Origin: Streptomyces sp. NBC_00259
GTDB taxonomy: Bacteria; Actinomycetota; Actinomycetes; Streptomycetales; Streptomycetaceae
Assembly (NCBI RefSeq): GCF_036181745.1
Contig: NZ_CP108080.1
Span: 8,001,501 to 8,065,500, forward strand
Reading direction: 5' to 3'
DNA: 64,000 nt
Below, in pieces: positions 1-64,000 of this stretch (position 1 is the stretch's first letter; each line of letters opens with the position of its first letter). The notes below the pieces were generated by a model. That model ran no database searches. It was not told the DNA's origin and saw only the letters and a list, made by a program, of their open reading frames with translations. Made by a program: the position numbers and the translations under genes.

Positions 1-2
1 CC

Positions 3-488
3 CCACTCGACAGCCGGATCCTGCAGGAACACCTGGCGGCCACCCTGCCCGCCTACATGGTGCCCCCGGTCTTCCACTGGCAGCAGGCCCTGCCCCTGAC
101 CCCGAACGGCAAGACCGACAAGAAGACCCTCACCCACCTCGCCACCGACCTCGCCACCCACACCCCCACCGATAGCGGCGCAGCGGAGCGCGAGGCGCCG
201 GCCACCGCGACCGAACAGCGCCTGGCCGCCGCCTGGGCGAACGTCCTCGGCATCGAACAGGACCAGATCGGCCGGCAAGACCACTTCTTCGACCGCGGCG
301 GCACCTCCCTGTCCGCGGTGAAACTCGCCATCGCCCTCGACCGCCAGATCACCCTCAAAGACGTCACCCGCCATCCCGTCCTCGCCGACCTCGCCACCCA
401 ACTCGACAGCGCAGCGCCGCTTCCCGCGGCCGACTCTCCGGCTGGTTCGGCGACCGGCTCGGCGACCGAACTGACTCCCGCTCCCTGA
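3..488 (+). CDS. NRPS C-terminal fragment: end of adenylation domain plus peptidyl carrier domain (5' end outside window)
   Basis: The frame is open from the window edge, so only the last 161 residues are visible. Near residue 38 is the adenylation-domain A10 motif LTPNGKTDKKTL, whose lysine contacts the adenylate. About 60 residues later comes a carrier-protein core, DHFFDRGGTSLSAVKLA, whose serine takes the phosphopantetheine arm. The protein ends in a short Ala/Pro/Thr-rich tail with no condensation or thioesterase domain, so this module hands its amino acid to another protein or is a stand-alone A-PCP loader. It lies 52 bp upstream of an amino-acid hydroxylase gene on the same strand, fitting one biosynthetic operon. 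The substrate cannot be read because the specificity pocket is outside the window. Confidence 0.93.
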   Translation, partial: PLDSRILQEHLAATLPAYMVPPVFHWQQALPLTPNGKTDKKTLTHLATDLATHTPTDSGAAEREAPATATEQRLAAAWANVLGIEQDQIGRQDHFFDRGGTSLSAVKLAIALDRQITLKDVTRHPVLADLATQLDSAAPLPAADSPAGSATGSATELTPAP

Positions 489-540
489 CAGCACTGCACC
501 GTCCATCAGAGACACCACACCACGAAAGGGATCGTCAATC

Positions 541-1551
541 ATGTCGTCGTCCCCGAATCCCGCGGCCCTCCCCGGCGTCACGTCGCGGCCCGGCGCCGTT
601 GCGCTTCTTGACACCGAACCCCCCGCCGACGTGGCGCGTTGGGCGGCGGAGCAGCGTGAGGCGCTGCGTGCTGTCGTCGCCGAGCGTGGTGCGGTGCTGG
701 TCCGCGGCCTGAACCTGAGTGATGCCGATCAGGTGGGCGGTGTCTTCCGCCGGCTGGCCGGCGGCGAGCTGATGAGTGAACGCGAGGCCTTCGCCGCCCG
801 GCAGAGCTACCCCGGCGGTGTGTACTCCTCCACCACCTGGCCCGCCAACCAGCCCATGTGCATGCACCACGAACTCAGCTACACCCTCGAGTTCCCCGGC
901 CTGATGATGTTCGCCTGCCTCAGCGCCCCCACCCAGCAGGGCGCCACCGCGGTCGCCGACGCACCCACCGTGCTCCAGGCCCTGCCCCCCGAACTGGTCA
1001 AACGGTTCGAGCAGGAAGGCTGGCTCCTCACCCGCAGCTACAACGACGAGATCGGCGCCTCCTTCGCCGAAGCCTTCGGCACCGACGACAAAGCCATCAT
1101 CGAGAACTACTGCCGGATCAACGCCATCGACTTCGCCTGGCAGAGCGACGGCACCCTGCACACCCGCCAGCGCCGCAGCGCCATCGTCCGCCACCCCGTC
1201 ACCGGCGAACGCTGCTGGTTCAACCAGATCGCCTTCCTCAACCAGTGGACCCTCGCCGAAGAGGTCCGCGAATACCTCGTCGACGTCTACGGCGAGGACG
1301 GCCTGCCCTTCAACACCCGCTACGGCGACGGCGACCCCATCGGCGAGGACGTCGTCCAGATCCTCAACGAGACCTACGAGGCCCACACCGCCCGCGAACC
1401 CTGGCAGGCCGGCGACCTCCTGCTCGTCGACAACATCCGCACCGCCCACAGCCGAGAGCCCTACGAAGGCACACGCGAAGTCCTCGTCGGCCTCGCCGGA
1501 CCCGTACGACTCACCGACTGCTCACCCACCATCGAGGTGAGCGACCAATGA
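541..1551 (+). CDS. TauD/SyrP-like Fe(II)/2-oxoglutarate-dependent hydroxylase
   Basis: A 336-residue protein of the clavaminate synthase/TauD fold. An HxE iron-ligand pair is at H109/E111 (MHHELSY) and the distal iron histidine is H303 in NIRTAHSREP, followed by arginines that could bind 2-oxoglutarate. Family members next to NRPS genes, such as SyrP, beta-hydroxylate an amino acid, often Asp, held on a carrier protein. The neighbouring carrier domain and SbnB-like gene support that role; the substrate is inferred only. ATG start with AAGGGA about 10 bp upstream. Length is normal and no frameshift is seen. Confidence 0.88.
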   Translation: MSSSPNPAALPGVTSRPGAVALLDTEPPADVARWAAEQREALRAVVAERGAVLVRGLNLSDADQVGGVFRRLAGGELMSEREAFAARQSYPGGVYSSTTWPANQPMCMHHELSYTLEFPGLMMFACLSAPTQQGATAVADAPTVLQALPPELVKRFEQEGWLLTRSYNDEIGASFAEAFGTDDKAIIENYCRINAIDFAWQSDGTLHTRQRRSAIVRHPVTGERCWFNQIAFLNQWTLAEEVREYLVDVYGEDGLPFNTRYGDGDPIGEDVVQILNETYEAHTAREPWQAGDLLLVDNIRTAHSREPYEGTREVLVGLAGPVRLTDCSPTIEVSDQ

Positions 1552-1663
1552 CCCCCATCCGGCGACCACCATCCGCCGTCCGCTGACCGCTGGCCCCCGT
1601 CCGATGACCGCCATCCGTTCCACGATTACCACCAGCCGCTCCACTCCACCACGGGAGTTGTCC

Positions 1664-2698
1664 ATGTCGCAGCCGTCCGCCGTGCCGCCGTTCGCGGTGA
1701 TCCCCGGTGCCCAGGTCCAGCATGCCCTCAAGGGCCGTGAGAAGCAGATCGTCGAACTCGTCGAGTCCACCTACCGGTTGCATGCGGCAGGTGATTCGGT
1801 GAACCCGCCGTCGTACTTTCTGCGCTTCCCCGACCGCCCGACCGCCCGCATCATCGCGCTTCCGGCCTCGATCGGCGGTCAGGTCCGCGTGGACGGCCTG
1901 AAGTGGATCTCCAGCTTCCCGACGAACGTCGCGGCGGGCATTCCGCGCGCCTCGGCCGTGCTGATCCTCAACGACCACGACACCGGCTATCCGTTCGCCT
2001 GCCTGGAGAGCTCCATCATCAGCGCCACCAGGACCGCGGCGATGGCGGCCCTGGCCGCGGACCGGCTCAGCCGCGGACGGCAGCGCCCGGCGCGGATCGG
2101 GTTCATCGGTACGGGCCTGATCGCCCGCTACATCCACACCTTCCTGGCGGGCACCGGCTGGTCGTTCGACGAGATCGGCGTCCATGACGTGTCCGCAGAC
2201 AGCGCGGCCGGCTTCAGCGGCTATCTGCAGCAGACGCCCGTCACCGGCCGCGTCACCGTCCACGAAGACCCGCAGGACCTGATCCGCTCCAGCGACATGG
2301 TGGTCTTCGCCACCATCGCCGCCGAACCCCACGTCAGCGACCCGGCCTGGTTCGACCACCATCCGCTGGTGCTGCACGTCTCCCTGCGCGACCTCGCACC
2401 CGAGATCATTCTCGCGTCCGCGAACGTCGTGGACGACGTCGAACACTGCCTCAAGGCCGACACCTCACCCCATCTGGCCGAACAGCTCACCGGCGGCCGC
2501 GACTTCCTCACCGGCACCCTCGACGACGTGATGTCCGGCAAGGTGGAACTGCCCACCGATCGGCCGGTGGTGTTCTCACCCTTCGGCCTCGGCGTCCTCG
2601 ACCTCGCGGTGGGCAAGTACGTGTACGACCAGATGGACAGCTCCGGCGAACTGCATGTCATCGACGACTTCTTCCACGAACTGCGCCGCTACGGCTGA
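1664..2698 (+). CDS. sbnB: SbnB-like N-(2-amino-2-carboxyethyl)-L-glutamate dehydrogenase (2,3-diaminopropionate biosynthesis)
   Basis: A 344-residue member of the ornithine cyclodeaminase/mu-crystallin family. The N-terminal half carries the stretch NPPSYFLRFP and the segment WISSFPTN typical of SbnB, followed by a Rossmann NAD site near IGFIGTGLIARY (about residue 145). In staphyloferrin B and viomycin-type pathways SbnB oxidatively cleaves the SbnA product to L-2,3-diaminopropionate and 2-oxoglutarate. No SbnA partner is visible; it may be upstream of the window. A start at 1604 is possible, but the ATG at 1664 has GGGAG at the right distance and gives the family N-terminus. It is the last gene of the operon and precedes a strong hairpin. 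Confidence 0.88.
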   Translation: MSQPSAVPPFAVIPGAQVQHALKGREKQIVELVESTYRLHAAGDSVNPPSYFLRFPDRPTARIIALPASIGGQVRVDGLKWISSFPTNVAAGIPRASAVLILNDHDTGYPFACLESSIISATRTAAMAALAADRLSRGRQRPARIGFIGTGLIARYIHTFLAGTGWSFDEIGVHDVSADSAAGFSGYLQQTPVTGRVTVHEDPQDLIRSSDMVVFATIAAEPHVSDPAWFDHHPLVLHVSLRDLAPEIILASANVVDDVEHCLKADTSPHLAEQLTGGRDFLTGTLDDVMSGKVELPTDRPVVFSPFGLGVLDLAVGKYVYDQMDSSGELHVIDDFFHELRRYG

Positions 2699-2735
2699 GC
2701 GGCCGCCCCTCGCCGATCCGCCCCACTGCCCACTC

Positions 2736-2762
2736 ATCCGGCCGGGCCAGGCCCGGCCGGAT
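2736..2762 (+). terminator. Terminator hairpin after the NRPS operon
   Basis: An 11-bp perfect inverted repeat (ATCCGGCCGGG / CCCGGCCGGAT) with a 5-nt loop, 38 bp after the sbnB-like stop. There is no U-tract, as is usual for actinomycete terminators. It separates this operon from the convergent LCP gene. Confidence 0.7.
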
Positions 2763-2893
2763 ACCGGACGGACCGCGGGTACGTACGGACGTCCCGGGGG
2801 TAGCCGCTCAGGAGCGCTCAGACACGGCAGGGGCGAGCGGTCACAGGCAGGGCGAGGTCGGCTGGGGCGCGATGATGGCCGCTGTGCGGGAGT

Positions 2894-4213
2894 TCATCGC
2901 CGCGGCGTGGCGCAGTGGAGGTGGTCTGCGGTGACGGGTGCGCCTTCGGCGGTGTTGCGGTCGTACGTGACGGTCCTGACCGTGACGGGCCCGGAGCCGA
3001 CGGCGACGTCGAAGGCGGAGTCCCGGGCGCCTGCCCGCAGACGTGATCCGGGCAGGGCGGCGGCCAGTGTGGAGGCATCCGCTTCGCGCCCCGCGGGATA
3101 GGTGATGACGGGCGGTCCGGCAGGCCGTACCGACGGCGCTGATGCCGAGGTGTCGGTCACGGCGAACCGGCTGCGCCGCAGGGCCTTGGCGACGGTGGTG
3201 TCGTCGACGCGCACCGAGATGGTGGCGGGGTCGGTCTCGGCGCGGGTGTCGGGCACGGGCGTGACGCGGGTGTCACCGGTGATCGGGCGGTCGGCACGCA
3301 GGGCGTTCCAAAGGGCCCGGGACCGGGCCGGATGCCACAGGAGGGTGGATCCCACGCCGGGCACGCGATGGTCGAAGTTGGCGATCGGGACGGTGGTGAA
3401 CTCCATCCGGGCGGCCGGAAGCCGGCCCAGTGTCCGGCCGATGCGGACGAGGTCGTCCAGGCCTGTCCGTTCGTCTGTGCGGACGGACTTGAGCAGTTGG
3501 CCGGCCGTGTACGCCGCGCTGACGGGGTCGGCCAGGGCGCCCTGGCCGGTCAGCCGATCCAGCATGCCGGCGAGCAGGCGCTGCTGGCGGCGGACCCGGC
3601 CGAGGTCTCCCGGGCGGTTGATGTGCCGGGCCCGGGCGTAGCGCAGGGCTCCGTTGCCATCGAGAAGGTGGGTTCCCGCGGGGATGTCGAGGCCAGAGCT
3701 GTCGTCCTTGAGCGCCTTGTCCGTGCAGACGGTCGCGCCGCCCAGATTGTTGACGGCCTGTTCGAAGCCGGAGAAGTCGGTCTCCAGGTAGTGGTCGACA
3801 TGAAGGCCCGTGACCTTCTCGACAGTGCGCACGGTCAGCGGCCCGCGGCCGGTCTTGAACGCGCCGTTGATCTTGCCTCGGCGGGGTGGCGTCGTGCTGC
3901 CGTCGGGCTTGGCGTACTCGACGTAACTGTCGCGGGGGAGAGAGACGATGCTGGCGCGCCGCTGGTCCTTTGACAGGTGTACGAGCATCATCACGTCGGT
4001 GCAGTCGCATCCCTCGCCGCCCACATGAAGGCGCCGCTTCTCGGCGGCTGACAGCCCGGTGCGGCTGTCGATGCCGACGATGAGGATGTTCGTGCCGTGG
4101 CTGCTGTCCTGGCCTGCTGCTCCCTTGAGGGCGGGAACGGCCTGGGGGCCGCCCGCCCAGGGCCAGGACACCAGTCCGGCGAGCAGGGCCAGGCCGATCG
4201 TAAGACGACGCAT
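2894..4213 (-). CDS. LCP (LytR-CpsA-Psr) family cell-wall glycopolymer ligase
   Basis: A 439-residue protein with an N-terminal signal-anchor (MRRLTIGLALLAGLVSWPWAG) and an LCP domain (about 40-230) showing ILIVGIDSR, DVMMLVHLS, SLPRDSYV, KINGAF and the RYARAR/RRQQRLL arginine motifs that bind the polyprenyl pyrophosphate substrate. A C-terminal LytR_C-like domain follows (about 340-430). LCP enzymes attach wall teichoic or similar glycopolymers to peptidoglycan outside the membrane. A longer reading frame reaches 4351, but the ATG at 4213 gives the membrane anchor directly and avoids overlap with the SDR gene. It stands alone. Confidence 0.92.
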   Translation of the reverse strand: MRRLTIGLALLAGLVSWPWAGGPQAVPALKGAAGQDSSHGTNILIVGIDSRTGLSAAEKRRLHVGGEGCDCTDVMMLVHLSKDQRRASIVSLPRDSYVEYAKPDGSTTPPRRGKINGAFKTGRGPLTVRTVEKVTGLHVDHYLETDFSGFEQAVNNLGGATVCTDKALKDDSSGLDIPAGTHLLDGNGALRYARARHINRPGDLGRVRRQQRLLAGMLDRLTGQGALADPVSAAYTAGQLLKSVRTDERTGLDDLVRIGRTLGRLPAARMEFTTVPIANFDHRVPGVGSTLLWHPARSRALWNALRADRPITGDTRVTPVPDTRAETDPATISVRVDDTTVAKALRRSRFAVTDTSASAPSVRPAGPPVITYPAGREADASTLAAALPGSRLRAGARDSAFDVAVGSGPVTVRTVTYDRNTAEGAPVTADHLHCATPRR

Positions 4214-4414
4214 CACAAACCCCACATAAGCCCGCTCAACGGATAGAGAGGTGAGGCTATCGATCGTGGAGGGGCGGGAGCTGTCCCACGCGCCGTGGAG
4301 GCGGCATCCCGCTGCCATGGTCACCCGCCTTGTCCAGCGGGCGTCCCGCACCCCGCTGGTGGTGGCGAAGGCGTACCGGGCGCCGGCTGTGGCGGTGCGC
4401 GCCGGAGGAGTGCG

Positions 4415-5390
4415 TCAGCGGAAGCCGTCCGGGTTCGCGGCGCTTCCGCCTCCGCCAGCCTCCTCGTTGAACCGCCAGATGTCGGGTCGGGAGCCGTCGA
4501 GATCGGTGAACCCGTACACCCGGGCGAGGTGGCCGGAGCTGACGGAGGCGCCGTTCCACCGAGCCCGGTCCGTATCGGAGGCCAGCGCGGCGACGGCCCG
4601 TCCGACATAGCGAGGGGACTCGGACAGGGCGAAGTCCGGTGGCGCGGTGGGGCGGCCCCCGGCGCGGTCGGGGGCGAGGGCGTCGCGCCAGTTCTCCTCG
4701 GACACGCCGTAGTTGTCGAGCATCATCTCCGAGCGGAGCCAGCCCGGTGTGAGGGCGACGGCGGAGGCTGCGTGTGGACTCAGTTCGTGGCCCTGGGAGA
4801 AGGCGAGCCGGTTCACGGCGGTCTTGGCGAGGTCGTAGAAGACCGAGATCCGGTACCGCGACGCGTTGTGGTCTGCGGTGCCGTCCGTCACCTCCACAAG
4901 CAGCCGCCCGGCTTCTCGATGAGCAGAGGGGGAGCAGATGATGCGAGGTGATGAGATGGCTGTCGATGGCGAGCCGGAGCATCCGGAGCCCGTCGTCGAG
5001 GTCGAGCTCCCACAGGGGGGTGTTCCATTGCGGCGGGCCGCCTTTGAGCAGTTCGCCGCCCCAGAGGTCGTTCACGAGTACGTCGATATGGCCATGGTCG
5101 CGGCGGACCCGTTCGGCCAGTGCCCGGACCTGAGCGGGGTCGAGATGGTCGACGGGGACAGCGATGCCCGTGCCGCCCAGTCGTGTGACGAGGTCGGCGG
5201 ACTCCTCGATCGTCTCGGCCCGCTGGTAGTCGGACGGGATCCTCTTGGTGCTGCTGGTGCGCCCCGTGCAGGTGACGGTCGCGCCGGCTTCACCCAGGGC
5301 GGCGGCGATTCCGCGTCCGGCTCCTCGGGTGGCTCCCGCGACGACGGCCACGCGGCCGCGCAGCGCCTCTCGGTCCGGTGACCAGTCCAT
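4415..5390 (-). pseudogene. Short-chain dehydrogenase/reductase (SDR), frameshifted
   Basis: The first about 155 codons encode an SDR with the cofactor motif TRGAGRG (TGxxxGxG variant) and VLVNDLWGG. The rest, with the catalytic-type YDLAKTAVNR (Y-x3-K) and PGWLRSEM, continues in another frame from about 4897 to 4415. At 4897-4930 the sequence departs from an expected LIEKPGG-type reading by an apparent +2 insertion followed by a -1 loss, net +1. Joined, the protein would be about 325 residues and resembles the clade annotated as SDR oxidoreductase. Either a recent pseudogene or two base errors. Confidence 0.85.
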
Positions 5391-5544
5391 GGACCCAAGT
5401 CTGCCGTGCGGTGTGTTCGGAGAGCCTACGGCGGGTTCGTCCGGACGAGTGAGTGACTGGCCAGGAACGAGGGGACGTTGTCAGAGATCTGGCCCCACCC
5501 ACCGCGTCACCGTCGGCCTGCTCCTGAACTGCCTGGCGCGTCGG

Positions 5545-6375
5545 TCACCGCGGGTGCTTGGCCGACAGTCCGTCGCGGATGGTGCGTGCCTGACGGGCGA
5601 GGGCGAGCAGTCGGCCGTCGCCGGACCAGATGGTGCTGTCGTCGACGCCCCAGCCGCCGCCGGCGTGTTCGGTACGGATCCGGACCAGGGCCCAGCTGTC
5701 CGCCGGGCGCGCGTCCAGGGCGTCGGTGAAGTGCACGGTCAGCTCGGCCGTCGGCACCGGGCGCGCCTCGGTCCACAGGGCGAACAGCGCGGGCGGCAGG
5801 GCGTCGGCGAGGACGACCGTCGTCTCGGCGTCCAGCGGCCGGTGGTCGGCGAAGCGCATCCACGCCAGGAGTTCCGCCTGCTGTCCACCGCCGAGCGGCC
5901 GGGCACCGGTGGCGGGGCGGATCTCCAGGCGCGCGGCGAAGGCTGCCAGGGAACTCGGGAGGGCGAGCACAGGGCACGCCTCGGGGCGCGGTACGTCGGG
6001 TGCGGGGATCCCGTCGTACACAGGGCCGTGTCCGGTCCGTCCGAACACGGCCGAGCCGGTCAGCGCAGGGACACCGCCCTGGACGGCGGTGACCGAGGAC
6101 ATGGATGTGCGGCGGCCCTCTCGCAGGGCGAAGGCCGAGAAATGCAGCGGACGTTCGTCCACGGGGGCCAGGAAGTGCGCACTGAGCGCACGCACAGGGA
6201 GCTCCCCCTGCCCGCGTGCGGCACGCTCGTCGCGCATGGCGGTGAGGGCGAGAGCGGCGACGTATCCGCCCTGGGCCCCGTTCCACGACCACCAGGACCG
6301 GTCGACGTGGACGGTGGTGCCGTCCGCCGCTCCTGCGGGAGGGGGGCTGACGGTGTCTGCGGCTGAATTGGGCAT
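5545..6375 (-). CDS. Acyl-CoA thioesterase family protein (double hot-dog)
   Basis: A 276-residue protein resembling the TesB/4HBT_3 thioesterase family: an N-terminal hot-dog half beginning WWSWNGAQGGYVAALALTAM, then HFLAPV, and a second half with a conserved RFADHRPLD region and ELTVHFTDAL. These enzymes hydrolyse acyl-CoA in the cytosol; the acyl chain is unknown. The ATG at 6375 is preferred to an upstream start at 6411 because AGAGGGA sits just before it. The 22-70 bp upstream of the start hold two 17-bp palindromic sites, and a TetR-family gene is immediately upstream in the same direction, suggesting TetR-controlled expression. Confidence 0.82.
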   Translation of the reverse strand: MPNSAADTVSPPPAGAADGTTVHVDRSWWSWNGAQGGYVAALALTAMRDERAARGQGELPVRALSAHFLAPVDERPLHFSAFALREGRRTSMSSVTAVQGGVPALTGSAVFGRTGHGPVYDGIPAPDVPRPEACPVLALPSSLAAFAARLEIRPATGARPLGGGQQAELLAWMRFADHRPLDAETTVVLADALPPALFALWTEARPVPTAELTVHFTDALDARPADSWALVRIRTEHAGGGWGVDDSTIWSGDGRLLALARQARTIRDGLSAKHPR

Positions 6376-6396
6376 TCCGTCCCTCTCGGGGAGGTG

Positions 6397-6445
6397 GGTT
6401 CGTATTCCCAACCCACCTTAACCAGCAAGGTTGGGAAATCCAACC
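6397..6445. promoter_or_regulatory. Twin 17-bp palindromic operator-like sites
   Basis: Site 2 (6429-6445, plus strand) reads GGTTGGGAAATCCAACC, and site 1 (6397-6413, minus strand) reads GGTTGGGAATACGAACC. They agree at 14 of 17 positions, are inverted with respect to each other, and their centres are 32 bp apart, about three helical turns. They lie between the TetR stop and the thioesterase start, where two dimers could block transcription of the thioesterase gene. Binding by the adjacent TetR protein is an inference. Confidence 0.65.
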
Positions 6446-6512
6446 GACTGCTGGATGTTCACGAACGGCGGCGCGTGCGGTACGGGCGGTCTGTGCGTCA
6501 GGGGGAGTCGGC

Positions 6513-7199
6513 TCAAGGCGTCAGCAGTGCCTGGCGGGCGGCGGTGAGGAGCCACTCCTCGGCCTGGGCGTGGGACCAGTCGTTGTCGTCGACGAGGGTG
6601 AAGAAGCCCTGGTATCCGAAGTAGAACCACAGGATGTCCAGGGCCCGCTCGACGTCGATGCCGCTCTGCAGGGCGCCCAGTTCCGCAAGGCGCCGGGCAG
6701 CCACCCTGGTGCCGTCGCGATAGCGCCCGGTGGCCAGGGCGAGACCCTCCGCGGCCGCCGCGTCGTGGGGGGCCGTGGCCAGCACGACCCGCATGATGTC
6801 CCCGTAGTCCTCGCGCATCCGCCGTGTCAGGGCCGCGACGATGCGCAGGATCTCCGCCGGGTCGCCGGCCTCCTCCAGCTGCTGCCGGGCCGTCTCGACC
6901 TCGGGAGCCGCGGACCATCGGTCGACCAGGATCCGCAGCAGGCCCTGCTTGCCACCGATGACGTACACGGTCGCCGGCGAGACCCGGGCGGCGGCGGCGA
7001 TGTCGTCGACCTTCGTGGCGAAGTAGCCGCGCTCGCTGAACAGTCGGCGTGCCTCGTCGATGACGGCGCGGCGGGTCGCTTCCGCGTACTCCGCCCGCCG
7101 GCTGGGCCGCTCACCGTTCCGCCCCTCACCGGCCCCGCCGGCCCCACCGGTCGTGCTGCGGGTGCCGGGGGTGGATGTGCGCTCACTTCGAGGACTCAT
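6513..7199 (-). CDS. TetR/AcrR-family transcriptional regulator
   Basis: A 228-residue repressor. The DNA-binding helix-turn-helix (about 40-85) reads TRRAVIDEARRLFSERGYFATKVDDIAAAARVSPATVYVIGGKQ in pieces typical of TetR_N; the C-terminal domain is variable and ligand binding. ATG at 7199 is chosen over 7250. The Ser/Gly/Arg-rich first 35 residues are probably disordered. Divergent from the FAD oxidase gene and upstream of the thioesterase gene; the 115-bp divergent spacer holds weak CTCT/AGAG dyads at 7217-7228 and 7257-7271. Confidence 0.92.
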   Translation of the reverse strand: MSPRSERTSTPGTRSTTGGAGGAGEGRNGERPSRRAEYAEATRRAVIDEARRLFSERGYFATKVDDIAAAARVSPATVYVIGGKQGLLRILVDRWSAAPEVETARQQLEEAGDPAEILRIVAALTRRMREDYGDIMRVVLATAPHDAAAAEGLALATGRYRDGTRVAARRLAELGALQSGIDVERALDILWFYFGYQGFFTLVDDNDWSHAQAEEWLLTAARQALLTP

Positions 7200-7463
7200 G
7201 CTCCGAGTGTACCTATCTCTACTGAGAGCAGTTTGCCTCTGAGGACACACGAAGTACTCTCGTCACTAGAGCCACTCTCTGACGAAGAGGGGTTCTTCTC
7301 CGAGGGGCCGCATCATGACCGCAGAAGCCACGACCAACAGCAGGGCCCACAGCACGACCACGACCATGACCGCCGCGCGTGAGCTGGCCGCCGAGATCGG
7401 GCCGGGCACGGTCGCGACGTCCGGTCCGCCTACGAGGCCACACGCCGTATCTGGAACGGCGCC

Positions 7464-8711
7464 GTGCACACCCGGCCCGCCCTCGTCGTCCACGCACGCA
7501 CCCGAGTCGACGTTCAGGCCGCGGTGCGCGCGGCCCGCCGGCACGGCCTGCCGCTGTCGGTACGCGCCGGCGGCCACGACATCCCCGGACGCAGCCTGCG
7601 CCAGCACGCGCTGGTGATCGACTTGACCCGTATGGGGCAGGTCACCGTCGACCCGGTCACGCGTGTGGCCACCGTCGGCGGGGGCACCACGGCCGCCGGC
7701 CTCGTCGCCGCGCTGGTCCCGCACGGGCTGAATGCCGTCACCGGCACGGTCGGCGGCGTCGGCATGGCGGGCCTGACCCTCGCGGGCGGGTACGGCCCGC
7801 TCAACGGCCGGTACGGTCTAGTGCTGGACAACCTGCTCGGTGCCGACGTCGTCCTGGCCGACGGCCGGACGGTGCGGGTGGACGCGGAGCGCGAACCCGA
7901 ACTCTTCTGGGCCCTTCGCGGCGGTGGCGGCAACTTCGGCGTCGTGACATCCATGCGCCTGCGCCTGCACCCCCACGACGGTCTGCTCGCCGGCCTGATC
8001 GGCTATCCCTGGGCACAGGCCGGGAAGGTGCTGGAACGGCTCGGCCAGGTCCTGGCCGAAGCGCCCGACGCACTCACCGTGCAGACCGCCTTCCTCACCG
8101 GCCCCGACGGAGCACCGACGCTGTTCCTGATGCCGACATGGAACGCCGCGACAAGCACGGGTGAGCCGCACCTGGGCGCACTGCAGCGACTCGGAGCCCC
8201 GGCCTTTGCACAGGTCGGCCCGACCTCCCAGGAAGAACTGCTGCACCGCAACGACGCTCAGGGCGAGTTCACCGGACGGCACTTGACCGCGCGCACGCGG
8301 TCGGTCGCCGCCCTCACGCCAGGGGTCGTCGAGGCCTTCATCGCGGCGGGGGATTCGGTCGCCAGTACGGCATCGGGCGTGCTGCTGCATCACTTCCACG
8401 GCGCCGCGGCCCGGGTGGCTCCCGAGAGCACCGCGTTCGGCATCCGGCAGGACCACTTCATGGTCGAGATCGTCGCGGCGTGGGAACCGGCAGACGCCGG
8501 GCCGCATCATGCGTGGGCGGACTCGGTCGTCGGCTCTCTGGCGCCCCACGCGCTGCCGGGCGGCTACCCCAACATGCTCGGCTCCGGTCAGGACGCCGAG
8601 ATCGCCCGCGCCTACGGCCCGAACACGGCACGACTCCTGGCCGCCAAGGCCCGGTTCGACCCCGACGGCACCTTCACGGCCACACCCCTGCCGCCCGCCG
8701 CACGGGCCTGA
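7464..8711 (+). CDS. FAD-binding (PCMH/BBE type) oxidoreductase, N-terminus probably frameshifted
   Basis: The readable frame gives 415 residues: a PCMH-type FAD domain with SVRAGGHDIPGRS (His for covalent flavin), GGGTTAAGL and LRGGGGNFGVVTS, and a C-terminal BBE-like tail with GGYPN and YGPNTARLLAAKARFDPDGTF split around residue 380. Family proteins normally start about 50 residues earlier. Exactly that stretch, MTAARELAAEIGP...VATSG, is present in another frame from 7315 or 7363, and the two frames meet near 7421-7430 before AYEATRRIWNGAVH. So the gene probably began at 7315 and carries one indel. It is divergent from the TetR gene. Substrate unknown. Confidence 0.85.
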   Translation: MHTRPALVVHARTRVDVQAAVRAARRHGLPLSVRAGGHDIPGRSLRQHALVIDLTRMGQVTVDPVTRVATVGGGTTAAGLVAALVPHGLNAVTGTVGGVGMAGLTLAGGYGPLNGRYGLVLDNLLGADVVLADGRTVRVDAEREPELFWALRGGGGNFGVVTSMRLRLHPHDGLLAGLIGYPWAQAGKVLERLGQVLAEAPDALTVQTAFLTGPDGAPTLFLMPTWNAATSTGEPHLGALQRLGAPAFAQVGPTSQEELLHRNDAQGEFTGRHLTARTRSVAALTPGVVEAFIAAGDSVASTASGVLLHHFHGAAARVAPESTAFGIRQDHFMVEIVAAWEPADAGPHHAWADSVVGSLAPHALPGGYPNMLGSGQDAEIARAYGPNTARLLAAKARFDPDGTFTATPLPPAARA

Positions 8712-8821
8712 TCCGGGACGGACCACGGCCGACAGACCACGGCGAGCCTCACTCCGCCCAGCACGCCCACCGCGCCCTTGGCCACGCGGCTCCCCGGTCC
8801 TCCGCTCCTTCGCCGGAACGC

Positions 8822-9193
8822 TCAGAAGCCGAACGTGGCGTTGCTGAAGGCGATGTAGAACGCGGCGATGCCGAGGATCCACAGGGCGAACGCGCCCAGC
8901 ATGGCGCCGGTGGCCGTGGCGACACCCGTGCGGCGCCCCAGTACCGTCGCGCCGGTCCAGCCGCACGCGGCACCGGCCAACGGCACGCCGACGAGCAGCA
9001 TGGCTGCGTGCTCAAGTGACTTCCTGGTCTGGTGGTTGGCGCGCCAGTCGGTGGTGCTCTTGTGCTGGAGCGCGTCGTCGGCGGCGTACCACAACCCGGC
9101 CAGCAGGGGCAGCAGGAGTACGGCCGTCAGGACGAGGAAGGTGATGACCGTACGTCGCGTCCGTCGAGCCGTCTCCGCAGCGGAATCCGTCAT
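8822..9193 (-). CDS. Small integral membrane protein of unknown function
   Basis: A 123-residue protein with three hydrophobic segments: VITFLVLTAVLLLPLLAGLW near the N-terminus, AAMLLVGVPLAGAACGWTGA in the middle and GAMLGAFALWILGIAAFYIA near the end. No catalytic motif was recognised. An upstream GTG/ATG at 9229 is possible; ATG 9193 has AGGA about 8 nt before it. Single gene, convergent with the FAD oxidase. Confidence 0.7.
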   Translation of the reverse strand: MTDSAAETARRTRRTVITFLVLTAVLLLPLLAGLWYAADDALQHKSTTDWRANHQTRKSLEHAAMLLVGVPLAGAACGWTGATVLGRRTGVATATGAMLGAFALWILGIAAFYIAFSNATFGF

Positions 9194-9319
9194 GTGGGCA
9201 TCCTGCTCGGGTGTCACGGCGCGCACCATCCGTACGCGTACTCAGTCGGTGCGCCGGATGTCGGCAGGGACCGGAGTGCCTGCCCGGTGCGGACCCAAAT
9301 TGCCCAGGACCTCGTCGAG

Positions 9320-9724
9320 TTGGGACGGGGCGAGCGAGGCACCGGGCAGCACCTCCGCGGGCGCGGTCCTCGGCTCCCGGCTCGCCTCCGGCATCAGCGC
9401 GACCGAGCTGTACGAGGGCCACCTTCCGGAGCGGACGCGATCGACATCACGGTCACCGCGGGGCAGACGGCCCGTTTCCTGTGGCCGGCACTCGGCTCCC
9501 GTAACCCGCAGCGCTCTATCGCGCGCCTCGGAAGCGCGCCGCAGGAGGCCCACGCCCTGGCGGCACACGGTGTCCGCGTCGCCGTCGTGGTCCCGGACCG
9601 CACCGCCCGCCGCGCGATGGGCCGCAACATGGTGGACGACTCGCGCCGCCCGGACGCCGCTCGTGCCGGCCACGCCCAGGCCGCCGTCGTCGCAGGGGCC
9701 GTCGCCGAGGTGTGGAACGGCTGA
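9320..9724 (+). pseudogene. Patatin-like phospholipase remnant
   Basis: Around 9336-9424 one frame encodes STSAGAVLGSRLASG followed by ATELYEGHL, the nucleophile elbow (GTSAG-type) and next helix of bacterial patatin-like proteins. From about 9440 to 9724 a second frame encodes the usual C-terminus (GRNMVDDSRRPDAARAGHAQ). The about 130 residues expected between are missing and no N-terminal oxyanion glycine motif is present, so this is a deleted, frameshifted relic. Confidence 0.55.
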
Positions 9725-10143
9725 CCGGTCGCGGAGCTTCTCTGCCGCGCTTGCCCTCCCCGGGCCGCCCCTCCAAGCCGCCGGATCGACCAGGGCCCTG
9801 CCGGCTGTCGGCTGCCGCGCCGCGCTGCCGCGTTCCCGTGCGGATACGGTCAACGTCACGGCGGCCCGTTCCTTCGCGACGTTCAGTGCTGTCGACAGCC
9901 AGCGACCGTCCACGTCGCGCGTCAACGTCGCGCGTCGCGGACGGAGCCGAAGCAGTTGCCTGCGTGCGTTATGCCCCGCCGGGCGCTGCGGCCAGGGGAG
10001 ATTCACGACCAGGCAGTCGACAGCGCGGACGATTTGGCGGCATGGCCCCTGTGACGCGAGCCGGACGGGTGGCACCATAGCCGGACAGACCGTCACAGTG
10101 GTCGCTCACCATGGTCGCTTCGACTCCTACCGGGGGACACCCA
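9725..10143. other. No gene recognised (419 bp)
   Basis: No reading frame here looks like a protein. A short direct repeat GTCGCGCGTC occurs at about 9916-9940. The last 60 bp probably hold the promoter of the following lipoprotein gene. Confidence 0.4.
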
Positions 10144-10995
10144 TTGAACATCCGGCTCCCACTCCGGCCCTTCGCCGCAGCGGCCGCGGCGGTCATGGTG
10201 CTCACCGCCTGCGGCACTTCCGGTGGCTCCTCGAGCGCATCGGGAACACCGGCCACCGCGCCGGGGACGCCCACAACGCCCCCATCCACGGAACCGTCCG
10301 CGGCCACACCCGCAACGCCCGCCACACCGGCCACCCCCGCCACGCCCGCTACACCGGCCACGCCCGCCCCTGACGGCACGCCACCGCTCGGCTCCTGGAG
10401 CCTCAAGCCGCTGTGGCCGTTCACCACACCCGCCCAGGCCGAGGCATGGGAGCGTGCCTACCGCTCCAGCGGCCACCAGCCCTGGCATCTCGACCCCGGC
10501 CAGACCGCACTGTCCTTCACCCGTAACTACCTGGGCTTCAAGGAGATCGACCGCGTCTCCTCGCGCACGGTCAGCGGCAGGCACGCCCGCATCGGCGTCG
10601 CACCGACCGGATCCGAAGGCGGCACCGCAGCGGTGATCCACCTCGTGCGGTACGGCACGGGCCCGGACGCCCCGTGGGAGGTCGTAGGCACCGACGACAC
10701 CACGTTCTCCCTGACCACACCCGCGTACGGGGCACTCGTGCGCTCCCCGATGGTCACCGGCGGCCGGATCACCGGAGTGGACGAGAGCATCCGCGTGCAG
10801 GTGTTCCAGCCGTCGTCCGACAAGCCGCTGGGAACCTCGCCATGCTGTACCTCGGCGGGCGGCGACAAACAGCCCTGGAAGGTGACGGTGCCCTTCTCCG
10901 GCGCCCGCGACGCCGTGCTCACGGTGGTCGCATCCACCGGCGGGCACGTCGCCGAGGTCGAACGCTTCACCGTCACGGCCGTACGCGTCAACTGA
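10144..10995 (+). CDS. Lipoprotein with Gmad2-like immunoglobulin domain
   Basis: A 283-residue secreted lipoprotein: signal peptide ending in the lipobox LTAC, a low-complexity Ser/Thr/Pro linker with seven ATP tripeptides, a central region (SLKPLWPFTTPAQAEAWERAYRS), and a C-terminal Gmad2-like fold (LVRSPMVTGGRITGVDESIRVQVF ... VASTGGHVAEVERFTV, given in parts). Gmad2 domains occur in secreted actinobacterial and germination proteins; their ligand is not known. TTG at 10144 with GGGGGA 8 bp upstream gives a signal peptide from residue 1; the ATG at 10111 would add 11 residues. Confidence 0.8.
   Translation: MNIRLPLRPFAAAAAAVMVLTACGTSGGSSSASGTPATAPGTPTTPPSTEPSAATPATPATPATPATPATPATPAPDGTPPLGSWSLKPLWPFTTPAQAEAWERAYRSSGHQPWHLDPGQTALSFTRNYLGFKEIDRVSSRTVSGRHARIGVAPTGSEGGTAAVIHLVRYGTGPDAPWEVVGTDDTTFSLTTPAYGALVRSPMVTGGRITGVDESIRVQVFQPSSDKPLGTSPCCTSAGGDKQPWKVTVPFSGARDAVLTVVASTGGHVAEVERFTVTAVRVN
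10303..10365 (+). repeat. Tandem 9-bp repeat encoding (Ala-Thr-Pro)x7
   Basis: Seven imperfect 9-bp units (GCCACACCG-like) inside the lipoprotein gene. They form a flexible linker between the lipid anchor and the globular domain; copy number could vary by slippage. Confidence 0.8.
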
Positions 10996-11263
10996 CCCGT
11001 ACGGCCGACGCATCACGTCCACCCGACGAGCCCGACGCGGGTCTCGCGCTCGCCCCGACCGATCACCCACCACCCGGACCCCGGCACTCACCAGGGACCC
11101 GAAGTCGGCCCACAGGCAGTGCAACACGGCCTCTGCGCCGCAGCGCGGAGGCTGCGGATACCCGGCCCGCAACGGGCCCTGGACCGCGCGTGGCACCACC
11201 ACGCCGCACCTCCCGGCGCTGTCCGCGCCGCCACTGTCGGCGGTCGCCGGTAGCCTCGCCCGG

Positions 11264-11800
11264 ATGATGGTGGGCACCGAAAGAACCCGGCTCGTGATCC
11301 TGCGCGGGAACAGCGCCTCGGGCAAGTCGTCCGTCGCGGCCGGCATCCGCGACCGCTTCGGCCGCGGCTTGGCCCTGGTGGGCCAGGACAACCTCCGCAG
11401 AGTCGTCCTGCGCGAACGCGACCGGCCGGGGGCGGCGAACATCGGCCTGATCGACACCGTCGCCCGCTACTCCCTGGACGCCGGCTACCACGTCGTCCTC
11501 GAAGGCATCCTCTACGCCGACCACTACGGCACCATGCTCACCCGCCTGCGCGCCGACCACCGCGGCTCGACCCACGGGTACTACCTCCATGTGCCGTTCG
11601 AGGAGACACTCGCCCGCCATGCCACCAAGCCGATCGCGGACAAGGTCGGCGAGCGGGAGCTGCGCGAGTGGTACCGCGAACTCGACCTGCTCCCCGGCGT
11701 CACCGAGACGGTCATCGACGCCGGCAGCGCCCTCACCCGGACGATCGACCGCATCATGCTCGACACCGGCCTGGCCGCCCTTCCTTCACTGGAGGACTGA
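11264..11800 (+). CDS. P-loop kinase (zeta-toxin/AAA_33-like)
   Basis: A 178-residue protein starting with a Walker A motif GNSASGKSS (residues 15-23). It continues with a QDNLRR substrate-binding segment, HVVLEGILY with a Walker B-like acidic residue, and YLHVPFEETLARH. Similar actinobacterial proteins are annotated as kinases of unknown substrate. No antitoxin-like partner lies next to it, so a toxin role is not supported. The start could also be the second ATG one codon later. Confidence 0.8.
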   Translation: MMVGTERTRLVILRGNSASGKSSVAAGIRDRFGRGLALVGQDNLRRVVLRERDRPGAANIGLIDTVARYSLDAGYHVVLEGILYADHYGTMLTRLRADHRGSTHGYYLHVPFEETLARHATKPIADKVGERELREWYRELDLLPGVTETVIDAGSALTRTIDRIMLDTGLAALPSLED

Positions 11801-11900
11801 CAGCGCGAGCACCCCGGGATCCGCTGTGCACTCCCGGGGCCCACGGCCAGTGCCGTGCTTGGTGCGTCCGCCCGCCTCACCTGCCGGCCGACGAGGGCGT

Positions 11901-12776
11901 CTACGGGAGCACGTCCCTGGCCACGGAGTCCTGCCGTGCCTGGATCCTGGCCCAGTCTCTGGCCAGCGAGGGATCCTTGTCGAGCAGGCGCTGCTGGATG
12001 CGGGCGAGTCGGTCGTAGGCGGTGGTGAGGTAGCCCGTACTGCGTTTGCACCGCACGTCGGCCTGCGCGGCCGCCGGGTCCGGCTGGGCGGAACTCTTCC
12101 GCAAGAGGTCGCGCGGATCGCGGACGGGAAAGCCCGCCCGTTGGACGCATCGTCGCCACTGCTCGGTGGCACCGCGGAACGCGGCGTCTGCGTCGAGGAG
12201 TTGCAACGCGGTCGTCTCCGCTTCGTACAGCAGTATGGACAGCTGCATGCTGCGGATCCGCATCTCGCCCTGGAGTCGTCCGTCGGCCTCGGCCAGGCAG
12301 CCGGTCGCGGGCCGGTTCACCGTCAGCTTCGCTCCGCGTGCGGTGACACGGTGGTCCGGGTCGCCGAACAACGCCCTCTCGAAGGCCTCTCCACGCGGTG
12401 TCTCCGCGGGCGCGGGCTGCGCCGGGCGCGGCTGGAGCTGGTCCGTCGTTTCGAAACCGAACGGGAAGGGCCAGGGATCCTCGCTGCGGGACGTGCTGGG
12501 TGGTGGGGTCGGCGGATAGGCGAAGCCGAGGCGGCTCATGCAAGCGCCGACGACTTGGTGATGTGCGCGCTGGATGCGCTCCGCGGCGGCGGACCAGCGG
12601 TGGGTCATGCCGTAGATCGGCGGCAGCCGGTGCAGGTCGGTCGGTGACGCCTGGGTTCGCGGCACCGGCGCCTGGGTTCGCGCCGCCGACATCTCGGTTC
12701 GCCCCGGTGTCCCTGGCGGCCCGTCGGAGGCCGCCAGGGCACCCAGCGCGGTCACGAGCAGCAGGTACGCCACCAT
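11901..12776 (-). CDS. Secreted or membrane-anchored protein of unknown function
   Basis: About 291 residues beginning with a signal-like helix VMVAYLLLVTALGALAAS. The mature part has four or five cysteines (VVGACMSRLGF, ATGCLAEADGRL, WRRCVQRAGF, ADVRCKRSTGY) in contexts common to Streptomyces exported proteins that resemble peptidoglycan-associated factors. No enzyme motif is visible. The frame stays open to 12866, overlapping the upstream gene; no start has a convincing ribosome site. Confidence 0.65.
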   Translation of the reverse strand: MVAYLLLVTALGALAASDGPPGTPGRTEMSAARTQAPVPRTQASPTDLHRLPPIYGMTHRWSAAAERIQRAHHQVVGACMSRLGFAYPPTPPPSTSRSEDPWPFPFGFETTDQLQPRPAQPAPAETPRGEAFERALFGDPDHRVTARGAKLTVNRPATGCLAEADGRLQGEMRIRSMQLSILLYEAETTALQLLDADAAFRGATEQWRRCVQRAGFPVRDPRDLLRKSSAQPDPAAAQADVRCKRSTGYLTTAYDRLARIQQRLLDKDPSLARDWARIQARQDSVARDVLP

Positions 12777-12841
12777 GACGTTACGGCGGGCATGGCCCGG
12801 CCGAAGGAGGCGTGGTGCCCCGCCGCGCCGGCTCCCGTGCA

Positions 12842-13321
12842 TCAGAAGCATCCGCCGGGGATCCATCCGCTGTCCCGCAGCTCCAGCGAACTGGCCTCGT
12901 CCCGCTGCCCGATGCCGTCACCGGCGACGTTGTTCGTGGAGAGCTGCTCGCGGCCGACCTGGCTGCCCGGCCTGACGCAGAAGACCAGGGGTCCGGTGCG
13001 GCCGGTGTTGTAGTAGTAGAGGCTGTAGTACCCACCGGTGCTGGAGTTGCTGGCGGCCCAGGCGTTGTTGTTGACGCCGGTGCCCCGGCCCGACGAGCCG
13101 CCCTGGTTGAACGTGTCGTTGGAGAAGTCCGGGTCACCGGTGAAGTAGCCGTGCTTGGCACTGCTGAAGTCGAAGTAGAACACGCAGTGGTAGCCGCCTT
13201 CGCAGTTGGTGCCGGCCGAGGCCGGCGCGGCGGCGAGACCGGCGACCGTGGTGAGGGCGGCGGCGAGCCCGAGAGTAACGGCGGCTCTGCCCCGGATCGG
13301 GACGCGCTTGCGTGGGTCCAT
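12842..13321 (-). CDS. Secreted peptidase inhibitor family I36-like protein
   Basis: A 159-residue exported protein: Sec signal ending APASAG, then a small domain opening CEGGYHCVFYFDFSS with aromatic/Asn/Gly-rich strands and four cysteines, ending GWIPGGCF. The layout matches the Streptomyces I36-like (SMI type) secreted proteins; inhibitory activity is not proven. ATG 13321 has AAGGGAG immediately upstream, deciding the start against 13405. It overlaps the possible long N-terminus of the next gene. Confidence 0.75.
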   Translation of the reverse strand: MDPRKRVPIRGRAAVTLGLAAALTTVAGLAAAPASAGTNCEGGYHCVFYFDFSSAKHGYFTGDPDFSNDTFNQGGSSGRGTGVNNNAWAASNSSTGGYYSLYYYNTGRTGPLVFCVRPGSQVGREQLSTNNVAGDGIGQRDEASSLELRDSGWIPGGCF

Positions 13322-13405
13322 GGTTCTCCCTTCGGCGCCCGTGGCGTACGGGCGTAGCGGGTGGAGCACGTGGGACTGCCTCGCCAGGGCGTGAGGAACG
13401 GACAT

Positions 13406-14235
13406 ACGGCCGGGCTGGTCACGGCATGCCGACGAGCAGGGATGCCTTCCCTAGATCACACAGGCCGCGCATCTGTTCGGCGGATATGGCAGGGCCGTGG
13501 CGCTGTGCCAGGGCCACGGCGAGTGTAGGACCCGCTCCGCACGGGGCACCAGGTCTAGGCCAAGTCCGAACTGCCCTCGACGTACCCCGGGGGAACCAGG
13601 CCTTGGTGAGAGAGTGCGCGGTGGTGCCAGGGCAACGTAGTGGGGTGAGTGAGACACCATGACCGGGGGGTCGACCTCGGGACTCCACGCCTGTTCCTGC
13701 GACGCCGGCGCGGCGAGGACGTGCGCCTTCGGCCGCCGCCCATGCCGTCTCGAAGACCGTACGGTGGACCGGCGACGACAGCCCGGAACGAACTGCGCAC
13801 CCAGGGCTGGTACTTGCGTCCATCGGTGACAGACGAGTCCGTCGAGGCCGTCTCACTCTCAACGCGGTGACACCAGGAAGGCGAACGGCCGTCGGGCATG
13901 GCCGGGCAAGTCAGCCGCGCAGTGCGGCCGGCAGGGCGGGGCAGCCCCGCGTTCACGCGGGGGAAGAGCCCCATCCTCTGGCAGACGCCCCCTCCGGACT
14001 CCTGCTGCCCCGAGGTGCGGTGCCAGCACGTCATCCGGCGCCTGCGCACAGGAGGAAGCTTGTGCGCAGGTCACACCTCGGTCCTCTGCGGGCCAGGCCC
14101 GGCCCGTGCGAGGGGACCTACGATGACGACGGCATCCCGGGCAGGTCGGGCACGTCCGTCAGGGGACGTGCCCCCATGACCGTTCCCCATGCGAAAGGCT
14201 CACACCGTCACGGGACCCGTCGGCGGCTGCGAGGT
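13406..14235. other. No gene recognised (about 830 bp)
   Basis: Several long reading frames exist on both strands (for example 13419-13862 minus) but none has family-like motifs or a good ribosome site. The minus frame ends with ISAEQMRGLCDLGKASLLVGMP, which is protein-like and could be the tail of a decayed gene. Confidence 0.4.
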
Positions 14236-14949
14236 TCAGGCGGCGGGCGCCTGGTAGAGGCCACGTCCGGCACGGTGGGCGCGGGAAGTAGCGACGAGGC
14301 GGTCGAGGGTGCTGCGGACGGCGTTGATGCTGCCGGTGCTCTCGTCACGGCCGAGGGCCTCGGCCACGTCCCTGGCACGCAGCGGAACATCGGCATTGCG
14401 GCCCAGGATCGCGATCACCTGTTCGGTGAGACCACCGGTGTCCTGAGCTGTGTCGGAGGCCGTGGTGCTGGGTGACTGCTTGGTCTTCTTCGCTGCCTTG
14501 ACAGGGGTGGGCTTCGCGGCCGGGCGGCGCTTGGCCGGCTTGTCCGCCGACTTGGCCGCGTTCTTCTTCGCGGTGCTGGCGCTGGCCTTGCGGGCCTTGC
14601 GCACGGGTGCCGTCTCCTGCGGTGCCGGCGCAGGCTCGTCGGTCGCGGCGACCTCGCCCGTGGCCGGTTCGGGTGCCGGGCTCTTCTCGACGGCGGCAGG
14701 CTCGTTCGGGGCTGCGGCCTCCTCGGTGTCGGCGCCGGCATCGGGCTCAGCGACACGGGGGTGCGGGATTGCGCTGGCTGACAGGGCGCTCAGCGCCGTC
14801 AACGCCCCGCGGACCGATTCCAGACGTACCGACACGGCTGCAAGCTCCTCCTGGAGCGCCTGCTGGTGCTTCTCGAGCTGCGGAAGCTCCGCCTGGAGCA
14901 TGGCAGTTGTCGTTTCAACACTGTTCACTGCGGTGGCTGCCGTTGTCAT
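14236..14949 (-). CDS. Histone-like DNA-binding protein: coiled coil, Lys/Ala-rich arm, winged helix
   Basis: 237 residues in three parts. Residues about 10-55 form a coiled coil (MLQAELPQLEKHQQALQEEL). About 75-165 is a disordered, strongly basic Lys/Ala/Pro arm with histone H1-like KKNAAKSADKPAKRRPAAKP repeats. The end (about 175-237) looks like a small winged-helix domain, GGLTEQVIAILGRNADVPLRAR then EALGRDES and RSTLDRLVA. Together this resembles actinomycete nucleoid-associated or gene-silencing proteins. ATG 14949 with AGGAG sets the start; the frame is open to 15159. A short dyad GCTGT-tgt-ACAGC lies upstream at 15015-15027. Confidence 0.8.
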   Translation of the reverse strand: MTTAATAVNSVETTTAMLQAELPQLEKHQQALQEELAAVSVRLESVRGALTALSALSASAIPHPRVAEPDAGADTEEAAAPNEPAAVEKSPAPEPATGEVAATDEPAPAPQETAPVRKARKASASTAKKNAAKSADKPAKRRPAAKPTPVKAAKKTKQSPSTTASDTAQDTGGLTEQVIAILGRNADVPLRARDVAEALGRDESTGSINAVRSTLDRLVATSRAHRAGRGLYQAPAA

Positions 14950-15244
14950 GATGTGCTCCTGAGACGTGAGGGTGAGCATCTGGGACATGCCCGCTGTTGT
15001 GACTGCAGCGTACGGCTGTTGTACAGCAAATGGCACATCGACTCGTCCGCCAGTGGGGAGCTGAGACGCCTGCGGCCCGGCGGCATGAGGTGTTTTCCTT
15101 TGCGCATGTGGGTCGTTGGGGCTCCTTGACACACCGGGTACCGAAAAACAAATCCCCAACGCCCAACATGCCTACGACCAGCAAGACGCCGACGTCACCG
15201 CGCTCACGGACACGTATCAGTGCGGCGTGACGAAACGCTCCGCA

Positions 15245-16153
15245 TCACCGTGCGCGGCGGGCAGCATGGTAGGCACGAGCGAGCACGCGAAGGGAGGCCG
15301 CGATCGGCTTGCTCGGGGACTTGCGAAGGAGCGACACTCCCGTCTCCTCGACTTTCTGGAGCCGTATCTGCTGCAGGGACACGAGCGCGGTCATGAACTG
15401 CCTGCTGCGAGGGTCGACAAGGTCGGCAAGGCTCTGGGAGGCGACGAGCCCTGGCCGGATCAGCTCCACCTGATGACAAGTCAGCTTCTCGAGTCCCTCT
15501 GAGCTCTCCCCCCGCTCCAGTTGAGCACGCGTGATGCCGAAGGCCGCGAGGCTCTCCTGTGAAAGGCCAAGGCGTCCGGTCCCGAGGTCGTCAGCGAGGT
15601 CCTCCAGAAAGTCGAGCCGCTGACTCGACTCGATGAACGTTCGGCATCCCGTGCGATAGGCATCAGCCTGTGCCGGGGGCTCGAGCAGACAGGCGATAAG
15701 CATGAAAGCCGGGTGCGAGTAGGCGTCGACGTACCTTCGGAAGTCGTCGTCCGTGTCGAAGCCTTCCCAGTGCACTTCTGCAGGAGCTCCGGTGAGGAAA
15801 GCCTGGACGTGCCCCTCCAACTGTGCGTGTCGGCCGGCGGTGTGGACCAGCGCGCGCAGCACTGATTGGTCTGTCGAGCCGCTGTCGAAGGCGTCCTTCA
15901 CTTGAATCTCCCAGGACTCGAGTGCCTTCAGCCGCTCGTCGAGGGGTCCTTGATCGATGAGGTTGTCGCTGTGGTGCATGAATGCGGTGGCGGCAATGAC
16001 GTCCGGGACGACAGCGGCGGGCAACAGCAACCGGACCGCCATGTACTCGGCGCGGGCGAAGCGGGCGACCAGGCGCCGCTGCTCGGTGTAATCCCTCCGC
16101 AGGAGCGGATCGGAGACGCCGGCTTCGTCGAGTGTGCGAGACCAGGTGGGCAT
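15245..16153 (-). CDS. Squalene/phytoene synthase family protein (head-to-head prenyl transferase)
   Basis: A 302-residue all-helical protein. The first aspartate-rich motif appears as HHSDNLID (about residue 61) and the second as DFLEDLADDLGTGRL (about 180), the Mg-diphosphate sites of this family. RRDYTEQRRLVARF near the start is also typical. The enzyme would couple two prenyl diphosphates. No carotenoid or hopanoid partner genes adjoin it, so the product is unknown; the first motif deviates from DxxxD/DDxxD and activity is not certain. ATG with AAGGAA upstream. Confidence 0.8.
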   Translation of the reverse strand: MPTWSRTLDEAGVSDPLLRRDYTEQRRLVARFARAEYMAVRLLLPAAVVPDVIAATAFMHHSDNLIDQGPLDERLKALESWEIQVKDAFDSGSTDQSVLRALVHTAGRHAQLEGHVQAFLTGAPAEVHWEGFDTDDDFRRYVDAYSHPAFMLIACLLEPPAQADAYRTGCRTFIESSQRLDFLEDLADDLGTGRLGLSQESLAAFGITRAQLERGESSEGLEKLTCHQVELIRPGLVASQSLADLVDPRSRQFMTALVSLQQIRLQKVEETGVSLLRKSPSKPIAASLRVLARAYHAARRAR

Positions 16154-16560
16154 GGTGGCTCTGTTCCTTCGGTCGGACGACGGCAGTTGACTGGGGACTC
16201 AGCGGCGGAGCGTTGCGCACGCCGCCACGACAACCTCGTTCAGCATGTCCGCTCGGGACGCGCGCGGCGAGCGGGTCGGCGAAGCTCCTGCCCAGGACGA
16301 CCGCCCGACGCACAGGCCCGCCAACTCGTGTCCCTGACTTGGCGTTGCGCCGTGCCGGACTGAAGACTCCCAGGTCATCGTAGCCGCGCGGCCATCGGTC
16401 GTGACGGGCGTCCAGCGGGTCAGGACACCTCGCCGTTGGGCAGTGGCTTCCCCCTGCCCAGGGCGCGTTGGAGTGGGAACGACGACCACGCGGTCGGAAG
16501 GCGCCGGCTGGGTGATGGCAGGGGGCCGGGGACCCGGGGGCCGTCGGGTGAGGTCTTCTG
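16154..16560. other. No gene recognised (407 bp)
   Basis: Spacer between two same-direction genes. Reading frames here are antisense or out-of-frame extensions of the neighbours; no conserved motif seen. Confidence 0.4.
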
Positions 16561-17280
16561 TCAGCTGAAGTGGACGTTGCTGAGGTCGATCGAGACCATG
16601 ATCTTGTCCGCGATCGGGTGACCCTCGGGGTCGCGGAGGTGAGCGCGGCGTTTGGTGGGCAGCAGGATGCCGTCGGCTTCCACGTAGTCGTGGACGTACT
16701 GCGCGGCGGCGAATCCGCCGGCGATGTCGACGTGGTAGTCGTGACGGCGCAGGAGCCGATCGGGGCCGAAGTAGAAGTCCTGGTGGGTTGAGTGGCTGGC
16801 GATCCGGGGTGGGAAGGTCGCGCGCAGGCCCCGCCAGGCTTCGTCGCCTTCCTGCCAGGGTTCGATCTCGGTGACGGTGAAGCCGGGCATGGCGAGCAGG
16901 AAGGGGGTGGTGAGGTAGGTCCACAACGCGTAGCCGTTGAAGTAGGCGCGGTCCAGCGGGTCCCAGGGGCTCTCCAGGACGTGGCCGGCGAATGAGGCTC
17001 GCGGATCGTCGCGTTCGGCCACCACGTGCCCGTCGAGCTTCTCGATGCTCACTCGTCGGGCCGTGAAGTCGGTCTTCTGGTCGGGGGCGCCGAAGGGCTT
17101 CACCGATGCGTGTTCCTCGTGCAGCCGTACGGTCATCTCACGCGGTGCGGGATCCTGCGGCAGGCCCTTGATGGCGAACAGGTTGCCCCCGCTGACGATG
17201 GTGGCCCGCACCTCGGTCAGTTCGTTCCAGCGCGTGATTCCGCCGTGGGCTTCGATGGCTTGGGCGAGCAGCTCGTTCAT
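16561..17280 (-). CDS. Conserved protein of unknown function (LolA-like fold suspected)
   Basis: A 239-residue soluble protein beginning MNELLAQAIEAHGGITRWNEL, a pattern shared by actinobacterial and proteobacterial proteins annotated as hypothetical or outer-membrane lipoprotein-sorting-like. Alternating beta-strand pattern follows (FTVTEIEPW, LRATFPPRIASHSTHQDFYF in part, HDYHVDIAGG). No signal peptide. ATG start with a GGAAGAG-type site upstream. The upstream gene is a broken crotonase, so it may be the survivor of a small operon. Confidence 0.72.
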   Translation of the reverse strand: MNELLAQAIEAHGGITRWNELTEVRATIVSGGNLFAIKGLPQDPAPREMTVRLHEEHASVKPFGAPDQKTDFTARRVSIEKLDGHVVAERDDPRASFAGHVLESPWDPLDRAYFNGYALWTYLTTPFLLAMPGFTVTEIEPWQEGDEAWRGLRATFPPRIASHSTHQDFYFGPDRLLRRHDYHVDIAGGFAAAQYVHDYVEADGILLPTKRRAHLRDPEGHPIADKIMVSIDLSNVHFS

Positions 17281-17392
17281 GTGTATCTCTTCCGTGCATC
17301 CTGTGGGTGGGGCTTGCCGGTCGGTCCCGCCGGTCGGCCCGATTTCCGTTCTCCGTCGGTCGGTCCATTTCCGTGTGACGGTCCGGTTCCGT

Positions 17393-17625
17393 TCAGCGCG
17401 GCGGTGTTCGGGGCGGGTGCTTCAGCGTCGAGCCACGCCCTCGAGCCGGCTGAAAGTCCGGGCGGCCTGCGGTGCCTACGAGTACGGCCCGGGCGCTGCT
17501 GCGGCCGACCATCTCGAAGGCCTGGACGAGTTCGGGGCCGTCTGTGCGTCGATGCGGTTCTGCGGCGGGTTGCTCAGGACCAGCATGGCGATGCCGTCGT
17601 CGATGGAGCAGGTCAGGTGGGGCAT
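17393..17625 (-). pseudogene. Enoyl-CoA hydratase (crotonase) N-terminal remnant
   Basis: From ATG 17625 (AGGAAC upstream) the frame reads MPHLTCSIDDGIAMLVLSNP then PQNRIDAQTA, the N-terminal strands of crotonase-fold proteins. It then shifts by one base at a CCCCG run near 17540, continuing as ELVQAFEMVGRSSARAVLVG in the next frame until 17393. The active-site region and the remaining about 190 residues are gone. Confidence 0.65.
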
Positions 17626-17769
17626 GGTCGTTCCTATCAGACTTTGTGTCACAAACTTCGCGTTTCAGTACTCGGTTTCGGGCGAGGTGCCGACGGAACC
17701 AGTCGAGGGCGGCAGTGCAGGCCGGGTCGAACACGCCGTCCGGCGCATGCGGCGCAGCTCTTGCTCGTG

Positions 17770-17787
17770 GTACTCCAGCCGTAGATC
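17770..17787. repeat. Solo copy of an IS701-like terminal sequence
   Basis: GTACTCCAGCCGTAGATC matches the first 18 bases of the sequence at 52777-52794 at 17 of 18 positions. The latter lies among IS701/IS1380 remnants, so this is probably a leftover insertion-sequence end. Confidence 0.45.
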
Positions 17788-17866
17788 CTTATGTGCCTTG
17801 CTTGGGGCTGTCTGCCGCTGGAGGAAACCAGGTGGCCTCGGCGCACCATCTGGGTAGAGTCGGGCA

Positions 17867-18421
17867 ATGCCCGAGTTGCAGCGGCTGCATGCCGGCCATG
17901 CCCCGGAGGTCCTGGCCTTCGAGTTGGCGAACCGCGCCTACTTCGCTGCCTCGGTCCCCGACCGCGGCGACGACTTCTTCGACCAGTTCACCGACCGGTA
18001 CAACGCTTTGTTGGCTGAGCAGGAGGCCGGCATCTGCGCCTTCCACGTGCTCGTCGCTGAGGACGGCTCGGTACTCGGTAGGTTCAACCTGGTCGACATC
18101 GAAGACCACACTGCGGAACTCGGCTACCGGGTCGCGCAGCACGTCGCCGGCCGAGGCGTGGCGACGACAACCGTCCGGGAGCTGTGCCAACTGGCCGCGG
18201 CCCAGTACGGGTTGCGTACACTGCGAGCGGCCACCGTCCGCCGGAATGCCGCGTCCCAGAAGGTGCTGACCAAATCCGGGTTCGTCCCCGTCGGCCCCGC
18301 CGACCCGGCCCACCTCGGCGGTAAGCCAGGCACCTGGTATCAGCGCGACCTGGTGCATGCGATCTTGCCGGGGGACCGGCTGCGGGAAGGCCGCGGTCAC
18401 CACTGCCCATCGGCAGAATGA
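17867..18421 (+). CDS. GNAT-family N-acetyltransferase (RimJ/RimL-like)
   Basis: A 184-residue GNAT protein. Motif A/B regions are seen as VLGRFNLVDIEDHTAELGYRV, then HVAGRGVATTTVRELC (acetyl-CoA pyrophosphate loop, R/Q-x-x-G-x-G/A type) and LRAATVRRNAASQKVLTKSGF (given in part), a classic C-terminal GNAT signature. The target amine is unknown. ATG 17867 preceded by GGGTAGAG. The final 20 residues (GDRLREGRGHHCPSAE) look like read-through beyond the conserved fold. Confidence 0.9.
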   Translation: MPELQRLHAGHAPEVLAFELANRAYFAASVPDRGDDFFDQFTDRYNALLAEQEAGICAFHVLVAEDGSVLGRFNLVDIEDHTAELGYRVAQHVAGRGVATTTVRELCQLAAAQYGLRTLRAATVRRNAASQKVLTKSGFVPVGPADPAHLGGKPGTWYQRDLVHAILPGDRLREGRGHHCPSAE

Positions 18422-18471
18422 GCGGAAGCGCACGTCGGTCTCCCCGATGCGTTCCGTTCTCATCGTGCGGC

Positions 18472-19203
18472 TTATGTTCCGGAGGCGGACGCCGCACCCG
18501 AGGGGGACCGGTCCTTGCCGTCGAGCGGGCACCAGCCGGCTGACTGTGCGCCCTGTGCGTCCAGGCTCCGCATCCGGTGACCGTGCCGGGCCTTGAGCAC
18601 CTCGTCCAGTGGCGTGGTGAAGACGTTGTCGACCACGGTGTACTCGCCCGCGAGCCGCGCGACGGCAGGTAGCGCGGCAGTGTCGATCCGCCCTCGCTCC
18701 AGATAGAGGTCGTCCCTGATGTGGAACCGCACCACCCTGCCCCACACCACATGATCGACACCGTCGTCCCCGACCGGAATGATGCGGTCGACGACGCATT
18801 CGAACGCGATCGGCGCGTCTTTGACCCGGGGCGGGCGCACCACCTCGGACGGTTCCTTCTCCAGTCCCAGCGCCTCGAACTCGTCCACGCCCGGGTCGAA
18901 CTCGAACGCCGATGCGTGCATCGCGTCCGCCTGCGGCAGCGTCGCCAGGTTGGTGACGAACTCGCCCGTGTCGCGGACGTTGACGAAGGTGTCCTTCATC
19001 GTGACTCCGTCCGACCGCGGCTGCAGGGTGATGGAGACCATGGGCGGTTTCCGCCCGACGGGGGTGAAGAAGGAGATGGGCGCGAGGTTTGCGACGCCCT
19101 CGGGGGAGACCGTGCTGACCCAGGCGACGGCACGTGGAATGACACTGCCGATCAGCAGTTTGTACGCGGAGGCGGCGTCCAGCTCCGCGGCATCGATGAT
19201 CAT
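18472..19203 (-). CDS. Flavin reductase-like (FMN-binding split barrel) protein
   Basis: A 243-residue DIM6/NTAB-type protein: YKLLIGSVIPRAVAWVSTVS at the start, then ANLAPISFFTPV with PPMVSITL and DTFVNVRDTGEFVTNL, the FMN-binding loops of the flavin-reductase-like domain. These proteins reduce FMN with NAD(P)H or use bound FMN; the partner oxygenase is unknown. It is a single gene convergent with the GNAT gene, and its last 25 residues are poorly conserved in type. ATG with GGAGGG just upstream. Confidence 0.88.
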   Translation of the reverse strand: MIIDAAELDAASAYKLLIGSVIPRAVAWVSTVSPEGVANLAPISFFTPVGRKPPMVSITLQPRSDGVTMKDTFVNVRDTGEFVTNLATLPQADAMHASAFEFDPGVDEFEALGLEKEPSEVVRPPRVKDAPIAFECVVDRIIPVGDDGVDHVVWGRVVRFHIRDDLYLERGRIDTAALPAVARLAGEYTVVDNVFTTPLDEVLKARHGHRMRSLDAQGAQSAGWCPLDGKDRSPSGAASASGT

Positions 19204-19663
19204 CGGGACCCTCCTGGCTCGGGACGCGGCACAGGGACGGCGCTGCGCGTCGTACGGTCTTCCGCCGCTGGAGCGGCTCGTGCGGTGATGCCACGCCGCC
19301 GGAGCGGTCGAGGCGTATCAACGAGCCTCGCAACGACGTAACCGTAAGCTCTTTGCCTATGTCTAACAAGTGGGTCGCTCGAAAGATGCCCGCCTGGCCG
19401 GGGCGAGAGGGAAATGCAACTTTCGGTGACCGCGGGATCGCAGGAAGTGTCCACGAGGTGCCGCGGCTGGGTCGCTGTCGCCGCACCTCCGGGCATCGCC
19501 CCGGCGTCACAGGGCGGGGCGTACGGCGAGGCCGGCGCTGTCCGCGGCGCGCCCCGCTTTCTCGGAGGGTTGAGGAGCCGTACGCGGCTACACAGCAGGG
19601 CTGTCCAACTCGGGTCGGGTGGGCAGCCCCGCCTACCGGTGACCGGCCGGCCGGTGTGAAGCC
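19204..19663. other. No gene recognised (460 bp)
   Basis: Contains the promoter side of the flavin reductase gene and the region downstream of the CGNR regulator. No protein-like frame, hairpin or repeat stands out. Confidence 0.4.
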
Positions 19664-20248
19664 CTACGAATCGGCCTTGGCCCGCTGCCTCGCCCGGTAG
19701 GCCCGCAGATTCGCCGCGTTACCGCACACCTTGACGTCGTGCCAGACTCCGCTGTTGTTGCGCGACCGGTCGAAGAACATCGTCCGGCAGTGGTCGTTAC
19801 GGCACCGCTTCAGCCGCTGCCACGTGCCTGCCTGCTGGGCCTGGAAGATCTCGATCAGGGTCAGGGACGCCACCCGACGCCAGCCGGTGCCGCGCGGCTC
19901 CACGTGAACCTGCCCGTCCGCGCCGAGCTGCAGGGCGACAGCCGCAGTGTGTACCGGGGGAAGGATGGCGTCGCCGTCCTGTCCGGCAGCCCGGCGCAGA
20001 TCGTCGCGGAAACTGCGGAGCTCCTCCAGGGTGTGCAGGTCGAGTTCGACACTGCCCAGGGGGGTGTCCGTGATCCGACCCCATTCCGCCAGTGCCTGAT
20101 CGAGCCAATCCTGGGCGTCGGTGAGGTCTTGGAGGAGATCCTTCGTGCGCGGCTTGCCGGCGGCGATGGTGTTCATGAGGTCCTGGGCGAAGGCAAGCCC
20201 TCCCGGGGCCGGGTCCTTGTCGTAGCGGGCCGTGGCCGGCCAACTCAT
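19664..20248 (-). CDS. ABATE/CGNR zinc-finger transcriptional regulator
   Basis: A 194-residue protein: an N-terminal ABATE domain (FAQDLMNTIAAGKPRTKDLL) and a C-terminal zinc finger CRNDHCRTMFF-x10-WHDVKVCGNAANLRAYR, the CGNR motif. Such proteins are putative DNA-binding regulators of stress genes. AGGAG lies 8 nt before ATG 20248, so the GTG at 20257 is not the start. It is divergent from the TDT transporter gene, with a CATAAG/CTTATG dyad in the shared promoter, suggesting it controls that gene. Confidence 0.88.
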   Translation of the reverse strand: MSWPATARYDKDPAPGGLAFAQDLMNTIAAGKPRTKDLLQDLTDAQDWLDQALAEWGRITDTPLGSVELDLHTLEELRSFRDDLRRAAGQDGDAILPPVHTAAVALQLGADGQVHVEPRGTGWRRVASLTLIEIFQAQQAGTWQRLKRCRNDHCRTMFFDRSRNNSGVWHDVKVCGNAANLRAYRARQRAKADS

Positions 20249-20286
20249 TCCGATCACTCCTCGTAGTCATGTCTCCCGCCTGGGAA

Positions 20287-20314
20287 CATAAGTGTACGAC
20301 TTTTGATTCTTATG
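20287..20314. promoter_or_regulatory. Dyad in the divergent CGNR/TDT promoter
   Basis: CATAAG (20287-20292) and CTTATG (20309-20314) form a 6-bp inverted repeat with a 16-bp AT-rich spacer in otherwise GC-rich DNA, 39 bp before the CGNR start. A candidate operator or core promoter. Confidence 0.4.
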
Positions 20315-20452
20315 GGTATGGTGGTCGACCGTCGCGACCACTCCGGTCTGCTTTCGCCACCGGATCGCCCGGTGTCGACGACGCAACCTCCCCCAGCCAG
20401 CCGTATCGCGCCCCGCTGGGCAAGAGCTCCGGAAAGGGCAGAAAAGGTCTTC

Positions 20453-21523
20453 ATGCAACCGCTCGGCACACACCAGGAAACGGTGCACGGGTCCGCCGCA
20501 CCACAGCGGATCGCGCACGCCCCGATGCGAGACCCCGCGGGAAGCGGCCCCACCGACCACGGGAGAGGATCCTCCGACTTCCGCGCGGAGAGGATCGGCC
20601 TGCTGTCGATCTCCCTCGGAACCGCCGGACTCGGCGGTGCATGGCAGTCCGCAACGGCTGGCCTCGGCGCACCTCTTTGGGTGAGCGATGCGCTGTTCGC
20701 CGTGAGCGGCCTCGTGTGGGCGGTCCTGCTGGTGCAGTACATACGCCACGGTGGCTGGCGATGGCGCAATGTCCTCGATGACCTGCACCACCCCGGTCAG
20801 GGATTCACCCTCGCTTACATCCCCATCGTCGGAATGCTCGCGGCGGGGCACCTCTCCCGGTTCGGACTGGACGCCGCCCGATGGGGCTATGCCGCGTTCG
20901 CCGCGGCGGCCGCGATCATCGCCGCACGTCTCCTCGCGCACTGGGTCACGGGCGGCCTCGCCGCGGCTCCTTTGCACCCCGGATATCTGCTGCCGGTGGT
21001 GTCCGCCCCGTTCATCTCCAGTGCCACCGCCTCCACACTCCGGCTCCCCGAGGTCGCCGCGGCGACCTTCGCCGTCGGAGTCCTGTACTGGCTTGCCTTC
21101 GGCACCGTCATCCTCGGCGGCCTGGTCGCCAACGGCGGCGGCATGCCCCGCCCCGCCCGCCCCACCCTCACGGTGCTGGTCATCCCACCGGCCACCGGCG
21201 GCCTGGCCTGGACAGCAGCCCACCAGGGCACGTTCGACGTCGTGGGCCAAGGCTTCGCCGGGCTGCTGCTCTTCACACTCCTGGTTGTCGCGTTCCTGCT
21301 TCCGGATCTGCGTCAGCAGTCGTTCCACTACGGGTACTGGGTGTTCTCGTTCCCGGTCGCGGCCGGCGCCAACTTCCTGATCCGCTGGCTCCACGGGACC
21401 GACGTGGCCGGCTGGAGGGCGCTGTCATGGATTCTCCTGACCGCAGTGAGCATGGCGTTCACCGTTCTGTACGGAGCCACGCTCTGGCACGCGCGACGCC
21501 GCCGCATCATCGCGTCCGCATAG
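20453..21523 (+). CDS. TDT-family (TehA/SLAC1-like) membrane transporter
   Basis: 356 residues with about ten hydrophobic helices, beginning GLLSISLGTAGLGGAWQSA and continuing through HPGQGFTLAYIPIVG, HPGYLLPVVSAPFISS and GYWVFSFPVAAGANFLIRW, a pattern of tellurite-resistance/dicarboxylate (TDT) carriers. Substrate cannot be told from sequence. The ATG at 20453 has AAAAGG upstream and is preferred over 20303; the first about 45 residues are hydrophilic. Divergent from the CGNR regulator. Confidence 0.85.
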   Translation: MQPLGTHQETVHGSAAPQRIAHAPMRDPAGSGPTDHGRGSSDFRAERIGLLSISLGTAGLGGAWQSATAGLGAPLWVSDALFAVSGLVWAVLLVQYIRHGGWRWRNVLDDLHHPGQGFTLAYIPIVGMLAAGHLSRFGLDAARWGYAAFAAAAAIIAARLLAHWVTGGLAAAPLHPGYLLPVVSAPFISSATASTLRLPEVAAATFAVGVLYWLAFGTVILGGLVANGGGMPRPARPTLTVLVIPPATGGLAWTAAHQGTFDVVGQGFAGLLLFTLLVVAFLLPDLRQQSFHYGYWVFSFPVAAGANFLIRWLHGTDVAGWRALSWILLTAVSMAFTVLYGATLWHARRRRIIASA

Positions 21524-21767
21524 CCACCGACGAGGCGCAGCCGCCCCCGCTCGCGCACGGCCTACGGATCCGGCGGGGGCGCCTGCCGCTCCAGCGCGCA
21601 GGACACGGCCTGCGAGCAGCGGCCGAGGCTGGGGAACGGTGCTCTGCGCGGATCGTATGGCCAACACCACTGATGTGAAGCGCCGTCAAAACTCGGGCTC
21701 GGCACGACTGTGCGGTGGTGCATGGTGAGCTTGTTCCGCTTTGACGGGCACCATTGGTGTGGTGGTC

Positions 21768-22015
21768 AGGCTGCGAGTGCGGTCTCGTACTCGGCGGGGC
21801 TGAGGTAGCCGAGGCTGCTGTGCAGTCGGTGCAAGTTGTACCAGCCCTCGATGAAATCGAAGATCGCGGTGCGGGCGGCGGCCCGGCTGGGCCAGGTGGA
21901 AGTGCCGAGCAGTTCGCGTTTGATGGTCGAGAAGAACGACTCGGCGAGCGCGTTGTCCCAGCACTGACCGGTGCGGCCGACCGAAAGCCGGACCCCGAAC
22001 TCGGCTGCCAGGGAA
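21768..22015 (-). pseudogene. IS3-family transposase (orfB) C-terminal remnant
   Basis: The minus strand encodes GQCWDNALAESFFSTIKREL then RAAARTAIFDFIEGWYNLHR and LHSSLGYLSPAEYETALAA-stop, the last third of the rve integrase domain including its catalytic glutamate (ALAESFF). The sequence upstream of the glycine-rich start is replaced at about 22020 by another IS fragment. Confidence 0.85.
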
Positions 22016-22026
22016 GCGAATTGAAT

Positions 22027-22301
22027 CCGGATCTGCGAACGCCAGGGCGTCCCCGTCCTCGCCGACCGCGCCTACACCGGTGCCGGTCCCCACGTCACCA
22101 CCGGCCTCAGACGTCCGCCCGGCGGGGAACTTCACCGCCACCCAGCGCACCGTCAACCGGGCCCTCGCCCAGGCCCGAGCTCCCGTCGAACGCGGCATGG
22201 CCCGGCTGAAGTCCTGGCAGATCTTCCGCAGATCCCGCATCAGCCCCAACCGCATGACCGTCATCGCGAAAGCGGTCCTCACCCTGGAGAGGCAACGCTG
22301 A
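22027..22301 (+). pseudogene. IS5-family (DDE_Tnp_4-like) transposase C-terminal remnant
   Basis: Plus strand codes VPVLADRAYTGAGPHVTTGL, then after a frameshift near 22130 TQRTVNRALAQARAPVERGM and ARLKSWQIFRRSRISPNRMT, ending at 22301. The DRAY and E (PVERG) elements are typical of DDE transposases of this group. The N-terminus is absent; it abuts the IS3 remnant head to head. Confidence 0.75.
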
Positions 22302-22324
22302 AAACGCTCACTGTTCCCCAGACG

Positions 22325-22345
22325 CTTAGACGTCGTTTCAGATGG
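22325..22345 (+). repeat. Left inverted repeat of the IS5-family element
   Basis: Begins CTTAGACGTCGTTTC and continues AGATGG. The complement of the right end reads CTTAGACGTCGTTTC then TTATGG. A second short dyad (CGCTTAGACG at 22323 and its complement at 22365) overlaps the DUF4240 stop. Confidence 0.75.
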
Positions 22346-22368
22346 TGAGGTAGGGCGTCCGTCGGCGT

Positions 22369-22800
22369 CTAAGCGTTGGTCCACCCGGCTGCGTTGGAGT
22401 ATGACTCGTAGCTGTACCGAGTGCTGCGGTTCCATTCCTCGCCGGTGAGGTGCTTGTACGCGTTGTCGGGTACATAGATCAGCGCCTCGGCCCACACGAG
22501 ATCGTTGACGAACGGTGCGAAACGCTCTGCGTCTCGAAGTACGTTCTCGTATTCCTCACGCCCTGCCGCAACGACGGCCGCCCGGGTGTACAAGAACGCA
22601 TCGCCCGACAGTCCGTCGCCGTACTCCTGGCGGTCCAACCTGTACAGAGCCCAGGAGAGCTGCTCGGCGAAGCCGACCACGTCAGCGACAGGGCCTTTCT
22701 CCAGGCGGGCTGTCAGGGCAGCGGCGAGCTGATCACCCTCGGGGTCCGGGGTTGAGGGGCTGCACTCTTCGATGAGCTGCCAGAAGACGTCTTCGTTCAT
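22369..22800 (-). CDS. DUF4240 domain protein carried inside an IS element
   Basis: A 143-residue soluble protein starting MNEDVFWQLIEECSPSTPDP, the usual beginning of DUF4240 proteins, followed by LSWALYRLDRQEYGDGLSGD and FLYTRAAVVAAGREEYENVL, ending in WTNA. The domain's function is unknown; family members occur in many Streptomyces. ATG 22800 fits the family start; the frame extends to 22830. It lies between the left inverted repeat and the transposase, transcribed in the same direction, so it is part of the mobile unit. Confidence 0.82.
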   Translation of the reverse strand: MNEDVFWQLIEECSPSTPDPEGDQLAAALTARLEKGPVADVVGFAEQLSWALYRLDRQEYGDGLSGDAFLYTRAAVVAAGREEYENVLRDAERFAPFVNDLVWAEALIYVPDNAYKHLTGEEWNRSTRYSYESYSNAAGWTNA

Positions 22801-22838
22801 GCCAAAGAGCATGGCGGAAGGGTGTGACAAGTCGGACG

Positions 22839-23656
22839 TCAGGGGTTCTCCCTGGTCAACCGGCGGTAGCCGATGAGGGCTGCGGCTATGCCGACGAAGG
22901 CAAGGAAGTGTTCGTCCTTGCGTTCGTAGCGGCGGTGCAGCCTTCGGCAGCCGGCCAACCAGGACACGGTTCGCTCAACAACCCAGCGATGGCGACCCAG
23001 CCGTTGCGAGGACTCGACGCCCTTGCGTGCGATGCGATGGCGGATTCCCCGCTCGCGGAGCCATCGACGCAGGTGGTCGTAGTCGTAGCCCTTGTCGGCG
23101 TGCAGCTTCGCCGGCCTTCGTCGCCGTGGGCCGCGGCTGGACCGGATGGGTGGGATGCCGCGCACGAGTGGCTCCAGGCCCTGGCTGTCGTGCATGTTCG
23201 CGCCGGAGATGCCCAGGGAGAGAGGCAGTCCGTTCCTGTCAGTGATCAGGTGGATCTTCGAACCCAACTTGCCTCGGTCGGTCGGATTCGGTCCCGTCAG
23301 TGGCCCCCCTTTGCAGCCCGCAGGCTGACGGAGTCGATCGCGCACCGCGACCAGTCCAGCTCGCCTCGCGCTCCGAGTTCGTCGAGGATGACGCGGTGGA
23401 GCCTGGCCCAGACCCGGGCTCGGCTCCACTGGGCGAACCTTCGGTAGACCGTCTGCCAGCTCGGTCCGAAGACCGGTGGCAACTGGCGCCATGTGCAGCC
23501 TGAGGTAGCCACAAAGACGATCGCAGCCAGGGCCTCGCGGTCACCTGCCCGACGCCGGCCCCCGCCCTGCGGGCGCACTACCTCCGTCGGCGGCACCACC
23601 CGCCGAAACAGGACCCACAACTCGTCCGACACCAGCCGCTCGATCAGATTCGTCAT
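22839..23656 (-). CDS. IS5-family transposase (two overlapping frames, probable programmed -1 frameshift)
   Basis: OrfA (23656-23297) encodes LIERLVSDELWVLFRRVVPP, a DUF4096-type domain and DWSRCAIDSVSLRAAKGG with the first catalytic Asp. OrfB (to 22839) continues GPNPTDRGKLGSKIHLITD, then LHADKGYDYDHLRRWLRERG (second Asp) and HRWVVERTVSWL (Glu). The frames overlap at AAAGGGGGG, a classic slippery run for -1 slippage near 23315-23323. All three DDE residues are present, so the enzyme may be active. The start could be the TTG at 23674. Confidence 0.9.
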
Positions 23657-23679
23657 GAACGGTTCAACGAACAATCACG

Positions 23680-23700
23680 CCATAAGAAACGACGTCTAAG
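23680..23700 (-). repeat. Right inverted repeat of the IS5-family element
   Basis: Reads CCATAAGAAACGACGTCTAAG on the plus strand up to base 23700; the next base begins photolyase coding sequence. Pairs with 22325-22345. Confidence 0.7.
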
Positions 23701-23886
23701 AGGTATGACCCGGACGGCGCCTACGTCCGCCGCTGGGTCCCCGAACTCGGCGGTCTGGCAGCCCCGTTGATCCACGAGCCGTGGAAGCTCACCGGCCTGG
23801 ATAGAGCTTCCTACGACTACCCCGAACCGATCGTGGCGCTTGCCGACGGCCTGGCGCGCTTCCGGCGGGCCCGCGGCCAGGACTGA
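23701..23886 (+). pseudogene. phr: Deoxyribodipyrimidine photolyase C-terminal remnant
   Basis: Directly after the IS end the frame encodes RYDPDGAYVRRWVPELGGL, then HEPWKLTGLDRASYDYPEPI and VALADGLARFRRARGQD-stop. DPDGxYVRRWVPEL and the HxPW and YPxPIV elements are the final part of class I CPD photolyases, where the FAD-binding domain ends. The other about 390 codons are missing: to the left are only IS remnants. The gene would have preceded the sigma factor operon, a common neighbour in light-regulated actinobacterial clusters. Confidence 0.88.
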
Positions 23887-23950
23887 GCCCCTGCGGGACC
23901 CGGAACTACCGCGCTCCGATCCACCCCCGGTTGCGGTTGCACAAGGCGAT

Positions 23951-23964
23951 GCACAAACGATGCG
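23951..23964 (+). promoter_or_regulatory. LitR/LitS-type regulatory motif, copy 1 (upstream of the sigma operon)
   Basis: GCACAAACGATGCG, 134 bp before the sigma-factor start. It matches the sequence at 30819-30832, upstream of the LitR-like gene, at 13 of 14 positions. GATGC is also repeated directly on either side of ACAAAC. Imperfect dyad of the form TGCAC-N5-ATGCG. Confidence 0.6.
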
Positions 23965-24098
23965 TCTTGAATCGCTGCTTCCGTTCGCCGGATTCTGAGG
24001 GGGCTGGAGTATCAGGCCCCGGCGGCGGCCCGGTCCGGCAGGAGCGGACGCCCGACCCGTCTGCCCGGCCCGCACGCCGGGCCGGAGGAGGAGTCGTC

Positions 24099-25001
24099 AT
24101 GACCGCAGCGCTCACGGTGCGCCGCCTGCGCCCTCTCCCTGTTTACGGAGGTCCTCACCCGCTCCACGGCGGCCTCCCCCCGTGCGGCGACCGCCCTGCC
24201 GCACGGCCCAAGCGTCCCGCCCCGGACGGCCGGTCCGCGCCGCACCCCGACCGCCCTGCACCTGTGTCCACGGCTGCCGACGAGCCGACGGACGAGGAGA
24301 TCGGCGCCGGACTCGTCCGCGACGACGAGCGCTGCCTGGCCCTTGCCTACCGGCGCTGGGGCGGCCTCGTGTACACCCTCGCCAGTCGTACGATCGGAGA
24401 CTCCATTGAGGCCGAAGACGTCACCCAGCAGGTCTTCCTCGCCGCCTGGCGCGGCCGCCACAGGTACTGCCCCGACCGGGGAGCGGTCCCGGCCTGGCTG
24501 GTCGGCATCACGCGCCGCAAGATCGCCGACACGCTCTCCGCCCGCACCCGCAGGGCCGAACTCGTCGCCGCCGCGGGAACCGCGCTGCCCTCGCTCGCCC
24601 CGGCCGCCGACGGATCCGACCACCTGCTCGACCACATCGTGGTCACCGGCGAACTCGCCCGGCTTCCGCGCGTCCAGCGGGACGTCCTGACCCTCGCGTT
24701 CTTCGGAGACCTGACGCAGGTGCAGATCGCGCGGCGGACCGGCATGCCGCTGGGCACCGTCAAGAGCCACGCGCGGCGAGGGCTGCAGCGGCTGCGCGGC
24801 CGCCTCGCCGTGGACTCCGCGGCCGTCATGACGAAGGAGAAGCCCGACTCCGCCCGGCCACCTGCTCCGGACGACCCGGGGGCCGTGCCTGCGTCCGAGG
24901 GACGTGCACCCATCCAAAAGGCCGATCGTGCCGAAACACCCGTGGGGACGTTCTGCACAACAGGTGCGCGGGAGGCCCGGAACACGAGGGGGAGCGTATG
25001 A
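24099..25001 (+). CDS. ECF RNA polymerase sigma factor (LitS-like position)
   Basis: 300 residues. Region 2 (about 75-140) has LAYRRWGGLVYTLASRTIGD, AEDVTQQVFLAAWRGRHRY and a WLVGITRRKIAD core-binding helix; region 4 (about 185-245) has LPRVQRDVLTLAFFGDLTQV and GTVKSHARRGLQRLR. It resembles SigK-group factors. A 65-residue disordered N-terminus and 50-residue C-terminal tail flank the core. ATG 24099 is chosen because GGAGGAGGAG precedes it. The stop overlaps the next start (ATGA), so translation is coupled to the oxidase gene. No anti-sigma gene is next to it; control may be through the LitR-like repressor. Confidence 0.9.
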   Translation: MTAALTVRRLRPLPVYGGPHPLHGGLPPCGDRPAARPKRPAPDGRSAPHPDRPAPVSTAADEPTDEEIGAGLVRDDERCLALAYRRWGGLVYTLASRTIGDSIEAEDVTQQVFLAAWRGRHRYCPDRGAVPAWLVGITRRKIADTLSARTRRAELVAAAGTALPSLAPAADGSDHLLDHIVVTGELARLPRVQRDVLTLAFFGDLTQVQIARRTGMPLGTVKSHARRGLQRLRGRLAVDSAAVMTKEKPDSARPPAPDDPGAVPASEGRAPIQKADRAETPVGTFCTTGAREARNTRGSV

Positions 25002-26254
25002 ACCGGCGAACTGTCGCGGTCGTCGGGGCGGGAGTTGCCGGCCTGACGGCCGCTCACGTGCTGTCGCGGGCGTACGACGTGGTGCTGTACGAGGCCGACG
25101 CCCGGCTCGGCGGCCACGCGCACACACACGAGTTGCCGATCGGGGAGGGCGGTACCGTGCGCGTGGACAGCGGCTTCATTGTCCACAACGAGCGTACCTA
25201 CCCGAATCTGCTGCGGCTCTTCCGCGAGCTCGGTGTCGCCACCCAGGACGCCGAGATGAGCATGTCCGTCCGGTGCGACGGCTGCGGCCTCGCGTACGCG
25301 GGTGCCCGAGGTGCGCGCGGTCTGCTCGGCGGCGGCAACCTGTGGCGCGGACGCCATCTGCGGATGCTCGCCGACATCCCGCGCTTCCACCGCGCTGCCC
25401 GACGCCTGCTCGCCTCCGGCGACTCCACCGCGACCCTCGGAGATTTCCTGAAGCACGGCGGCTTCTCGCCGTACTTCGTCGGCCACTTCGCCATCCCGCT
25501 CGTCTCCGCGGTCTGGTCCTGTGCGCCGGACACCACCCTGCTCTACCCGGCCTCGTACCTGTTCCGATTCCTGGACCACCACGGGCTGCTCTCCGCCACC
25601 GGCTCCCCGCGGTGGAAGACGGTCACCGGCGGATCGGCCGCCTACGTGGAGCAGCTGGCCAAGCACCTCGCCTCCATCCGCACGGCCACGCCCGTCCGCG
25701 CGATCGAACGCGGAGCCGACCACGCCCGCGTGACCACCCAGGACGGGGACACCGACGTCCACGCGGCCGTCGTCGTGGCCGTCCACCCCGATCAGGCCCT
25801 GCGGATCCTCGCCGACGCCACCCTCGACGAACACCGGGTCCTCGGAGCGTTCAGCTACTCCCGCAACCCCACCGTGCTACACCGGGACACCACACTGCTG
25901 CCCCGCGCGGCGCACGCCCGCGCCTCCTGGAACTACTGGCTCCCGTCCTGCGCGGCGAGCCCCGGGTCCGTCCAGGTCAGCTACGACATGAACCGGCTCC
26001 AGCGCCTGCCCGTGGACGAGCCGCACATCGTCACCCTCAACGCCGACGGCCGTGTCGACGAGAGCACAGTGCTTGCCCGCATGGTGTACGAGCACCCCCT
26101 CTACACGCCCCGCTCCGTCGCGGCCCAGCGCGAACTCCCCGGCCTCGCCACGTCCGTCACCGCCTTCGCCGGCGCCTACCACGGCTGGGGCTTCCACGAG
26201 GACGGCTGCCGCTCCGGAGTCGAAGCGGCCCGAGCGCTCGGGGTCGACTGGTGA
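24998..26254 (+). CDS. FAD-dependent amine-oxidase-like oxidoreductase
   Basis: A 418-residue flavoprotein with GAGVAG at residues 10-15 and E32 for ADP-ribose binding, LGGHAHTHEL, a long middle domain (HNERTYPNLLRLFRELGV, FAIPLVSAVWS) and a final FAD-binding motif GAYHGWGFHEDG. This subgroup regularly sits next to DUF1365 and a cyclopropane-fatty-acid-synthase-like methyltransferase and is thought to act on membrane fatty acids, for instance as a desaturase. Coupled to both neighbours by 4-bp overlaps. Confidence 0.9.
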   Translation: MNRRTVAVVGAGVAGLTAAHVLSRAYDVVLYEADARLGGHAHTHELPIGEGGTVRVDSGFIVHNERTYPNLLRLFRELGVATQDAEMSMSVRCDGCGLAYAGARGARGLLGGGNLWRGRHLRMLADIPRFHRAARRLLASGDSTATLGDFLKHGGFSPYFVGHFAIPLVSAVWSCAPDTTLLYPASYLFRFLDHHGLLSATGSPRWKTVTGGSAAYVEQLAKHLASIRTATPVRAIERGADHARVTTQDGDTDVHAAVVVAVHPDQALRILADATLDEHRVLGAFSYSRNPTVLHRDTTLLPRAAHARASWNYWLPSCAASPGSVQVSYDMNRLQRLPVDEPHIVTLNADGRVDESTVLARMVYEHPLYTPRSVAAQRELPGLATSVTAFAGAYHGWGFHEDGCRSGVEAARALGVDW

Positions 26255-27003
26255 CCGCGCCACCCAGGGCCCCCGCGGTTCCGGCGCTCTACACCTGCGA
26301 GGTCGCCCACACCCGAACTCACCCCGTGCGCTACGGCCTGCGTCAGCGTACGTACCTGTGGCTCGTCGACATCGACGACCTGCCGCGGCTGCCCCGCCTC
26401 CTGCGCTCCCTCGCCCGCTTCGACCCCCGCGACCACTTCGGCGGCCGGGCACCCACGCTGCGCGCCGGCCTCGACGCCTGCCTTGCCTCCCACGGCATCG
26501 GGGACGCCGACGGCCGCGTGCTGATGCTCACTCATGCGCGCGTGTTCGGGCACGTGTTCAACCCGCTGACGCTGTACTGGTGCCACGACCGGGCCGGGCG
26601 CCCCGTCTGCGTGGTGGCCGAGGTGCACAACACCTACGGCGGCAGGCACTGCTATCTCCTGCGGCCCGACACCCACGGACGTGCCGACGTCGCCAAGGAG
26701 TTCTACGTCTCTCCGTTCTTCGGCGTCGAAGGCTCCTACCGGATGCGACTGCCGCTGCCCGGTGAGCGCCTCGACCTCACCGTGCAGCTGCGACACGACG
26801 ACGGCAGCCGGCCCCTCACGGCCACCGTCCGGGGAAGTCACCGCCCTGCCGAAGTGCGAAGCCTGCTCTCGGCCGCGCTGCGCCACCCCTGGTCCACGGC
26901 CGCCGTCAGCGCAGGTATCCGCAGGCACGGGATCCGTCTCTACCTCAAGGGACTTCCCGTTCGTCCCCGACCGGTTCCACCCACCCAGGAAGGCATGCTG
27001 TGA
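26251..27003 (+). CDS. DUF1365 domain protein
   Basis: 250 residues starting at a GTG that overlaps the previous stop. PALYTCEVAHTRTHPVRYGL, WLVDIDDLPRLPRLLRSLAR, then RVLMLTHARVFGHVFNPLTL and VVAEVHNTYGGRHCYLL are the conserved DUF1365 blocks; KEFYVSPFF follows. The biochemical role is not established, but the family is almost always found between the FAD oxidoreductase and the methyltransferase as seen here. Coupled to the next gene through GTGA. Confidence 0.9.
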   Translation: MTAPPRAPAVPALYTCEVAHTRTHPVRYGLRQRTYLWLVDIDDLPRLPRLLRSLARFDPRDHFGGRAPTLRAGLDACLASHGIGDADGRVLMLTHARVFGHVFNPLTLYWCHDRAGRPVCVVAEVHNTYGGRHCYLLRPDTHGRADVAKEFYVSPFFGVEGSYRMRLPLPGERLDLTVQLRHDDGSRPLTATVRGSHRPAEVRSLLSAALRHPWSTAAVSAGIRRHGIRLYLKGLPVRPRPVPPTQEGML

Positions 27004-28316
27004 CTGTCTCCCTCCCGTCTGCCGCACCTGTCGCCGCGGGCTCCGGCCGTTCGTCCGTCGACGCGGAGCGCTGGCCCGATGTCGCGCGTCTCCCGCGCGC
27101 CCGCACGCTGCGCACGGCCATCGCGCGCCGCGTCGTCGAACATGCCCTGGCCCGCCTGCCGTTGCGGATACGGCACAGCGGCGCGTACGGCGCCGTTCCC
27201 GTGCCCCGGTCGGCTGCGGGCGAGGACAGGTCGCCCACCCTGACCCAGCACGACCCGGCCGCGTTCCACCGGCGCGTCGGCGCGGACGGCCTCATCGGCT
27301 TCGGCGAGTCGTACATGGCCGGGGAATGGGACAGCGACGACCTCGTCGGCGTCCTCACCGCCCTCGCCGCCCACGTGGACGACCTCGTACCCGCCCCGCT
27401 GCGCCGGCTGCGTGGCGCCTGGGTGCGCCGCCGCCCCGCACAGGACCGCAACACCCTCGACGGCGCCCGCGACAACATCCAGCGCCACTACGACCTCTCG
27501 AACGACCTGTTCGCCCTCTTCCTCGACCCGAGCCTGAGCTACTCATCGGCGGTGTTCGACACCCTGCCCGCCACGCCTCGGGACTTCACCGCCGCCCAGC
27601 ACCGCAAGATCGACCGCCTGCTCGACCTCGCCGGCGTCGGCCCCAGGACCCGCCTCTTGGAGATCGGCACCGGCTGGGGAGAACTCGCCATCCGTGCCGC
27701 GTCCCGAGGCGCCGACGTCCTGAGCATCACGCTTTCCGAGGAGCAGCGCGCACTCGCACGTCACCGGATCGCCGACGTGGGACTCACCCGGCAGGCGACC
27801 GTCGAACTGTGCGACTACCGGCAGATCGAGGGCCGCTTCGACGCGGTCGTCAGCGTCGAAATGATCGAGGCGGTCGGCGCCGAGTACTGGCCCGCCTACT
27901 TCACCGCCCTGCGCCGCCTGCTCGCGCCCGGCGGCAGCGTGGCCCTGCAAGCCATCACCATGCCGCACGAGCGGATGCTCGACACCGCCCGGACGCACAC
28001 CTGGATCAGCAAGTACATCTTCCCCGGCGGCCTCATCCCCTCGCCGGACGCCCTCGCCCAGGAGAGCGCCGCCGCCGGTCTGCGCATCACCCACGACACC
28101 GGCTACGGCGCCCACTACGCCGAGACGCTGCGGCTGTGGCGCAAGAGGTTCCTCCAACAGTCCGAGGCGGTCGCCGCACTCGGCTTCGACCACGTCTTTT
28201 GCCGCATGTGGGAGCTGTACCTGGCCTACTCCGAAGCGGGATTCCGCGCGCACTACCTCGACGTGCGCCAGCTCCGGCTGGTCGCCGCCGACCCGGCCAC
28301 GGAGGACTCCCGATGA
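27000..28316 (+). CDS. Cyclopropane-fatty-acyl-phospholipid synthase family methyltransferase
   Basis: A 438-residue SAM-dependent methyltransferase. The N-terminal region recognises lipid; NIQRHYDLSNDLFALFLDPS and LSYSSAVF are the CFA-synthase signature (about 158-185), LLEIGTGWGELAIRAASRGA is SAM motif I (about 218), and VSVEMIEAVG plus YIFPGGLIPS follow. It would transfer a methylene or methyl to a double bond of phospholipid acyl chains at the membrane. GTG start overlaps the previous stop. In Rhodobacter a relative acts in the singlet-oxygen response. Confidence 0.92.
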   Translation: MTVSLPSAAPVAAGSGRSSVDAERWPDVARLPRARTLRTAIARRVVEHALARLPLRIRHSGAYGAVPVPRSAAGEDRSPTLTQHDPAAFHRRVGADGLIGFGESYMAGEWDSDDLVGVLTALAAHVDDLVPAPLRRLRGAWVRRRPAQDRNTLDGARDNIQRHYDLSNDLFALFLDPSLSYSSAVFDTLPATPRDFTAAQHRKIDRLLDLAGVGPRTRLLEIGTGWGELAIRAASRGADVLSITLSEEQRALARHRIADVGLTRQATVELCDYRQIEGRFDAVVSVEMIEAVGAEYWPAYFTALRRLLAPGGSVALQAITMPHERMLDTARTHTWISKYIFPGGLIPSPDALAQESAAAGLRITHDTGYGAHYAETLRLWRKRFLQQSEAVAALGFDHVFCRMWELYLAYSEAGFRAHYLDVRQLRLVAADPATEDSR

Positions 28317-29125
28317 CGACAACGGCGTTCGCGGTCAACCTGGTCGCCTCGGCGGGTGCCGCCCTCGCGGTCATGCTCGTGACCTTCGCCGTCGCCATGC
28401 TGAAGGGTGTCCACCGGATCGTCGACATCGCCTGGGGAATCGCATTCACCGCCGTCGCCATCGTCACCTGGGTGCTCTCCGCCGGGTACGGGGACGACGA
28501 CCGACGGCTCGCCGTCACCCTGGCGACCTGCGTTTGGGGGCTGCGACTCGCGGTCCACATCGCGCGCAGAGGACGCGGCCACGGCGAGGATCCCCGCTAT
28601 GCGAGGATGCTCGCCCGCGCCCCCGGTAACCCGGCCCTCTACGCGCTGCGCACCGTCTACCTCCTCCAGGGCGCCCTCGTCTGGCTCGTCTCACTGCCCG
28701 TCCAGACGGCGGCGTACCTGCCCGAGGGCGTGGACGCTCTGCTGGTCCTCGGCCTCGCCCTGTGGGCGGCGGGACTGGCTTTCGAGGCCGTGGGCGACCA
28801 CCAGCTCGCCCGCTTCAAGTCCGACCCCGCGAACCGGGGACGGATCATGGACCAGGGGCTCTGGAGCTGGACCCGACACCCCAACTACTTCGGCGACTTC
28901 CTGGTCTGGTGGGGGCTGTATCTGAGCGCGTGCGGGAGCTGGCAGACTGCTGCACTCACCTTCGTGTCGCCTCTGGTGATGAGCGGACTGCTCATCTGGG
29001 GAAGCGGTAAACGACTGCTGGAGGCCCATATGGCGCAGCGACCCGGTTACGCGGCCTACGCCGCCCGTACGAGCGGCTTCCTGCCTCGCCCTCCACGGCG
29101 TGTGCCCCGGACCGACGCCCGATGA
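28313..29125 (+). CDS. DUF1295 membrane protein (steroid 5-alpha-reductase-like)
   Basis: 270 residues with six or seven membrane helices: AVNLVASAGAALAVMLVTFA, HRIVDIAWGIAFTAVAIVTW, a cytosolic loop GHGEDPRYARM, and the C-terminal signature GLWSWTRHPNYFGDFLVWWG then RPGYAAYAARTSGFLPRPP, typical of DUF1295/ICMT-like reductases that use NADPH on lipid substrates. Coupled to the methyltransferase and hydrolase by ATGA overlaps, supporting a shared lipid pathway. Confidence 0.9.
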   Translation: MTTTAFAVNLVASAGAALAVMLVTFAVAMLKGVHRIVDIAWGIAFTAVAIVTWVLSAGYGDDDRRLAVTLATCVWGLRLAVHIARRGRGHGEDPRYARMLARAPGNPALYALRTVYLLQGALVWLVSLPVQTAAYLPEGVDALLVLGLALWAAGLAFEAVGDHQLARFKSDPANRGRIMDQGLWSWTRHPNYFGDFLVWWGLYLSACGSWQTAALTFVSPLVMSGLLIWGSGKRLLEAHMAQRPGYAAYAARTSGFLPRPPRRVPRTDAR

Positions 29126-29778
29126 CGGCCGGTGTCAACTGCGGGGTCCGCCGCGGCGAAGCGGGTTCCCTCGTCGTGAGGAGCGCGCCCGCCGTTCCCG
29201 CCGCGGCCGTGCTCCTGTTGCACGGCGGGCGCTCCGAGGGCCTGGAACCGCCGCCCCTGGTCAATCTTCCCGCCCTGCGCATGCGCCCGTTCGCGACCGC
29301 CGTCGCCCGCGCTCTTACCCGCCGGGACGTGCTCGTCGCGGAGGTCCGCTACCGGCACCGGGGCTGGAACGGTGCGCGCAGTGACGCCGCCCGGGACGCG
29401 GAGGCCGCTCTCGAGCGTCTGTGGGAGAGGACTGGAAAGATCCCCGTCGTTCTCATCGGCCACTCGATGGGCGGCCGCGCCGCGCTGCGCGCCGCCCGCG
29501 ACCCGATGGTCCGAGGTGTGGTGGCCCTGGCTCCCTGGTGCCCGTCGGGGGAGCCCGTCGAGCATCTCGCGGGGCGTAGGATCTATCTGCTGCACGACGA
29601 GGCCGACCGGACCACCTTTGCCCGGGAGTCCTGGGAGTTCGTGCGCATGGCCAGGACCGCCGGTGCCGAGGCGGTCGGGATTCCGATGCCCACCGGAGGA
29701 CACGCGATGCTCCGCGGCGCCTCCCGCTGGCACCGCCGTGCCGCCGAACTCACCGCCGCCTTGCTGCCACGCGGCTGA
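29122..29778 (+). CDS. Alpha/beta hydrolase (dienelactone hydrolase-like)
   Basis: 218 residues. VLLLHGGRSEGLE forms the oxyanion loop, GHSMGG carries the nucleophile S115, an acidic residue is in LLHDEAD and the histidine in TGGHAML. No signal peptide, so cytosolic. It is the last gene of the coupled operon; it may process acyl or lactone products, but the substrate is unknown. ATG overlaps the previous stop. Confidence 0.87.
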   Translation: MTAGVNCGVRRGEAGSLVVRSAPAVPAAAVLLLHGGRSEGLEPPPLVNLPALRMRPFATAVARALTRRDVLVAEVRYRHRGWNGARSDAARDAEAALERLWERTGKIPVVLIGHSMGGRAALRAARDPMVRGVVALAPWCPSGEPVEHLAGRRIYLLHDEADRTTFARESWEFVRMARTAGAEAVGIPMPTGGHAMLRGASRWHRRAAELTAALLPRG

Positions 29779-29838
29779 GCCCGCGTCAGATGGAACCCAG
29801 TCCGTCCGGCGCCGCCGCGCCGGCCGGGCGTCCCAGCC

Positions 29839-30801
29839 TCAGCCGGCGGGTGCGCAGCGGCGAGTGAGGATGTCGAGTGCTTCACGCAGGCCACCGGGCC
29901 GTAGCATCCCCGGTGCGGCTGCTCGGCCGGCCCAGCCGGGACCGGCGAGCAGCACCAGCGGGTGGGTCCGGGCGCCCTTGATGCCGAACGCGGTCTCCGC
30001 CACGTGCCGGGCCAGGGCGTGACTTGCGGTGGAGCGGGACTGCGACCAGAGGACGACGGCCGAGGGGCCCAGGCGGCGTACCGCCGCGTCGAGCGCCTCG
30101 GCCGGTACAGCCGCTCCGAACATACGGGTCGGCAGCCCTCGTTCGGCGAGGCCGGCGGCCAGGGCCTCGAGCGAGAGGGTGTGCTGCTCGGAGGGGACGC
30201 AGGCCAGCAGGACCGGGGCCGCGTCCGCCACGCGCGGACGGGCGGAGCTGACCAACTGCCGCAGGGCCGTGGAGATGTGCCAGGACAACAGGTGCTCGAC
30301 CTCGACGTAGCGGTCGTCCGAGGACTCCCACTTACGGCCGACGGCGTGGAGCGTAGGCGCCATCACCTCTTCCCAGGAGACGACGAGCCCGCGCTCGGCC
30401 ACCAGATCACGCAGCAACGTGTCCATGGTGGGGCTGTCGAGTCGCACCGCCGCCCGGGCCAGTCCCCGGAACTCCTTGTGGACGACGCCGAGCGGCAGCC
30501 CGTTGCCCGAACCCGGAGCGTGCGTGGGCCCGGCGGCGTCGGGAACCGGGGGCGCGGGCTGCTGCCCAGCCCGGATTCGGGCCACGCGGGCGGCCTCGGC
30601 CGGTGGCACGCCGGACGTGGTGAGCCGACACATCTCCTCCAGCATGGCGACGTCAGCCGGTGACCAGCGTCGGTGTCGTCCGTCCTCGCGCGACGCCGGA
30701 CCGATGCCGTACCGCCGGTCCCATGACCGCAGCGTGGTGGGGGAGACGCCCAGGCGCCGGGCCACGGCCCCCGTCGTGATGCCGTGCGTCGTCTCGGACA
30801 T
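29839..30801 (-). CDS. litR: LitR/CarH-like MerR-family regulator with cobalamin-binding photoreceptor domain
   Basis: 320 residues in three parts. An N-terminal MerR helix-turn-helix (ITTGAVARRLGVSPTTLRSW then RRYGIGPASREDGRHRRWS) is followed by a four-helix B12-binding cap containing GRKWESSDDRYVEVEHLLS, close to the Wx9EH light-sensing motif but with ten residues between W and EH. The C-terminal B12-binding fold has SEQHTLSLEALAAGLAERG, the ExH base-off histidine. LitR/CarH proteins bind adenosylcobalamin in the dark, repress, and release DNA when light breaks the Co-C bond. ATG 30801; convergent with the lipid operon, divergent from fasciclin. Confidence 0.87.
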   Translation of the reverse strand: MSETTHGITTGAVARRLGVSPTTLRSWDRRYGIGPASREDGRHRRWSPADVAMLEEMCRLTTSGVPPAEAARVARIRAGQQPAPPVPDAAGPTHAPGSGNGLPLGVVHKEFRGLARAAVRLDSPTMDTLLRDLVAERGLVVSWEEVMAPTLHAVGRKWESSDDRYVEVEHLLSWHISTALRQLVSSARPRVADAAPVLLACVPSEQHTLSLEALAAGLAERGLPTRMFGAAVPAEALDAAVRRLGPSAVVLWSQSRSTASHALARHVAETAFGIKGARTHPLVLLAGPGWAGRAAAPGMLRPGGLREALDILTRRCAPAG

Positions 30802-30818
30802 ACCGCCCAGGATACGAC

Positions 30819-30832
30819 GCACAAACAATGCG
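30819..30832 (+). promoter_or_regulatory. LitR/LitS-type regulatory motif, copy 2 (litR/fasciclin divergent promoter)
   Basis: GCACAAACAATGCG, ending 119 bp before the fasciclin start and 18 bp upstream of the litR-like start. It differs at one base from 23951-23964. The dyad CGCAC-AAACA-ATGCG lies where an operator or a sigma-factor promoter element would control litR itself. Confidence 0.6.
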
Positions 30833-30950
30833 AAGGCGAAAAGTCGCGCTCACCCACATCCGGAACCCGGGTGCACGCCGAAGCTCTGTGAGAGAACGCT
30901 CAAGCCACAGCCGCGGCGCATGGCGCCCGGCTCCGTAGGAGGAGTAGGTC

Positions 30951-31529
30951 ATGAACACCTCGCTCACCCGCCGCCGTGTTGTCGCCGCCTTCGCCGTCGT
31001 GGCCCTCCCACTCTCACTCGGTGTGATGGCCCCGCAGGCATCGGCCACGGACAGGGACGGGCCGTTCGGACCCGGCTGCGCCTCGGTGCCCAAGAACGGC
31101 GCCGGTAGTCTCGACGACATGGCCGACGACCCGGTCGCGACCGCCGCATCGAACAACCCGGCCCTGTCCACCCTCGCGTCGACCGTCAAGCAGGCCGGGC
31201 TGGTGGACACGCTCAACAGCGCCGAGAACATCACCGTCTTCGCACCGACCAACGACGCCTTCGCGAAGATCCCCAAGGCCGACCTGGACAAGCTCCCGGC
31301 CGACAGGGCCATGCTCACCAAGATCCTGACCTACCACGTGGCGGGCCAGGCGATCGACAAAGCCGACCTGGCCGACGGGTCGTTCAAGACCCTCGAGGGC
31401 GGCACACTCACCACCAGCGGATCCGGCGACGCCTACAAGATCAACGGCACAGCCTCGATCGTCTGCGGTGACGTGCCCACATCCAACGCGACCGTCCACA
31501 TCATCGACACCGTACTGATGCCGAAGTAG
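30951..31529 (+). CDS. Secreted fasciclin (FAS1) domain protein
   Basis: 192 residues: signal peptide (twin Arg in TRRRVVAAFAVVALPLSLGV, cleavage near APQASA), then one FAS1 domain with NPALSTLASTVKQAGLVDTL, ENITVFAPTNDAFAKIP (H1 motif), LTYHVAGQ (YH motif) and IIDTVLMPK (H2 end). FAS1 proteins are surface or secreted adhesion-like proteins; mycobacterial MPT70/MPT83 are under SigK control. GGAGGAG upstream of ATG. Two cysteines may form one disulphide. Expressed divergently from litR. Confidence 0.93.
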   Translation: MNTSLTRRRVVAAFAVVALPLSLGVMAPQASATDRDGPFGPGCASVPKNGAGSLDDMADDPVATAASNNPALSTLASTVKQAGLVDTLNSAENITVFAPTNDAFAKIPKADLDKLPADRAMLTKILTYHVAGQAIDKADLADGSFKTLEGGTLTTSGSGDAYKINGTASIVCGDVPTSNATVHIIDTVLMPK

Positions 31530-32070
31530 ACCACCCCGACGGACACCCCGACCCGCCCCTGTCCTCAGCGATCCAGAGAACCGCGCACCAGGCCGCCCAC
31601 ACGTTGACGTGCTGCTTCCAACAGCTCCGCCCCGGCCCAGCGCGGGGCCCGAACCCACGACCGTGCGTCCGGCGAAGCGTGGCGAACCAAGCCCACCTGG
31701 TACCAGGTGTCGGCAAACGACCGCATGATCAACCCCGACAATGAGCGGCGCATGGCCGAGAGAATGAGTCCGCGCAATACCGTCGAACTCGATGCCAGCC
31801 AGGCCTCACTGGCCTCCCAGCCCTGACCGGTGGCCGATCTCATTGACACCGCGGTGAGCGACATCGCCCGTTCGTAGCGCGTTCATGGCGACCGACGACG
31901 CTCCGCCAAGCACACCCAGGGCAGCGTCTGCGGCTGCTCGGTGCTCTGTTGGCCATAGTCGCAAGCCGGCTGGGTGACGCACAGATCGAGGACGTCGCCG
32001 AAGCGGTGCTCGCGTGGACGAGTGGGGTGCGCCACGGTGAGGTTCCAGTTGTGCACCGACCGCCCTCCTC
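31530..32070. other. No gene recognised (about 540 bp)
   Basis: A minus-strand frame 31565-31864 (99 aa, MRRSLSGLIMRSFADTWYQV within) is protein-like but lacks a ribosome site and known motifs. It may be a relic. Confidence 0.35.
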
Positions 32071-32074
32071 CGAC

Positions 32075-32195
32075 TGGGCGGGTCGCGCAGCACTGCGCGT
32101 ACCACGCCCAGGACGGGGCCCGGCGACTGCGTCGAACACGGTGGAGAACGCGTCCTGGTCCCCGCGCGACCCGGCCCATGAGCTCCGCAGCTCAG
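32075..32195 (-). pseudogene. SigK-like ECF sigma factor N-terminal relic
   Basis: Across three frames the minus strand spells ELMGRVARG, DQDAFSTVFDAVAG, PVLGVVRAVLRDP and AQSEE in order, the region 1-2 sequence of SigK-type ECF factors. At least three indels separate the blocks and nothing of regions 3-4 follows. It lies 0.55 kb from the fasciclin gene. Confidence 0.6.
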
Positions 32196-32328
32196 GATGT
32201 GGGGCCGGGGCCCGGCACCGGCCACTCGTCCGTTCTCCCTCGACCGTCGGCCCTCCCACGCTCAGTCACGTACGCGAACCATTCGGAGCGGGGCGCCGGC
32301 GGATTGGTCCCCGTCGGCGCCCCCGCCC

Positions 32329-33855
32329 TCAGACGCGGGACGGGGCCGTGATGGCCGCCTCTTCCCGTACGGACAGACGGCTCAGCCGCCCCGGCCACCA
32401 GGCGATGGGGCCCAGGTCCCGGACGAGTGCGGGCACCAAGAGCGAGCGCACGACCAGGGTGTCGAGGAGAACACCGAAGGCGACGATGAACGCGATCTGG
32501 GCAAGGTACGCCAGAGGAATCACCCCGAGGGCGGCGAAGGTCGCGGCCAGCACCACTCCGGCCGAGGTGATGACGCCGCCCGTGGCGGTGAGTCCGATCA
32601 GAACCCCCTCGCGCACACCGTGCCGCAGCGACTCCTCCCTGACCCGTGACATCAGGAAGATGTTGTAGTCGACGCCGAGCGCGACGAGGAAGACGAATCC
32701 GTAGAGGGGTACGGACGCGTCCGTACCGGTGAAGCCGAAGAGGTGCTCGAACACGACCGAGGCGATGCCGAGGGTGGCAGCGAAGTTGAGTGCCACCGTG
32801 GCGACCAGCAGCAGCGGAAGTACCAGGGAGCGCAGTAGGGCCACGAGGATGAGCAGGATGAGCGCGAGGACCACCGGCACGATGAGCGTGCGGTCCCGCT
32901 CGGCGGTGCGCTGGGTGTCGTACTGCTGTGCCGTGTAGCCGCCGACCAGCGCGTTCGCATCCGGTATGGCGTGCACGGCGGTACGGATCCGGGCGATGGC
33001 TTCCTTGGCGGCATCGCTGTCGGCGGCGGCGCTCAGCGTGGCGTCGATCCGCACCCGGCCGTCGACGACGAGGGGCGAACCCGGCGCGGGCCGGCCCGCG
33101 GCGTCGACAGGCAAGGCGGAGTCGACCCTTTCGACCCGCGCGGCGGCCTCGGCTACTCCGGCGGCCGTCCGCGCATCGGCGATGATCACGGCGGGGTTGC
33201 CGGAGCCGCCGGGGAAGTGGCGTCCGAGAGTCTCCTGAGCGGCGACCGACGGCGTGTCGTTGACGAAGATCTCACCCAGCGGTACACCCCGGGAGTTCAG
33301 ATGGGGAGCGAACGCGGCGCAGGCCAGCAGACCTGCCAGCGTGGTCGCCCACACCCCGCGCGGTGCCCGGTCCACCAGCGCGGCGATCCGGCGCCAGATG
33401 CCCTGGCCGCCGCCTTCCGAGCCATCGGCCTTTGGGCGGTCGGGCCAGTACGCGGCGCGGCCTGTCAGCACCAGCGCGGCCGGCAGGAAGGTCAGCGTGC
33501 TGAGCACGGCGCAGACGATGCCGATGGCTCCGACGGGGCCGAGCGCCCGGTTGTTCGCCAGATCACTCACGAGCAGGGCAATCAGGCCGAGCGCCACGGT
33601 AGCCGCGCTCGCGACGATCGGGCCGAGGGAGCGGCGCAACGCCGCCCGCATCGCGGTGTAGCGCTCGGCGCCGGGCGCTACACCGCTCCTCGCGGTAGCG
33701 GGCGGCCAGCAGCAGCGCGTAGTCGGTGGCGGCACCGATCACCAGGATGGAGAGGATGCCCTGCACCTGGCCGTCCACCCGTACGACGCCGGCGTCCGCG
33801 AGAACGTATACGACGGCGCAAGCCAGACCCAGGGCGAAGACGGCTCGCTTCACCC
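32329..33855 (-). pseudogene. MMPL/RND-family transporter, 5'-truncated and frameshifted
   Basis: The C-terminal about 450 residues are intact: VALGLIALLVSDLANNRALG, a periplasmic loop, then the second helix bundle VLALILLILVALLRSLVLPL and VPLYGFVFLVALGVDYNIFL with GVDYN as the family proton-relay motif. Upstream, DGQVQGILSILVIGAATDYA and LLLAARYREE are in another frame (shift near 33690). The first about 200 residues are missing; homology stops near 33855. Normal members have about 700 residues. These carriers export lipids or drugs. Confidence 0.8.
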
Positions 33856-33904
33856 GCACCTTCTCCGGCATCCTGTGGGAGCGGCCGGACCGTAGAAAGC
33901 GCTG

Positions 33905-34331
33905 GGCACTGCGCCACCGAACTGAGACAGCCGTCCGTGAGGTCGCCGACGAACTCGCCTTCAGCGTCGCGGCCGGCATCGACGAAACCATCGTCCCCTA
34001 TGACCTGGCCGCCACCATCCGGCACGCCATCCTCGACGAGTTCACCACCGGCCAGAAACTCGACCGCGACCTCGCAATCGGCGACCCCATGCCGTTCTAC
34101 GGCATCACCATCGCCGTCGCCCGGATGCTGGACTGGCTCATCCGCCATCACCCCGAAGCCGCCCAGCACGCCATCGTGGAGACCATCGGCGACGGTGAAC
34201 GACGCCTCGGCATTCCCCGCGACGTCAGTGCCCAATCCCTGCGCACCGCCCTGGCACTGGACGGAAAGCTCGAACGCGAGCAGCTTCACGCCTGCCTCGA
34301 CCGCGTACTTCCTCCAGCCAAAAGTGGCTGA
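33905..34331 (+). CDS. 5'-truncated protein of unknown function
   Basis: An open frame of about 140 residues (REVADELAFSVAAGIDETIV, AATIRHAILDEFTTGQKLDR, FYGITIAVARMLDWLIRHHP, EREQLHACLDRVLPPAKSG) reads like the end of a helical protein. It lacks its own start: codons before about 33905 derive from the opposite-strand MMPL gene, so this is a rearrangement junction. No family was recognised. Confidence 0.5.
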
Positions 34332-34514
34332 TCGAGACTGCCGCTCGTTTGTCCGGCAGGGCGAGGTCGCCGCCGGGTGTGCTCATCTCGTGGCTTCCGG
34401 CGGGCTGGGATATCGCGCGCGACGCGTGTCCGGGCGGGGGCCCGGCCCGTTGCTGTTGCTGCCGCTACGCAGTTCCGCTGCTGTCCGGTCGCCTGCCCAG
34501 TGGCCTGTGCGCCG

Positions 34515-35291
34515 CTACCAGTCCCGGACGGTGGCGTGCATTTCCCATAGGAGGATTTCCGCGCCTGGGGGCTGTTCGGCGGTGATGCGCTGGCCGCCGG
34601 TCGCGGTGAGGCGCACTGCGTCGCCCTCCTGGAGTTCTCCTGTGCCCTCCAGGACGACGTTGCCTCTTGGCACGTACAGATGGAGGAAGGGAGCCTCGGG
34701 CAGCGTGAGCGAGCCGCCAGCCGGAAGCCGGGCCGCATGCAGCGCGGCGTACTTGTTCCGGATGCGGATGGCGGCGGTGTCGGAGTGCATGTCCATGCCG
34801 GAGGCGACGGTGGTCAGGCCACCGCGCAGGAGTTCGTCGTCGATCTCCAGTTGCTCGTATCCCGGGGGGATCCCGGCCTCGTCCGGTACGACCCACATCT
34901 GCACGAAGCGCACCGGGTCGGTATGCGTGCTCCCGCCCTCCAGGCGCCAGGAGTCGTTCTTCTCCGAGTGGAGAATTCCTGTCCCCGCACTCATCCTCTG
35001 AGCCAGGCCGGGGTAGATCAATCCGGAATGTCCGGTGGAGTCCTGGTGTACCAAAGACCCCTGCAGCACCCATGTGACGATTTCCATGTCCTGATGGGGA
35101 TGGGTCTCGAAACCGGTCCCTGCTGTGACGATGTCGTCGTTGCTGACCAGGAGAAGACCGTGATGGGTATTTTGCGGGTCGTAGTGACGGGAAAAGGAGA
35201 AGGAATGTTTGGAATCGAGCCAGGACAGGTTGGTTTTGAATCGTTCCCGGCTGCGCCGCACATCGACGGTAGGCTGCACGGCTGAAGTCAA
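34515..35291 (-). CDS. Pirin family protein (bicupin)
   Basis: 258 residues with the pirin signature HPHQDMEIVTWVLQGSLVHQ (metal-binding His/Glu) and HSGLIYPGLAQRMSAGTGI then SEKN, followed by the second cupin barrel. Bacterial pirins act as quercetinases or redox-linked partners; activity here is unknown. A TTG at 35291 is preceded by GGAGG and gives the expected N-terminus. Shorter than most pirins by the usual C-terminal variation. Single gene. Confidence 0.9.
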   Translation of the reverse strand: MTSAVQPTVDVRRSRERFKTNLSWLDSKHSFSFSRHYDPQNTHHGLLLVSNDDIVTAGTGFETHPHQDMEIVTWVLQGSLVHQDSTGHSGLIYPGLAQRMSAGTGILHSEKNDSWRLEGGSTHTDPVRFVQMWVVPDEAGIPPGYEQLEIDDELLRGGLTTVASGMDMHSDTAAIRIRNKYAALHAARLPAGGSLTLPEAPFLHLYVPRGNVVLEGTGELQEGDAVRLTATGGQRITAEQPPGAEILLWEMHATVRDW

Positions 35292-35893
35292 CGCTGGCCT
35301 CCGTCAGCAGGAATGTGAGTGGTCACAGCTTGGCCCTCGAAAGGCTCGGAACGGGGATCTCAGGAACCTGGTCGGCGGAGGAGCGGACATGGAGCTGAGT
35401 GCAGTGCTGGTCGGCAACCTCGGTGCAGATCCCGGCCACTTGCTCGCAGAGAGGCTTCCCGAGGTCCGCCGCGGCCAAGGCCATGATCATCTTGTACTTG
35501 AGATCCTCCACTTTTCCTCCCATGCTGCTGGCTCATCAGAACGCTAAGTGAGCCCTCTGCGCTTCGCCAGCCGGACCATGGCCGGCATGCGGACGCGTCG
35601 GCCGGAAGGGTGCCTGGGGCGAAACGAGGGCGCCTGGGGCGTCAGGCACCCGGGCGCGACCGGAATCTGGCAGGGGTATCAGCGGCTGCCGTGGACGCCA
35701 GGGGGCATGCCGAGGGTGGCCAGGGTTCCTGAACACTGAGCCCTTTCCAACCTGATGCGCGAGCTCGGCAGTTGGGCTGACAACGTGGTGAAGCCCCTGG
35801 TAGATGGTCACTCCAACAGCTCACTCGCAGCGCCTGGTGCACGCGTGGCGGCAACGATGTTCTCGGGGGACCCATCCGAGAGTGAGAGGGCTC
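35292..35893. other. Mostly no gene recognised (600 bp)
   Basis: A minus frame 35323-35523 (66 aa, MGGKVEDLKYKMIMALAAAD) looks protein-like but has no ribosome site or known family. The remainder holds nothing recognisable except the promoter of the following esterase. Confidence 0.35.
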
Positions 35894-37033
35894 ATGACAT
35901 CACAGCGCCCGGCTCGAATACGCCACAAGCGCCTCCACGCCTCCGTCGCCCTGCTGGCTGCCGTCACCGTGGTCTCTGCATGCGGAGCCCCGACGGCTCG
36001 GCAGTCCACCACGGCCGGTGGTGCCGCTCCTGTTGCCGCACCGTACGTGCCTTGCGGGAACCCGTCGGTCAAGCTGGAGAAGATCAACCAGGACTTCCTG
36101 AACGAACTGGCCGCTGCCGGCGGGCCGCCGCTGTACAAGCTGTCCTACGAGGGGGCCCGCAAGGTACTGGACGACCTGCAGTCCAAGCCCGTGAACAAGC
36201 TTCCGGCCGACATCACCGAGCGCAATCTTCCCGTGGGCCCCGGCGGCTCGGTCTCCATCCGCATCGTCCGGCCCTCCGGGGTCAAGGGATCGCTGCCGGG
36301 CATCATCTACACCCATGGCGGAGGCTGGGTCCTGGGCAACGCGCACACCCACGACCGCCTGGTACGTGAGCTCGCCAACGGAGCGCGTGCCGCTGTCGTC
36401 TTCGTCAACTACACGCCGTCGCCCGAGGCCCGCTATCCCGTGGCCATCGAGCAGGCCCATGCCGCCGCAAAGTGGGTCGCCGAACACGGCAACGAGATCA
36501 ATATTGACGGCTCCCGGCTGGCCATCGCGGGGGACTCGGCCGGCGGCGGCATGGCTGCCGCGGTGACTCTGCTGGCGAAGGAGCGCGGTGGACCGAAATT
36601 CGCCCACCAGGCTCTCTTCTACCCAGTGACCGACGCTGACTTCGACACCGGCTCGTACAAGCGATTCGCCGAGAACTGCTTCCTCACGCGTCCGGGGATG
36701 CAGTGGTTCTGGGATGCCTATACCCCCAATGCCGCGGACCGCAAGAAGTCCACCGCTGCTCCTCTGCGCGCGAGCGTCGAGGAACTGCGTGGCCTTCCGC
36801 CGGCGTTGGTGATCACGGACTCGGATGTCCTGCTGGACGAGGGCACGGCCTACGCCGAGAAGCTGCGTGCGGCGGGCGTCCCGGTGACCGCCACCCACTA
36901 CGGAGAGGTCACCCACGACTTCATGATGCTCAACGCCCTGGCGAACACCAAGTCGGCCCGTGATGCTTTCGCACTGACGAACAGCACGCTGCGCGAAGCG
37001 CTCTACCCGGGGGACCAGAGCGCCGGCAAGTGA
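35894..37033 (+). CDS. Secreted lipoprotein esterase/lipase, HSL-type alpha/beta hydrolase
   Basis: 379 residues. A signal peptide ends in the lipobox VSAC, so the enzyme is probably membrane-anchored outside the cell. The hormone-sensitive-lipase fold shows HGGGW from H141 (oxyanion), GDSAGGG with nucleophile S215, an aspartate in DVLLDEG and histidine in EVTHDF. These cleave short-chain esters. ATG 35894 has GAGAGGG upstream; the frame extends to 35804. Monocistronic: a 22-bp perfect hairpin follows the stop within 15 bp. Confidence 0.9.
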   Translation: MTSQRPARIRHKRLHASVALLAAVTVVSACGAPTARQSTTAGGAAPVAAPYVPCGNPSVKLEKINQDFLNELAAAGGPPLYKLSYEGARKVLDDLQSKPVNKLPADITERNLPVGPGGSVSIRIVRPSGVKGSLPGIIYTHGGGWVLGNAHTHDRLVRELANGARAAVVFVNYTPSPEARYPVAIEQAHAAAKWVAEHGNEINIDGSRLAIAGDSAGGGMAAAVTLLAKERGGPKFAHQALFYPVTDADFDTGSYKRFAENCFLTRPGMQWFWDAYTPNAADRKKSTAAPLRASVEELRGLPPALVITDSDVLLDEGTAYAEKLRAAGVPVTATHYGEVTHDFMMLNALANTKSARDAFALTNSTLREALYPGDQSAGK

Positions 37034-37047
37034 CCCTCTGTGGCACC

Positions 37048-37094
37048 GCAGGGCCTGGTTGCGGCGGATTTCATCCGCCGCAACCAGGCCCTGC
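37048..37094. terminator. Long perfect hairpin terminator
   Basis: A 22-bp perfect inverted repeat with a 3-nt loop (TTC at 37070-37072), starting 15 bp after the esterase stop. Arms begin GCAGGGCCTGG and end CCAGGCCCTGC. No U-tract. Confidence 0.85.
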
Positions 37095-37468
37095 CCCGTG
37101 ATGCTACGGCCGAGCTTCGCGATAACGGCTTCCGCCCCGGCAGCAGACTGGTACGTGGGTGTGCCGCCTCGCTGCTGTTCCCGCCCCGGTATCGCGTGCG
37201 TCCGCATACACTTACGGGCCGTCCCCGTTCACGGGAACAGCAAGGGCCACGGTGCCCCGCATGTCGAGCCAGACCGCGTCTCTGCCGCGGACCATGCGCA
37301 GCACCACGTGATCACATCCCTGGCAGCGTGCCACCAGGCCGGGAGGCGGGATTACGTCAGGCCCCTGGGGACCCGACCGATCTCTTACGCGGCAGATGTT
37401 TCCACGCGAGAAGTTCAGGCTTCAAACAACCGGGTCGTGGTGACGCTCACACCTGTCAGTGGTAGGTC
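37095..37468. other. No gene recognised (374 bp)
   Basis: Between the esterase terminator and a small gene. No conserved motif; the last 50 bp should carry the small gene's promoter. Confidence 0.35.
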
Positions 37469-37633
37469 ATGGACATGACGCTCGCAGTCCTTAGGGTCAG
37501 GTGGACCGGGGACGGCCGCGAACGGGCCTCGGCCGTCAGCTACGACGAGGCCAGCGCGCAGCACCGCAAGAAGCTGCTCGAGGCAGAAGGTGGGAGCGAC
37601 GTGAGAGTCATCCCCGTGAAGCCGGGCGAATAG
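37469..37633 (+). CDS. Small hypothetical protein (54 aa)
   Basis: Reads MDMTLAVLRVRWTGDGRERA, then VSYDEASAQHRKKLLEAEGG and VRVIPVKPGE-stop: a beta-helix-beta pattern with charged helix. The start may be either of two ATGs (37469 or 37475), with GTAGGT just upstream. It is followed at 25 bp by a 12-bp hairpin. Size, codon bias and terminator support a real gene; the family is unknown to me. Confidence 0.6.
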   Translation: MDMTLAVLRVRWTGDGRERASAVSYDEASAQHRKKLLEAEGGSDVRVIPVKPGE

Positions 37634-37657
37634 ACCCTGCTGGCAGCAGCCTTCCGG

Positions 37658-37686
37658 AGCGGCCTGGCGAAGTGCGCCAGGCCGCT
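37658..37686 (+). terminator. Terminator hairpin after the small gene
   Basis: AGCGGCCTGGCG / CGCCAGGCCGCT, 12 bp perfect, 5-nt loop. Also downstream of the convergent XRE regulator, so possibly bidirectional. Confidence 0.75.
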
Positions 37687-37716
37687 TCTGCATGCCCGTT
37701 GGATCGAAACGAACCC

Positions 37717-38601
37717 CTAACCAGCGCAGCATTCCGCGCTGTCATCAGCGACAGACCGGTCAGAAAGCGAGCGCAAGGCTCGTGCGGACGGGGATCCCGG
37801 CTCCGCCGTCTGCAGGATGAGGGTCTGATCTGGGTCGCCGGGAACGGGGAGGGCCTCGAAGTCCAGCGTGATCTCGCCGACGCGGGGGTGGCGGTAGTTC
37901 TTGGTGCCATAGGCGTGCTCAACCACTTCGTGGTCACCCCACCAGCGGCGGAAGTTGTCGTCCTGGTCCGACAGCTCAGCAATCAGTTCGGTCAGCAGGG
38001 CGTCTTGTGGGTGGCGGCCTGCGTAGAGGTGGAGGGATGCCACGGCGTCGCGTCCGGCCGCCGCCCAGTCGGTGAAGAGTTCGCGGGCAGCTGGGTCGAG
38101 GAAGACGTAGCGCGCCACATTGCGCTCGCGACGTGGCATGGCATCAAAGTCTGTGTAGAGGGCGCGAGTCAGGGGATTGGCGGCCAAGACGTCCATGCGA
38201 CAGCCGATGATCATTGCGGGGGTGTCGCGCAGGCTGTCCACCAGCCTGTGCAGTCCGGGTCGGACGCGCTGCGGAGGTGCGGGGCTGTCGGAGGTCCGGG
38301 CGGTAGGTCGCCTAGCGAGATCAAAGAGATGGGTGCGTTCGGCATCGTCCAGTCGCAGGGCCCGGGCCACGGCGTCCAGCACAGTGTCGGAAGCGTTGAT
38401 GGGGCGGCCTCGCTCCAGGCGGGTGTAGTAGTCCGCACTCAGCCCGGCGAGCAGGGCAACCTCCTCGCGGCGCAGCCCCGGTACGCGACGGCCGGCTCCA
38501 GCTGTCAGACCCACCTGCTGCGGGGTCACTCGGGCCCGGCGGGAGCGCAGGAAACCGCTCAGCTCCGCCTTGTCGCCCGCCCCAGAAGACGCGCTGGCCA
38601 T
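37717..38601 (-). CDS. XRE-family regulator with MmyB-like ligand-binding domain
   Basis: 294 residues: N-terminal helix-turn-helix LSGFLRSRRARVTPQQVGL, RRVPGLRREEVALLAGLSAD and YYTRLERGR, then the MmyB-like/PAS-like domain with DVLAANPLTRALYTDF, RYVFLDPAARELFTDWA and HPRVGEITLDFEALPVPGD. Such regulators often control a divergent oxidoreductase, here the aldo/keto reductase at 38826. ATG 38601 fits the family; 38613 is also possible. Confidence 0.92.
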   Translation of the reverse strand: MASASSGAGDKAELSGFLRSRRARVTPQQVGLTAGAGRRVPGLRREEVALLAGLSADYYTRLERGRPINASDTVLDAVARALRLDDAERTHLFDLARRPTARTSDSPAPPQRVRPGLHRLVDSLRDTPAMIIGCRMDVLAANPLTRALYTDFDAMPRRERNVARYVFLDPAARELFTDWAAAGRDAVASLHLYAGRHPQDALLTELIAELSDQDDNFRRWWGDHEVVEHAYGTKNYRHPRVGEITLDFEALPVPGDPDQTLILQTAEPGSPSARALRSLSDRSVADDSAECCAG

Positions 38602-38825
38602 GACATCCAGCATAGGCGGGCCAGTACGACTCGTCGGCGCGAAAGGGGGTCTCGCAGGCCCTGGATCGACGGGTCCCGGTTCAAGGGGGTCACCTTGGGA
38701 GGGCCACGGGCGTCGGGGAGCCGGTTAGCTGGACGCACCGGCCAAAACGGACGTCGCAAGACCGTGCGGCGCCCGGGAGCGTTTCCCTCTGGCCGGACAT
38801 GACAATCCATGGCAAGGAACCAGCG

Positions 38826-39761
38826 ATGTCCACATCCCAGCCCGTCACTCCGCCGGTCGCCAGCACCGTCACCATCGGTTCCGACCTGGTTGTGAACCGG
38901 ATCGGCTACGGCGCGATGCGCCTGACCGGAGACCATCAGTGGGGCGAGATCCCCGACCGTGCGGCCGGTATTGCGCTGCTCAGGCGCGCCGTCGAAACAG
39001 GTGTGACCTACATCGACACCGCCGACGCCTACGGCCCGCACACCAACGAGACCCTTATCCACGACGCCCTGCACTCCTACCCCGACAACCTCGTCATTGC
39101 GACCAAGGGCGGCTTCATCCGGGGCGGACCCGACTACGCGGATTTCGGGGCTGTCGGCAACCGGGAGTACCTGCGCCAGTCGGCCTACCTCAGCGCCCGG
39201 CGTCTTGGGGTCGAGCAGATCGGCCTGTACTACCTGCACAGCCCCCACGCGACCGACGTCCCCTTCGCCGACCAGGTCGCGACTCTCGCCGAACTGCGCG
39301 AGCAGGGGCTGATCCGGCACATCGGCCTGTCCAACGTCAGCCCGGAGCAATTCCGTGAGGCCACCAAGATCGTAGACATCGCCGCCGTCACCGCCCTCTA
39401 CAACCTCGGCGACCGTACCGGGGCCGCTCTGCTCGCGGCCGCCGAGGAGACCGGCACGGTCTTCTCTCCCTGGTTTCCCACCAGCTTGCCGAAGTTCTCC
39501 ACTGATGGGTCGGACAAGGCCACTGACGAGTCGCACTTCGGTGCCATCCTCGACCCCATACGTGACAAGCACGACGCCACGGTGCCCCAGATCGCACTCG
39601 CCTGGCTGCTGCACCGATCGCCGCTTATCCTCCCCATCCCTGGCACGACATCGCCGGCCCACTTGGACGAGAACCTCGCCGCCGCCGCGATCCGCCTCAC
39701 GGACGAGGAAGTGAACGCTATTACCGGCCTCATTCCGGAAGGGCCGACCCGAACCGCGTAG
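38826..39761 (+). CDS. Aldo/keto reductase
   Basis: 311 residues forming a TIM barrel: GYGAMRLTG, then DTADAYGPHTNE (catalytic D-Y), LVIATKGGF (K), LYYLHSPH (H) and RHIGLSNVSPEQ, ending PIPGTTSPAHLDENLAAA for NADPH binding. All four tetrad residues are present. Substrate unknown. ATG 38826 has AAGGA upstream; the frame also starts at 38799. Divergent from the XRE regulator and closed by a terminator. Confidence 0.93.
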   Translation: MSTSQPVTPPVASTVTIGSDLVVNRIGYGAMRLTGDHQWGEIPDRAAGIALLRRAVETGVTYIDTADAYGPHTNETLIHDALHSYPDNLVIATKGGFIRGGPDYADFGAVGNREYLRQSAYLSARRLGVEQIGLYYLHSPHATDVPFADQVATLAELREQGLIRHIGLSNVSPEQFREATKIVDIAAVTALYNLGDRTGAALLAAAEETGTVFSPWFPTSLPKFSTDGSDKATDESHFGAILDPIRDKHDATVPQIALAWLLHRSPLILPIPGTTSPAHLDENLAAAAIRLTDEEVNAITGLIPEGPTRTA

Positions 39762-39848
39762 TCGATGTGCACGGGGTAGGAAGCCTGCTGGCCGATCCCG
39801 CTACCTCGCCACTTCCGCCAACTGCCGCATCCCCTCACCCGAGGGTCA

Positions 39849-39877
39849 CCGCATCGGGGTCCCTGGCCCCGATGCGG
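39849..39877 (+). terminator. Terminator hairpin after the aldo/keto reductase
   Basis: CCGCATCGGGG / CCCCGATGCGG, 11 bp perfect with a 7-nt loop, 88 bp after the stop. Confidence 0.7.
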
Positions 39878-39930
39878 TCCAGCGAGCCACCCCTGCCAGC
39901 ACACGATGCCAATCAGCGCTGGAGCCATAC

Positions 39931-40338
39931 ATGTTCCGCAGTTTGTGGTCAGGCACACACCGCCTGCCGCACGACACCACCGCACCCGCGACGGCCCGAC
40001 GCATCACCCACACCCTCCTCGCTCGGTGGGGCTGGGAACCCGACAGCATCGACTCCGCCGTGCTGGTCGTCTCCGAACTCATCACCAACGCGGTTGAACA
40101 CGCCAACCCGCCCCTGTCTTTGGACCTGCAACCTCATTCACCCACGATCGGCTCCCCGGACCTGCGTATCCAGGTCACCGACGGCGGCCCCGCCAGTGCA
40201 CCCGGCCCATGGACCAGGAGCTGTGCCGCCGACGAACACGGCCGCGGAAAACTCCTCATCGCCCACCTCGCCACTCCCACAGAAGCGAGCAACTCCGTTC
40301 ACAGCCAGGAGGTCACCATTCCCTCCAAGCAGGGGTGA
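39931..40338 (+). CDS. RsbW-like ATP-binding protein (anti-sigma-type HATPase)
   Basis: 135 residues of the GHKL fold: N box VVSELITNAVEHA, G1 box VTDGG and G2 box EHGRGKLLIAHL. This short single-domain form is abundant in Streptomyces, where some members are anti-sigma kinases; no sigma or anti-anti-sigma partner is adjacent. ATG 39931 follows a GGAG-like site. Confidence 0.85.
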   Translation: MFRSLWSGTHRLPHDTTAPATARRITHTLLARWGWEPDSIDSAVLVVSELITNAVEHANPPLSLDLQPHSPTIGSPDLRIQVTDGGPASAPGPWTRSCAADEHGRGKLLIAHLATPTEASNSVHSQEVTIPSKQG

Positions 40339-40389
40339 ATAGCGGAAGGCACGAGGCCCGTCTCAGTTTCCGTCTCCTTGCGAGGAGCG

Positions 40390-40490
40390 CACCGGCACCT
40401 GACGGTCCCGCGCGGCCACAAGTCCGGGGATCTGCGTCTGGACGCCTGGCTCGGCCGACAACGCGCAGCCCACCGCGAACATCGCTTCTC
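40390..40490 (+). pseudogene. Helicase-associated domain fragment
   Basis: HLTVPRGHKSGDLRLDAWLG, RQRAAHREHRFSDE matches the repeat unit of Streptomyces helicase-associated (HA) domain proteins (HLxVPRxHxxxGxxLGxWVxxQR). No start, further repeats or helicase core are present. Confidence 0.5.
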
Positions 40491-41187
40491 CGACGAGCCG
40501 ACGGCCTCTGATCACTTCATGGCGTCGCCTGCTGGAAGCCGCGCGTGCCAAGGCCGGCAGCACGGCGATGGACATCCCGGATGCCTCGTCGCTTCACCAG
40601 CGATGAGCAGTCAGCCAAGGCGCTTGACCGGCGTTGATGTCAAGGGCTGCGTGCCTGGGCATCGTGACCGACGCCGTGCACCATGCCGTGGACCTCGCCC
40701 GCGCCCCAGTCCTCGCCATGCTCGAGGACCGGGCCGGGCCGTTCGCGGACGCCGGCCCGTGGGCGGCCTGGCGTTGGACCCAGTCTGGCCGCCGCCGCGC
40801 CTGTATCGGCGGACTGCGGCGCCGTTGGGCTGAAGCAGCCGCCCTCCCGGCTGTTCGAGCAGGTCAGGCAGGTGAGGGGCCGGGTGCGGGAACCTGCGTC
40901 CAAGGTGTTGCTGGCGCCGGGGTGTTCGCGGTCCGGCCGGAGTGAGACCGTGAGGCGCATGCTTCCGACATATTCCCGGCACGCCTCTATCGGACTGAAT
41001 GGACGAGGCGCATTCTGGACCCACCCCGTCCGAGGTCGCTGCGGCTCCTGGGCGTGGGACACGCCGTCCCTCCCGGCCCTCCCCACGGGAGGGCCGACGC
41101 TTGCCCACCACCATCCGGAGTCGTTACCGCGGCGAGACTTCCACGCATACCTTCCCCAAGTGACCGCGGGGGGTGTGCGTGTCCGGC
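40491..41187. other. No gene recognised (about 700 bp)
   Basis: Reading frames such as 40634-40945 plus (DAVHHAVDLARAPVLAMLED) are protein-like in places but match no family and lack a clean start. Probably decayed sequence. Confidence 0.35.
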
Positions 41188-41418
41188 TCAGTCGTGATCG
41201 AGGTGTGGGCAGGTGGGGATCGCGAATTCTCCGTCTTCTGGACGTCCGTTGATGTTCGCGTGAATCGTGACGCTGAAGCCCTCGCCGGGTACAGGGCGAG
41301 GGGTTGAGGCACTGGAGAGCCAGAGACCGCAGATCCCGTCGGCGGCTCGCTCCGCTGCTGCCTGAGTGTCCGCCGTGATCTCGATCCTGATCAGGTCCTG
41401 TGACTCACCATTGCTCAC
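41188..41418 (-). CDS. Small hypothetical protein (76 aa)
   Basis: Reads MSNGESQDLIRIEITADTQA, AAERAADGICGLW and PGEGFSVTIHANINGRPEDG, ending HLDHD. The alternating beta pattern with a helix of AAERAADGI suggests a small alpha/beta protein. GTG start with GGGAG 6 bp upstream supports it. Function unknown. Confidence 0.65.
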   Translation of the reverse strand: MSNGESQDLIRIEITADTQAAAERAADGICGLWLSSASTPRPVPGEGFSVTIHANINGRPEDGEFAIPTCPHLDHD

Positions 41419-41572
41419 GGTCTCCCAACGCCGCGGACTGCTTCGAGGTATCGCAACGTCCGGCGTCGCTGATCCCTGCCTGATGGACGGTATGCATTCG
41501 CCGCCCTATCACTGTGGGCCGACAAGGCCGGGGGAGTAGCCGGAACGGCGGTGCCTGGTCTCGCGGCACAGC

Positions 41573-41848
41573 ATGAAACTGGGCGCTGTGTGGCTGGCTG
41601 GCGGCCTGCTCACGTTGTTCCGGGAGGCCGTCATCGGCGGCGACCGCCTGACGCGGGAGCTGTTGGCAGATTCGTACGCCATCTACGTCGTCCATCGCCC
41701 GCTCGTGGTGACCCTGCAGTACGAGCTGGCGGAGCGCGGCCTGTCCGCGGCCGCCGCATGGAGCATCGTCTCCGGCACCGCCGTATCGATGGCCTTGCTG
41801 CTTGCCGCGGGGCTGCGCAGGATGCCGGGGTGCTGGCGGGTGCTGTGA
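41573..41848 (+). pseudogene. Acyltransferase family 3 C-terminal remnant
   Basis: 91 residues: GGLLTLFREAVIGGDRLTRE, LLADSYAIYVVHRPLVVTLQ, then a final membrane helix AWSIVSGTAVSMALLLAAGL and RRMPGCWRVL. The SYAIYVVHP-like segment is the last conserved block of OafA/acyltransferase_3 proteins. The eight or so upstream helices are missing. Confidence 0.65.
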
Positions 41849-41867
41849 TGCTTCCGCTGCCGGTCGC

Positions 41868-43238
41868 TCAGTCGTCTTCGTCCTCCTTGTGCTTCCCTTG
41901 CTTGTTCCCCCTCTGCTCCCGCTCGGTTTCCTGCTCCGGACGGTCTGCGGTGCTGGTCGGCAGCGATACGGTGGATGAAGGGTCGGGTGTGTCGGACGGG
42001 GAGTCGGTCGGCTCCTGAGTCGTCGTGGGGCTCGTGGTGCCGGGCGTGTCGGTTTTCGGGGCCTCTGCCGAACTGCGGCCCGGCGAGAACCACAGCATCC
42101 CGGCGAGCATCGCGGCCAGGAAGGTCACCGCCCCGGCGGCCACGCCTGCGACCTTCGGCCGGTGCGCCACGAGTCCGCGGATCCCTGGCCCGACCCGGCG
42201 CCGAGGCGCACGTGACCGACGCGTGTGCCCGGCGGAGGAGGGCAAGGCGTAGGTGGTCGCGGGGCCGGACTCAGTAGCGTGCGGCAGCCGTCCGGAGTGG
42301 GCGCCGTGGCCTGGTGATGGCGCGGATGCGGTCCCCGTCGCAGGGGCAGGGGCAGGGGCAGGTAGCGGCTCGGGTCGGCCCTGCCAGGCGCCGGTGGCGA
42401 ACCAGTCAGCGACCTGCTGCGCGGTGGGCCGGCCCTCGGGCTGCTTGGCGAGGAGAGCCAGGAGGTAGTTCTCGAAGGCGGCCGGGATGTCCGCGCCCAG
42501 CTGCCGGGGCGGCACGGGGGAGGCGTCCAGGTGCTGGTGGAGGATCGCGACAGCGGTGTCGGCCTGGAACGGCGGGCGGCCGGTGAGGAGCTGGTAGAGC
42601 ACACAGCCCAGGGCGTACACGTCGCAGGCCGGACCGGCGGGCCGGCCGAGGGCACGCTCGGGGGCGAGGTAGAGGCTCGTGCCGACGATCTGTCCCGTCC
42701 TGGTGAGGGCGGCGGCTGGATCGTCGACGAAACGGGCGATGCCGAAATCACCGATCTTGAGCGTGCCGTCGGCGTCCAGAAGGAGGTTGGCGGGCTTGAT
42801 GTCGCGGTGCACGACGCCTTGCTGGTGGGCGGCGGCGAGCCCGGCGGCGGCCTGCGCGGCGATCCGCGCCACCTGCTCGGCGGGCAACGGGCCGGCGGTG
42901 GTGAGGTGGCGGGCGAGGCTGTCGCCCTCGACCAGCTCCATCACCAGGAAGAGACGGTCCTCGTGCTCGCCGAAGTCGAAGACGCCCACCACATGAGGGT
43001 GGCTGAGTCTCCCCGCGGTTTGTGCCTCCAGGCGGAAACGTGAGGCGGCCGTCGGGTCCGTGTCCTGGGGGAGCAGGAGTTTGACGGCCACCGGTCTGCC
43101 GAGGGTCTCGTCGAAGGCTCGCCAGACCTCTCCCATCGCGCCGCGTCCGATCGGATCGTGCAGCCGGTACCGGCCCGCTATCAGCACCTGTGTTTCATCC
43201 TCATGCCGTGAGACGTCTCGACCGCCGCAGGCTGTCAC
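41868..43238 (-). CDS. Membrane-anchored serine/threonine protein kinase (PknB-like)
   Basis: 456 residues. The kinase domain (about 22-280) has the Gly loop IGRGAMGEVW, VAVKLL, HRDIKPANLLL, IGDFGIA and the APERA P+1 loop; all catalytic residues are present. A Pro/Ala/Thr juxtamembrane region is followed by one membrane helix (VAGVAAGAVTFLAAMLAGML) and a Ser/Thr/Glu/Lys-rich external tail with no PASTA repeat. The GTG at 43238 gives the longest form; a GTG at 43184 with GAGGA upstream may be the true start. Confidence 0.92.
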   Translation of the reverse strand: MTACGGRDVSRHEDETQVLIAGRYRLHDPIGRGAMGEVWRAFDETLGRPVAVKLLLPQDTDPTAASRFRLEAQTAGRLSHPHVVGVFDFGEHEDRLFLVMELVEGDSLARHLTTAGPLPAEQVARIAAQAAAGLAAAHQQGVVHRDIKPANLLLDADGTLKIGDFGIARFVDDPAAALTRTGQIVGTSLYLAPERALGRPAGPACDVYALGCVLYQLLTGRPPFQADTAVAILHQHLDASPVPPRQLGADIPAAFENYLLALLAKQPEGRPTAQQVADWFATGAWQGRPEPLPAPAPAPATGTASAPSPGHGAHSGRLPHATESGPATTYALPSSAGHTRRSRAPRRRVGPGIRGLVAHRPKVAGVAAGAVTFLAAMLAGMLWFSPGRSSAEAPKTDTPGTTSPTTTQEPTDSPSDTPDPSSTVSLPTSTADRPEQETEREQRGNKQGKHKEDEDD

Positions 43239-43716
43239 TCACCACGTGGGCTCGGGTGACGGTGGGGGACCGCAGCCGCCCCAGCCTACCGGGCCGTGGC
43301 AGGAGGGACCTGGCGAGCCGCCGAGGGCGAACACAGGCCGGTGAGGTTGCGGTGGGGCGGAAGCTGAGGGTGGGCTCTCGGAGCCGGGCCTTGATGGAGG
43401 CGGGCTCTTGTCGAGTGGGTGGGCCGGGCACACCCAGGACGAGAATGCGGCGTCGACGCCTATGGATGGAGGCCGCGGTGGCCAAGGGCCGTTCCTCCAG
43501 ATCGCTTCGGTGTTCTTCCTGTCTGCGCTTCGGACGTCGGCCCTGCGCTTCGTGGCAAGGGCAAACCAGCTGGTGGGGGAAGGGCGCGGGGCAGCTCGCT
43601 GTCTACCCGAGGCGGAACGTGCCAAGGTGGGTGTGCGCCGATGCCACCGCGTCACTCCAACGACTGCCACGTCGCTGAACCGGCGGCCGTGGCTCGCGAG
43701 TCGGATCGGACGCTGC
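43239..43716. other. No gene recognised (478 bp)
   Basis: Between two minus-strand genes; frames on both strands look like antisense noise. Confidence 0.35.
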
Positions 43717-44357
43717 CTAGGGCTGGCTGGAGCGCCGCTTCGATGACTTGGGTTTGGCGCTCGGCATGCCGTGGCCTTTCCCGGTCTTGTTCGCCTTCGT
43801 CGGCGACGAGGTGGCCGTGTCTGCTGAGCCCGTCAACTGGGCGCAGTAGGCCCCCACGTGCTGTTCGCCGCCCGCAGCCTGGACGAGACGCTGCCATGCC
43901 GTTGCGTCCAGGGCGTGGCCACGGTTCTTGGCCCTCTCGTAGGCGCGGCAGTGCGCCTCGACGTCCTTTGCCGTTCCGGGGTGTGGGGAGGGGGTGGTGG
44001 GTGCCGTGCTGGGCCCGGCGGAAGGCGAGCTCTGTTCGCGGGGCGTGTGTGCCAGCGGAGTGCTGTGGCTGGTGCCGGGATCGGGAATGTCGTGCTGCTG
44101 CGTGTCCACCATGCCGATGGAGGCGAAGGCGATGCCGCCCAGCAGGGCGCTCGTCACGAGGGCGACCGTTCCGCCGCGCGCCCAGCGGTGCTTCTGAGGC
44201 GTCGGGCGCCAGTCGTCGCGGCGCCGGGTTCTCAGGGTCCGATCGCGCGCCTTGCGCGCGCTTCGGAATGCGGCGATGGCGGACTGGGGGGTGGGGTGGC
44301 GTCGCGCCGGCGGGCCTCGCCGCTCAACCGCTCATCTCCGTTTCGCTCGGTGCTCAT
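43717..44357 (-). pseudogene. Single-pass membrane protein paired with an ECF sigma factor, frameshifted
   Basis: Starting at an ATG that overlaps the sigma stop (ATGA at 44354-44357) the frame codes MSTERNGDERLSGEARRRDA, then shifts at a CCACCCCACCCCCC tract near 44285-44300. In the new frame AIAAFRSARKARDRTLRTRR, WARGGTVALVTSALLGGIAF (membrane helix) and an external Pro/Ser-rich part with two cysteines (DVEAHCRAYERAKNRG, HVGAYCAQL) reach 43717. The layout is that of a membrane partner or anti-sigma-like protein of unknown family. The shift in a C run may be a base-call error. Confidence 0.65.
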
Positions 44358-44936
44358 CTCGGTTCCCCCAGCGTCCGCGCGACACCATGTGTCACATCGT
44401 CAGGGCCGAGCAGACGGGCCAGACTCCTCAACCCGCGGCGGGTCAGAAGCCGTACGACCGGGCGGGGCCTGCCCATCACCCGGGCGGCTGCGTGTTCGTC
44501 CAGGCGTACGACGTGGCGGAGGAGGCCGCCTCGGCCTGGGCGCGGGTCAGCCGGGCGACCAGGGCCCGGGCCGTCTCGGCGGACAGCGTTGCTCGGGCAG
44601 GGTGTGGGCGATGTGGTCCACGGTCGGCGGCGTCCAGGGGCTTCCCGGAGAGCCGGGCGCTGCCCCGTGAAGCCGGAAGCGGCCCAGCGCGTGCTGCCGG
44701 GCAATACTCGCCGTCCAACCGCGGAATCCGTGCCCGTCGCCGCGAAACCGTGGTAGCACGCATGCGATCTCCCGCCAGGCAGCGGCGGCGATGTCCTCGG
44801 CGTCCTCACCCGCGATCCCGCGCAGGTAGCCGAGCAGACCCGGTTGGACCAGCCGGTACAGCACGACGAAGGCGGCCTCGTCACCGTCCTGGGCCCGAAC
44901 GACCGCCGTGCTCAGCGCGGGATTGTCGGCCGACAC
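44354..44936 (-). pseudogene. ECF sigma factor (atypical), frameshifted
   Basis: GTG 44936 opens VSADNPALSTAVVRAQDGDE, AAFVVLYRLVQPGLLGYLRG and EDAEDIAAAAWREIACVLPR, a sigma region 2. After about 44640 the conserved text changes frame (ATLSAETARALVARLTRAQA), then again (LLRHVVRLDEHAAARVMGRP, RPVVRLLTRRGLRSLARLLG) for region 4, ending at 44354. At least two indels. GAGGAGG precedes the start; the stop overlaps the partner gene. Confidence 0.75.
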
Positions 44937-45380
44937 GCGCTGAGCGTGCCCTCCTCGTCCCACGATCCGTCCCCCCACTGGCCAAACCAACGCCCCCGGA
45001 GCTTACGACAGGTCGCATCCGCGTCCCATCATGCGAGTGGGATGTTGTCCTTCGCCCCGCCCTGCTGCCAGTGACGCGTGCAGGGACAGACCCGTCACGG
45101 GGGGAAACGAGCCTGTCCCTGCGCGCCGGAGCCCGCGTACCTCCCCCTAGAGGGCGGGCCCTGTGACCCTCATTGCGGGTCACTTACTCCAGCGCGTTGT
45201 GCACTTGGAGTGTCACGGGCGTCGGCTGATGGTTGCGAGATCAACACTCTTGTGAAGAGGAGTACTTGTTGTCATCACGCGTCGGCCACGAACGATATGG
45301 CTGTCCAGCGAGAGAAACGCCGGGAGCACGCCGGCGCGCCGCAGGACACGCCCGCTGTGTCACCTGGGGCGGAAGCCCGG
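44937..45380. other. No gene recognised (444 bp)
   Basis: Contains the sigma gene's promoter side and sequence downstream of the HicB-like gene. No motif found. Confidence 0.35.
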
Positions 45381-45932
45381 TCAGCCTCGACCTTCGGCGC
45401 CATCATCCGGGATCGCCCAGGAGGGGCGGGCGGGGGAGATCGCCCGGCGCGGCCGCTGGGCGGGGCCGGGGCGTGGGCGAGGAGCAGGGGCGGCGCCCGG
45501 TCGCGGCGGGCTCGGTGCGGGCACAGGGGTGAGATGCCCTGTGCCGGCGGTTGCCGAGCCGCGCGGTGGCGCGAAGTGGGCCACCTCGCGCGGGGACATG
45601 CCGAGCAGACGGCCGGCGTCGCCCTGGCTCAGGCACAGGGTGCCCACGAGCTCGTGGACGGCGGCGGCGATCGCCTGCTCTTCGGCGGCGACCGCGGCCG
45701 CCCGGCGGCGCCGCGCTTCCGACACCGAGCCGAGCACGGGCGCGAGTTCGGGCACCACCATGTCCAGGACGATAGCGTCCGGATGGGCCCCGACGGCTTC
45801 GGCGACGAGACCGCGCGCCAGGTCCTCCGCTTCCTCGAGGGTGCGGCATTGGGTGTGCAGGGCGAGGCGGGGGACGTCGACGGCCCACCACCGACCGATT
45901 CGGCGCAGCAGGACTTCATAGCGGGACCTCAC
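45381..45932 (-). CDS. HicB-like/type II antitoxin-fold protein
   Basis: 183 residues. RSRYEVLLRRIGRWWAVDVP and RTLEEAEDLARGLVAEAVG form the small alpha/beta domain shared with HicB antitoxins. A helical part (EEQAIAAAVHELVGTLCLSQ, GDAGRLLGMSPREVAHF) looks like a DNA-binding helix-turn-helix, and the tail is Pro/Arg-rich. No HicA toxin is adjacent, so it is an orphan. GTG 45932 has GGGAGAGGAG upstream. Confidence 0.7.
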   Translation of the reverse strand: MRSRYEVLLRRIGRWWAVDVPRLALHTQCRTLEEAEDLARGLVAEAVGAHPDAIVLDMVVPELAPVLGSVSEARRRRAAAVAAEEQAIAAAVHELVGTLCLSQGDAGRLLGMSPREVAHFAPPRGSATAGTGHLTPVPAPSPPRPGAAPAPRPRPGPAQRPRRAISPARPSWAIPDDGAEGRG

Positions 45933-46214
45933 GGGCTGCGCTCCTCTCCCTTCCACCGGCTAGGTCTTTTGCTCACGGGCTGAAGCACGCCTCGCGCGCT
46001 CTGTTCCCCTCCCGCGCACACGCCTTACGACGGCGGGAGCCGGGCGTCAGGGCGGCCGGCGTCGGTGAGGAGCCGGGATACCACCGTCGGCGCGAATCCT
46101 GCGTTCCCCGGCCGTACGACGTCGATGCCTGGCGCGATCCGCTCCCGGCGGCCACTCGTCACCTGAGCCGCACGTCCTGCTTGCCGAGCCGGGCACGGCC
46201 GGGTCCCGGCACGG

Positions 46215-46855
46215 TCAGCCGAGGCACACCGCGAGCAGGCAGACCTCGGTCGGCGACGTGGATGCCGGTGCGTGGCTCGCCTGGGACGAGCCCGAGTCCG
46301 TGCCACCGCTGGCTGCGGGCGCCGACGACTGCTGCTTCGCCGTACCGGTGCGGTCGGGGGCCGTAGCACCGGAGGACAGCGCGGTGCTCTGCGGCTGCGG
46401 GGCCGATGTCGCAGCCGGACGGGGAGGCACGGTGGCGTCCGGCCGGCCGATCTGCGGCGTCCTGCGGGGCGGGGCCGCAAGGGGCTGCTGTCGCGGGGCG
46501 CTGGTGGCCGGCGACTGCGCTTCGGGAGTGGTGTCCGACGACCGGTGAGTGGTGAGCGGTGTCGACGCCGGACGGGTGTGCTCAGGCACCTGCTCTTCCG
46601 CGACGGGCTGCCCGCGCGGCCCGCGATCGTGCCGGCCTCGTCACGCAGGGGGTCGTCGTGCCACCTGTCGCAGGCCGCGGACTCTCCGGCATACGTTGCA
46701 CCAGGTCCGTCGCCGGTCATCGCCGAGGCGGCGCCCCCGGCCGGGCCGTCGCGGCCGTCGGCGGAAGGAGGAGCGATGTCCCGGGCGTAGGCGCCGCACC
46801 CGGGACACACCAGGGCGCCGTTGAGGTGCCGACGACACGAGGAGCAGTAGTCCAT
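46215..46855 (-). pseudogene. Zinc-ribbon protein, frameshifted
   Basis: ATG 46855 starts MDYCSSCRRHLNGALVCPGC GAYARDIAPP, a two-CxxC zinc ribbon found at the N-terminus of a Streptomyces family. Codons after about 46640 leave the frame; a Ser/Thr/Pro/Gln-rich stretch (PEHTRPASTPLTTHRSSDTT, SQASHAPASTSPTEVCLLAV) runs in another frame to 46215. The usual membrane helix is not visible, so there is probably also a deletion. Confidence 0.5.
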
Positions 46856-47161
46856 CTGCGGTCTTCCTGGGTTGACTGCGCCGTCGGCCCGCCTGGGCCA
46901 CGGCCTGATCACGTTCGCCCGCGGGATCGAACGGCCAGCCACGCTAACCAGGCTTTCGAAAGGCTGTGTGCAGCCTGTGTGATGCTCCTGCACGGATTCT
47001 CCGGGCCTCGCGTATGTCGGGCGTAGCTGCACTTCCTCCGGCCCTCCCTCGCCCAGCCCGGGTGAAACCCTCGGATCGATCTGGACCGGTGCGCCGAGCA
47101 CCGGTCCATGAGGTCGGCATAGTGGTGGGGGTCTCCGTACCGGCTTCGCTGGAGGAAACGC

Positions 47162-47908
47162 ATGCTCGGCACCGACTTCAGCACCGGGTCACCCATCTGG
47201 ATCGACCTCGGTAGCCCGGACAGGGACGCGGCCGCCGCCCTCTACGGCGCCGTCTTCGGGTGGCAGTACGTGTCCGCCGGGCCCGACGCGGGCGGGTAGG
47301 GGTTCCTCAAGAAGGACGGGAAGACCGTCGCCGCCCACGGACCGCTGACGCAGGGCGGGGCCACGTCGGCTTGGACGACGTACTTCCGCAGCGGCGACAT
47401 CCAGGCCGCCCCCGTGGCGTGGCCGTCGGCGGAGGCACACTGCGCGTCGAACCCATGAACATGGGCGAGAGCGATGGCTCAGTTCGCCGTACTGCGGTCC
47501 AACAAGGGGTTGGAGAAGGCCTCCCGAGGTCAACACGGTGGTGGGGGTGGAGCTGCACGTCGGCGAGCCGGAGGCGGCGATCCGCTTCTGCGACGGGCTG
47601 TTCGGCTGGCGCTTCGAAGCGATGCCGCGCCCGGCATGACGTACCGGGTCCTCAGCATCAAGGAGGGCGACCAGCAGGAGGGGTCCTTCGGCGGCGTAGC
47701 CCCGCTTCAGGGTGGGCAGGAGATGGCGCGTTGGGTGCCCTACTTCGCGGTGGCCGATGCGGATGCTGTCGTCGCGGCGGTGCAGGGGAATGAGGGGTCG
47801 GTGCTCATGCCGGCCGCGGACGTGCCGGATGTCGGGCGCATCGCCTGGCTGGAAGACCCAAGCCATGCGGTCTTCGCCGTGCTTAAGCCGAACCGGCGTC
47901 AGGGCTGA
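47162..47908 (+). pseudogene. VOC (glyoxalase/bleomycin resistance) protein with in-frame stop and frameshifts
   Basis: ATG with GGAGG upstream begins MLGTDFSTGSPIWIDLGSPD, RDAAAALYGAVFGWQY. A TAG at 47297 replaces an expected Tyr before GFLKKDGKTVAAHGPL. The repeat domain VVGVELHVGEPEAAIRFCDG, LFGWRFEAMP and DVPDVGRIAWLEDPSHAVFA then follows in two other frames to 47908. At least three indels plus the stop show a true pseudogene of a two-domain VOC protein. Confidence 0.8.
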
Positions 47909-48361
47909 CGGACGCCCTGATCCCTCAGTGCCCTCCGCGTTCTCCTTTCCCCCTTCTTCTCCCACTCACCGTGCCCCTTCCTCTCGTCTTCGTCGTCGTG
48001 GTCCTCCGGCGGTTGGGACGACAAGGCGGGCGACGGCGTCGCCAACGGCACGCCGTAGACGGGTGCCGTACTGGTGGGCGCGGAGCCAGCGTGCGCGGTG
48101 CTTCCCGCTACGGGAGAGGATGGAGCGTCATTACAGCGGCCGTCGCCCGTGCTGAGTGTTGTTCGGTACAGCCGGCGACGGCCGACTATCCGTCAGCGAG
48201 CGCAGTGGCATCATCGGTTGCACCGCCCGCCGCCGGGTCGGCGCGAGGCCGCGCCCTACACTCCCTCCCGCGCTGGCGGCAACGCCGCTCGTGGCCCGGA
48301 CCCTGAGGCATTCGGCGCTGTCCTCATGGCTCTGCTCCGGGGCGGACGCCGCCGAGGTCGC
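47909..48361. other. No gene recognised (453 bp)
   Basis: Follows the VOC pseudogene. Overlapping frames without family features; no hairpin or repeat stands out. Confidence 0.35.
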
Positions 48362-48529
48362 TCAGTGCCTGGCCTCAGAGTCGAGGTACTCCAGACCTGC
48401 TACCCCAAGTGTCATGACGACCGGCAGCCCCTCTACATCCAGCGAGTCGAATGCCTGTTGCGTTGGTGTGAACAGGCGTCCGAACCGGATCAGTAGCGTC
48501 CGGGCGGAAACGGTGACGACCCGCAACAC
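48362..48529 (-). CDS. Small hypothetical protein (55 aa)
   Basis: GTG 48529 with AGGGGTGGG upstream opens MLRVVTVSARTLLIRFGRLF, TPTQQAFDSLDVEGLPVVMT and LGVAGLEYLDSEARH-stop. Balanced amphipathic composition looks protein-like; no family recognised. It could also be a fragment. Confidence 0.4.
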   Translation of the reverse strand: MLRVVTVSARTLLIRFGRLFTPTQQAFDSLDVEGLPVVMTLGVAGLEYLDSEARH

Positions 48530-48574
48530 CCCACCCCTACATCGGGAATGCTCTGATCACGTCTGTCACGCGCT

Positions 48575-49017
48575 TCACATAGCGCGGAGTCCGCTGAGGA
48601 CGCATTCGAGCAGAGTGATGTCGGGCTCGCCGTCGCCGGATTGTGCACCGTGGGGCTGGTGGACGGCCACGAGTCCGGCCTCGGCCAGGTCCGCGACGAG
48701 AACCCGGGCGACACCAAGCGGAACCGGCAGCAGAGCGGAGATCTCCGCGACTGACTTGGCCTCCCGGCACAGCTGGCAGATCCGCCGATGCTCGGGCAAC
48801 TGGCCGCTCAGCCGCCCGGGTTCCGTCGTAGTGTGTACCAACGCCTCGATAGCCAAGTCATACCGTGCCCGGTCCGGCCGCGGGTCATGGCATAGGGGCG
48901 CACCAACGGGCTGTGGCCACCGCCCGCCCGTATCCCGTGGCCAGGCTGCCCCTGTTCCCCGGAACGTTTACGCCGCCCGTCCCTGGAGGTCCGGGTTTCG
49001 GTGGGACTCCTGGTCAC
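48575..49017 (-). pseudogene. DUF742 (conservon C-type) protein, frameshifted
   Basis: The N-terminal part in one frame includes SPLVRPYAMTRGRT, the DUF742 start; a missing C near 48880 shifts to YDLAIEALVHTTTEPGRLSG, EHRRICQLCREAKSVAEISA and LLPVPLGVARVLVADLAEAG in the next frame. DUF742 proteins belong to conservons with a sensor kinase, a roadblock protein and a small GTPase; none of these is found alongside, so this is a leftover. Confidence 0.7.
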
Positions 49018-49300
49018 CGGCCCAGTCGTCGTGGCGCCGCGGCGGCATCAACGCGGCCCGACCGAGGTCTTGGACAAGGAGGACGCGGAGTGGACCGGCG
49101 TCCACGGCGCAGTCCCCGGCCGGCCGCGGGCAGCGCCAAGCCGAGTCGGCAGAGGCCGTCCGTGCCCGCTGTGGTTGCCGCAACGTCTTGTCATCGCATG
49201 CGGGGTTGTGCGGCGGATGAGGCTCACTGGAGGTCACTTTCTGTTTCTGATCTGGAGGTAGGGCCCTCCGGAGGGGCCCGCTCGGTGAACCGGGCACGGA

Positions 49301-49486
49301 TCAGGCGGTGAAGTCCTGCTGCTGGCTCGGTGGCTCAGACTGGACTGCTTCCGGCCCGATCAGTGCTGCCACCTGGTGTAGCGCCTGCAGGGACGCGCGG
49401 TGGGCTTCTGCCAGAACGTCCCCGCATTCGCGTACCAGGCCGTCATCAATGGGCAGGTGATCGTCTTGGTCTGGGTTTCGTGTCAC
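49301..49486 (-). CDS. Small hypothetical protein (61 aa)
   Basis: GTG 49486 with AAAGGA upstream reads VTRNPDQDDHLPIDDGLVRE, CGDVLAEAHRASLQALHQVA and ALIGPEAVQSEPPSQQQDFT. Strongly helical, acidic. The longer frame to 49594 is Arg/Pro-rich and probably non-coding. Family unknown. Confidence 0.55.
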   Translation of the reverse strand: MTRNPDQDDHLPIDDGLVRECGDVLAEAHRASLQALHQVAALIGPEAVQSEPPSQQQDFTA

Positions 49487-49744
49487 GGTGCCGGTCCTTT
49501 GCGCTGTGGCTGGGCCACCTGACACAGCCCTGGGGCGGTGTTGCTGCGCGGATCCCGAAGGGAGTCCCCGTGTTTGGCGCGCTGCTGCCGGCACGAGGGC
49601 TCAAGGGCGCTGCGACAGCGCCGAGTCAGTGCTCCGCTGCCCGCGTACGACGGTGCGGGCTGCTGTCTGTACCCGGACGGATAAGAAGTTGCGAAGGGAC
49701 AGCGAAGCCGCTGGTCCCCCGACCCGGATGAGAGCCGAACTGGT

Positions 49745-50101
49745 TCATGGCCGGTTCAGCCGCGCAGCGATTCCGTGACCGATCAGCAAATACACCACGG
49801 CCGGCAGACCGTAATTGAGGATAATTCGCAGACCTTCTGTGTCCATCGTGAAAATGTCCTGTGACCACCAGGCCAGCCAGTCGGCCGTTCCGTGCACAAA
49901 AGCGACGAAGGTATTGGCTTGGTTGGCGTCCAGCAGATACAGCAGGACCCACAGGCCAAGGAAGCCGGCGGCGATGTCGGCGATCGTACAGACAGTCAGA
50001 GCTACCCGCCGTGCGGCGCCTTGGCTGTGGACGGGGCGGGGTGAGCCGCCTTCGTGCTGGTCATAGGTCTGGTATCCGGGCACCGGGTCATGACTGCTCA
50101 C
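49745..50101 (-). CDS. Small membrane protein of unknown function
   Basis: 118 residues with hydrophobic helices ALTVCTIADIAAGFLGLWVL, FVAFVHGTADWLAWWSQDIF and LRIILNYGLPAVVYLLIGHG, ending AARLNRP. Resembles short Streptomyces integral membrane proteins. GTG 50101 or ATG 50122 may be the start; neither has an ideal ribosome site. Confidence 0.65.
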   Translation of the reverse strand: MSSHDPVPGYQTYDQHEGGSPRPVHSQGAARRVALTVCTIADIAAGFLGLWVLLYLLDANQANTFVAFVHGTADWLAWWSQDIFTMDTEGLRIILNYGLPAVVYLLIGHGIAARLNRP

Positions 50102-50297
50102 AAGAAATCCAATCTGACGCATTGCGTTCGGCAGGGAAAGCGCCCTCTCGGAGAAACGCGGGCCTTCTCGGGCGCACGGGCCGTTTGCCCGCTCCCTATA
50201 TGTCTGCGCAACACCAGGGCCGCTGCGTTACACGTGCGTTACGATATCCTAATTATAAGTACCAAGTCCGGCACTTGCCCTGATGTTGTGCGCGTGC

Positions 50298-51220
50298 TCA
50301 CTTCTGCGGATGGTCAAGAATCCTCCCGAACGTCACCCTCACCTGGCGAATGCCGATATCGACAAGCACCTCACCCACAGGCGGAGCGGGCAGCTTCCTC
50401 CTGCGGGGGCCCTTTTTCGGCTCCCTCATCGACCAGAGTGAAGATGCTGTCCCCGCGCTGCCGCCCGGACCAGCGCAGCTTGTGCCCCTCCGGCACGTGC
50501 CCGTGGTGCAGTGCGTCGTAGTAGCCCGCCCGCCACGGCCCCGTGTCCGCGGGCCCGGGTCGGGGACAGTGCGCTTGCCGGAAGCATTCCTCGATCGCCC
50601 ATCGCGACCCGGCGATCCGCACCAGCTCCCGGGCGGTGGTCTCCAAAGGGGCGTAGGCGAAGTAGTAGGCGATCTCGTCGGGCTTGCGGATGCTGCGACG
50701 GGCCAGCGCCCACCGCATCCGGTGCGGGGCCTCGCCCTGGTAGTCGAACTCGGCAACGGCCGGCAGTCGCACCGCCGCCCAGTGGTAGACACGCGGTCCC
50801 TTCGCTCCGTCGCCGCACGAGATCTTCTGTCGAGGTACAACCTCACGTGGCCAGCCGCGTACAAGCTCATGTGTCCACCCCCCTGGTGGGCGGGCCGGGG
50901 CCGCCCGACTGCAGATGGTGCGGGTCGGCGACCGCCGTCAAGAGCGCCCTGCGGGCAGCACCATGCGCCGGGCCAGTTCGCCCTCGGTGGCGAACTGCCG
51001 CTCGTCCGGGATCTTCGCCGCGTGGCTGCGTTCGCGGCCCTCGGCCCAGGTCTTGGGCAGGTAGAGCTCGCGGTCGACCAGGGCCCGACCGCGGGTGGTG
51101 GCGTAGGCGGCAAAGACGCCGATCTGGCTGTTCTCGACGTGTGCGGCCGACATCTGCTTCGTGAGCCCGGCGCCGCACTGGTTCGCGTCGAGTTCGTGAC
51201 GATACGGAGAGCATTCCGGA
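50298..51220 (-). pseudogene. IS701-family transposase, decayed
   Basis: Pieces in several frames keep the family order: QIGVFAAYATTRGRALVDRE, LYLPKTWAEGRERSHAAKIP, FATEGELARRMV, then after a gap EIAYYFAYAPLETTARELVR and IAGSRWAIEECFRQA. The first catalytic region and N-terminus are lost and at least two frameshifts occur. Codon bias is intact in each block. Confidence 0.8.
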
Positions 51221-51241
51221 ACCGAGGCCGGACATGCGCAC

Positions 51242-51271
51242 GGGCCCCGGGACTGGGATATTCCGGGGCCC
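51242..51271 (-). terminator. Hairpin downstream of the double-glycine peptide gene
   Basis: GGGCCCCGG / CCGGGGCCC, 9 bp perfect with a 12-nt loop, 95 bp after the peptide stop on the minus strand. Confidence 0.5.
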
Positions 51272-51365
51272 TGTCTCACCCCCGCCGCATGCGCAGGCGC
51301 GGGCGGGGCAAGCAATGCTCGTAACCGAGAATACCTTTAGGGGGCGTTCTCAATTGCCGGTGGCT

Positions 51366-51581
51366 TCAGATGCCGGTGGTCTGCACCGAGACGAGACCCG
51401 TGGCCGCGGAGACGGGCACGACGGACGCGATGGACTGGGCAGCCCCGACGACGTCACCGACGTTCACGGCAGCGCCGTAGCCGTTGACACCTGCGTGGGC
51501 GCTGGCGATACCGCCGGAAATGCCGTCCAGCTCGCTGTCGGAAATCTCGACGGTCTCAACAGAGGTGAAGCCGTTTCGCAC
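51366..51581 (-). CDS. Double-glycine leader peptide, orphan RiPP/lanthipeptide-like precursor
   Basis: 71 residues from GTG 51581, which has AAGGGAGAG 4 bp upstream. The first 24 residues form a leader ending ISDSELDGISGG, the ELDxxSGG pattern cut by double-glycine peptidases in type 2 lanthipeptide and bacteriocin-like precursors. The 47-residue core (IASAHAGVNGYGAAVNVGDV, VGAAQSIASVVPVSAATGLV, SVQTTGI) is Gly/Ala/Val-rich, has eight Ser/Thr and no Cys, so no lanthionine ring is possible. No LanM, peptidase or exporter gene lies in the window. It is flanked by IS701 and IS1380 remnants. It could be a bacteriocin, a signalling peptide, or modified by enzymes elsewhere. Confidence 0.7.
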   Translation of the reverse strand: MRNGFTSVETVEISDSELDGISGGIASAHAGVNGYGAAVNVGDVVGAAQSIASVVPVSAATGLVSVQTTGI

Positions 51582-52063
51582 TTTCTCTCCCTTTCCATGC
51601 TGGGGGATTCCTGAACTGACGCCGACCGAAGGCGCGTCAACGAGAAACAGGTCGGCACAACGGCCGCCTGACGCCCGGAGCGGGTATCCGCAATCACGAC
51701 TCCCGCACCCCAGGATGAGATCACGCCAACAGGTCAACCGGCAACTCGCATTCCGGTTTTGAGGGTGAATACTTCTTCACGACAGCGCCAACTGGCGTGC
51801 ACTTTTCCGCGCCCACAGGGGGGCGAATTATGTCACCTGGCATCCGAGGTGGGATGTCGCCACATGTCTGCTTCCTGGACGTATCCGGGTGCAGATGAAC
51901 TGAGCCCGGATCCACCGGCTGATTTCGGGGCGGGCGTTTCGGGGTTGTGTGGGCCGTGTCGGGGTTGAGTCGCGGATTCGGGTGTGGGGTGGCCGCTGGT
52001 CTGCCCAGCTCTTCCACTCTTCCGCAGGTGTCGGGCCCTTTCGGGCAGGTCGGTCGGGGAGCG

Positions 52064-52732
52064 TCAGGAGCCTGGTAGCGCATGTGCGATGCTGAAGAGC
52101 TGGGTGAAGTCCGTGCGCCAGGGCGAGCGTTCGGGTAGGTGCAGGGTGAGGCGGCGGGCCGAGCAGGCCGGCCGGGCGGGCCGTCGGTGATCACGCTCGG
52201 TATCGTGCAAGGAGAGCGGGGAGTCGGTGAACGCGGCGTGGTAGCACCAGGTGTCGAACAGCGTGCCCTGTCCGGAGGGACGGTGCCAGTGCCCAGGCGG
52301 ATGTCCACGTAGGCGACCTGGTCCGCGCCGGGCAGCAGCGGGGTATGACGGGCCAGTGCGGGCAGGAACCGGCGGCCCACGGCATGCAGTTGCTTCACAT
52401 GCCCATGCGTGAAGGAACGCAGAAACGACCGCAGCGTGGACGGGGCCCGCACACCGGCAATCAGGACGGCCCATCGCGCCGTGCCGCAGGCGGTCCACGT
52501 CATCGATGCTGTCGGCGCCCACGACCATGCCACCCACCAGCGACATCACTTTCGCCGCGGGGAAGGCACCGGTGCCGTCCTTCGACGCGGGCAGCTTGAT
52601 GAGCTCGTCGGCCAGAGCTGGCAGACCGCACCGCTCGGCCAACCGCACCACCGGCTCCAGGCCGCCGTACGCGATCAGGTTCGGGTCGTCGAACGCGGAC
52701 GAGACCGCCGCTGCGGCATGGGAAGATTGCAT
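52064..52732 (-). pseudogene. IS1380-family transposase, decayed
   Basis: The start is intact: SSAFDDPNLIAYGGLEPVVR, LAERCGLPALADELIKLPAS and VMSLVGGMVVGADSIDDVDR. Then frames change (STLRSFLRSFTHGHVKQLHA, LPGADQVAYVDI in another frame) and a deletion of the catalytic middle leads to LFDTWCYHAAFTDSPLSL and LTLHLPERSPWRTDFTQLFS. It is clearly inactive. Confidence 0.8.
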
Positions 52733-52776
52733 CTCGGAAGTGCCTTGCCGATCGTGCCTGATGTGGTCCTCGCCTA

Positions 52777-52802
52777 GTACTCCAGCCGTAGGTCGTGATC
52801 TT
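52777..52802. repeat. IS701-like terminal sequence
   Basis: Begins GTACTCCAGCCGTAGGTC and ends GTGATCTT. The first 18 bases recur at 17770-17787 (one mismatch), and the last 12 (GGTCGTGATCTT) recur at 53273-53284 next to the IS701 fragment. Confidence 0.5.
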
Positions 52803-52852
52803 GTTGGTGGGGGTCGGCTTGATTGGTCAGCCTGTCAGGTACGGTGCAAGCC

Positions 52853-53293
52853 ATGGACGGCCGCGTGTACGTGCCCTGGTTCTCGGTCGGAGAGACCGAT
52901 GAGGACGCGTTCGAGACGCTGGAAGGTGCAAGGCGCACGTTCGTGTCTGTACTGCGCGAGCGGGCTGTCACCTGGCCCTGCGAACCCGACGACACCCTCA
53001 TCCTCCGCCCTGAGGAGACCGGATTCGCGCATCTGCTGGCCCTGCTCTACGCGGTGACGCCTGGAACCCATGACGTCTCCCATGTGTTCGGTGCGTTCTT
53101 CGACGGGCAGGGTGTGCTCGGTACCGAACTGCACGATCAGATGTACATTCCCCTCCAGGGGTCTGTGGTGGGAGTACACCGCGTCGCCGGTTCACCCGCC
53201 CGCTGCGCGGAACTGACTGCGGACTGGTTTGAGCGCATCCTGCGGGGCCAGGCTGGCAACTGGCCGCCCCGGGGTCGTGATCTTCACGTCTGA
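52853..53293 (+). CDS. Hypothetical protein, 3' end altered by an IS701 fragment
   Basis: 146 residues: MDGRVYVPWFSVGETDEDAF, ETLEGARRTFVSVLRERAVT, then HVFGAFFDGQGVLGTELHDQ and WFERILRGQ. No family recognised. The last codons run into GGTCGTGATCTT and the tail of the opposite-strand IS701 gene, so the natural C-terminus is probably replaced. ATG 52853 is preferred to 52823. Confidence 0.6.
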   Translation: MDGRVYVPWFSVGETDEDAFETLEGARRTFVSVLRERAVTWPCEPDDTLILRPEETGFAHLLALLYAVTPGTHDVSHVFGAFFDGQGVLGTELHDQMYIPLQGSVVGVHRVAGSPARCAELTADWFERILRGQAGNWPPRGRDLHV

Positions 53294-53870
53294 TTCGCGG
53301 ATCGTCTGCGGTAATGGCCAGCCTGGGCTCGGGCCTGGTGGCGGCGTCGCCAGGCGGACCGGCGGAGCCGGTGGGCTGCATCGCACATGGGCCGGACGAC
53401 GAGCGTCGTGAACAGTCGCTGGATCTCGTTGCAGGTGAGCGGAATCAGCCCGTCCGGGGCGGGATGGCGGGCGTGTTCGTCGGCAGGGACGACGGCGAGG
53501 AAGGCGTGGGCGAGCATGGACAGAGTGACCCGGCGAGACCACGAGGGGAAGCGGCGGACCTGGTGTTCGTCCAGTCCGGCCAGGCCCTTTCCGGCCTGGA
53601 AGTCTCCTCCACCCGCCATCTTGAACCGGCGACGCGCACCAGCGTGGCCAGGGGTACCGGGGCGGGCGAGAAGCAGCGGTAGTAGGCGAGTTCTCCGGTG
53701 GTGCGGTTGCGGCGGATCAGCAGTCGGTGACTGCCGGGCCGGGGGTCGGCCAGGTCGATGACGGCCCAGTCGTAGAAGCGGTGCCCCTTGGCTCCCGCGC
53801 CTGCCGACAGCTTCTGCCAGGCACGCTTTGGCGCCTTCTGCGGCGAGCGTGTCGGCACGGAACTTGCCCG
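53284..53870 (-). pseudogene. IS701-family transposase C-terminal half, frameshifted
   Basis: KLSAGAGAKGHRFYDWAVID, HRLLIRRNRTTGELAYYRCF and VRVAGSRWRVEE in one frame continue after a shift near 53600 as GKGLAGLDEHQVRRFPSWSR, HAFLAVVPADEHARHPAPDG and IPLTCNEIQRLFTTLV. The catalytic N-terminal half is missing; the fragment starts abruptly at about 53870 beside an ATPase fragment. Confidence 0.85.
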
Positions 53871-53889
53871 CCCTGGTGGTGACTTCGGC

Positions 53890-54465
53890 CGAGCAGGCCA
53901 CCGCGAGGACGTAGCCCAGGCCGCGTTCATCCTGGCCGGCCGCTACTTCGAGGCACGCTCCAAGCGCAAGGCCGGCGCCGCACTGAGGGCGCTGATGGAG
54001 CTCGGCGCCAAGGAGGTCACCGTCCTGCGCGCCGGCCGTGAGGAGCACATCCCGACGAGCGCCCTGCAGGTGGGTCGACCGGTTCGTGGTGCGCCCGGGC
54101 GAGAAGATCGCCACCGACGGCACCGTCGTCGAGGGCGCGTCCGCCGTGGACGCCTCGATGCTGACCGGCGAGTCGGTGCCCGTCGAGGTCGTCGTCGGCG
54201 ACGCCGTCACCGGCGCGACCCTCAACGTCGGCGGCCGCCTGGTCGTCGAGGCCACCCGGATCGGCGCAGATACGCAGCTGGCCCGGATGGCGAAGCTGGT
54301 CGAGGACGCGCAGAACGGCAAGGCCGCCGCCCAGCGCCTGGCCGACAAGATCTCCGCCGTGTTTGTACCCGTCGTCATCGCCCTGGCGCTCGGTACCCTC
54401 GGGTTCTGGCTCGGCAACGGCGCGGGGCTCACCGCTGCGTTCACCGCGGCCGTCGCCGTCTGTAA
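53890..54465 (+). pseudogene. Heavy-metal P1B-type ATPase (CopA-like) central fragment
   Basis: [40 protein letters not shown], then after a +1 shift near 54075 [40 protein letters not shown] and [20 protein letters not shown]. The TGES actuator motif is present, but the metal-binding CPC helix and the DKTGT phosphorylation domain are cut off at 54465. Both ends are truncated. Confidence 0.88.
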
Positions 54466-54475
54466 AGGATCACCT

Positions 54476-55319
54476 TCAGCGGTCGGCGGCGACGAGGACA
54501 ACGAGCGCGGTAAGGAGGCCGCGAGAGTCATCGCCGTAGTGGCCGGCATTCCGAGGAATCTCCGCTCCTGAGGACGGTGCTGATGGGCGAGCCTGAGGGC
54601 CACCCACCCGCCTTGCGCGAGCACACCGGCGACGAATGCCAGCAGCAGTGGCATGAGGACGTTCGGGATGGGCAGCCAACTCGTCACGAAGGCGCCTGCG
54701 ACCGGGCTCAGGCAGGCAAGCGCGATCCACGGGGCCACCCGCCGGCGCGGTTGCGTCCCCAGCAGGGCGGCCAGCGCCAGGCTCTCGCTCGCGGCGTGCA
54801 CCAGCAGCGCCGCCACCACAGTCAACGATGCGGTCAGCGCCACAGTCGCTCCTCCCAGGAACCGGTGCAGGCGAGCCCGGATGCCGCGCCGATGCCACCG
54901 GCGCGGCCCGGATCGCACGGGCAGCCGATGCGAACCACGGCGCCCATGACCGCGTACGAGGCGAGCGCGGTGACCGGCACCACCCACCACGGCACACCAG
55001 CCTCGTGCGCCTCGTCCCACGCGTCGGGCAGCAGATGGAGAACGGCGATGATCAGCAGAATCGCGGAAGCTGCGGCGAACAGCTTGGCCGAACGACCGAA
55101 TCCGCGCCGCGCCAGCCAGGCGCCCACCACCGTGGCGACAGCGACCAGAAACACGGCGACCAGCGTTTCGGTCGTGGGCAGCTCCCACCCGCCCCCGTCT
55201 CGGTGCGCGCGCGTGCTGTGTACAGCACGGAGAGCATGTCCCTCTCTGCATCGGATTGCCGCGCATGTGTGCGCGGTGCGGGCGAACCGGCTCCGTAATT
55301 CACTATTCCACTCCGCCAC
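54476..55319 (-). pseudogene. ZIP-like metal permease, frameshifted
   Basis: TLVAVFLVAVATVVGAWLAR, KLFAAASAILLIIAVLHLLP, then in another frame TVALTASLTVVAALLVHAAS, ESLALAALLGTQPRRRVAPW and VLMPLLLAFVAGVLAQGGWV, returning to a third frame for [10 protein letters not shown]-stop at 54476. H-x-L-P and HAASESLALAAL are typical ZIP helix IV-V metal ligands. Two indels (near 54900 and 54530) break it; the start is uncertain. Confidence 0.7.
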
Positions 55320-55640
55320 CGGTGCGTGATTCGGCCTGCGGCCCGCACAACGTTCTGCAGTGGGGTGGTGGACGGGGATGGACCTTCATCAGCACCGCTC
55401 GGCGTTGCGGGTCCGGTCGACAAGGAGCCACCATGGTCTGAGTGCTATCTCTGCAGGGGCAGAAGTCGCGCGGCGTGAGGATGCAGGCTGGCTGTCTTCT
55501 GTCTCCGTTGCAAAGCAACTTGTGTGAGCCCGCAACTGACGAGCACGGTCACCACCGAGCGAGCCGTCGGTACGCCGGTCCAGGAATTGGTGGCGGACGC
55601 AAGTCGGTCCATTCCAGGCAGGCTTTACGGAGGTGTCTCC
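55320..55640. other. No gene recognised (321 bp); cupin promoter
   Basis: Spacer between the divergent ZIP-like pseudogene and the cupin gene. No clear dyad seen. Confidence 0.35.
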
Positions 55641-56087
55641 ATGTCAGAGCAGAACCCAGTGCACGCGTCCCCTGCCGAGGGGCACGAGGTCTCGTTGCCG
55701 CCCGAAGTCAAGTTGCTGCAGGAGGTCACTCCGCCGTTCTTTCCCGAAGGTGGTTCGGGGATGACCATCCTTGTCGATTGGCCTCCCGGTCACCCCGGGC
55801 TCCCTCCGCACCGCCACTCGGGCCCGTCGTTCGGCTACGTGATGGAGGGCGCGCTCCGGTTCGAACTCGAGGGTGAGCCGGAGCGTGTGGTCGAGGCCGG
55901 TGGGACGTTCTGGGAGCCGGGCGGTGACGTGATCCACTACCAGGACGGGAATGCCCTGTCGGACGCACCGACCAAGTTCCTGGTGACCATGGTGTGCGCG
56001 CCGGGTCAGCCGATGCTCACGTTGGTCGAAGAGGAGGAGCTGAAGGAGCGGGCGCACCTGCGCGCCCCGCGTCCCTCCCCAGCCTGA
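55641..56087 (+). CDS. Single-domain cupin protein
   Basis: 148 residues with cupin motif 1 PPHRHSGPSFGYVMEGALRF (two His, one Glu-like position) and motif 2 EPGGDVIHYQDGN. The fold binds a metal ion; enzymatic role is unknown. ATG 55641 has GGAGG 8 bp upstream and is preferred to 55524. Followed by a hairpin. Confidence 0.88.
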   Translation: MSEQNPVHASPAEGHEVSLPPEVKLLQEVTPPFFPEGGSGMTILVDWPPGHPGLPPHRHSGPSFGYVMEGALRFELEGEPERVVEAGGTFWEPGGDVIHYQDGNALSDAPTKFLVTMVCAPGQPMLTLVEEEELKERAHLRAPRPSPA

Positions 56088-56108
56088 CCCGCGAATCCGA
56101 TACGGCGG

Positions 56109-56138
56109 AGCCCGAGCCCGCATCCGAGGGCCCGGGCT
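56109..56138 (+). terminator. Hairpin after the cupin gene
   Basis: AGCCCGAGCCC / GGGCCCGGGCT, 11 bp with one mismatch and an 8-nt loop, 22 bp after the stop. Confidence 0.6.
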
Positions 56139-56336
56139 GTGGTGGCGTTGATCTAGTCGGTCCGGGTTGTCCTTGGTCTGCACCGTGGGCACCGCCCCAG
56201 ATCCGGCACGAGCGTGGGCCGGCGAGCGGAGCGCCGGCCCTCCCGGCGCGGGCGGTGAAGACAGCAGGCCCAGAGGCGAGCCGGTTCGTAGGGAGGGGGT
56301 CGCGAGACCGCCGCGGCCTACCGTTAGGCTCGCGGC

Positions 56337-56771
56337 ATGGTCACGGCCTGGTCCTCATGCAACAAGCCCCGGGCCCGCTTGTCGGCGGGGGCTTGGCGCA
56401 TGCTGTGGATGGCTGCCCTGCTGTTCGGTTTCCTGTACACGCATGGCGCGAGCGCCGAGACAGCTGCAAGTCACCTGACCGCCGTTGCCGTCGCGCCCGC
56501 AGCGCATTCCGTGCCTGGCCACGCGGCCGATGAGCCCGACCGGCACACACCGCCCGGCCATCACGACGAGGAACACGATTCCCACCCGGCCGGCGAGTGC
56601 GTGTCCGGGCAGCCCCAGCAGGGCCCCGGCTCGTCGGCACCGTCCCTGACGCCTCTCGAGGGCACGTCGAGCTGTCGGCTGTTCGTGGAAGGGAAGTCCG
56701 GGGCGATCCTGAGCGAGTCCGCCCTTCCCCCGCCTCGCAGCTCAGCGGGTTCAGTCATCCAGCGGATCTAG
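56337..56771 (+). CDS. DUF6153-type secreted/His-rich protein (first copy)
   Basis: 144 residues: a membrane/signal helix WRMLWMAALLFGFLYTHGAS, then a His/Asp/Pro-rich stretch (DEPDRHTPPGHHDEEHDSHP) and cysteines in AGECVSGQ and SSCRLF. The plan (one helix, His-rich middle, Cys pair) matches Streptomyces DUF6153 proteins found with copper genes. It resembles the protein at 62456-62869. Likely periplasmic metal binding; inferred. Confidence 0.65.
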   Translation: MVTAWSSCNKPRARLSAGAWRMLWMAALLFGFLYTHGASAETAASHLTAVAVAPAAHSVPGHAADEPDRHTPPGHHDEEHDSHPAGECVSGQPQQGPGSSAPSLTPLEGTSSCRLFVEGKSGAILSESALPPPRSSAGSVIQRI

Positions 56772-56937
56772 AGCCACTGGCCTCGTCCGCTGCCGGGGTG
56801 CGCCGCTTCGGCCATCCCTGGCGTCGGACGTTTCGTGCGCCGCGCTGCACTGCTGCAGCCGGACCCGTGCACATCAGCGTGCTTCGCAGCCTTCGTCATG
56901 CCATGGCACGGCCATGCCGCCCACCGCCAAGGAGCCA

Positions 56938-57674
56938 TGTCCTTGTCCTCGCACCAGCTCATCGACAGGCCGGTCCCCGCGCCGCCGTCCGCAGCCCCCG
57001 AGGGCGGGCGGGCGGCGCTGCGCAAAGCCCGGGCCCGCCGTGCCCGGCAGACGTCCCTGCCGGCCCGCTACCTGGGGTACGTCGGCTACTTCGTCGGCGC
57101 CGGTCTGATCAGCGGGGCGGTCGTGCGCCACCCGCTCGATCCTGCCCGCTACACCCGGATCGCCCTCTACGGAACCCTGGTCTTCCTGGCCGCCACGGTC
57201 CTCAACGAGCTCGTCCTCACCCGCGACCGGCCAGGTCTGGCGCGCGTGCTTGTCGTGATCGGCGCTTCGCTTGCGCTCTCGTTCGGCATCGGCATGCTCA
57301 GCGGCGGTCTGCAGCACTCGCCGACTTCCCGGCCCGCGCAGCCGTGCTGGTCCCCCTGGGGCTGGTCGTGTCGTTCATGGCTTACAGCATCAAGGATCCC
57401 GACACCCCATGGAGGCGCCTGTTCAGCCTGGTCGGGCTGACGGTGCTCCTCACCGCGGTCGTCGCCTTCTTCGGCCTGCGGCAGGTTGCGGCCTCCATGG
57501 GCGAGCCCGCCGAGGGTGGGGGACACAGCCATGGCAGTGCGGAGCCGGAGCAGCACAAACCGGAGCCGCCAGACCACGCCCGCCGCGACACGTGCCCCGG
57601 TGCCGGATGGCTCACCGGAGGGCGGCGGTGGAACCGAAGAGACATCCGGCCACGGCGATGGCCACAGCCACTGA
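56938..57674 (+). pseudogene. Polytopic membrane protein with His-rich tail, frameshifted twice
   Basis: From ATG 56938: SLPARYLGYVGYFVGAGLIS, TRIALYGTLVFLAATVLNEL and VLVVIGASLALSFGIGMLSG. A lost base near 57320 (after GGLQH) shifts to DFPARAAVLVPLGLVVSFMA, VGLTVLLTAVVAFFGLRQVA and GGGHSHGSAEPEQHKP; a second shift near 57580 gives EGGGGTEETSGHGDGHSH-stop. Five or six membrane helices then a metal-binding His tail. Family not recognised. Confidence 0.65.
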
Positions 57675-57785
57675 CGGATCCCGCTCATCCGCGCTGCATG
57701 CACTCCGCGCCCCGCGCTTTTCCAGGCCTTCCACGCCAGGGCCCGGAACGGCAATCTGTACCCCCCTCGACAGGACAAGGAAACA

Positions 57786-58685
57786 ATGAACAAGACATGC
57801 ACATCCCTTATCGGAGCCGCCGCAGTGATCACGCTGGCGCTGGCCGGCTGCTCCACAGACTCCGACACGGGCACCCACACCGACGCCCCGGGGACGTCCC
57901 ACGACGCCCAGGAAGGCTCGCACACTCCGATCCGGCATGTGCACGGCCTCGGCATCGACCCGGCCGACGAGCAGCTGTACGTCGCCACCCACGACGGGAT
58001 CTTCACCCCGGGCAAGGACGGCACCGCCGTGCGGGTCGGCACCAGCAAGGACGACTTCATGGGCTTCACCGTCGCCAAGACCAAGACGCTCCTGGCCAGC
58101 GGCCACCCCGCCCCCAGCGCCGGTGGCCCTGCCAACCGCGGGCTGATCGAGAGCACCGACGGCGGCAAGACCTGGAAGACCCGCTCGCTCGGCGGCGAGG
58201 TCGACTTCCACGCCCTCGACTACGCCCACAGCACCATGTACGGCTACGACAGCACCAACGCCCTGCTGCGCGTCAGCAAGGACGGAGCCGCCTGGGACGA
58301 CCGAGCCCAACTCCAGGCGCTGGACATCGCCGTCAGCCCCGAGGACGCGGACACCGTACTGGCCACCACCGCCGACGGGATCGCGAAGAGCACCGACGGC
58401 GGCAGAACCTTCGCCACAGGCAAGCAGCCGGTGATGGCCTTCCTGTCGTGGGCCACACCCGATGCCCTCTATGGAATCGACGACGCAGGCCGCCTCAGCC
58501 GGAGCACCGACGGCGGCGCCACCTGGCAGAACACGGGAACGGCGCCGGGCGGACAGGTCCAGGCGCTCACAGCGGTCGACGCTCAGCACGTACTGGCCGC
58601 CACCCAGAACGGCGTCTACGAGTCCCGGGACGGAGGCAAGAGTTTCACCAAGCGGCTCGACGTCGCCGCCGGAGACGGCCACTGA
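57786..58685 (+). CDS. F510_1955-family lipoprotein (BNR/sialidase-like beta-propeller)
   Basis: 299 residues. Signal peptide with lipobox LAGC; the opening HVHGLGIDPADEQLYVATHD and three or four BNR Asp-boxes (STDGGKTW, STDGGRTF, STDGGATW, SRDGGKSF) mark a beta-propeller. This family is annotated F510_1955 glycosyl hydrolase but recurs beside copper-resistance genes; activity unproven. ATG preceded by ACAAGGAAAC. Located outside the membrane. Confidence 0.9.
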   Translation: MNKTCTSLIGAAAVITLALAGCSTDSDTGTHTDAPGTSHDAQEGSHTPIRHVHGLGIDPADEQLYVATHDGIFTPGKDGTAVRVGTSKDDFMGFTVAKTKTLLASGHPAPSAGGPANRGLIESTDGGKTWKTRSLGGEVDFHALDYAHSTMYGYDSTNALLRVSKDGAAWDDRAQLQALDIAVSPEDADTVLATTADGIAKSTDGGRTFATGKQPVMAFLSWATPDALYGIDDAGRLSRSTDGGATWQNTGTAPGGQVQALTAVDAQHVLAATQNGVYESRDGGKSFTKRLDVAAGDGH

Positions 58686-58882
58686 TCCACGCTGCTGGCC
58701 GAGGTCGGCGAACTGCGGCGCGATGTCCCACCCGCCGAACTCGCACCCGACGTCCGAAGCCGGAGTGGAAGCCGAAGCCGCGCTGCCCGAAAGGCGCGCA
58801 GACGAAGGGCGGCCACGGCAAGGCATCGACGCTTGGGTGTCGCGGCGGCATGCCTGGGCGACGACTTGTCGTCCGCCGTCGG

Positions 58883-60121
58883 TCATGCGGTTGGGCGGGT
58901 CGGCAGGGTGATGGCATGCAGGAGGGATTCCAGCGGCCCACGACGGAAGACCCGGCGCCAGGCCAAGGCCAGCAGCATGGCGGCTGCGATGAAGCCGAGC
59001 AGGGTCGGCAGCAGGGCCGAGTCCGGCAGGTCGCCGACGTTCAGCACCTTGACGGCGACGATGTGGCCGACGTACGCGGTCAAGGACATCGAGCCGACGG
59101 CGACGACGGGCGCGACAAGCCCTCGCAGGGGCGCCGACCGGTCCATCGCAAAGAGGCAGACGGCCACGACCACGAGGGCAACGCCGGTGTTGCCCAGGAT
59201 CGACCACGTCGTCTGGCTGTGCGGCGCAGCCACCAGCAGCCAGGCAGAAACGCCTGGGGCGGGCTCTTCCCCCACAGCGTCGGACCACCAGGCCGATGCT
59301 GCAGACGTGGTGTCCGTGGCCGCGTTCACGGCGGCCTGCGCACCGGGAACCAGATGCAGGGCCAGCCATGAGCCTCCGTAGCCGATCACGACCAGCGCGC
59401 CGCCGAACAAGGCGAGCTTGGCGGGGACGCCAGATCGCTTGAGGTCGAGCTTGGCCACCGCCATGCCGGCGAGTATGAAGGGCAGCCAGGTCAGCACCGG
59501 GTAGGCGCCGGTGATGAACAGCTCGAGGAGTCCGTCCGAGGCGGTGACCTCGGCCAGCGGATCCCAGGCGATCACGGCATCGGCCCAGCTTCCCGCCTCC
59601 ACCGCAGCCCGAAGCAGATACACGACCGCCGGCATGACGAGCGAGGCCGCCGCGGCGACGAGGGCCAGCGTGGCGGCCCTCAGCCGGTACAGCGGAAGCG
59701 CGAGGAAGAAGAGCAGCCCGTAACAGGCCAGGATGACGTCGACGTCGGTGCCCAAAGAGGTCAGTGCGTACCCCACGACGACCAGGACGGCGGAGCGGAT
59801 CAGCACCCTGATAACTGCCTGCCACCCCGCCCGCCCGGTCCGCGGATGTGGCCGGCCGGTGAGAATGATCAGCGAGAACCCGGCGAGGACGGCGAACAAG
59901 GCAGCGGGTCGGCCACGCGCCACCTCCATGACCCAGCCCAGCGGGCCGCCCTCCGACGGTTCGGGTCCGACGTGGGCCGCGAACATACCGAAGATGGCCA
60001 GGCCGCGGGCCAGGTCGAGACCGATCAGCCGGCCTGTTGACGGCGTCTGTGACTGTGGGCGGTCCCCACCGGCCTCGGGTCCCGCTGCGGACGGTGAAGC
60101 CGAGCAGATGTCGCGCGTCAT
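58883..60121 (-). CDS. DUF418/heparan-alpha-glucosaminide acetyltransferase-like membrane protein
   Basis: 412 residues with about ten membrane helices. The signature RLIGLDLARGLAIFGMFAAH near the start, VLAGFSLIILTGRPHPRTGR, LVVVGYALTSLGTDVDVILA and the DUF418-like end VAVGSMSLTAYVGHIVAVKV identify the family, which may move acyl groups across the membrane. ATG 60121 is the only ATG before the first helix; no strong ribosome site. Its role in the metal region is unclear. Confidence 0.85.
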   Translation of the reverse strand: MTRDICSASPSAAGPEAGGDRPQSQTPSTGRLIGLDLARGLAIFGMFAAHVGPEPSEGGPLGWVMEVARGRPAALFAVLAGFSLIILTGRPHPRTGRAGWQAVIRVLIRSAVLVVVGYALTSLGTDVDVILACYGLLFFLALPLYRLRAATLALVAAAASLVMPAVVYLLRAAVEAGSWADAVIAWDPLAEVTASDGLLELFITGAYPVLTWLPFILAGMAVAKLDLKRSGVPAKLALFGGALVVIGYGGSWLALHLVPGAQAAVNAATDTTSAASAWWSDAVGEEPAPGVSAWLLVAAPHSQTTWSILGNTGVALVVVAVCLFAMDRSAPLRGLVAPVVAVGSMSLTAYVGHIVAVKVLNVGDLPDSALLPTLLGFIAAAMLLALAWRRVFRRGPLESLLHAITLPTRPTA

Positions 60122-60237
60122 ATGCCAAGACTTGGGGACGACGCCGCGTTCAACCACCCGGCAGGTGTCCGAACCGAGCCCCGCCGAATGACTGGCGCCG
60201 TCCTCGCCGCCCGATGTGATCAGGTGCCGGGCACGGC

Positions 60238-60648
60238 TCAGCCCAACGCTTGGAGCAATTCGTTGCAAGCCTGTTCGCAGGAGCGGCATGCCTCGGCGCA
60301 CAGGCGGCAGTGCTCGTGCATGTCCGCGTGCGAGGAGCATTCGTCGCCGCGGGCTTTGCAAGCGGTCGCGCACGCCTGGAGGATCGCGCGGGTGATGTTG
60401 GCGTCGTAGCGGGTGTGGCGGGACAGGACGGCCGCGGTAGCGGTGCAGATGTCGGCGCAGTCCATGTCGGTGCGGATGCACTTGGTCAGATCGCCCACCA
60501 TGCCTTCGGACAGGCAGGCGTCCGCACAGGCGGTACACGTCTGGGCGCAGGCGAGGCATTCCTTGATGCAGCGGGTGAGCTTGTCGCGGTCGACGTCGCC
60601 GAGGTCTGCCTGGTAGGTGGCGAGCATGTCCTTGACGGTGGTCACCAC
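60238..60648 (-). CDS. Four-helix-bundle copper-binding/storage protein (Csp3-like)
   Basis: 136 residues containing 17 cysteines spaced along four helices: RCIKECLACAQTCTACADAC, KCIRTDMDCADICTA, QACATACKARGDEC and EHCRLCAEACRSCEQAC. This is the pattern of cytosolic copper storage proteins that bind many Cu(I) ions in the bundle core. No signal peptide, so Csp3-like rather than Csp1. GTG 60648 has AGGGAGG upstream. Lies in the copper island. Confidence 0.92.
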   Translation of the reverse strand: MVTTVKDMLATYQADLGDVDRDKLTRCIKECLACAQTCTACADACLSEGMVGDLTKCIRTDMDCADICTATAAVLSRHTRYDANITRAILQACATACKARGDECSSHADMHEHCRLCAEACRSCEQACNELLQALG

Positions 60649-60744
60649 AACTGCCTCCCTTCATCGCCGGAGCCGGCGCGCCGGGGTGGCCGCACCTCTT
60701 CGACCCCCGGCACTGGGCCCATAGCCACCGTGGGGTGACGCAAA

Positions 60745-60784
60745 CGCGCCCGGGCCTCTGTGTTCTCAGAGACGCCCGGGCGCG
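60745..60784 (-). terminator. Large terminator hairpin after the DUF4396 gene
   Basis: CGCGCCCGGGC / GCCCGGGCGCG, 11 bp perfect, with an inner CTCTG/CAGAG stem. 17 bp beyond the DUF4396 stop and upstream of the Csp-like gene. Confidence 0.8.
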
Positions 60785-60801
60785 CGCCGAGTGCAGCAGT
60801 G

Positions 60802-61326
60802 TCAGTGGTAGGCGTGGACGACGGCGTGGCCCTTGCCGCGGCCGATCATCCACTTGTTCACGGGCGTGGTGATCAGGAAGGCGACCGCGAACCCACCCAG
60901 CAGGGCCGACCAGAACAGCCCGTCCGACAAGTGGGCGTCCATCGCGCCGGGGGTGAGGGCGATGATGACGTTGTCGACGAGCTCCATCACGGCGATGGAG
61001 ACGGTGTCGGCGGCGAGTGCGACCTTGATCGCGGACTTGAGGTCCAGGCCCGCCCGAACGACTGCGAACAGGGTGAACGAGTACCCGAAGAGGAACGCGA
61101 GCCCGATCGCCAGGACCATGGTCGGCACGTTGCCCCACAGCAGGGCAGTACCGATGACCATGCCCAGGATCTCGCCGATCGCGCACCCGGTCAGGCAGTG
61201 CAGCGTCGCTTTCGCCGCCGTACCCCAGGAAGCTCCGCCGCGCGTCGCAACGTCGGCAGGACCATGCTGGCCTTCATCCATGCCCTGGTCGTGTGTGGTT
61301 CCGGTGTGGCGAGTGCTGTGATCCAT
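60802..61326 (-). CDS. DUF4396 membrane protein
   Basis: 174 residues. A His-rich N-terminus (MDHSTRHTGTTHDQGMDEGQ) precedes four helices: TLHCLTGCAIGEILGMVIGT, VPTMVLAIGLAFLFGYSFTL, AADTVSIAVMELVDNVIIAL and LGGFAVAFLITTPVNKWMIG. HCxxGCxxGE is the conserved DUF4396 motif and could bind a metal. The family recurs beside Csp and DUF305 genes. A CsoR-like operator lies 61 bp upstream. Confidence 0.9.
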   Translation of the reverse strand: MDHSTRHTGTTHDQGMDEGQHGPADVATRGGASWGTAAKATLHCLTGCAIGEILGMVIGTALLWGNVPTMVLAIGLAFLFGYSFTLFAVVRAGLDLKSAIKVALAADTVSIAVMELVDNVIIALTPGAMDAHLSDGLFWSALLGGFAVAFLITTPVNKWMIGRGKGHAVVHAYH

Positions 61327-61386
61327 GGCTCTTTATCCCCAATCCCATCCAGTGTGGTCCGCCCCGAACCTCACTCCCTCAACGGC

Positions 61387-61403
61387 ATACCCCCTAGGGG
61401 TAT
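61387..61403. promoter_or_regulatory. CsoR-like copper operator
   Basis: ATACCCC-CTA-GGGGTAT, a perfect 7-bp inverted repeat with a 3-bp spacer, close to the TACCC/GGGTA boxes known for actinobacterial CsoR. 61 bp upstream of the DUF4396 start. No csoR gene is in the window. Confidence 0.7.
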
Positions 61404-61673
61404 TTCTCAGGGGAGTTTCCGACTTTGCGAACGGCCGGTGAGGACGGCACCAGGCGCGGCCGACGCCGGTGTTGGCGGCCAGCAGCCGCTGCGTGGTCGC
61501 GGCGGGGAGGATGGTGGGATCACTGCCTTCGGGCCGGTGGCCCTGTACGGTCCAGGTTCGACGGCCCCCGGCTACTGCGGACGCGACGGCCGCCGAGAGG
61601 TCTTCGCGTCATCGACGGCGACCGCGCTTCGCGGGCTGCAGGTCGCAGCAGAAGGCAGGGGCCAGGCCAAGGG
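61404..61673. other. No gene recognised (270 bp)
   Basis: Spacer between the CsoR-like site and the DUF305 terminator. No protein-like frame. Confidence 0.35.
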
Positions 61674-61700
61674 GGGGTGGGCGCCAGCGGCGCCCGCCCC
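61674..61700 (-). terminator. Terminator hairpin after the DUF305 gene
   Basis: GGGCGCC / GGCGCCC core extended by four more G-C pairs and one G-U, loop AGC. 16 bp beyond the DUF305 stop. Confidence 0.75.
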
Positions 61701-61716
61701 TGTTGGGTGTGTCCGG

Positions 61717-62343
61717 TCAGTTCGCGCCGAGCAGCTTGTTCATCTGCGTGATCTCGGCGGTCTGAGAGGCGATGATCTCTCCGGCCATCTTCTTGGCCGG
61801 CTCGTAGGCACCCTCGGCCTGCTCGGTCTTGGCCATGGCCACGGCACCTTCGTGATGCTTGATCATCAGCTTCATGAAGGCGGTGTCGAACGCCTTGCCC
61901 GAGGAGTTCTTGAGCTGGTCCATTTCCTCGGCCGTCATCATCCCGCCCGTGCCGTGCATGGAGTGGTCCATGGCGCCCTCGGCGGGAACCTCCTCGCCCC
62001 AGGAGGTCAGCCAGCCGGACATCGTCTGGATCTCCGGGTCCTGAGCGGCCTTGATGGCCGCGGTCAGCTTCTTCACCTCCGCGGACTCGACCCGGCTGGG
62101 CGCGAGGTCTGCCATCTCCACGGCCTGGCGGTGGTGCGGAATCATCCCCTTGGCGAAGGCGACGTCGGCAGCGTTGTTCTGCCCCTGGGCAGCCGGCGCC
62201 GAGGCGGACGGGGACTTCGTGGTGTGGCCGTCGTGCCCGGCCGAGCTGTCGCCGCTCCCGCCGCAGGCGGCCAGGACGAGTGCCGCGACACCTGCGGCAG
62301 CCACGGCGGCGGTACGGCGGACGAGGACACGCTTGCTGTTCAT
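61717..62343 (-). CDS. DUF305 lipoprotein (ferritin-like, copper-linked)
   Basis: 208 residues. Lipobox LAAC after a signal helix (TAAVAAAGVAALVLAACGGS in part). Two repeats of the DUF305 motif: FAKGMIPHHRQAVEMADLA and FMKLMIKHHEGAVAMAKTE, each with an HH pair likely to bind metal, and a Met/His-rich loop AMDHSMHGTGGMMTAEEM. ATG 62343 has AAGGAG upstream. These exported proteins co-occur with copper-resistance genes; the exact role is unknown. Confidence 0.93.
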   Translation of the reverse strand: MNSKRVLVRRTAAVAAAGVAALVLAACGGSGDSSAGHDGHTTKSPSASAPAAQGQNNAADVAFAKGMIPHHRQAVEMADLAPSRVESAEVKKLTAAIKAAQDPEIQTMSGWLTSWGEEVPAEGAMDHSMHGTGGMMTAEEMDQLKNSSGKAFDTAFMKLMIKHHEGAVAMAKTEQAEGAYEPAKKMAGEIIASQTAEITQMNKLLGAN

Positions 62344-62455
62344 AGGTGCAACTCCTTCACGCGCGCAGATCAGAGCGCGTGGGTTCAACGGAAATGAGGA
62401 CGTGCGAAAGCGCGGCACCGGAGCTTCAGGACAAGCAGGTGCCGTACGGGCCGCT

Positions 62456-62869
62456 CTAGATCCGCAGAAGTTGCAGCTCAGAAAGGTCAGGCGGCGCCCG
62501 GCCGCTCTCGGCCGACGCCGGAGCCCATGCCGCCACAGCAGCACCGGAGGCTGCGTCTGGCACGGCGCTGGTCAGCGCCGGCGGCGCGTACGCAGAGCCG
62601 GTCCCGGCTGCCGCGCACATCCCATCCGCATGATCGAGATGATCCGAGCCGCCATCGGTATGCGAACATCCCGCGCTAACCTGCGGGACATCAGCGGTTT
62701 GGTGGGCCATCACCATGTCGTGACCGGCGTCGAGTCGCGCTGACTGCACACCGCCGGGACCCAAGGCGTGCATGCCCAGCACGCCAGCCAGCACCGCCAT
62801 CACCAGCAGCACAAACAACCGCCCGGCAGGGCGGCTGCTCGATTTGGTGCTGCTTGTCATGAGGCCCAT
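62456..62869 (-). CDS. DUF6153-type secreted protein (second copy)
   Basis: 137 residues (or 134 from ATG 62860). RLFVLLVMAVLAGVLGMHAL is the signal/membrane helix, followed by DAGHDMVMAHQTADVPQVSA, HTDGGSDHLDHADGMCAAAG and the end DLSELQLLRI. Same plan as 56337-56771, with a His/Asp/Met-rich metal-binding middle. Upstream of the DUF305 gene in the same direction, possibly one transcript. Confidence 0.72.
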   Translation of the reverse strand: MGLMTSSTKSSSRPAGRLFVLLVMAVLAGVLGMHALGPGGVQSARLDAGHDMVMAHQTADVPQVSAGCSHTDGGSDHLDHADGMCAAAGTGSAYAPPALTSAVPDAASGAAVAAWAPASAESGRAPPDLSELQLLRI

Positions 62870-63090
62870 CGTACGGGCTCCCGCACAAGGGGCCGGTTCG
62901 CCAACCGGGGCAGCCTCGCCGTGCGCTCCAGGTGAGCCGCGGCAATGAAGCACATGGCCGCGCCGTCGCTGAGACCGAACAGCCGCATCAGGTGAACGGA
63001 GCCGGCCCGCTGCCGTCATCGCCCTCGTTTCATTGACTCCGGCGCTCCCGGCCTCTGGGACGAAGCCCAGGAGCGTCAATTCGACGCCCG

Positions 63091-64000
63091 GTGCTGCCGC
63101 ATCTGGACGAGCGGCAGCGCCGTCTGTATCTGGCGTCAGAGGCCGAGGCGCTGGGCCATGGAGGGATCACGGCCGTGGCCCGGGTGGCGGAGGTCTCGGA
63201 GTCGACCGTCGCGCGAGGGTGTGAGGAACTCACGAGCGGAGCGGAGACGCTGGGGCGGGTGCGCAGGCCCGGCGGCGGGCGCAAGTCTGCCGCCGAGCGT
63301 GACCCCGGTCTGGTGGCGGCTCTCGAGTTGTTGATCGAGCCGCGCGAGGTGGGTGATCCGGTGTCCCCGTTGCGCTGGACCACCGCCTCGCTGCGGGATT
63401 TGTCACGGGAGTTGACCGATGCGGGTCATCCGGTCAGCGCCCCGGTGGTCGGCGGTCTGCTGCGTGCGATGGGCTTCAGCCTGCAGGGCATGGCCAAGAC
63501 TCGGGCCGGCAGCCAGGTGCCTGACCGAGACGCCCAGTTCCGTCACATCAACACCGCTGCCGAACGCTTCCTGGCGGAGGGGCTGCCGGTGGTGAGCGTG
63601 GACGCGAAGCAGAAGGAGCCGATCGGCGACTTCGCCCGGCCCGGCCGCACCTACCGTCCCAAAGGCGAGCCGATCATCGCCCCGGATCACGACTTCATCG
63701 GCCCCGACACCCCGGTCGCCATTCCGTATGGCATCTACGACCTGGGGCGCGACAGCGGCTGGGTGAACCTGGGCACCGACCGAAACACCGCCGCGTTCGC
63801 GGTGGAGTCCCTGCGCCGCTGGTGGAAGGGCCAGGGGTGCCTCGACTATCCCGGCGTGGACCGCTTGCTGGTCACCGCCGATTCCGGAGGGGCCAACTCG
63901 GCCGACTCCCGTCTGTTCAAGATGGGCCTGGCCGACGTCGCCGACGAGTGCGGCCTGAGCATCACCGTCATGCACTTCCCACCGGGTACTTCAAAATGGA
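63091..64000 (+). CDS. ISAzo13-family transposase (partial, runs off the window)
   Basis: An uninterrupted frame of 303 codons: VLPHLDERQRRLYLASEAEA, ITAVARVAEVSESTVARGCE (helix-turn-helix), RRPGGGRKSAAERDPGLVAA, then LPVVSVDAKQKEPIGDFARP (first catalytic Asp), YDLGRDSGWVNLGTDRNTAA and LLVTADSGGANSADSRLF (second Asp), ending at MHFPPGTSKW. The final Glu is beyond the window. The N-terminal 15-20 residues of the family are out of frame or missing upstream of GTG 63091. Confidence 0.9.
   Translation, partial: MLPHLDERQRRLYLASEAEALGHGGITAVARVAEVSESTVARGCEELTSGAETLGRVRRPGGGRKSAAERDPGLVAALELLIEPREVGDPVSPLRWTTASLRDLSRELTDAGHPVSAPVVGGLLRAMGFSLQGMAKTRAGSQVPDRDAQFRHINTAAERFLAEGLPVVSVDAKQKEPIGDFARPGRTYRPKGEPIIAPDHDFIGPDTPVAIPYGIYDLGRDSGWVNLGTDRNTAAFAVESLRRWWKGQGCLDYPGVDRLLVTADSGGANSADSRLFKMGLADVADECGLSITVMHFPPGTSKW

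Follow-up and report, generated by a model that had tools for sequence, protein, structure and literature searches.

The gene under study, which lies in a stretch of 64,000 nucleotides (the window), probably encodes a satellite precursor peptide that would be cleaved and exported in trans by an NHLM exporter whose genes lie on the same chromosome at a distance of 1.15 Mb, and released unmodified. This reading is drawn from the double-glycine leader of the precursor, from a paralogous precursor standing beside the only such exporter of the genome, and from the joint occurrence of the precursor family and this exporter across Streptomyces.

RESULTS

A cysteine-free precursor gene between decayed transposons

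The 71-residue reading frame is, judged from its sequence, a real gene, and the features of its locus are listed in Table 1. As in the original prediction, it was found to have a strong ribosome site, and its translation, VRNGFTSVETVEISDSELDGISGG/IASAHAGVNGYGAAVNVGDVVGAAQSIASVVPVSAATGLVSVQTTGI*, consists of a double-glycine leader followed by a core with eight Ser/Thr (5 Ser and 3 Thr) and no Cys; the strand had not been given before. The leader agrees with the classical LSxxELxxIxGG pattern at all the positions checked (-12, -11, -8, -7, -4 and -2/-1), and its residues E12, L18, G23 and G24 were invariant among 31 family members. The fold prediction for the peptide was of low confidence (pLDDT 57) and not interpretable.

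Table 1. Features of the precursor locus in window coordinates.
Feature	Position	Strand	Remarks
Precursor gene	51366..51581	minus	71 codons and TGA, GTG start; orthologues known
Leader, double-glycine type, ISDSELDGISGG	51510..51581	minus	24 residues; fits LSxxELxxIxGG
Core	51369..51509	minus	47 residues, no Cys/Lys/Arg; GRAVY +0.95; predicted monoisotopic mass 4305.26 Da
Ribosome-binding site GGGAGAG	51585..51591	minus	3 nt before GTG; conserved in five orthologues
Upstream element TCGTGAAGAAGTATTCAC	51765..51782	minus	18 bases, identical in five orthologues
Hairpin GGGCCCCGG/CCGGGGCCC	51242..51271	minus	12-nt loop; stem mismatched at top, near loop
Decayed IS701 transposase	50371..51315	minus	pieces in two frames (50371-50772 and 50938-51315); profile positions 275-328 and 111-173 of 363; PF13546
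Decayed IS1380 transposase	52064..52732	minus	N-terminal piece; profile positions 3-76 of 419

The conserved element upstream of the gene is probably part of a promoter or operator. It occurs only once in the window's genome at up to 2 mismatches and, being unique, was ruled out as a regulon signal; a simple scan for sigma-70 promoters and terminators gave no match. The description of the gene as lying between two dead transposons was correct because broken pieces of IS701 and IS1380 transposases are present in its flanks. The statement that no modification or export gene is nearby stood for the window, where none was recognised close by, but an exporter was found elsewhere in the genome. The window gene had no match among 72,556 plasmids that would point to plasmid-borne mobility. 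A fragment of a heavy-metal/copper P-type ATPase was noticed at window positions 54038-54571 (plus strand); at two other loci (L073 and L076) the stand-alone precursor is immediately followed by CopZ-like and CopA-like genes, and at a third (L081) by a P-type ATPase. Their proximity is possibly a coincidence, and a link to the precursor was dropped as the closest orthologues do not have such genes.

The gene is conserved together with its control region

Orthologues with 82-90% identity were found in four other Streptomyces, and about ten further Streptomyces carry members of the window clade with about 50-72% identity and a C-terminus like GLVSVQTTGI. Among the five closest copies dN (0.04-0.13) was lower than dS (0.11-0.23), with dN/dS of about 0.3-0.6 against the window gene, the ribosome site was identical and an upstream block was conserved. 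Homologous short genes with a conserved frame, on whose presence in relatives the original prediction had let the gene stand or fall, do exist. The genomic surroundings of the orthologues differ except between close relatives, and therefore gene and control region together form the conserved unit. The stand-alone clade was found to have no conserved partner gene, the recurring neighbours being common to close relatives only. Within the window clade the core changes faster than the leader, with mean identities of 0.50 and 0.72, respectively.

The window's genome encodes an NHLM exporter beside a second precursor

Two members of the family are present in the window's genome, namely the window gene and a cysteine-free precursor (L032:9886-10113) with a predicted core mass of 4607.49 Da, which stands directly upstream of genes for HlyD, ABC1 and ABC2. 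The products of these genes matched TIGR03794, TIGR03796 and TIGR03797, respectively, above the curated cut-offs, and the locus maps at about 6.900-6.907 Mb of the chromosome (G000:C1). ABC1 was the sole C39 peptidase found in the genome. It carries the motifs ECG, HYVV and NDP, which we take to be the expected C39 catalytic C, H and D residues, and aligns along its length with 4RY2, a solved peptidase-containing bacteriocin transporter. The word orphan, in the sense of a precursor without machinery, does not fit a genome in which a paralogous precursor adjoins an NHLM exporter equipped with a C39 peptidase, nor the near-perfect co-occurrence of precursor and exporter; the proposal that the peptide is matured by distant enzymes appears to be supported by this exporter.

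The genome check suggested earlier for LanM and a peptidase-containing ABC transporter returned one such transporter and no LanM. A single LanC-like protein was found in the genome; from its kinase-like and cyclase sequence we judge it to be a class III LanKC of the SapB (RamC/AmfT) type (G000:C1:6156917, L117). In addition, a LanB-like dehydratase gene is grouped with three YcaO genes inside 13 kb (G000:C1:681466-694557, L144-L147), and together they look like a separate azole/thiopeptide-like RiPP cluster. When the flanks of 12 exporter loci were compared, no RiPP-modifying family recurred among the 25 commonest NCBIfam/Pfam families, a survey in which a singleton could be missed, and the clustering of neighbours agreed in giving no recurrent modifying family. 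Since neighbourhood genes were called by a simple GC-frame script, very short ones may be missed, and it is within this limit that no recurrent small (immunity) gene was seen among the clustered neighbours. A secreted protease with an alpha-lytic-type prodomain was noticed near the exporter operon at 9 of the 20 loci fetched first (e.g. L037:11099-12550 and L034:16621-17922), which could be a matter of synteny or a second processing enzyme.

The precursor family and the exporter occur together in Streptomyces

A profile built on 31 members (A1) was searched against 121 Streptomyces genomes. The family was found in 85 of these and the NHLM peptidase-ABC (TIGR03796) in 89; both were present in 84 genomes and neither in 31, and the single genome with a precursor only is an assembly that is 79% complete. 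Fisher's test gave 1.7e-22 for this co-occurrence, a value that overstates the association, since the genomes are related and hence not independent, and since linked pairs occur together by their very definition. There were 81 precursors within 5 kb of an exporter gene, in an arrangement of precursor, HlyD-like, peptidase-ABC and ABC genes with usually one such precursor per genome, and 45 unlinked ones, 44 of them in exporter-bearing genomes. The unlinked copies are the informative part of the co-occurrence, although some (G002, G105 and G143) are possibly linked pairs split by contig breaks, the assemblies of some relatives being fragmented. Furthermore, all the 18 checked genomes with window-like genes carry the exporter. 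In one genome (G113, locus L078) a precursor with the C-terminus QLVNVQTTGI, of the window-clade kind, stands directly before HlyD-ABC-ABC genes, and this links the stand-alone clade with that exporter.

Among 67 distinct family members the core is without Cys in 65 and without Lys/Arg in 56. Outside Streptomyces the family was confined to near relatives, and 296 sampled genomes of the phylum gave a match in no genus except that of the window. A separate unlinked subfamily (SGGLSPHA..., ending HVGxSxSL), seen at L033 and L035, is without a downstream hairpin; besides it there are further unlinked paralogues, with as many as three in a genome.

A hairpin follows the precursor genes

A family-specific hairpin with the stem CCCCGGAAC/GTTCCGGGG was found about 10-95 nt after the stop codon in 34 of 36 family loci (e.g. 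L073:10171-10224, L080:10210-10263 and L032:9830-9883). In exporter operons it sits between the precursor and hlyD, and it is also present behind stand-alone copies. The stem showed covariation both in linked copies (27 double changes vs 9 in shuffles) and in the window clade (26 vs 12.5). A motif search of 900 kb returned 24 hairpins, 23 of which were right behind a family gene (two of them being one locus fetched twice). In a search of 402 kb with a covariance model for which only linked copies had served as training set, the stand-alone copies came out on top, and the best off-target hit had E = 0.05. A strong second copy (46 bits) was seen at L036:15055-15108, where it does not adjoin a precursor. 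Rfam had no family corresponding to this hairpin. The hairpin of the window gene was not reached by the covariance model R1 at E<=5, and its folding energy was not unusual against shuffles (z -0.88); it is best read as a degenerate copy of the terminator/attenuator hairpin of the family. Attenuators are known to follow lanA and bacteriocin structural genes. Behind stand-alone genes the hairpin would end the transcript, and its likeliest role, by analogy with those attenuators, may be to provide more precursor than exporter message.

DISCUSSION

The original prediction had related the peptide to type-2 lanthipeptides and had added that it cannot form lanthionine. The latter was borne out by the core without Cys. 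The lanthipeptide reading itself was ruled out, as there is neither a core Cys nor a LanM and the surroundings of the exporters show no recurrent RiPP-modifying gene. One Streptomyces gene, located next to a C39 peptidase, bears the database name 'type A2 lantipeptide' (PMC13047742), and we infer that it belongs to the same family as the window gene. This name, which would rest on the leader only, is apparently wrong for such genes and is unsupported because most cores are without Cys, LanM is absent and no modifying enzyme recurs. In open-access papers such a gene was mentioned only by its automatic name; subscription journals may contain a study of it.

The core might instead be modified in trans, for example by Ser/Thr dehydration, epimerisation or cyclisation, before NHLM export, which would make it a new RiPP. 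The eight Ser/Thr of the core, the LanKC, LanB-like and YcaO genes of the genome (the last two at 681-694 kb) and the known association of NHLM exporters with modified peptides of the NHLP/N11P kind (PMC2887384) speak for this; yet the LanB and YcaO genes form a cluster of their own, the genome has no LanM, Cys is lacking in nearly all the family cores, and the linked precursors have no modification enzyme as a recurrent neighbour, so that we consider such a RiPP unlikely. With no such recurrent enzyme at the exporter loci, secretion of the peptide in unmodified form is the likelier course and the 'unrecognised RiPP class' of the original prediction is unsupported, though a modifying enzyme may be encoded elsewhere in every genome. 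Somewhat less likely still is an NHLM-exported peptide that is surface-active or has a structural role in the envelope or aerial hyphae of Streptomyces, in the manner of SapB and the chaplins. The hydrophobic Gly/Ala/Val-rich cores (GRAVY +0.95, K/R mostly absent), the confinement of the family to Streptomyces and near relatives, and the location of the exporter operon no more than about 10 kb from a SapB-like ram cluster in three species (L039, L045 and L046) are compatible with it, but few species show the proximity to ram, which may reflect synteny, the core diversity is high for a structural peptide and the predicted fold is of low confidence. It is very improbable that transposons carried this precursor copy to its place and that it is now a disused, decaying relic: the dead IS elements on both sides, the lack of a nearby exporter and the mismatched hairpin would agree with decay, whereas the frame is intact with dN/dS below 1, and the ribosome-binding site and the unique upstream element are conserved in five species with differing neighbourhoods.

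We therefore favour export in trans of an unmodified peptide, a reading for which the hairpin common to linked and stand-alone precursors also speaks, while the transposon debris around the gene and its own degenerate hairpin count against it. The stand-alone precursor would be made from its own promoter and its leader recognised by the HlyD-like (TIGR03794), peptidase-ABC (TIGR03796) and ABC (TIGR03797) proteins of the exporter, whose C39 domain would cut after GG. A hydrophobic peptide of 47 residues without Cys or basic residues would then leave the cell, presumably unmodified, and act outside it, its role being the least certain part. A bacteriocin-like or signalling peptide among Streptomyces is favoured because the leader is conserved and the core is faster-changing; a classical membrane-active bacteriocin seems less fitting, as the peptide is not positively charged and no immunity gene was recognised. 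More tentatively, and with the balance slightly against it, the family could be a class of secreted peptides spread across the genus, unmodified and devoid of Cys and basic residues, whose dedicated NHLM exporter serves satellites in trans and whose conserved, sequence-specific hairpin behind the precursor sets the precursor-to-exporter ratio. It would then be an unrecognised system of communication, competition or surface function in the most intensively studied antibiotic producers, hidden under the name 'type A2 lantipeptide'.

The precursor-exporter pair is present in about 70% of the sampled Streptomyces genomes. Should these peptides be released unmodified, Streptomyces would have a widespread class of secreted peptides that is easy to synthesise and can be tested directly; should they be modified, the responsible enzymes have escaped notice. 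An 'orphan' precursor in Streptomyces should be judged against the whole genome and not against its neighbourhood.

Comparison with known systems

Class II (type A2) lanthipeptides share the double-glycine leader and Ser/Thr in the core with the window peptide, which differs from them in having no core Cys and no LanM in its genome, and no LanM recurs beside the linked relatives either. The unmodified class II bacteriocins (lactobin A/cerein 7B, TIGR03949; CTB, NF038167) have the same LSxxELxxIxGG leader and a Gly/Ala-rich hydrophobic core, whereas the window peptide is without positive charge and without a recognised immunity gene; the matches to both models were weak and below the curated cut-offs (13.2 bits for NF038167 vs a cut-off of 32). 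Membership in NHLP/N11P was ruled out as neither TIGR03793 nor TIGR03798 matched: unlike those precursors, the window peptide has a short leader (24 residues) that fits neither the nitrile-hydratase nor the Nif11 model, and its family has no thiazole/oxazole or lanthionine enzymes alongside. With regard to NHLM export, the cassette is present in the genome above the cut-offs and is not linked to the window locus. The systems described for NHLP/N11P peptides and their NHLM cassette (PMC2887384) nevertheless share with the present one the TIGR03794/03796/03797 proteins, cleavage (here predicted) after a double glycine, and the organisation in which several precursors per genome, some of them unlinked, go with one exporter.
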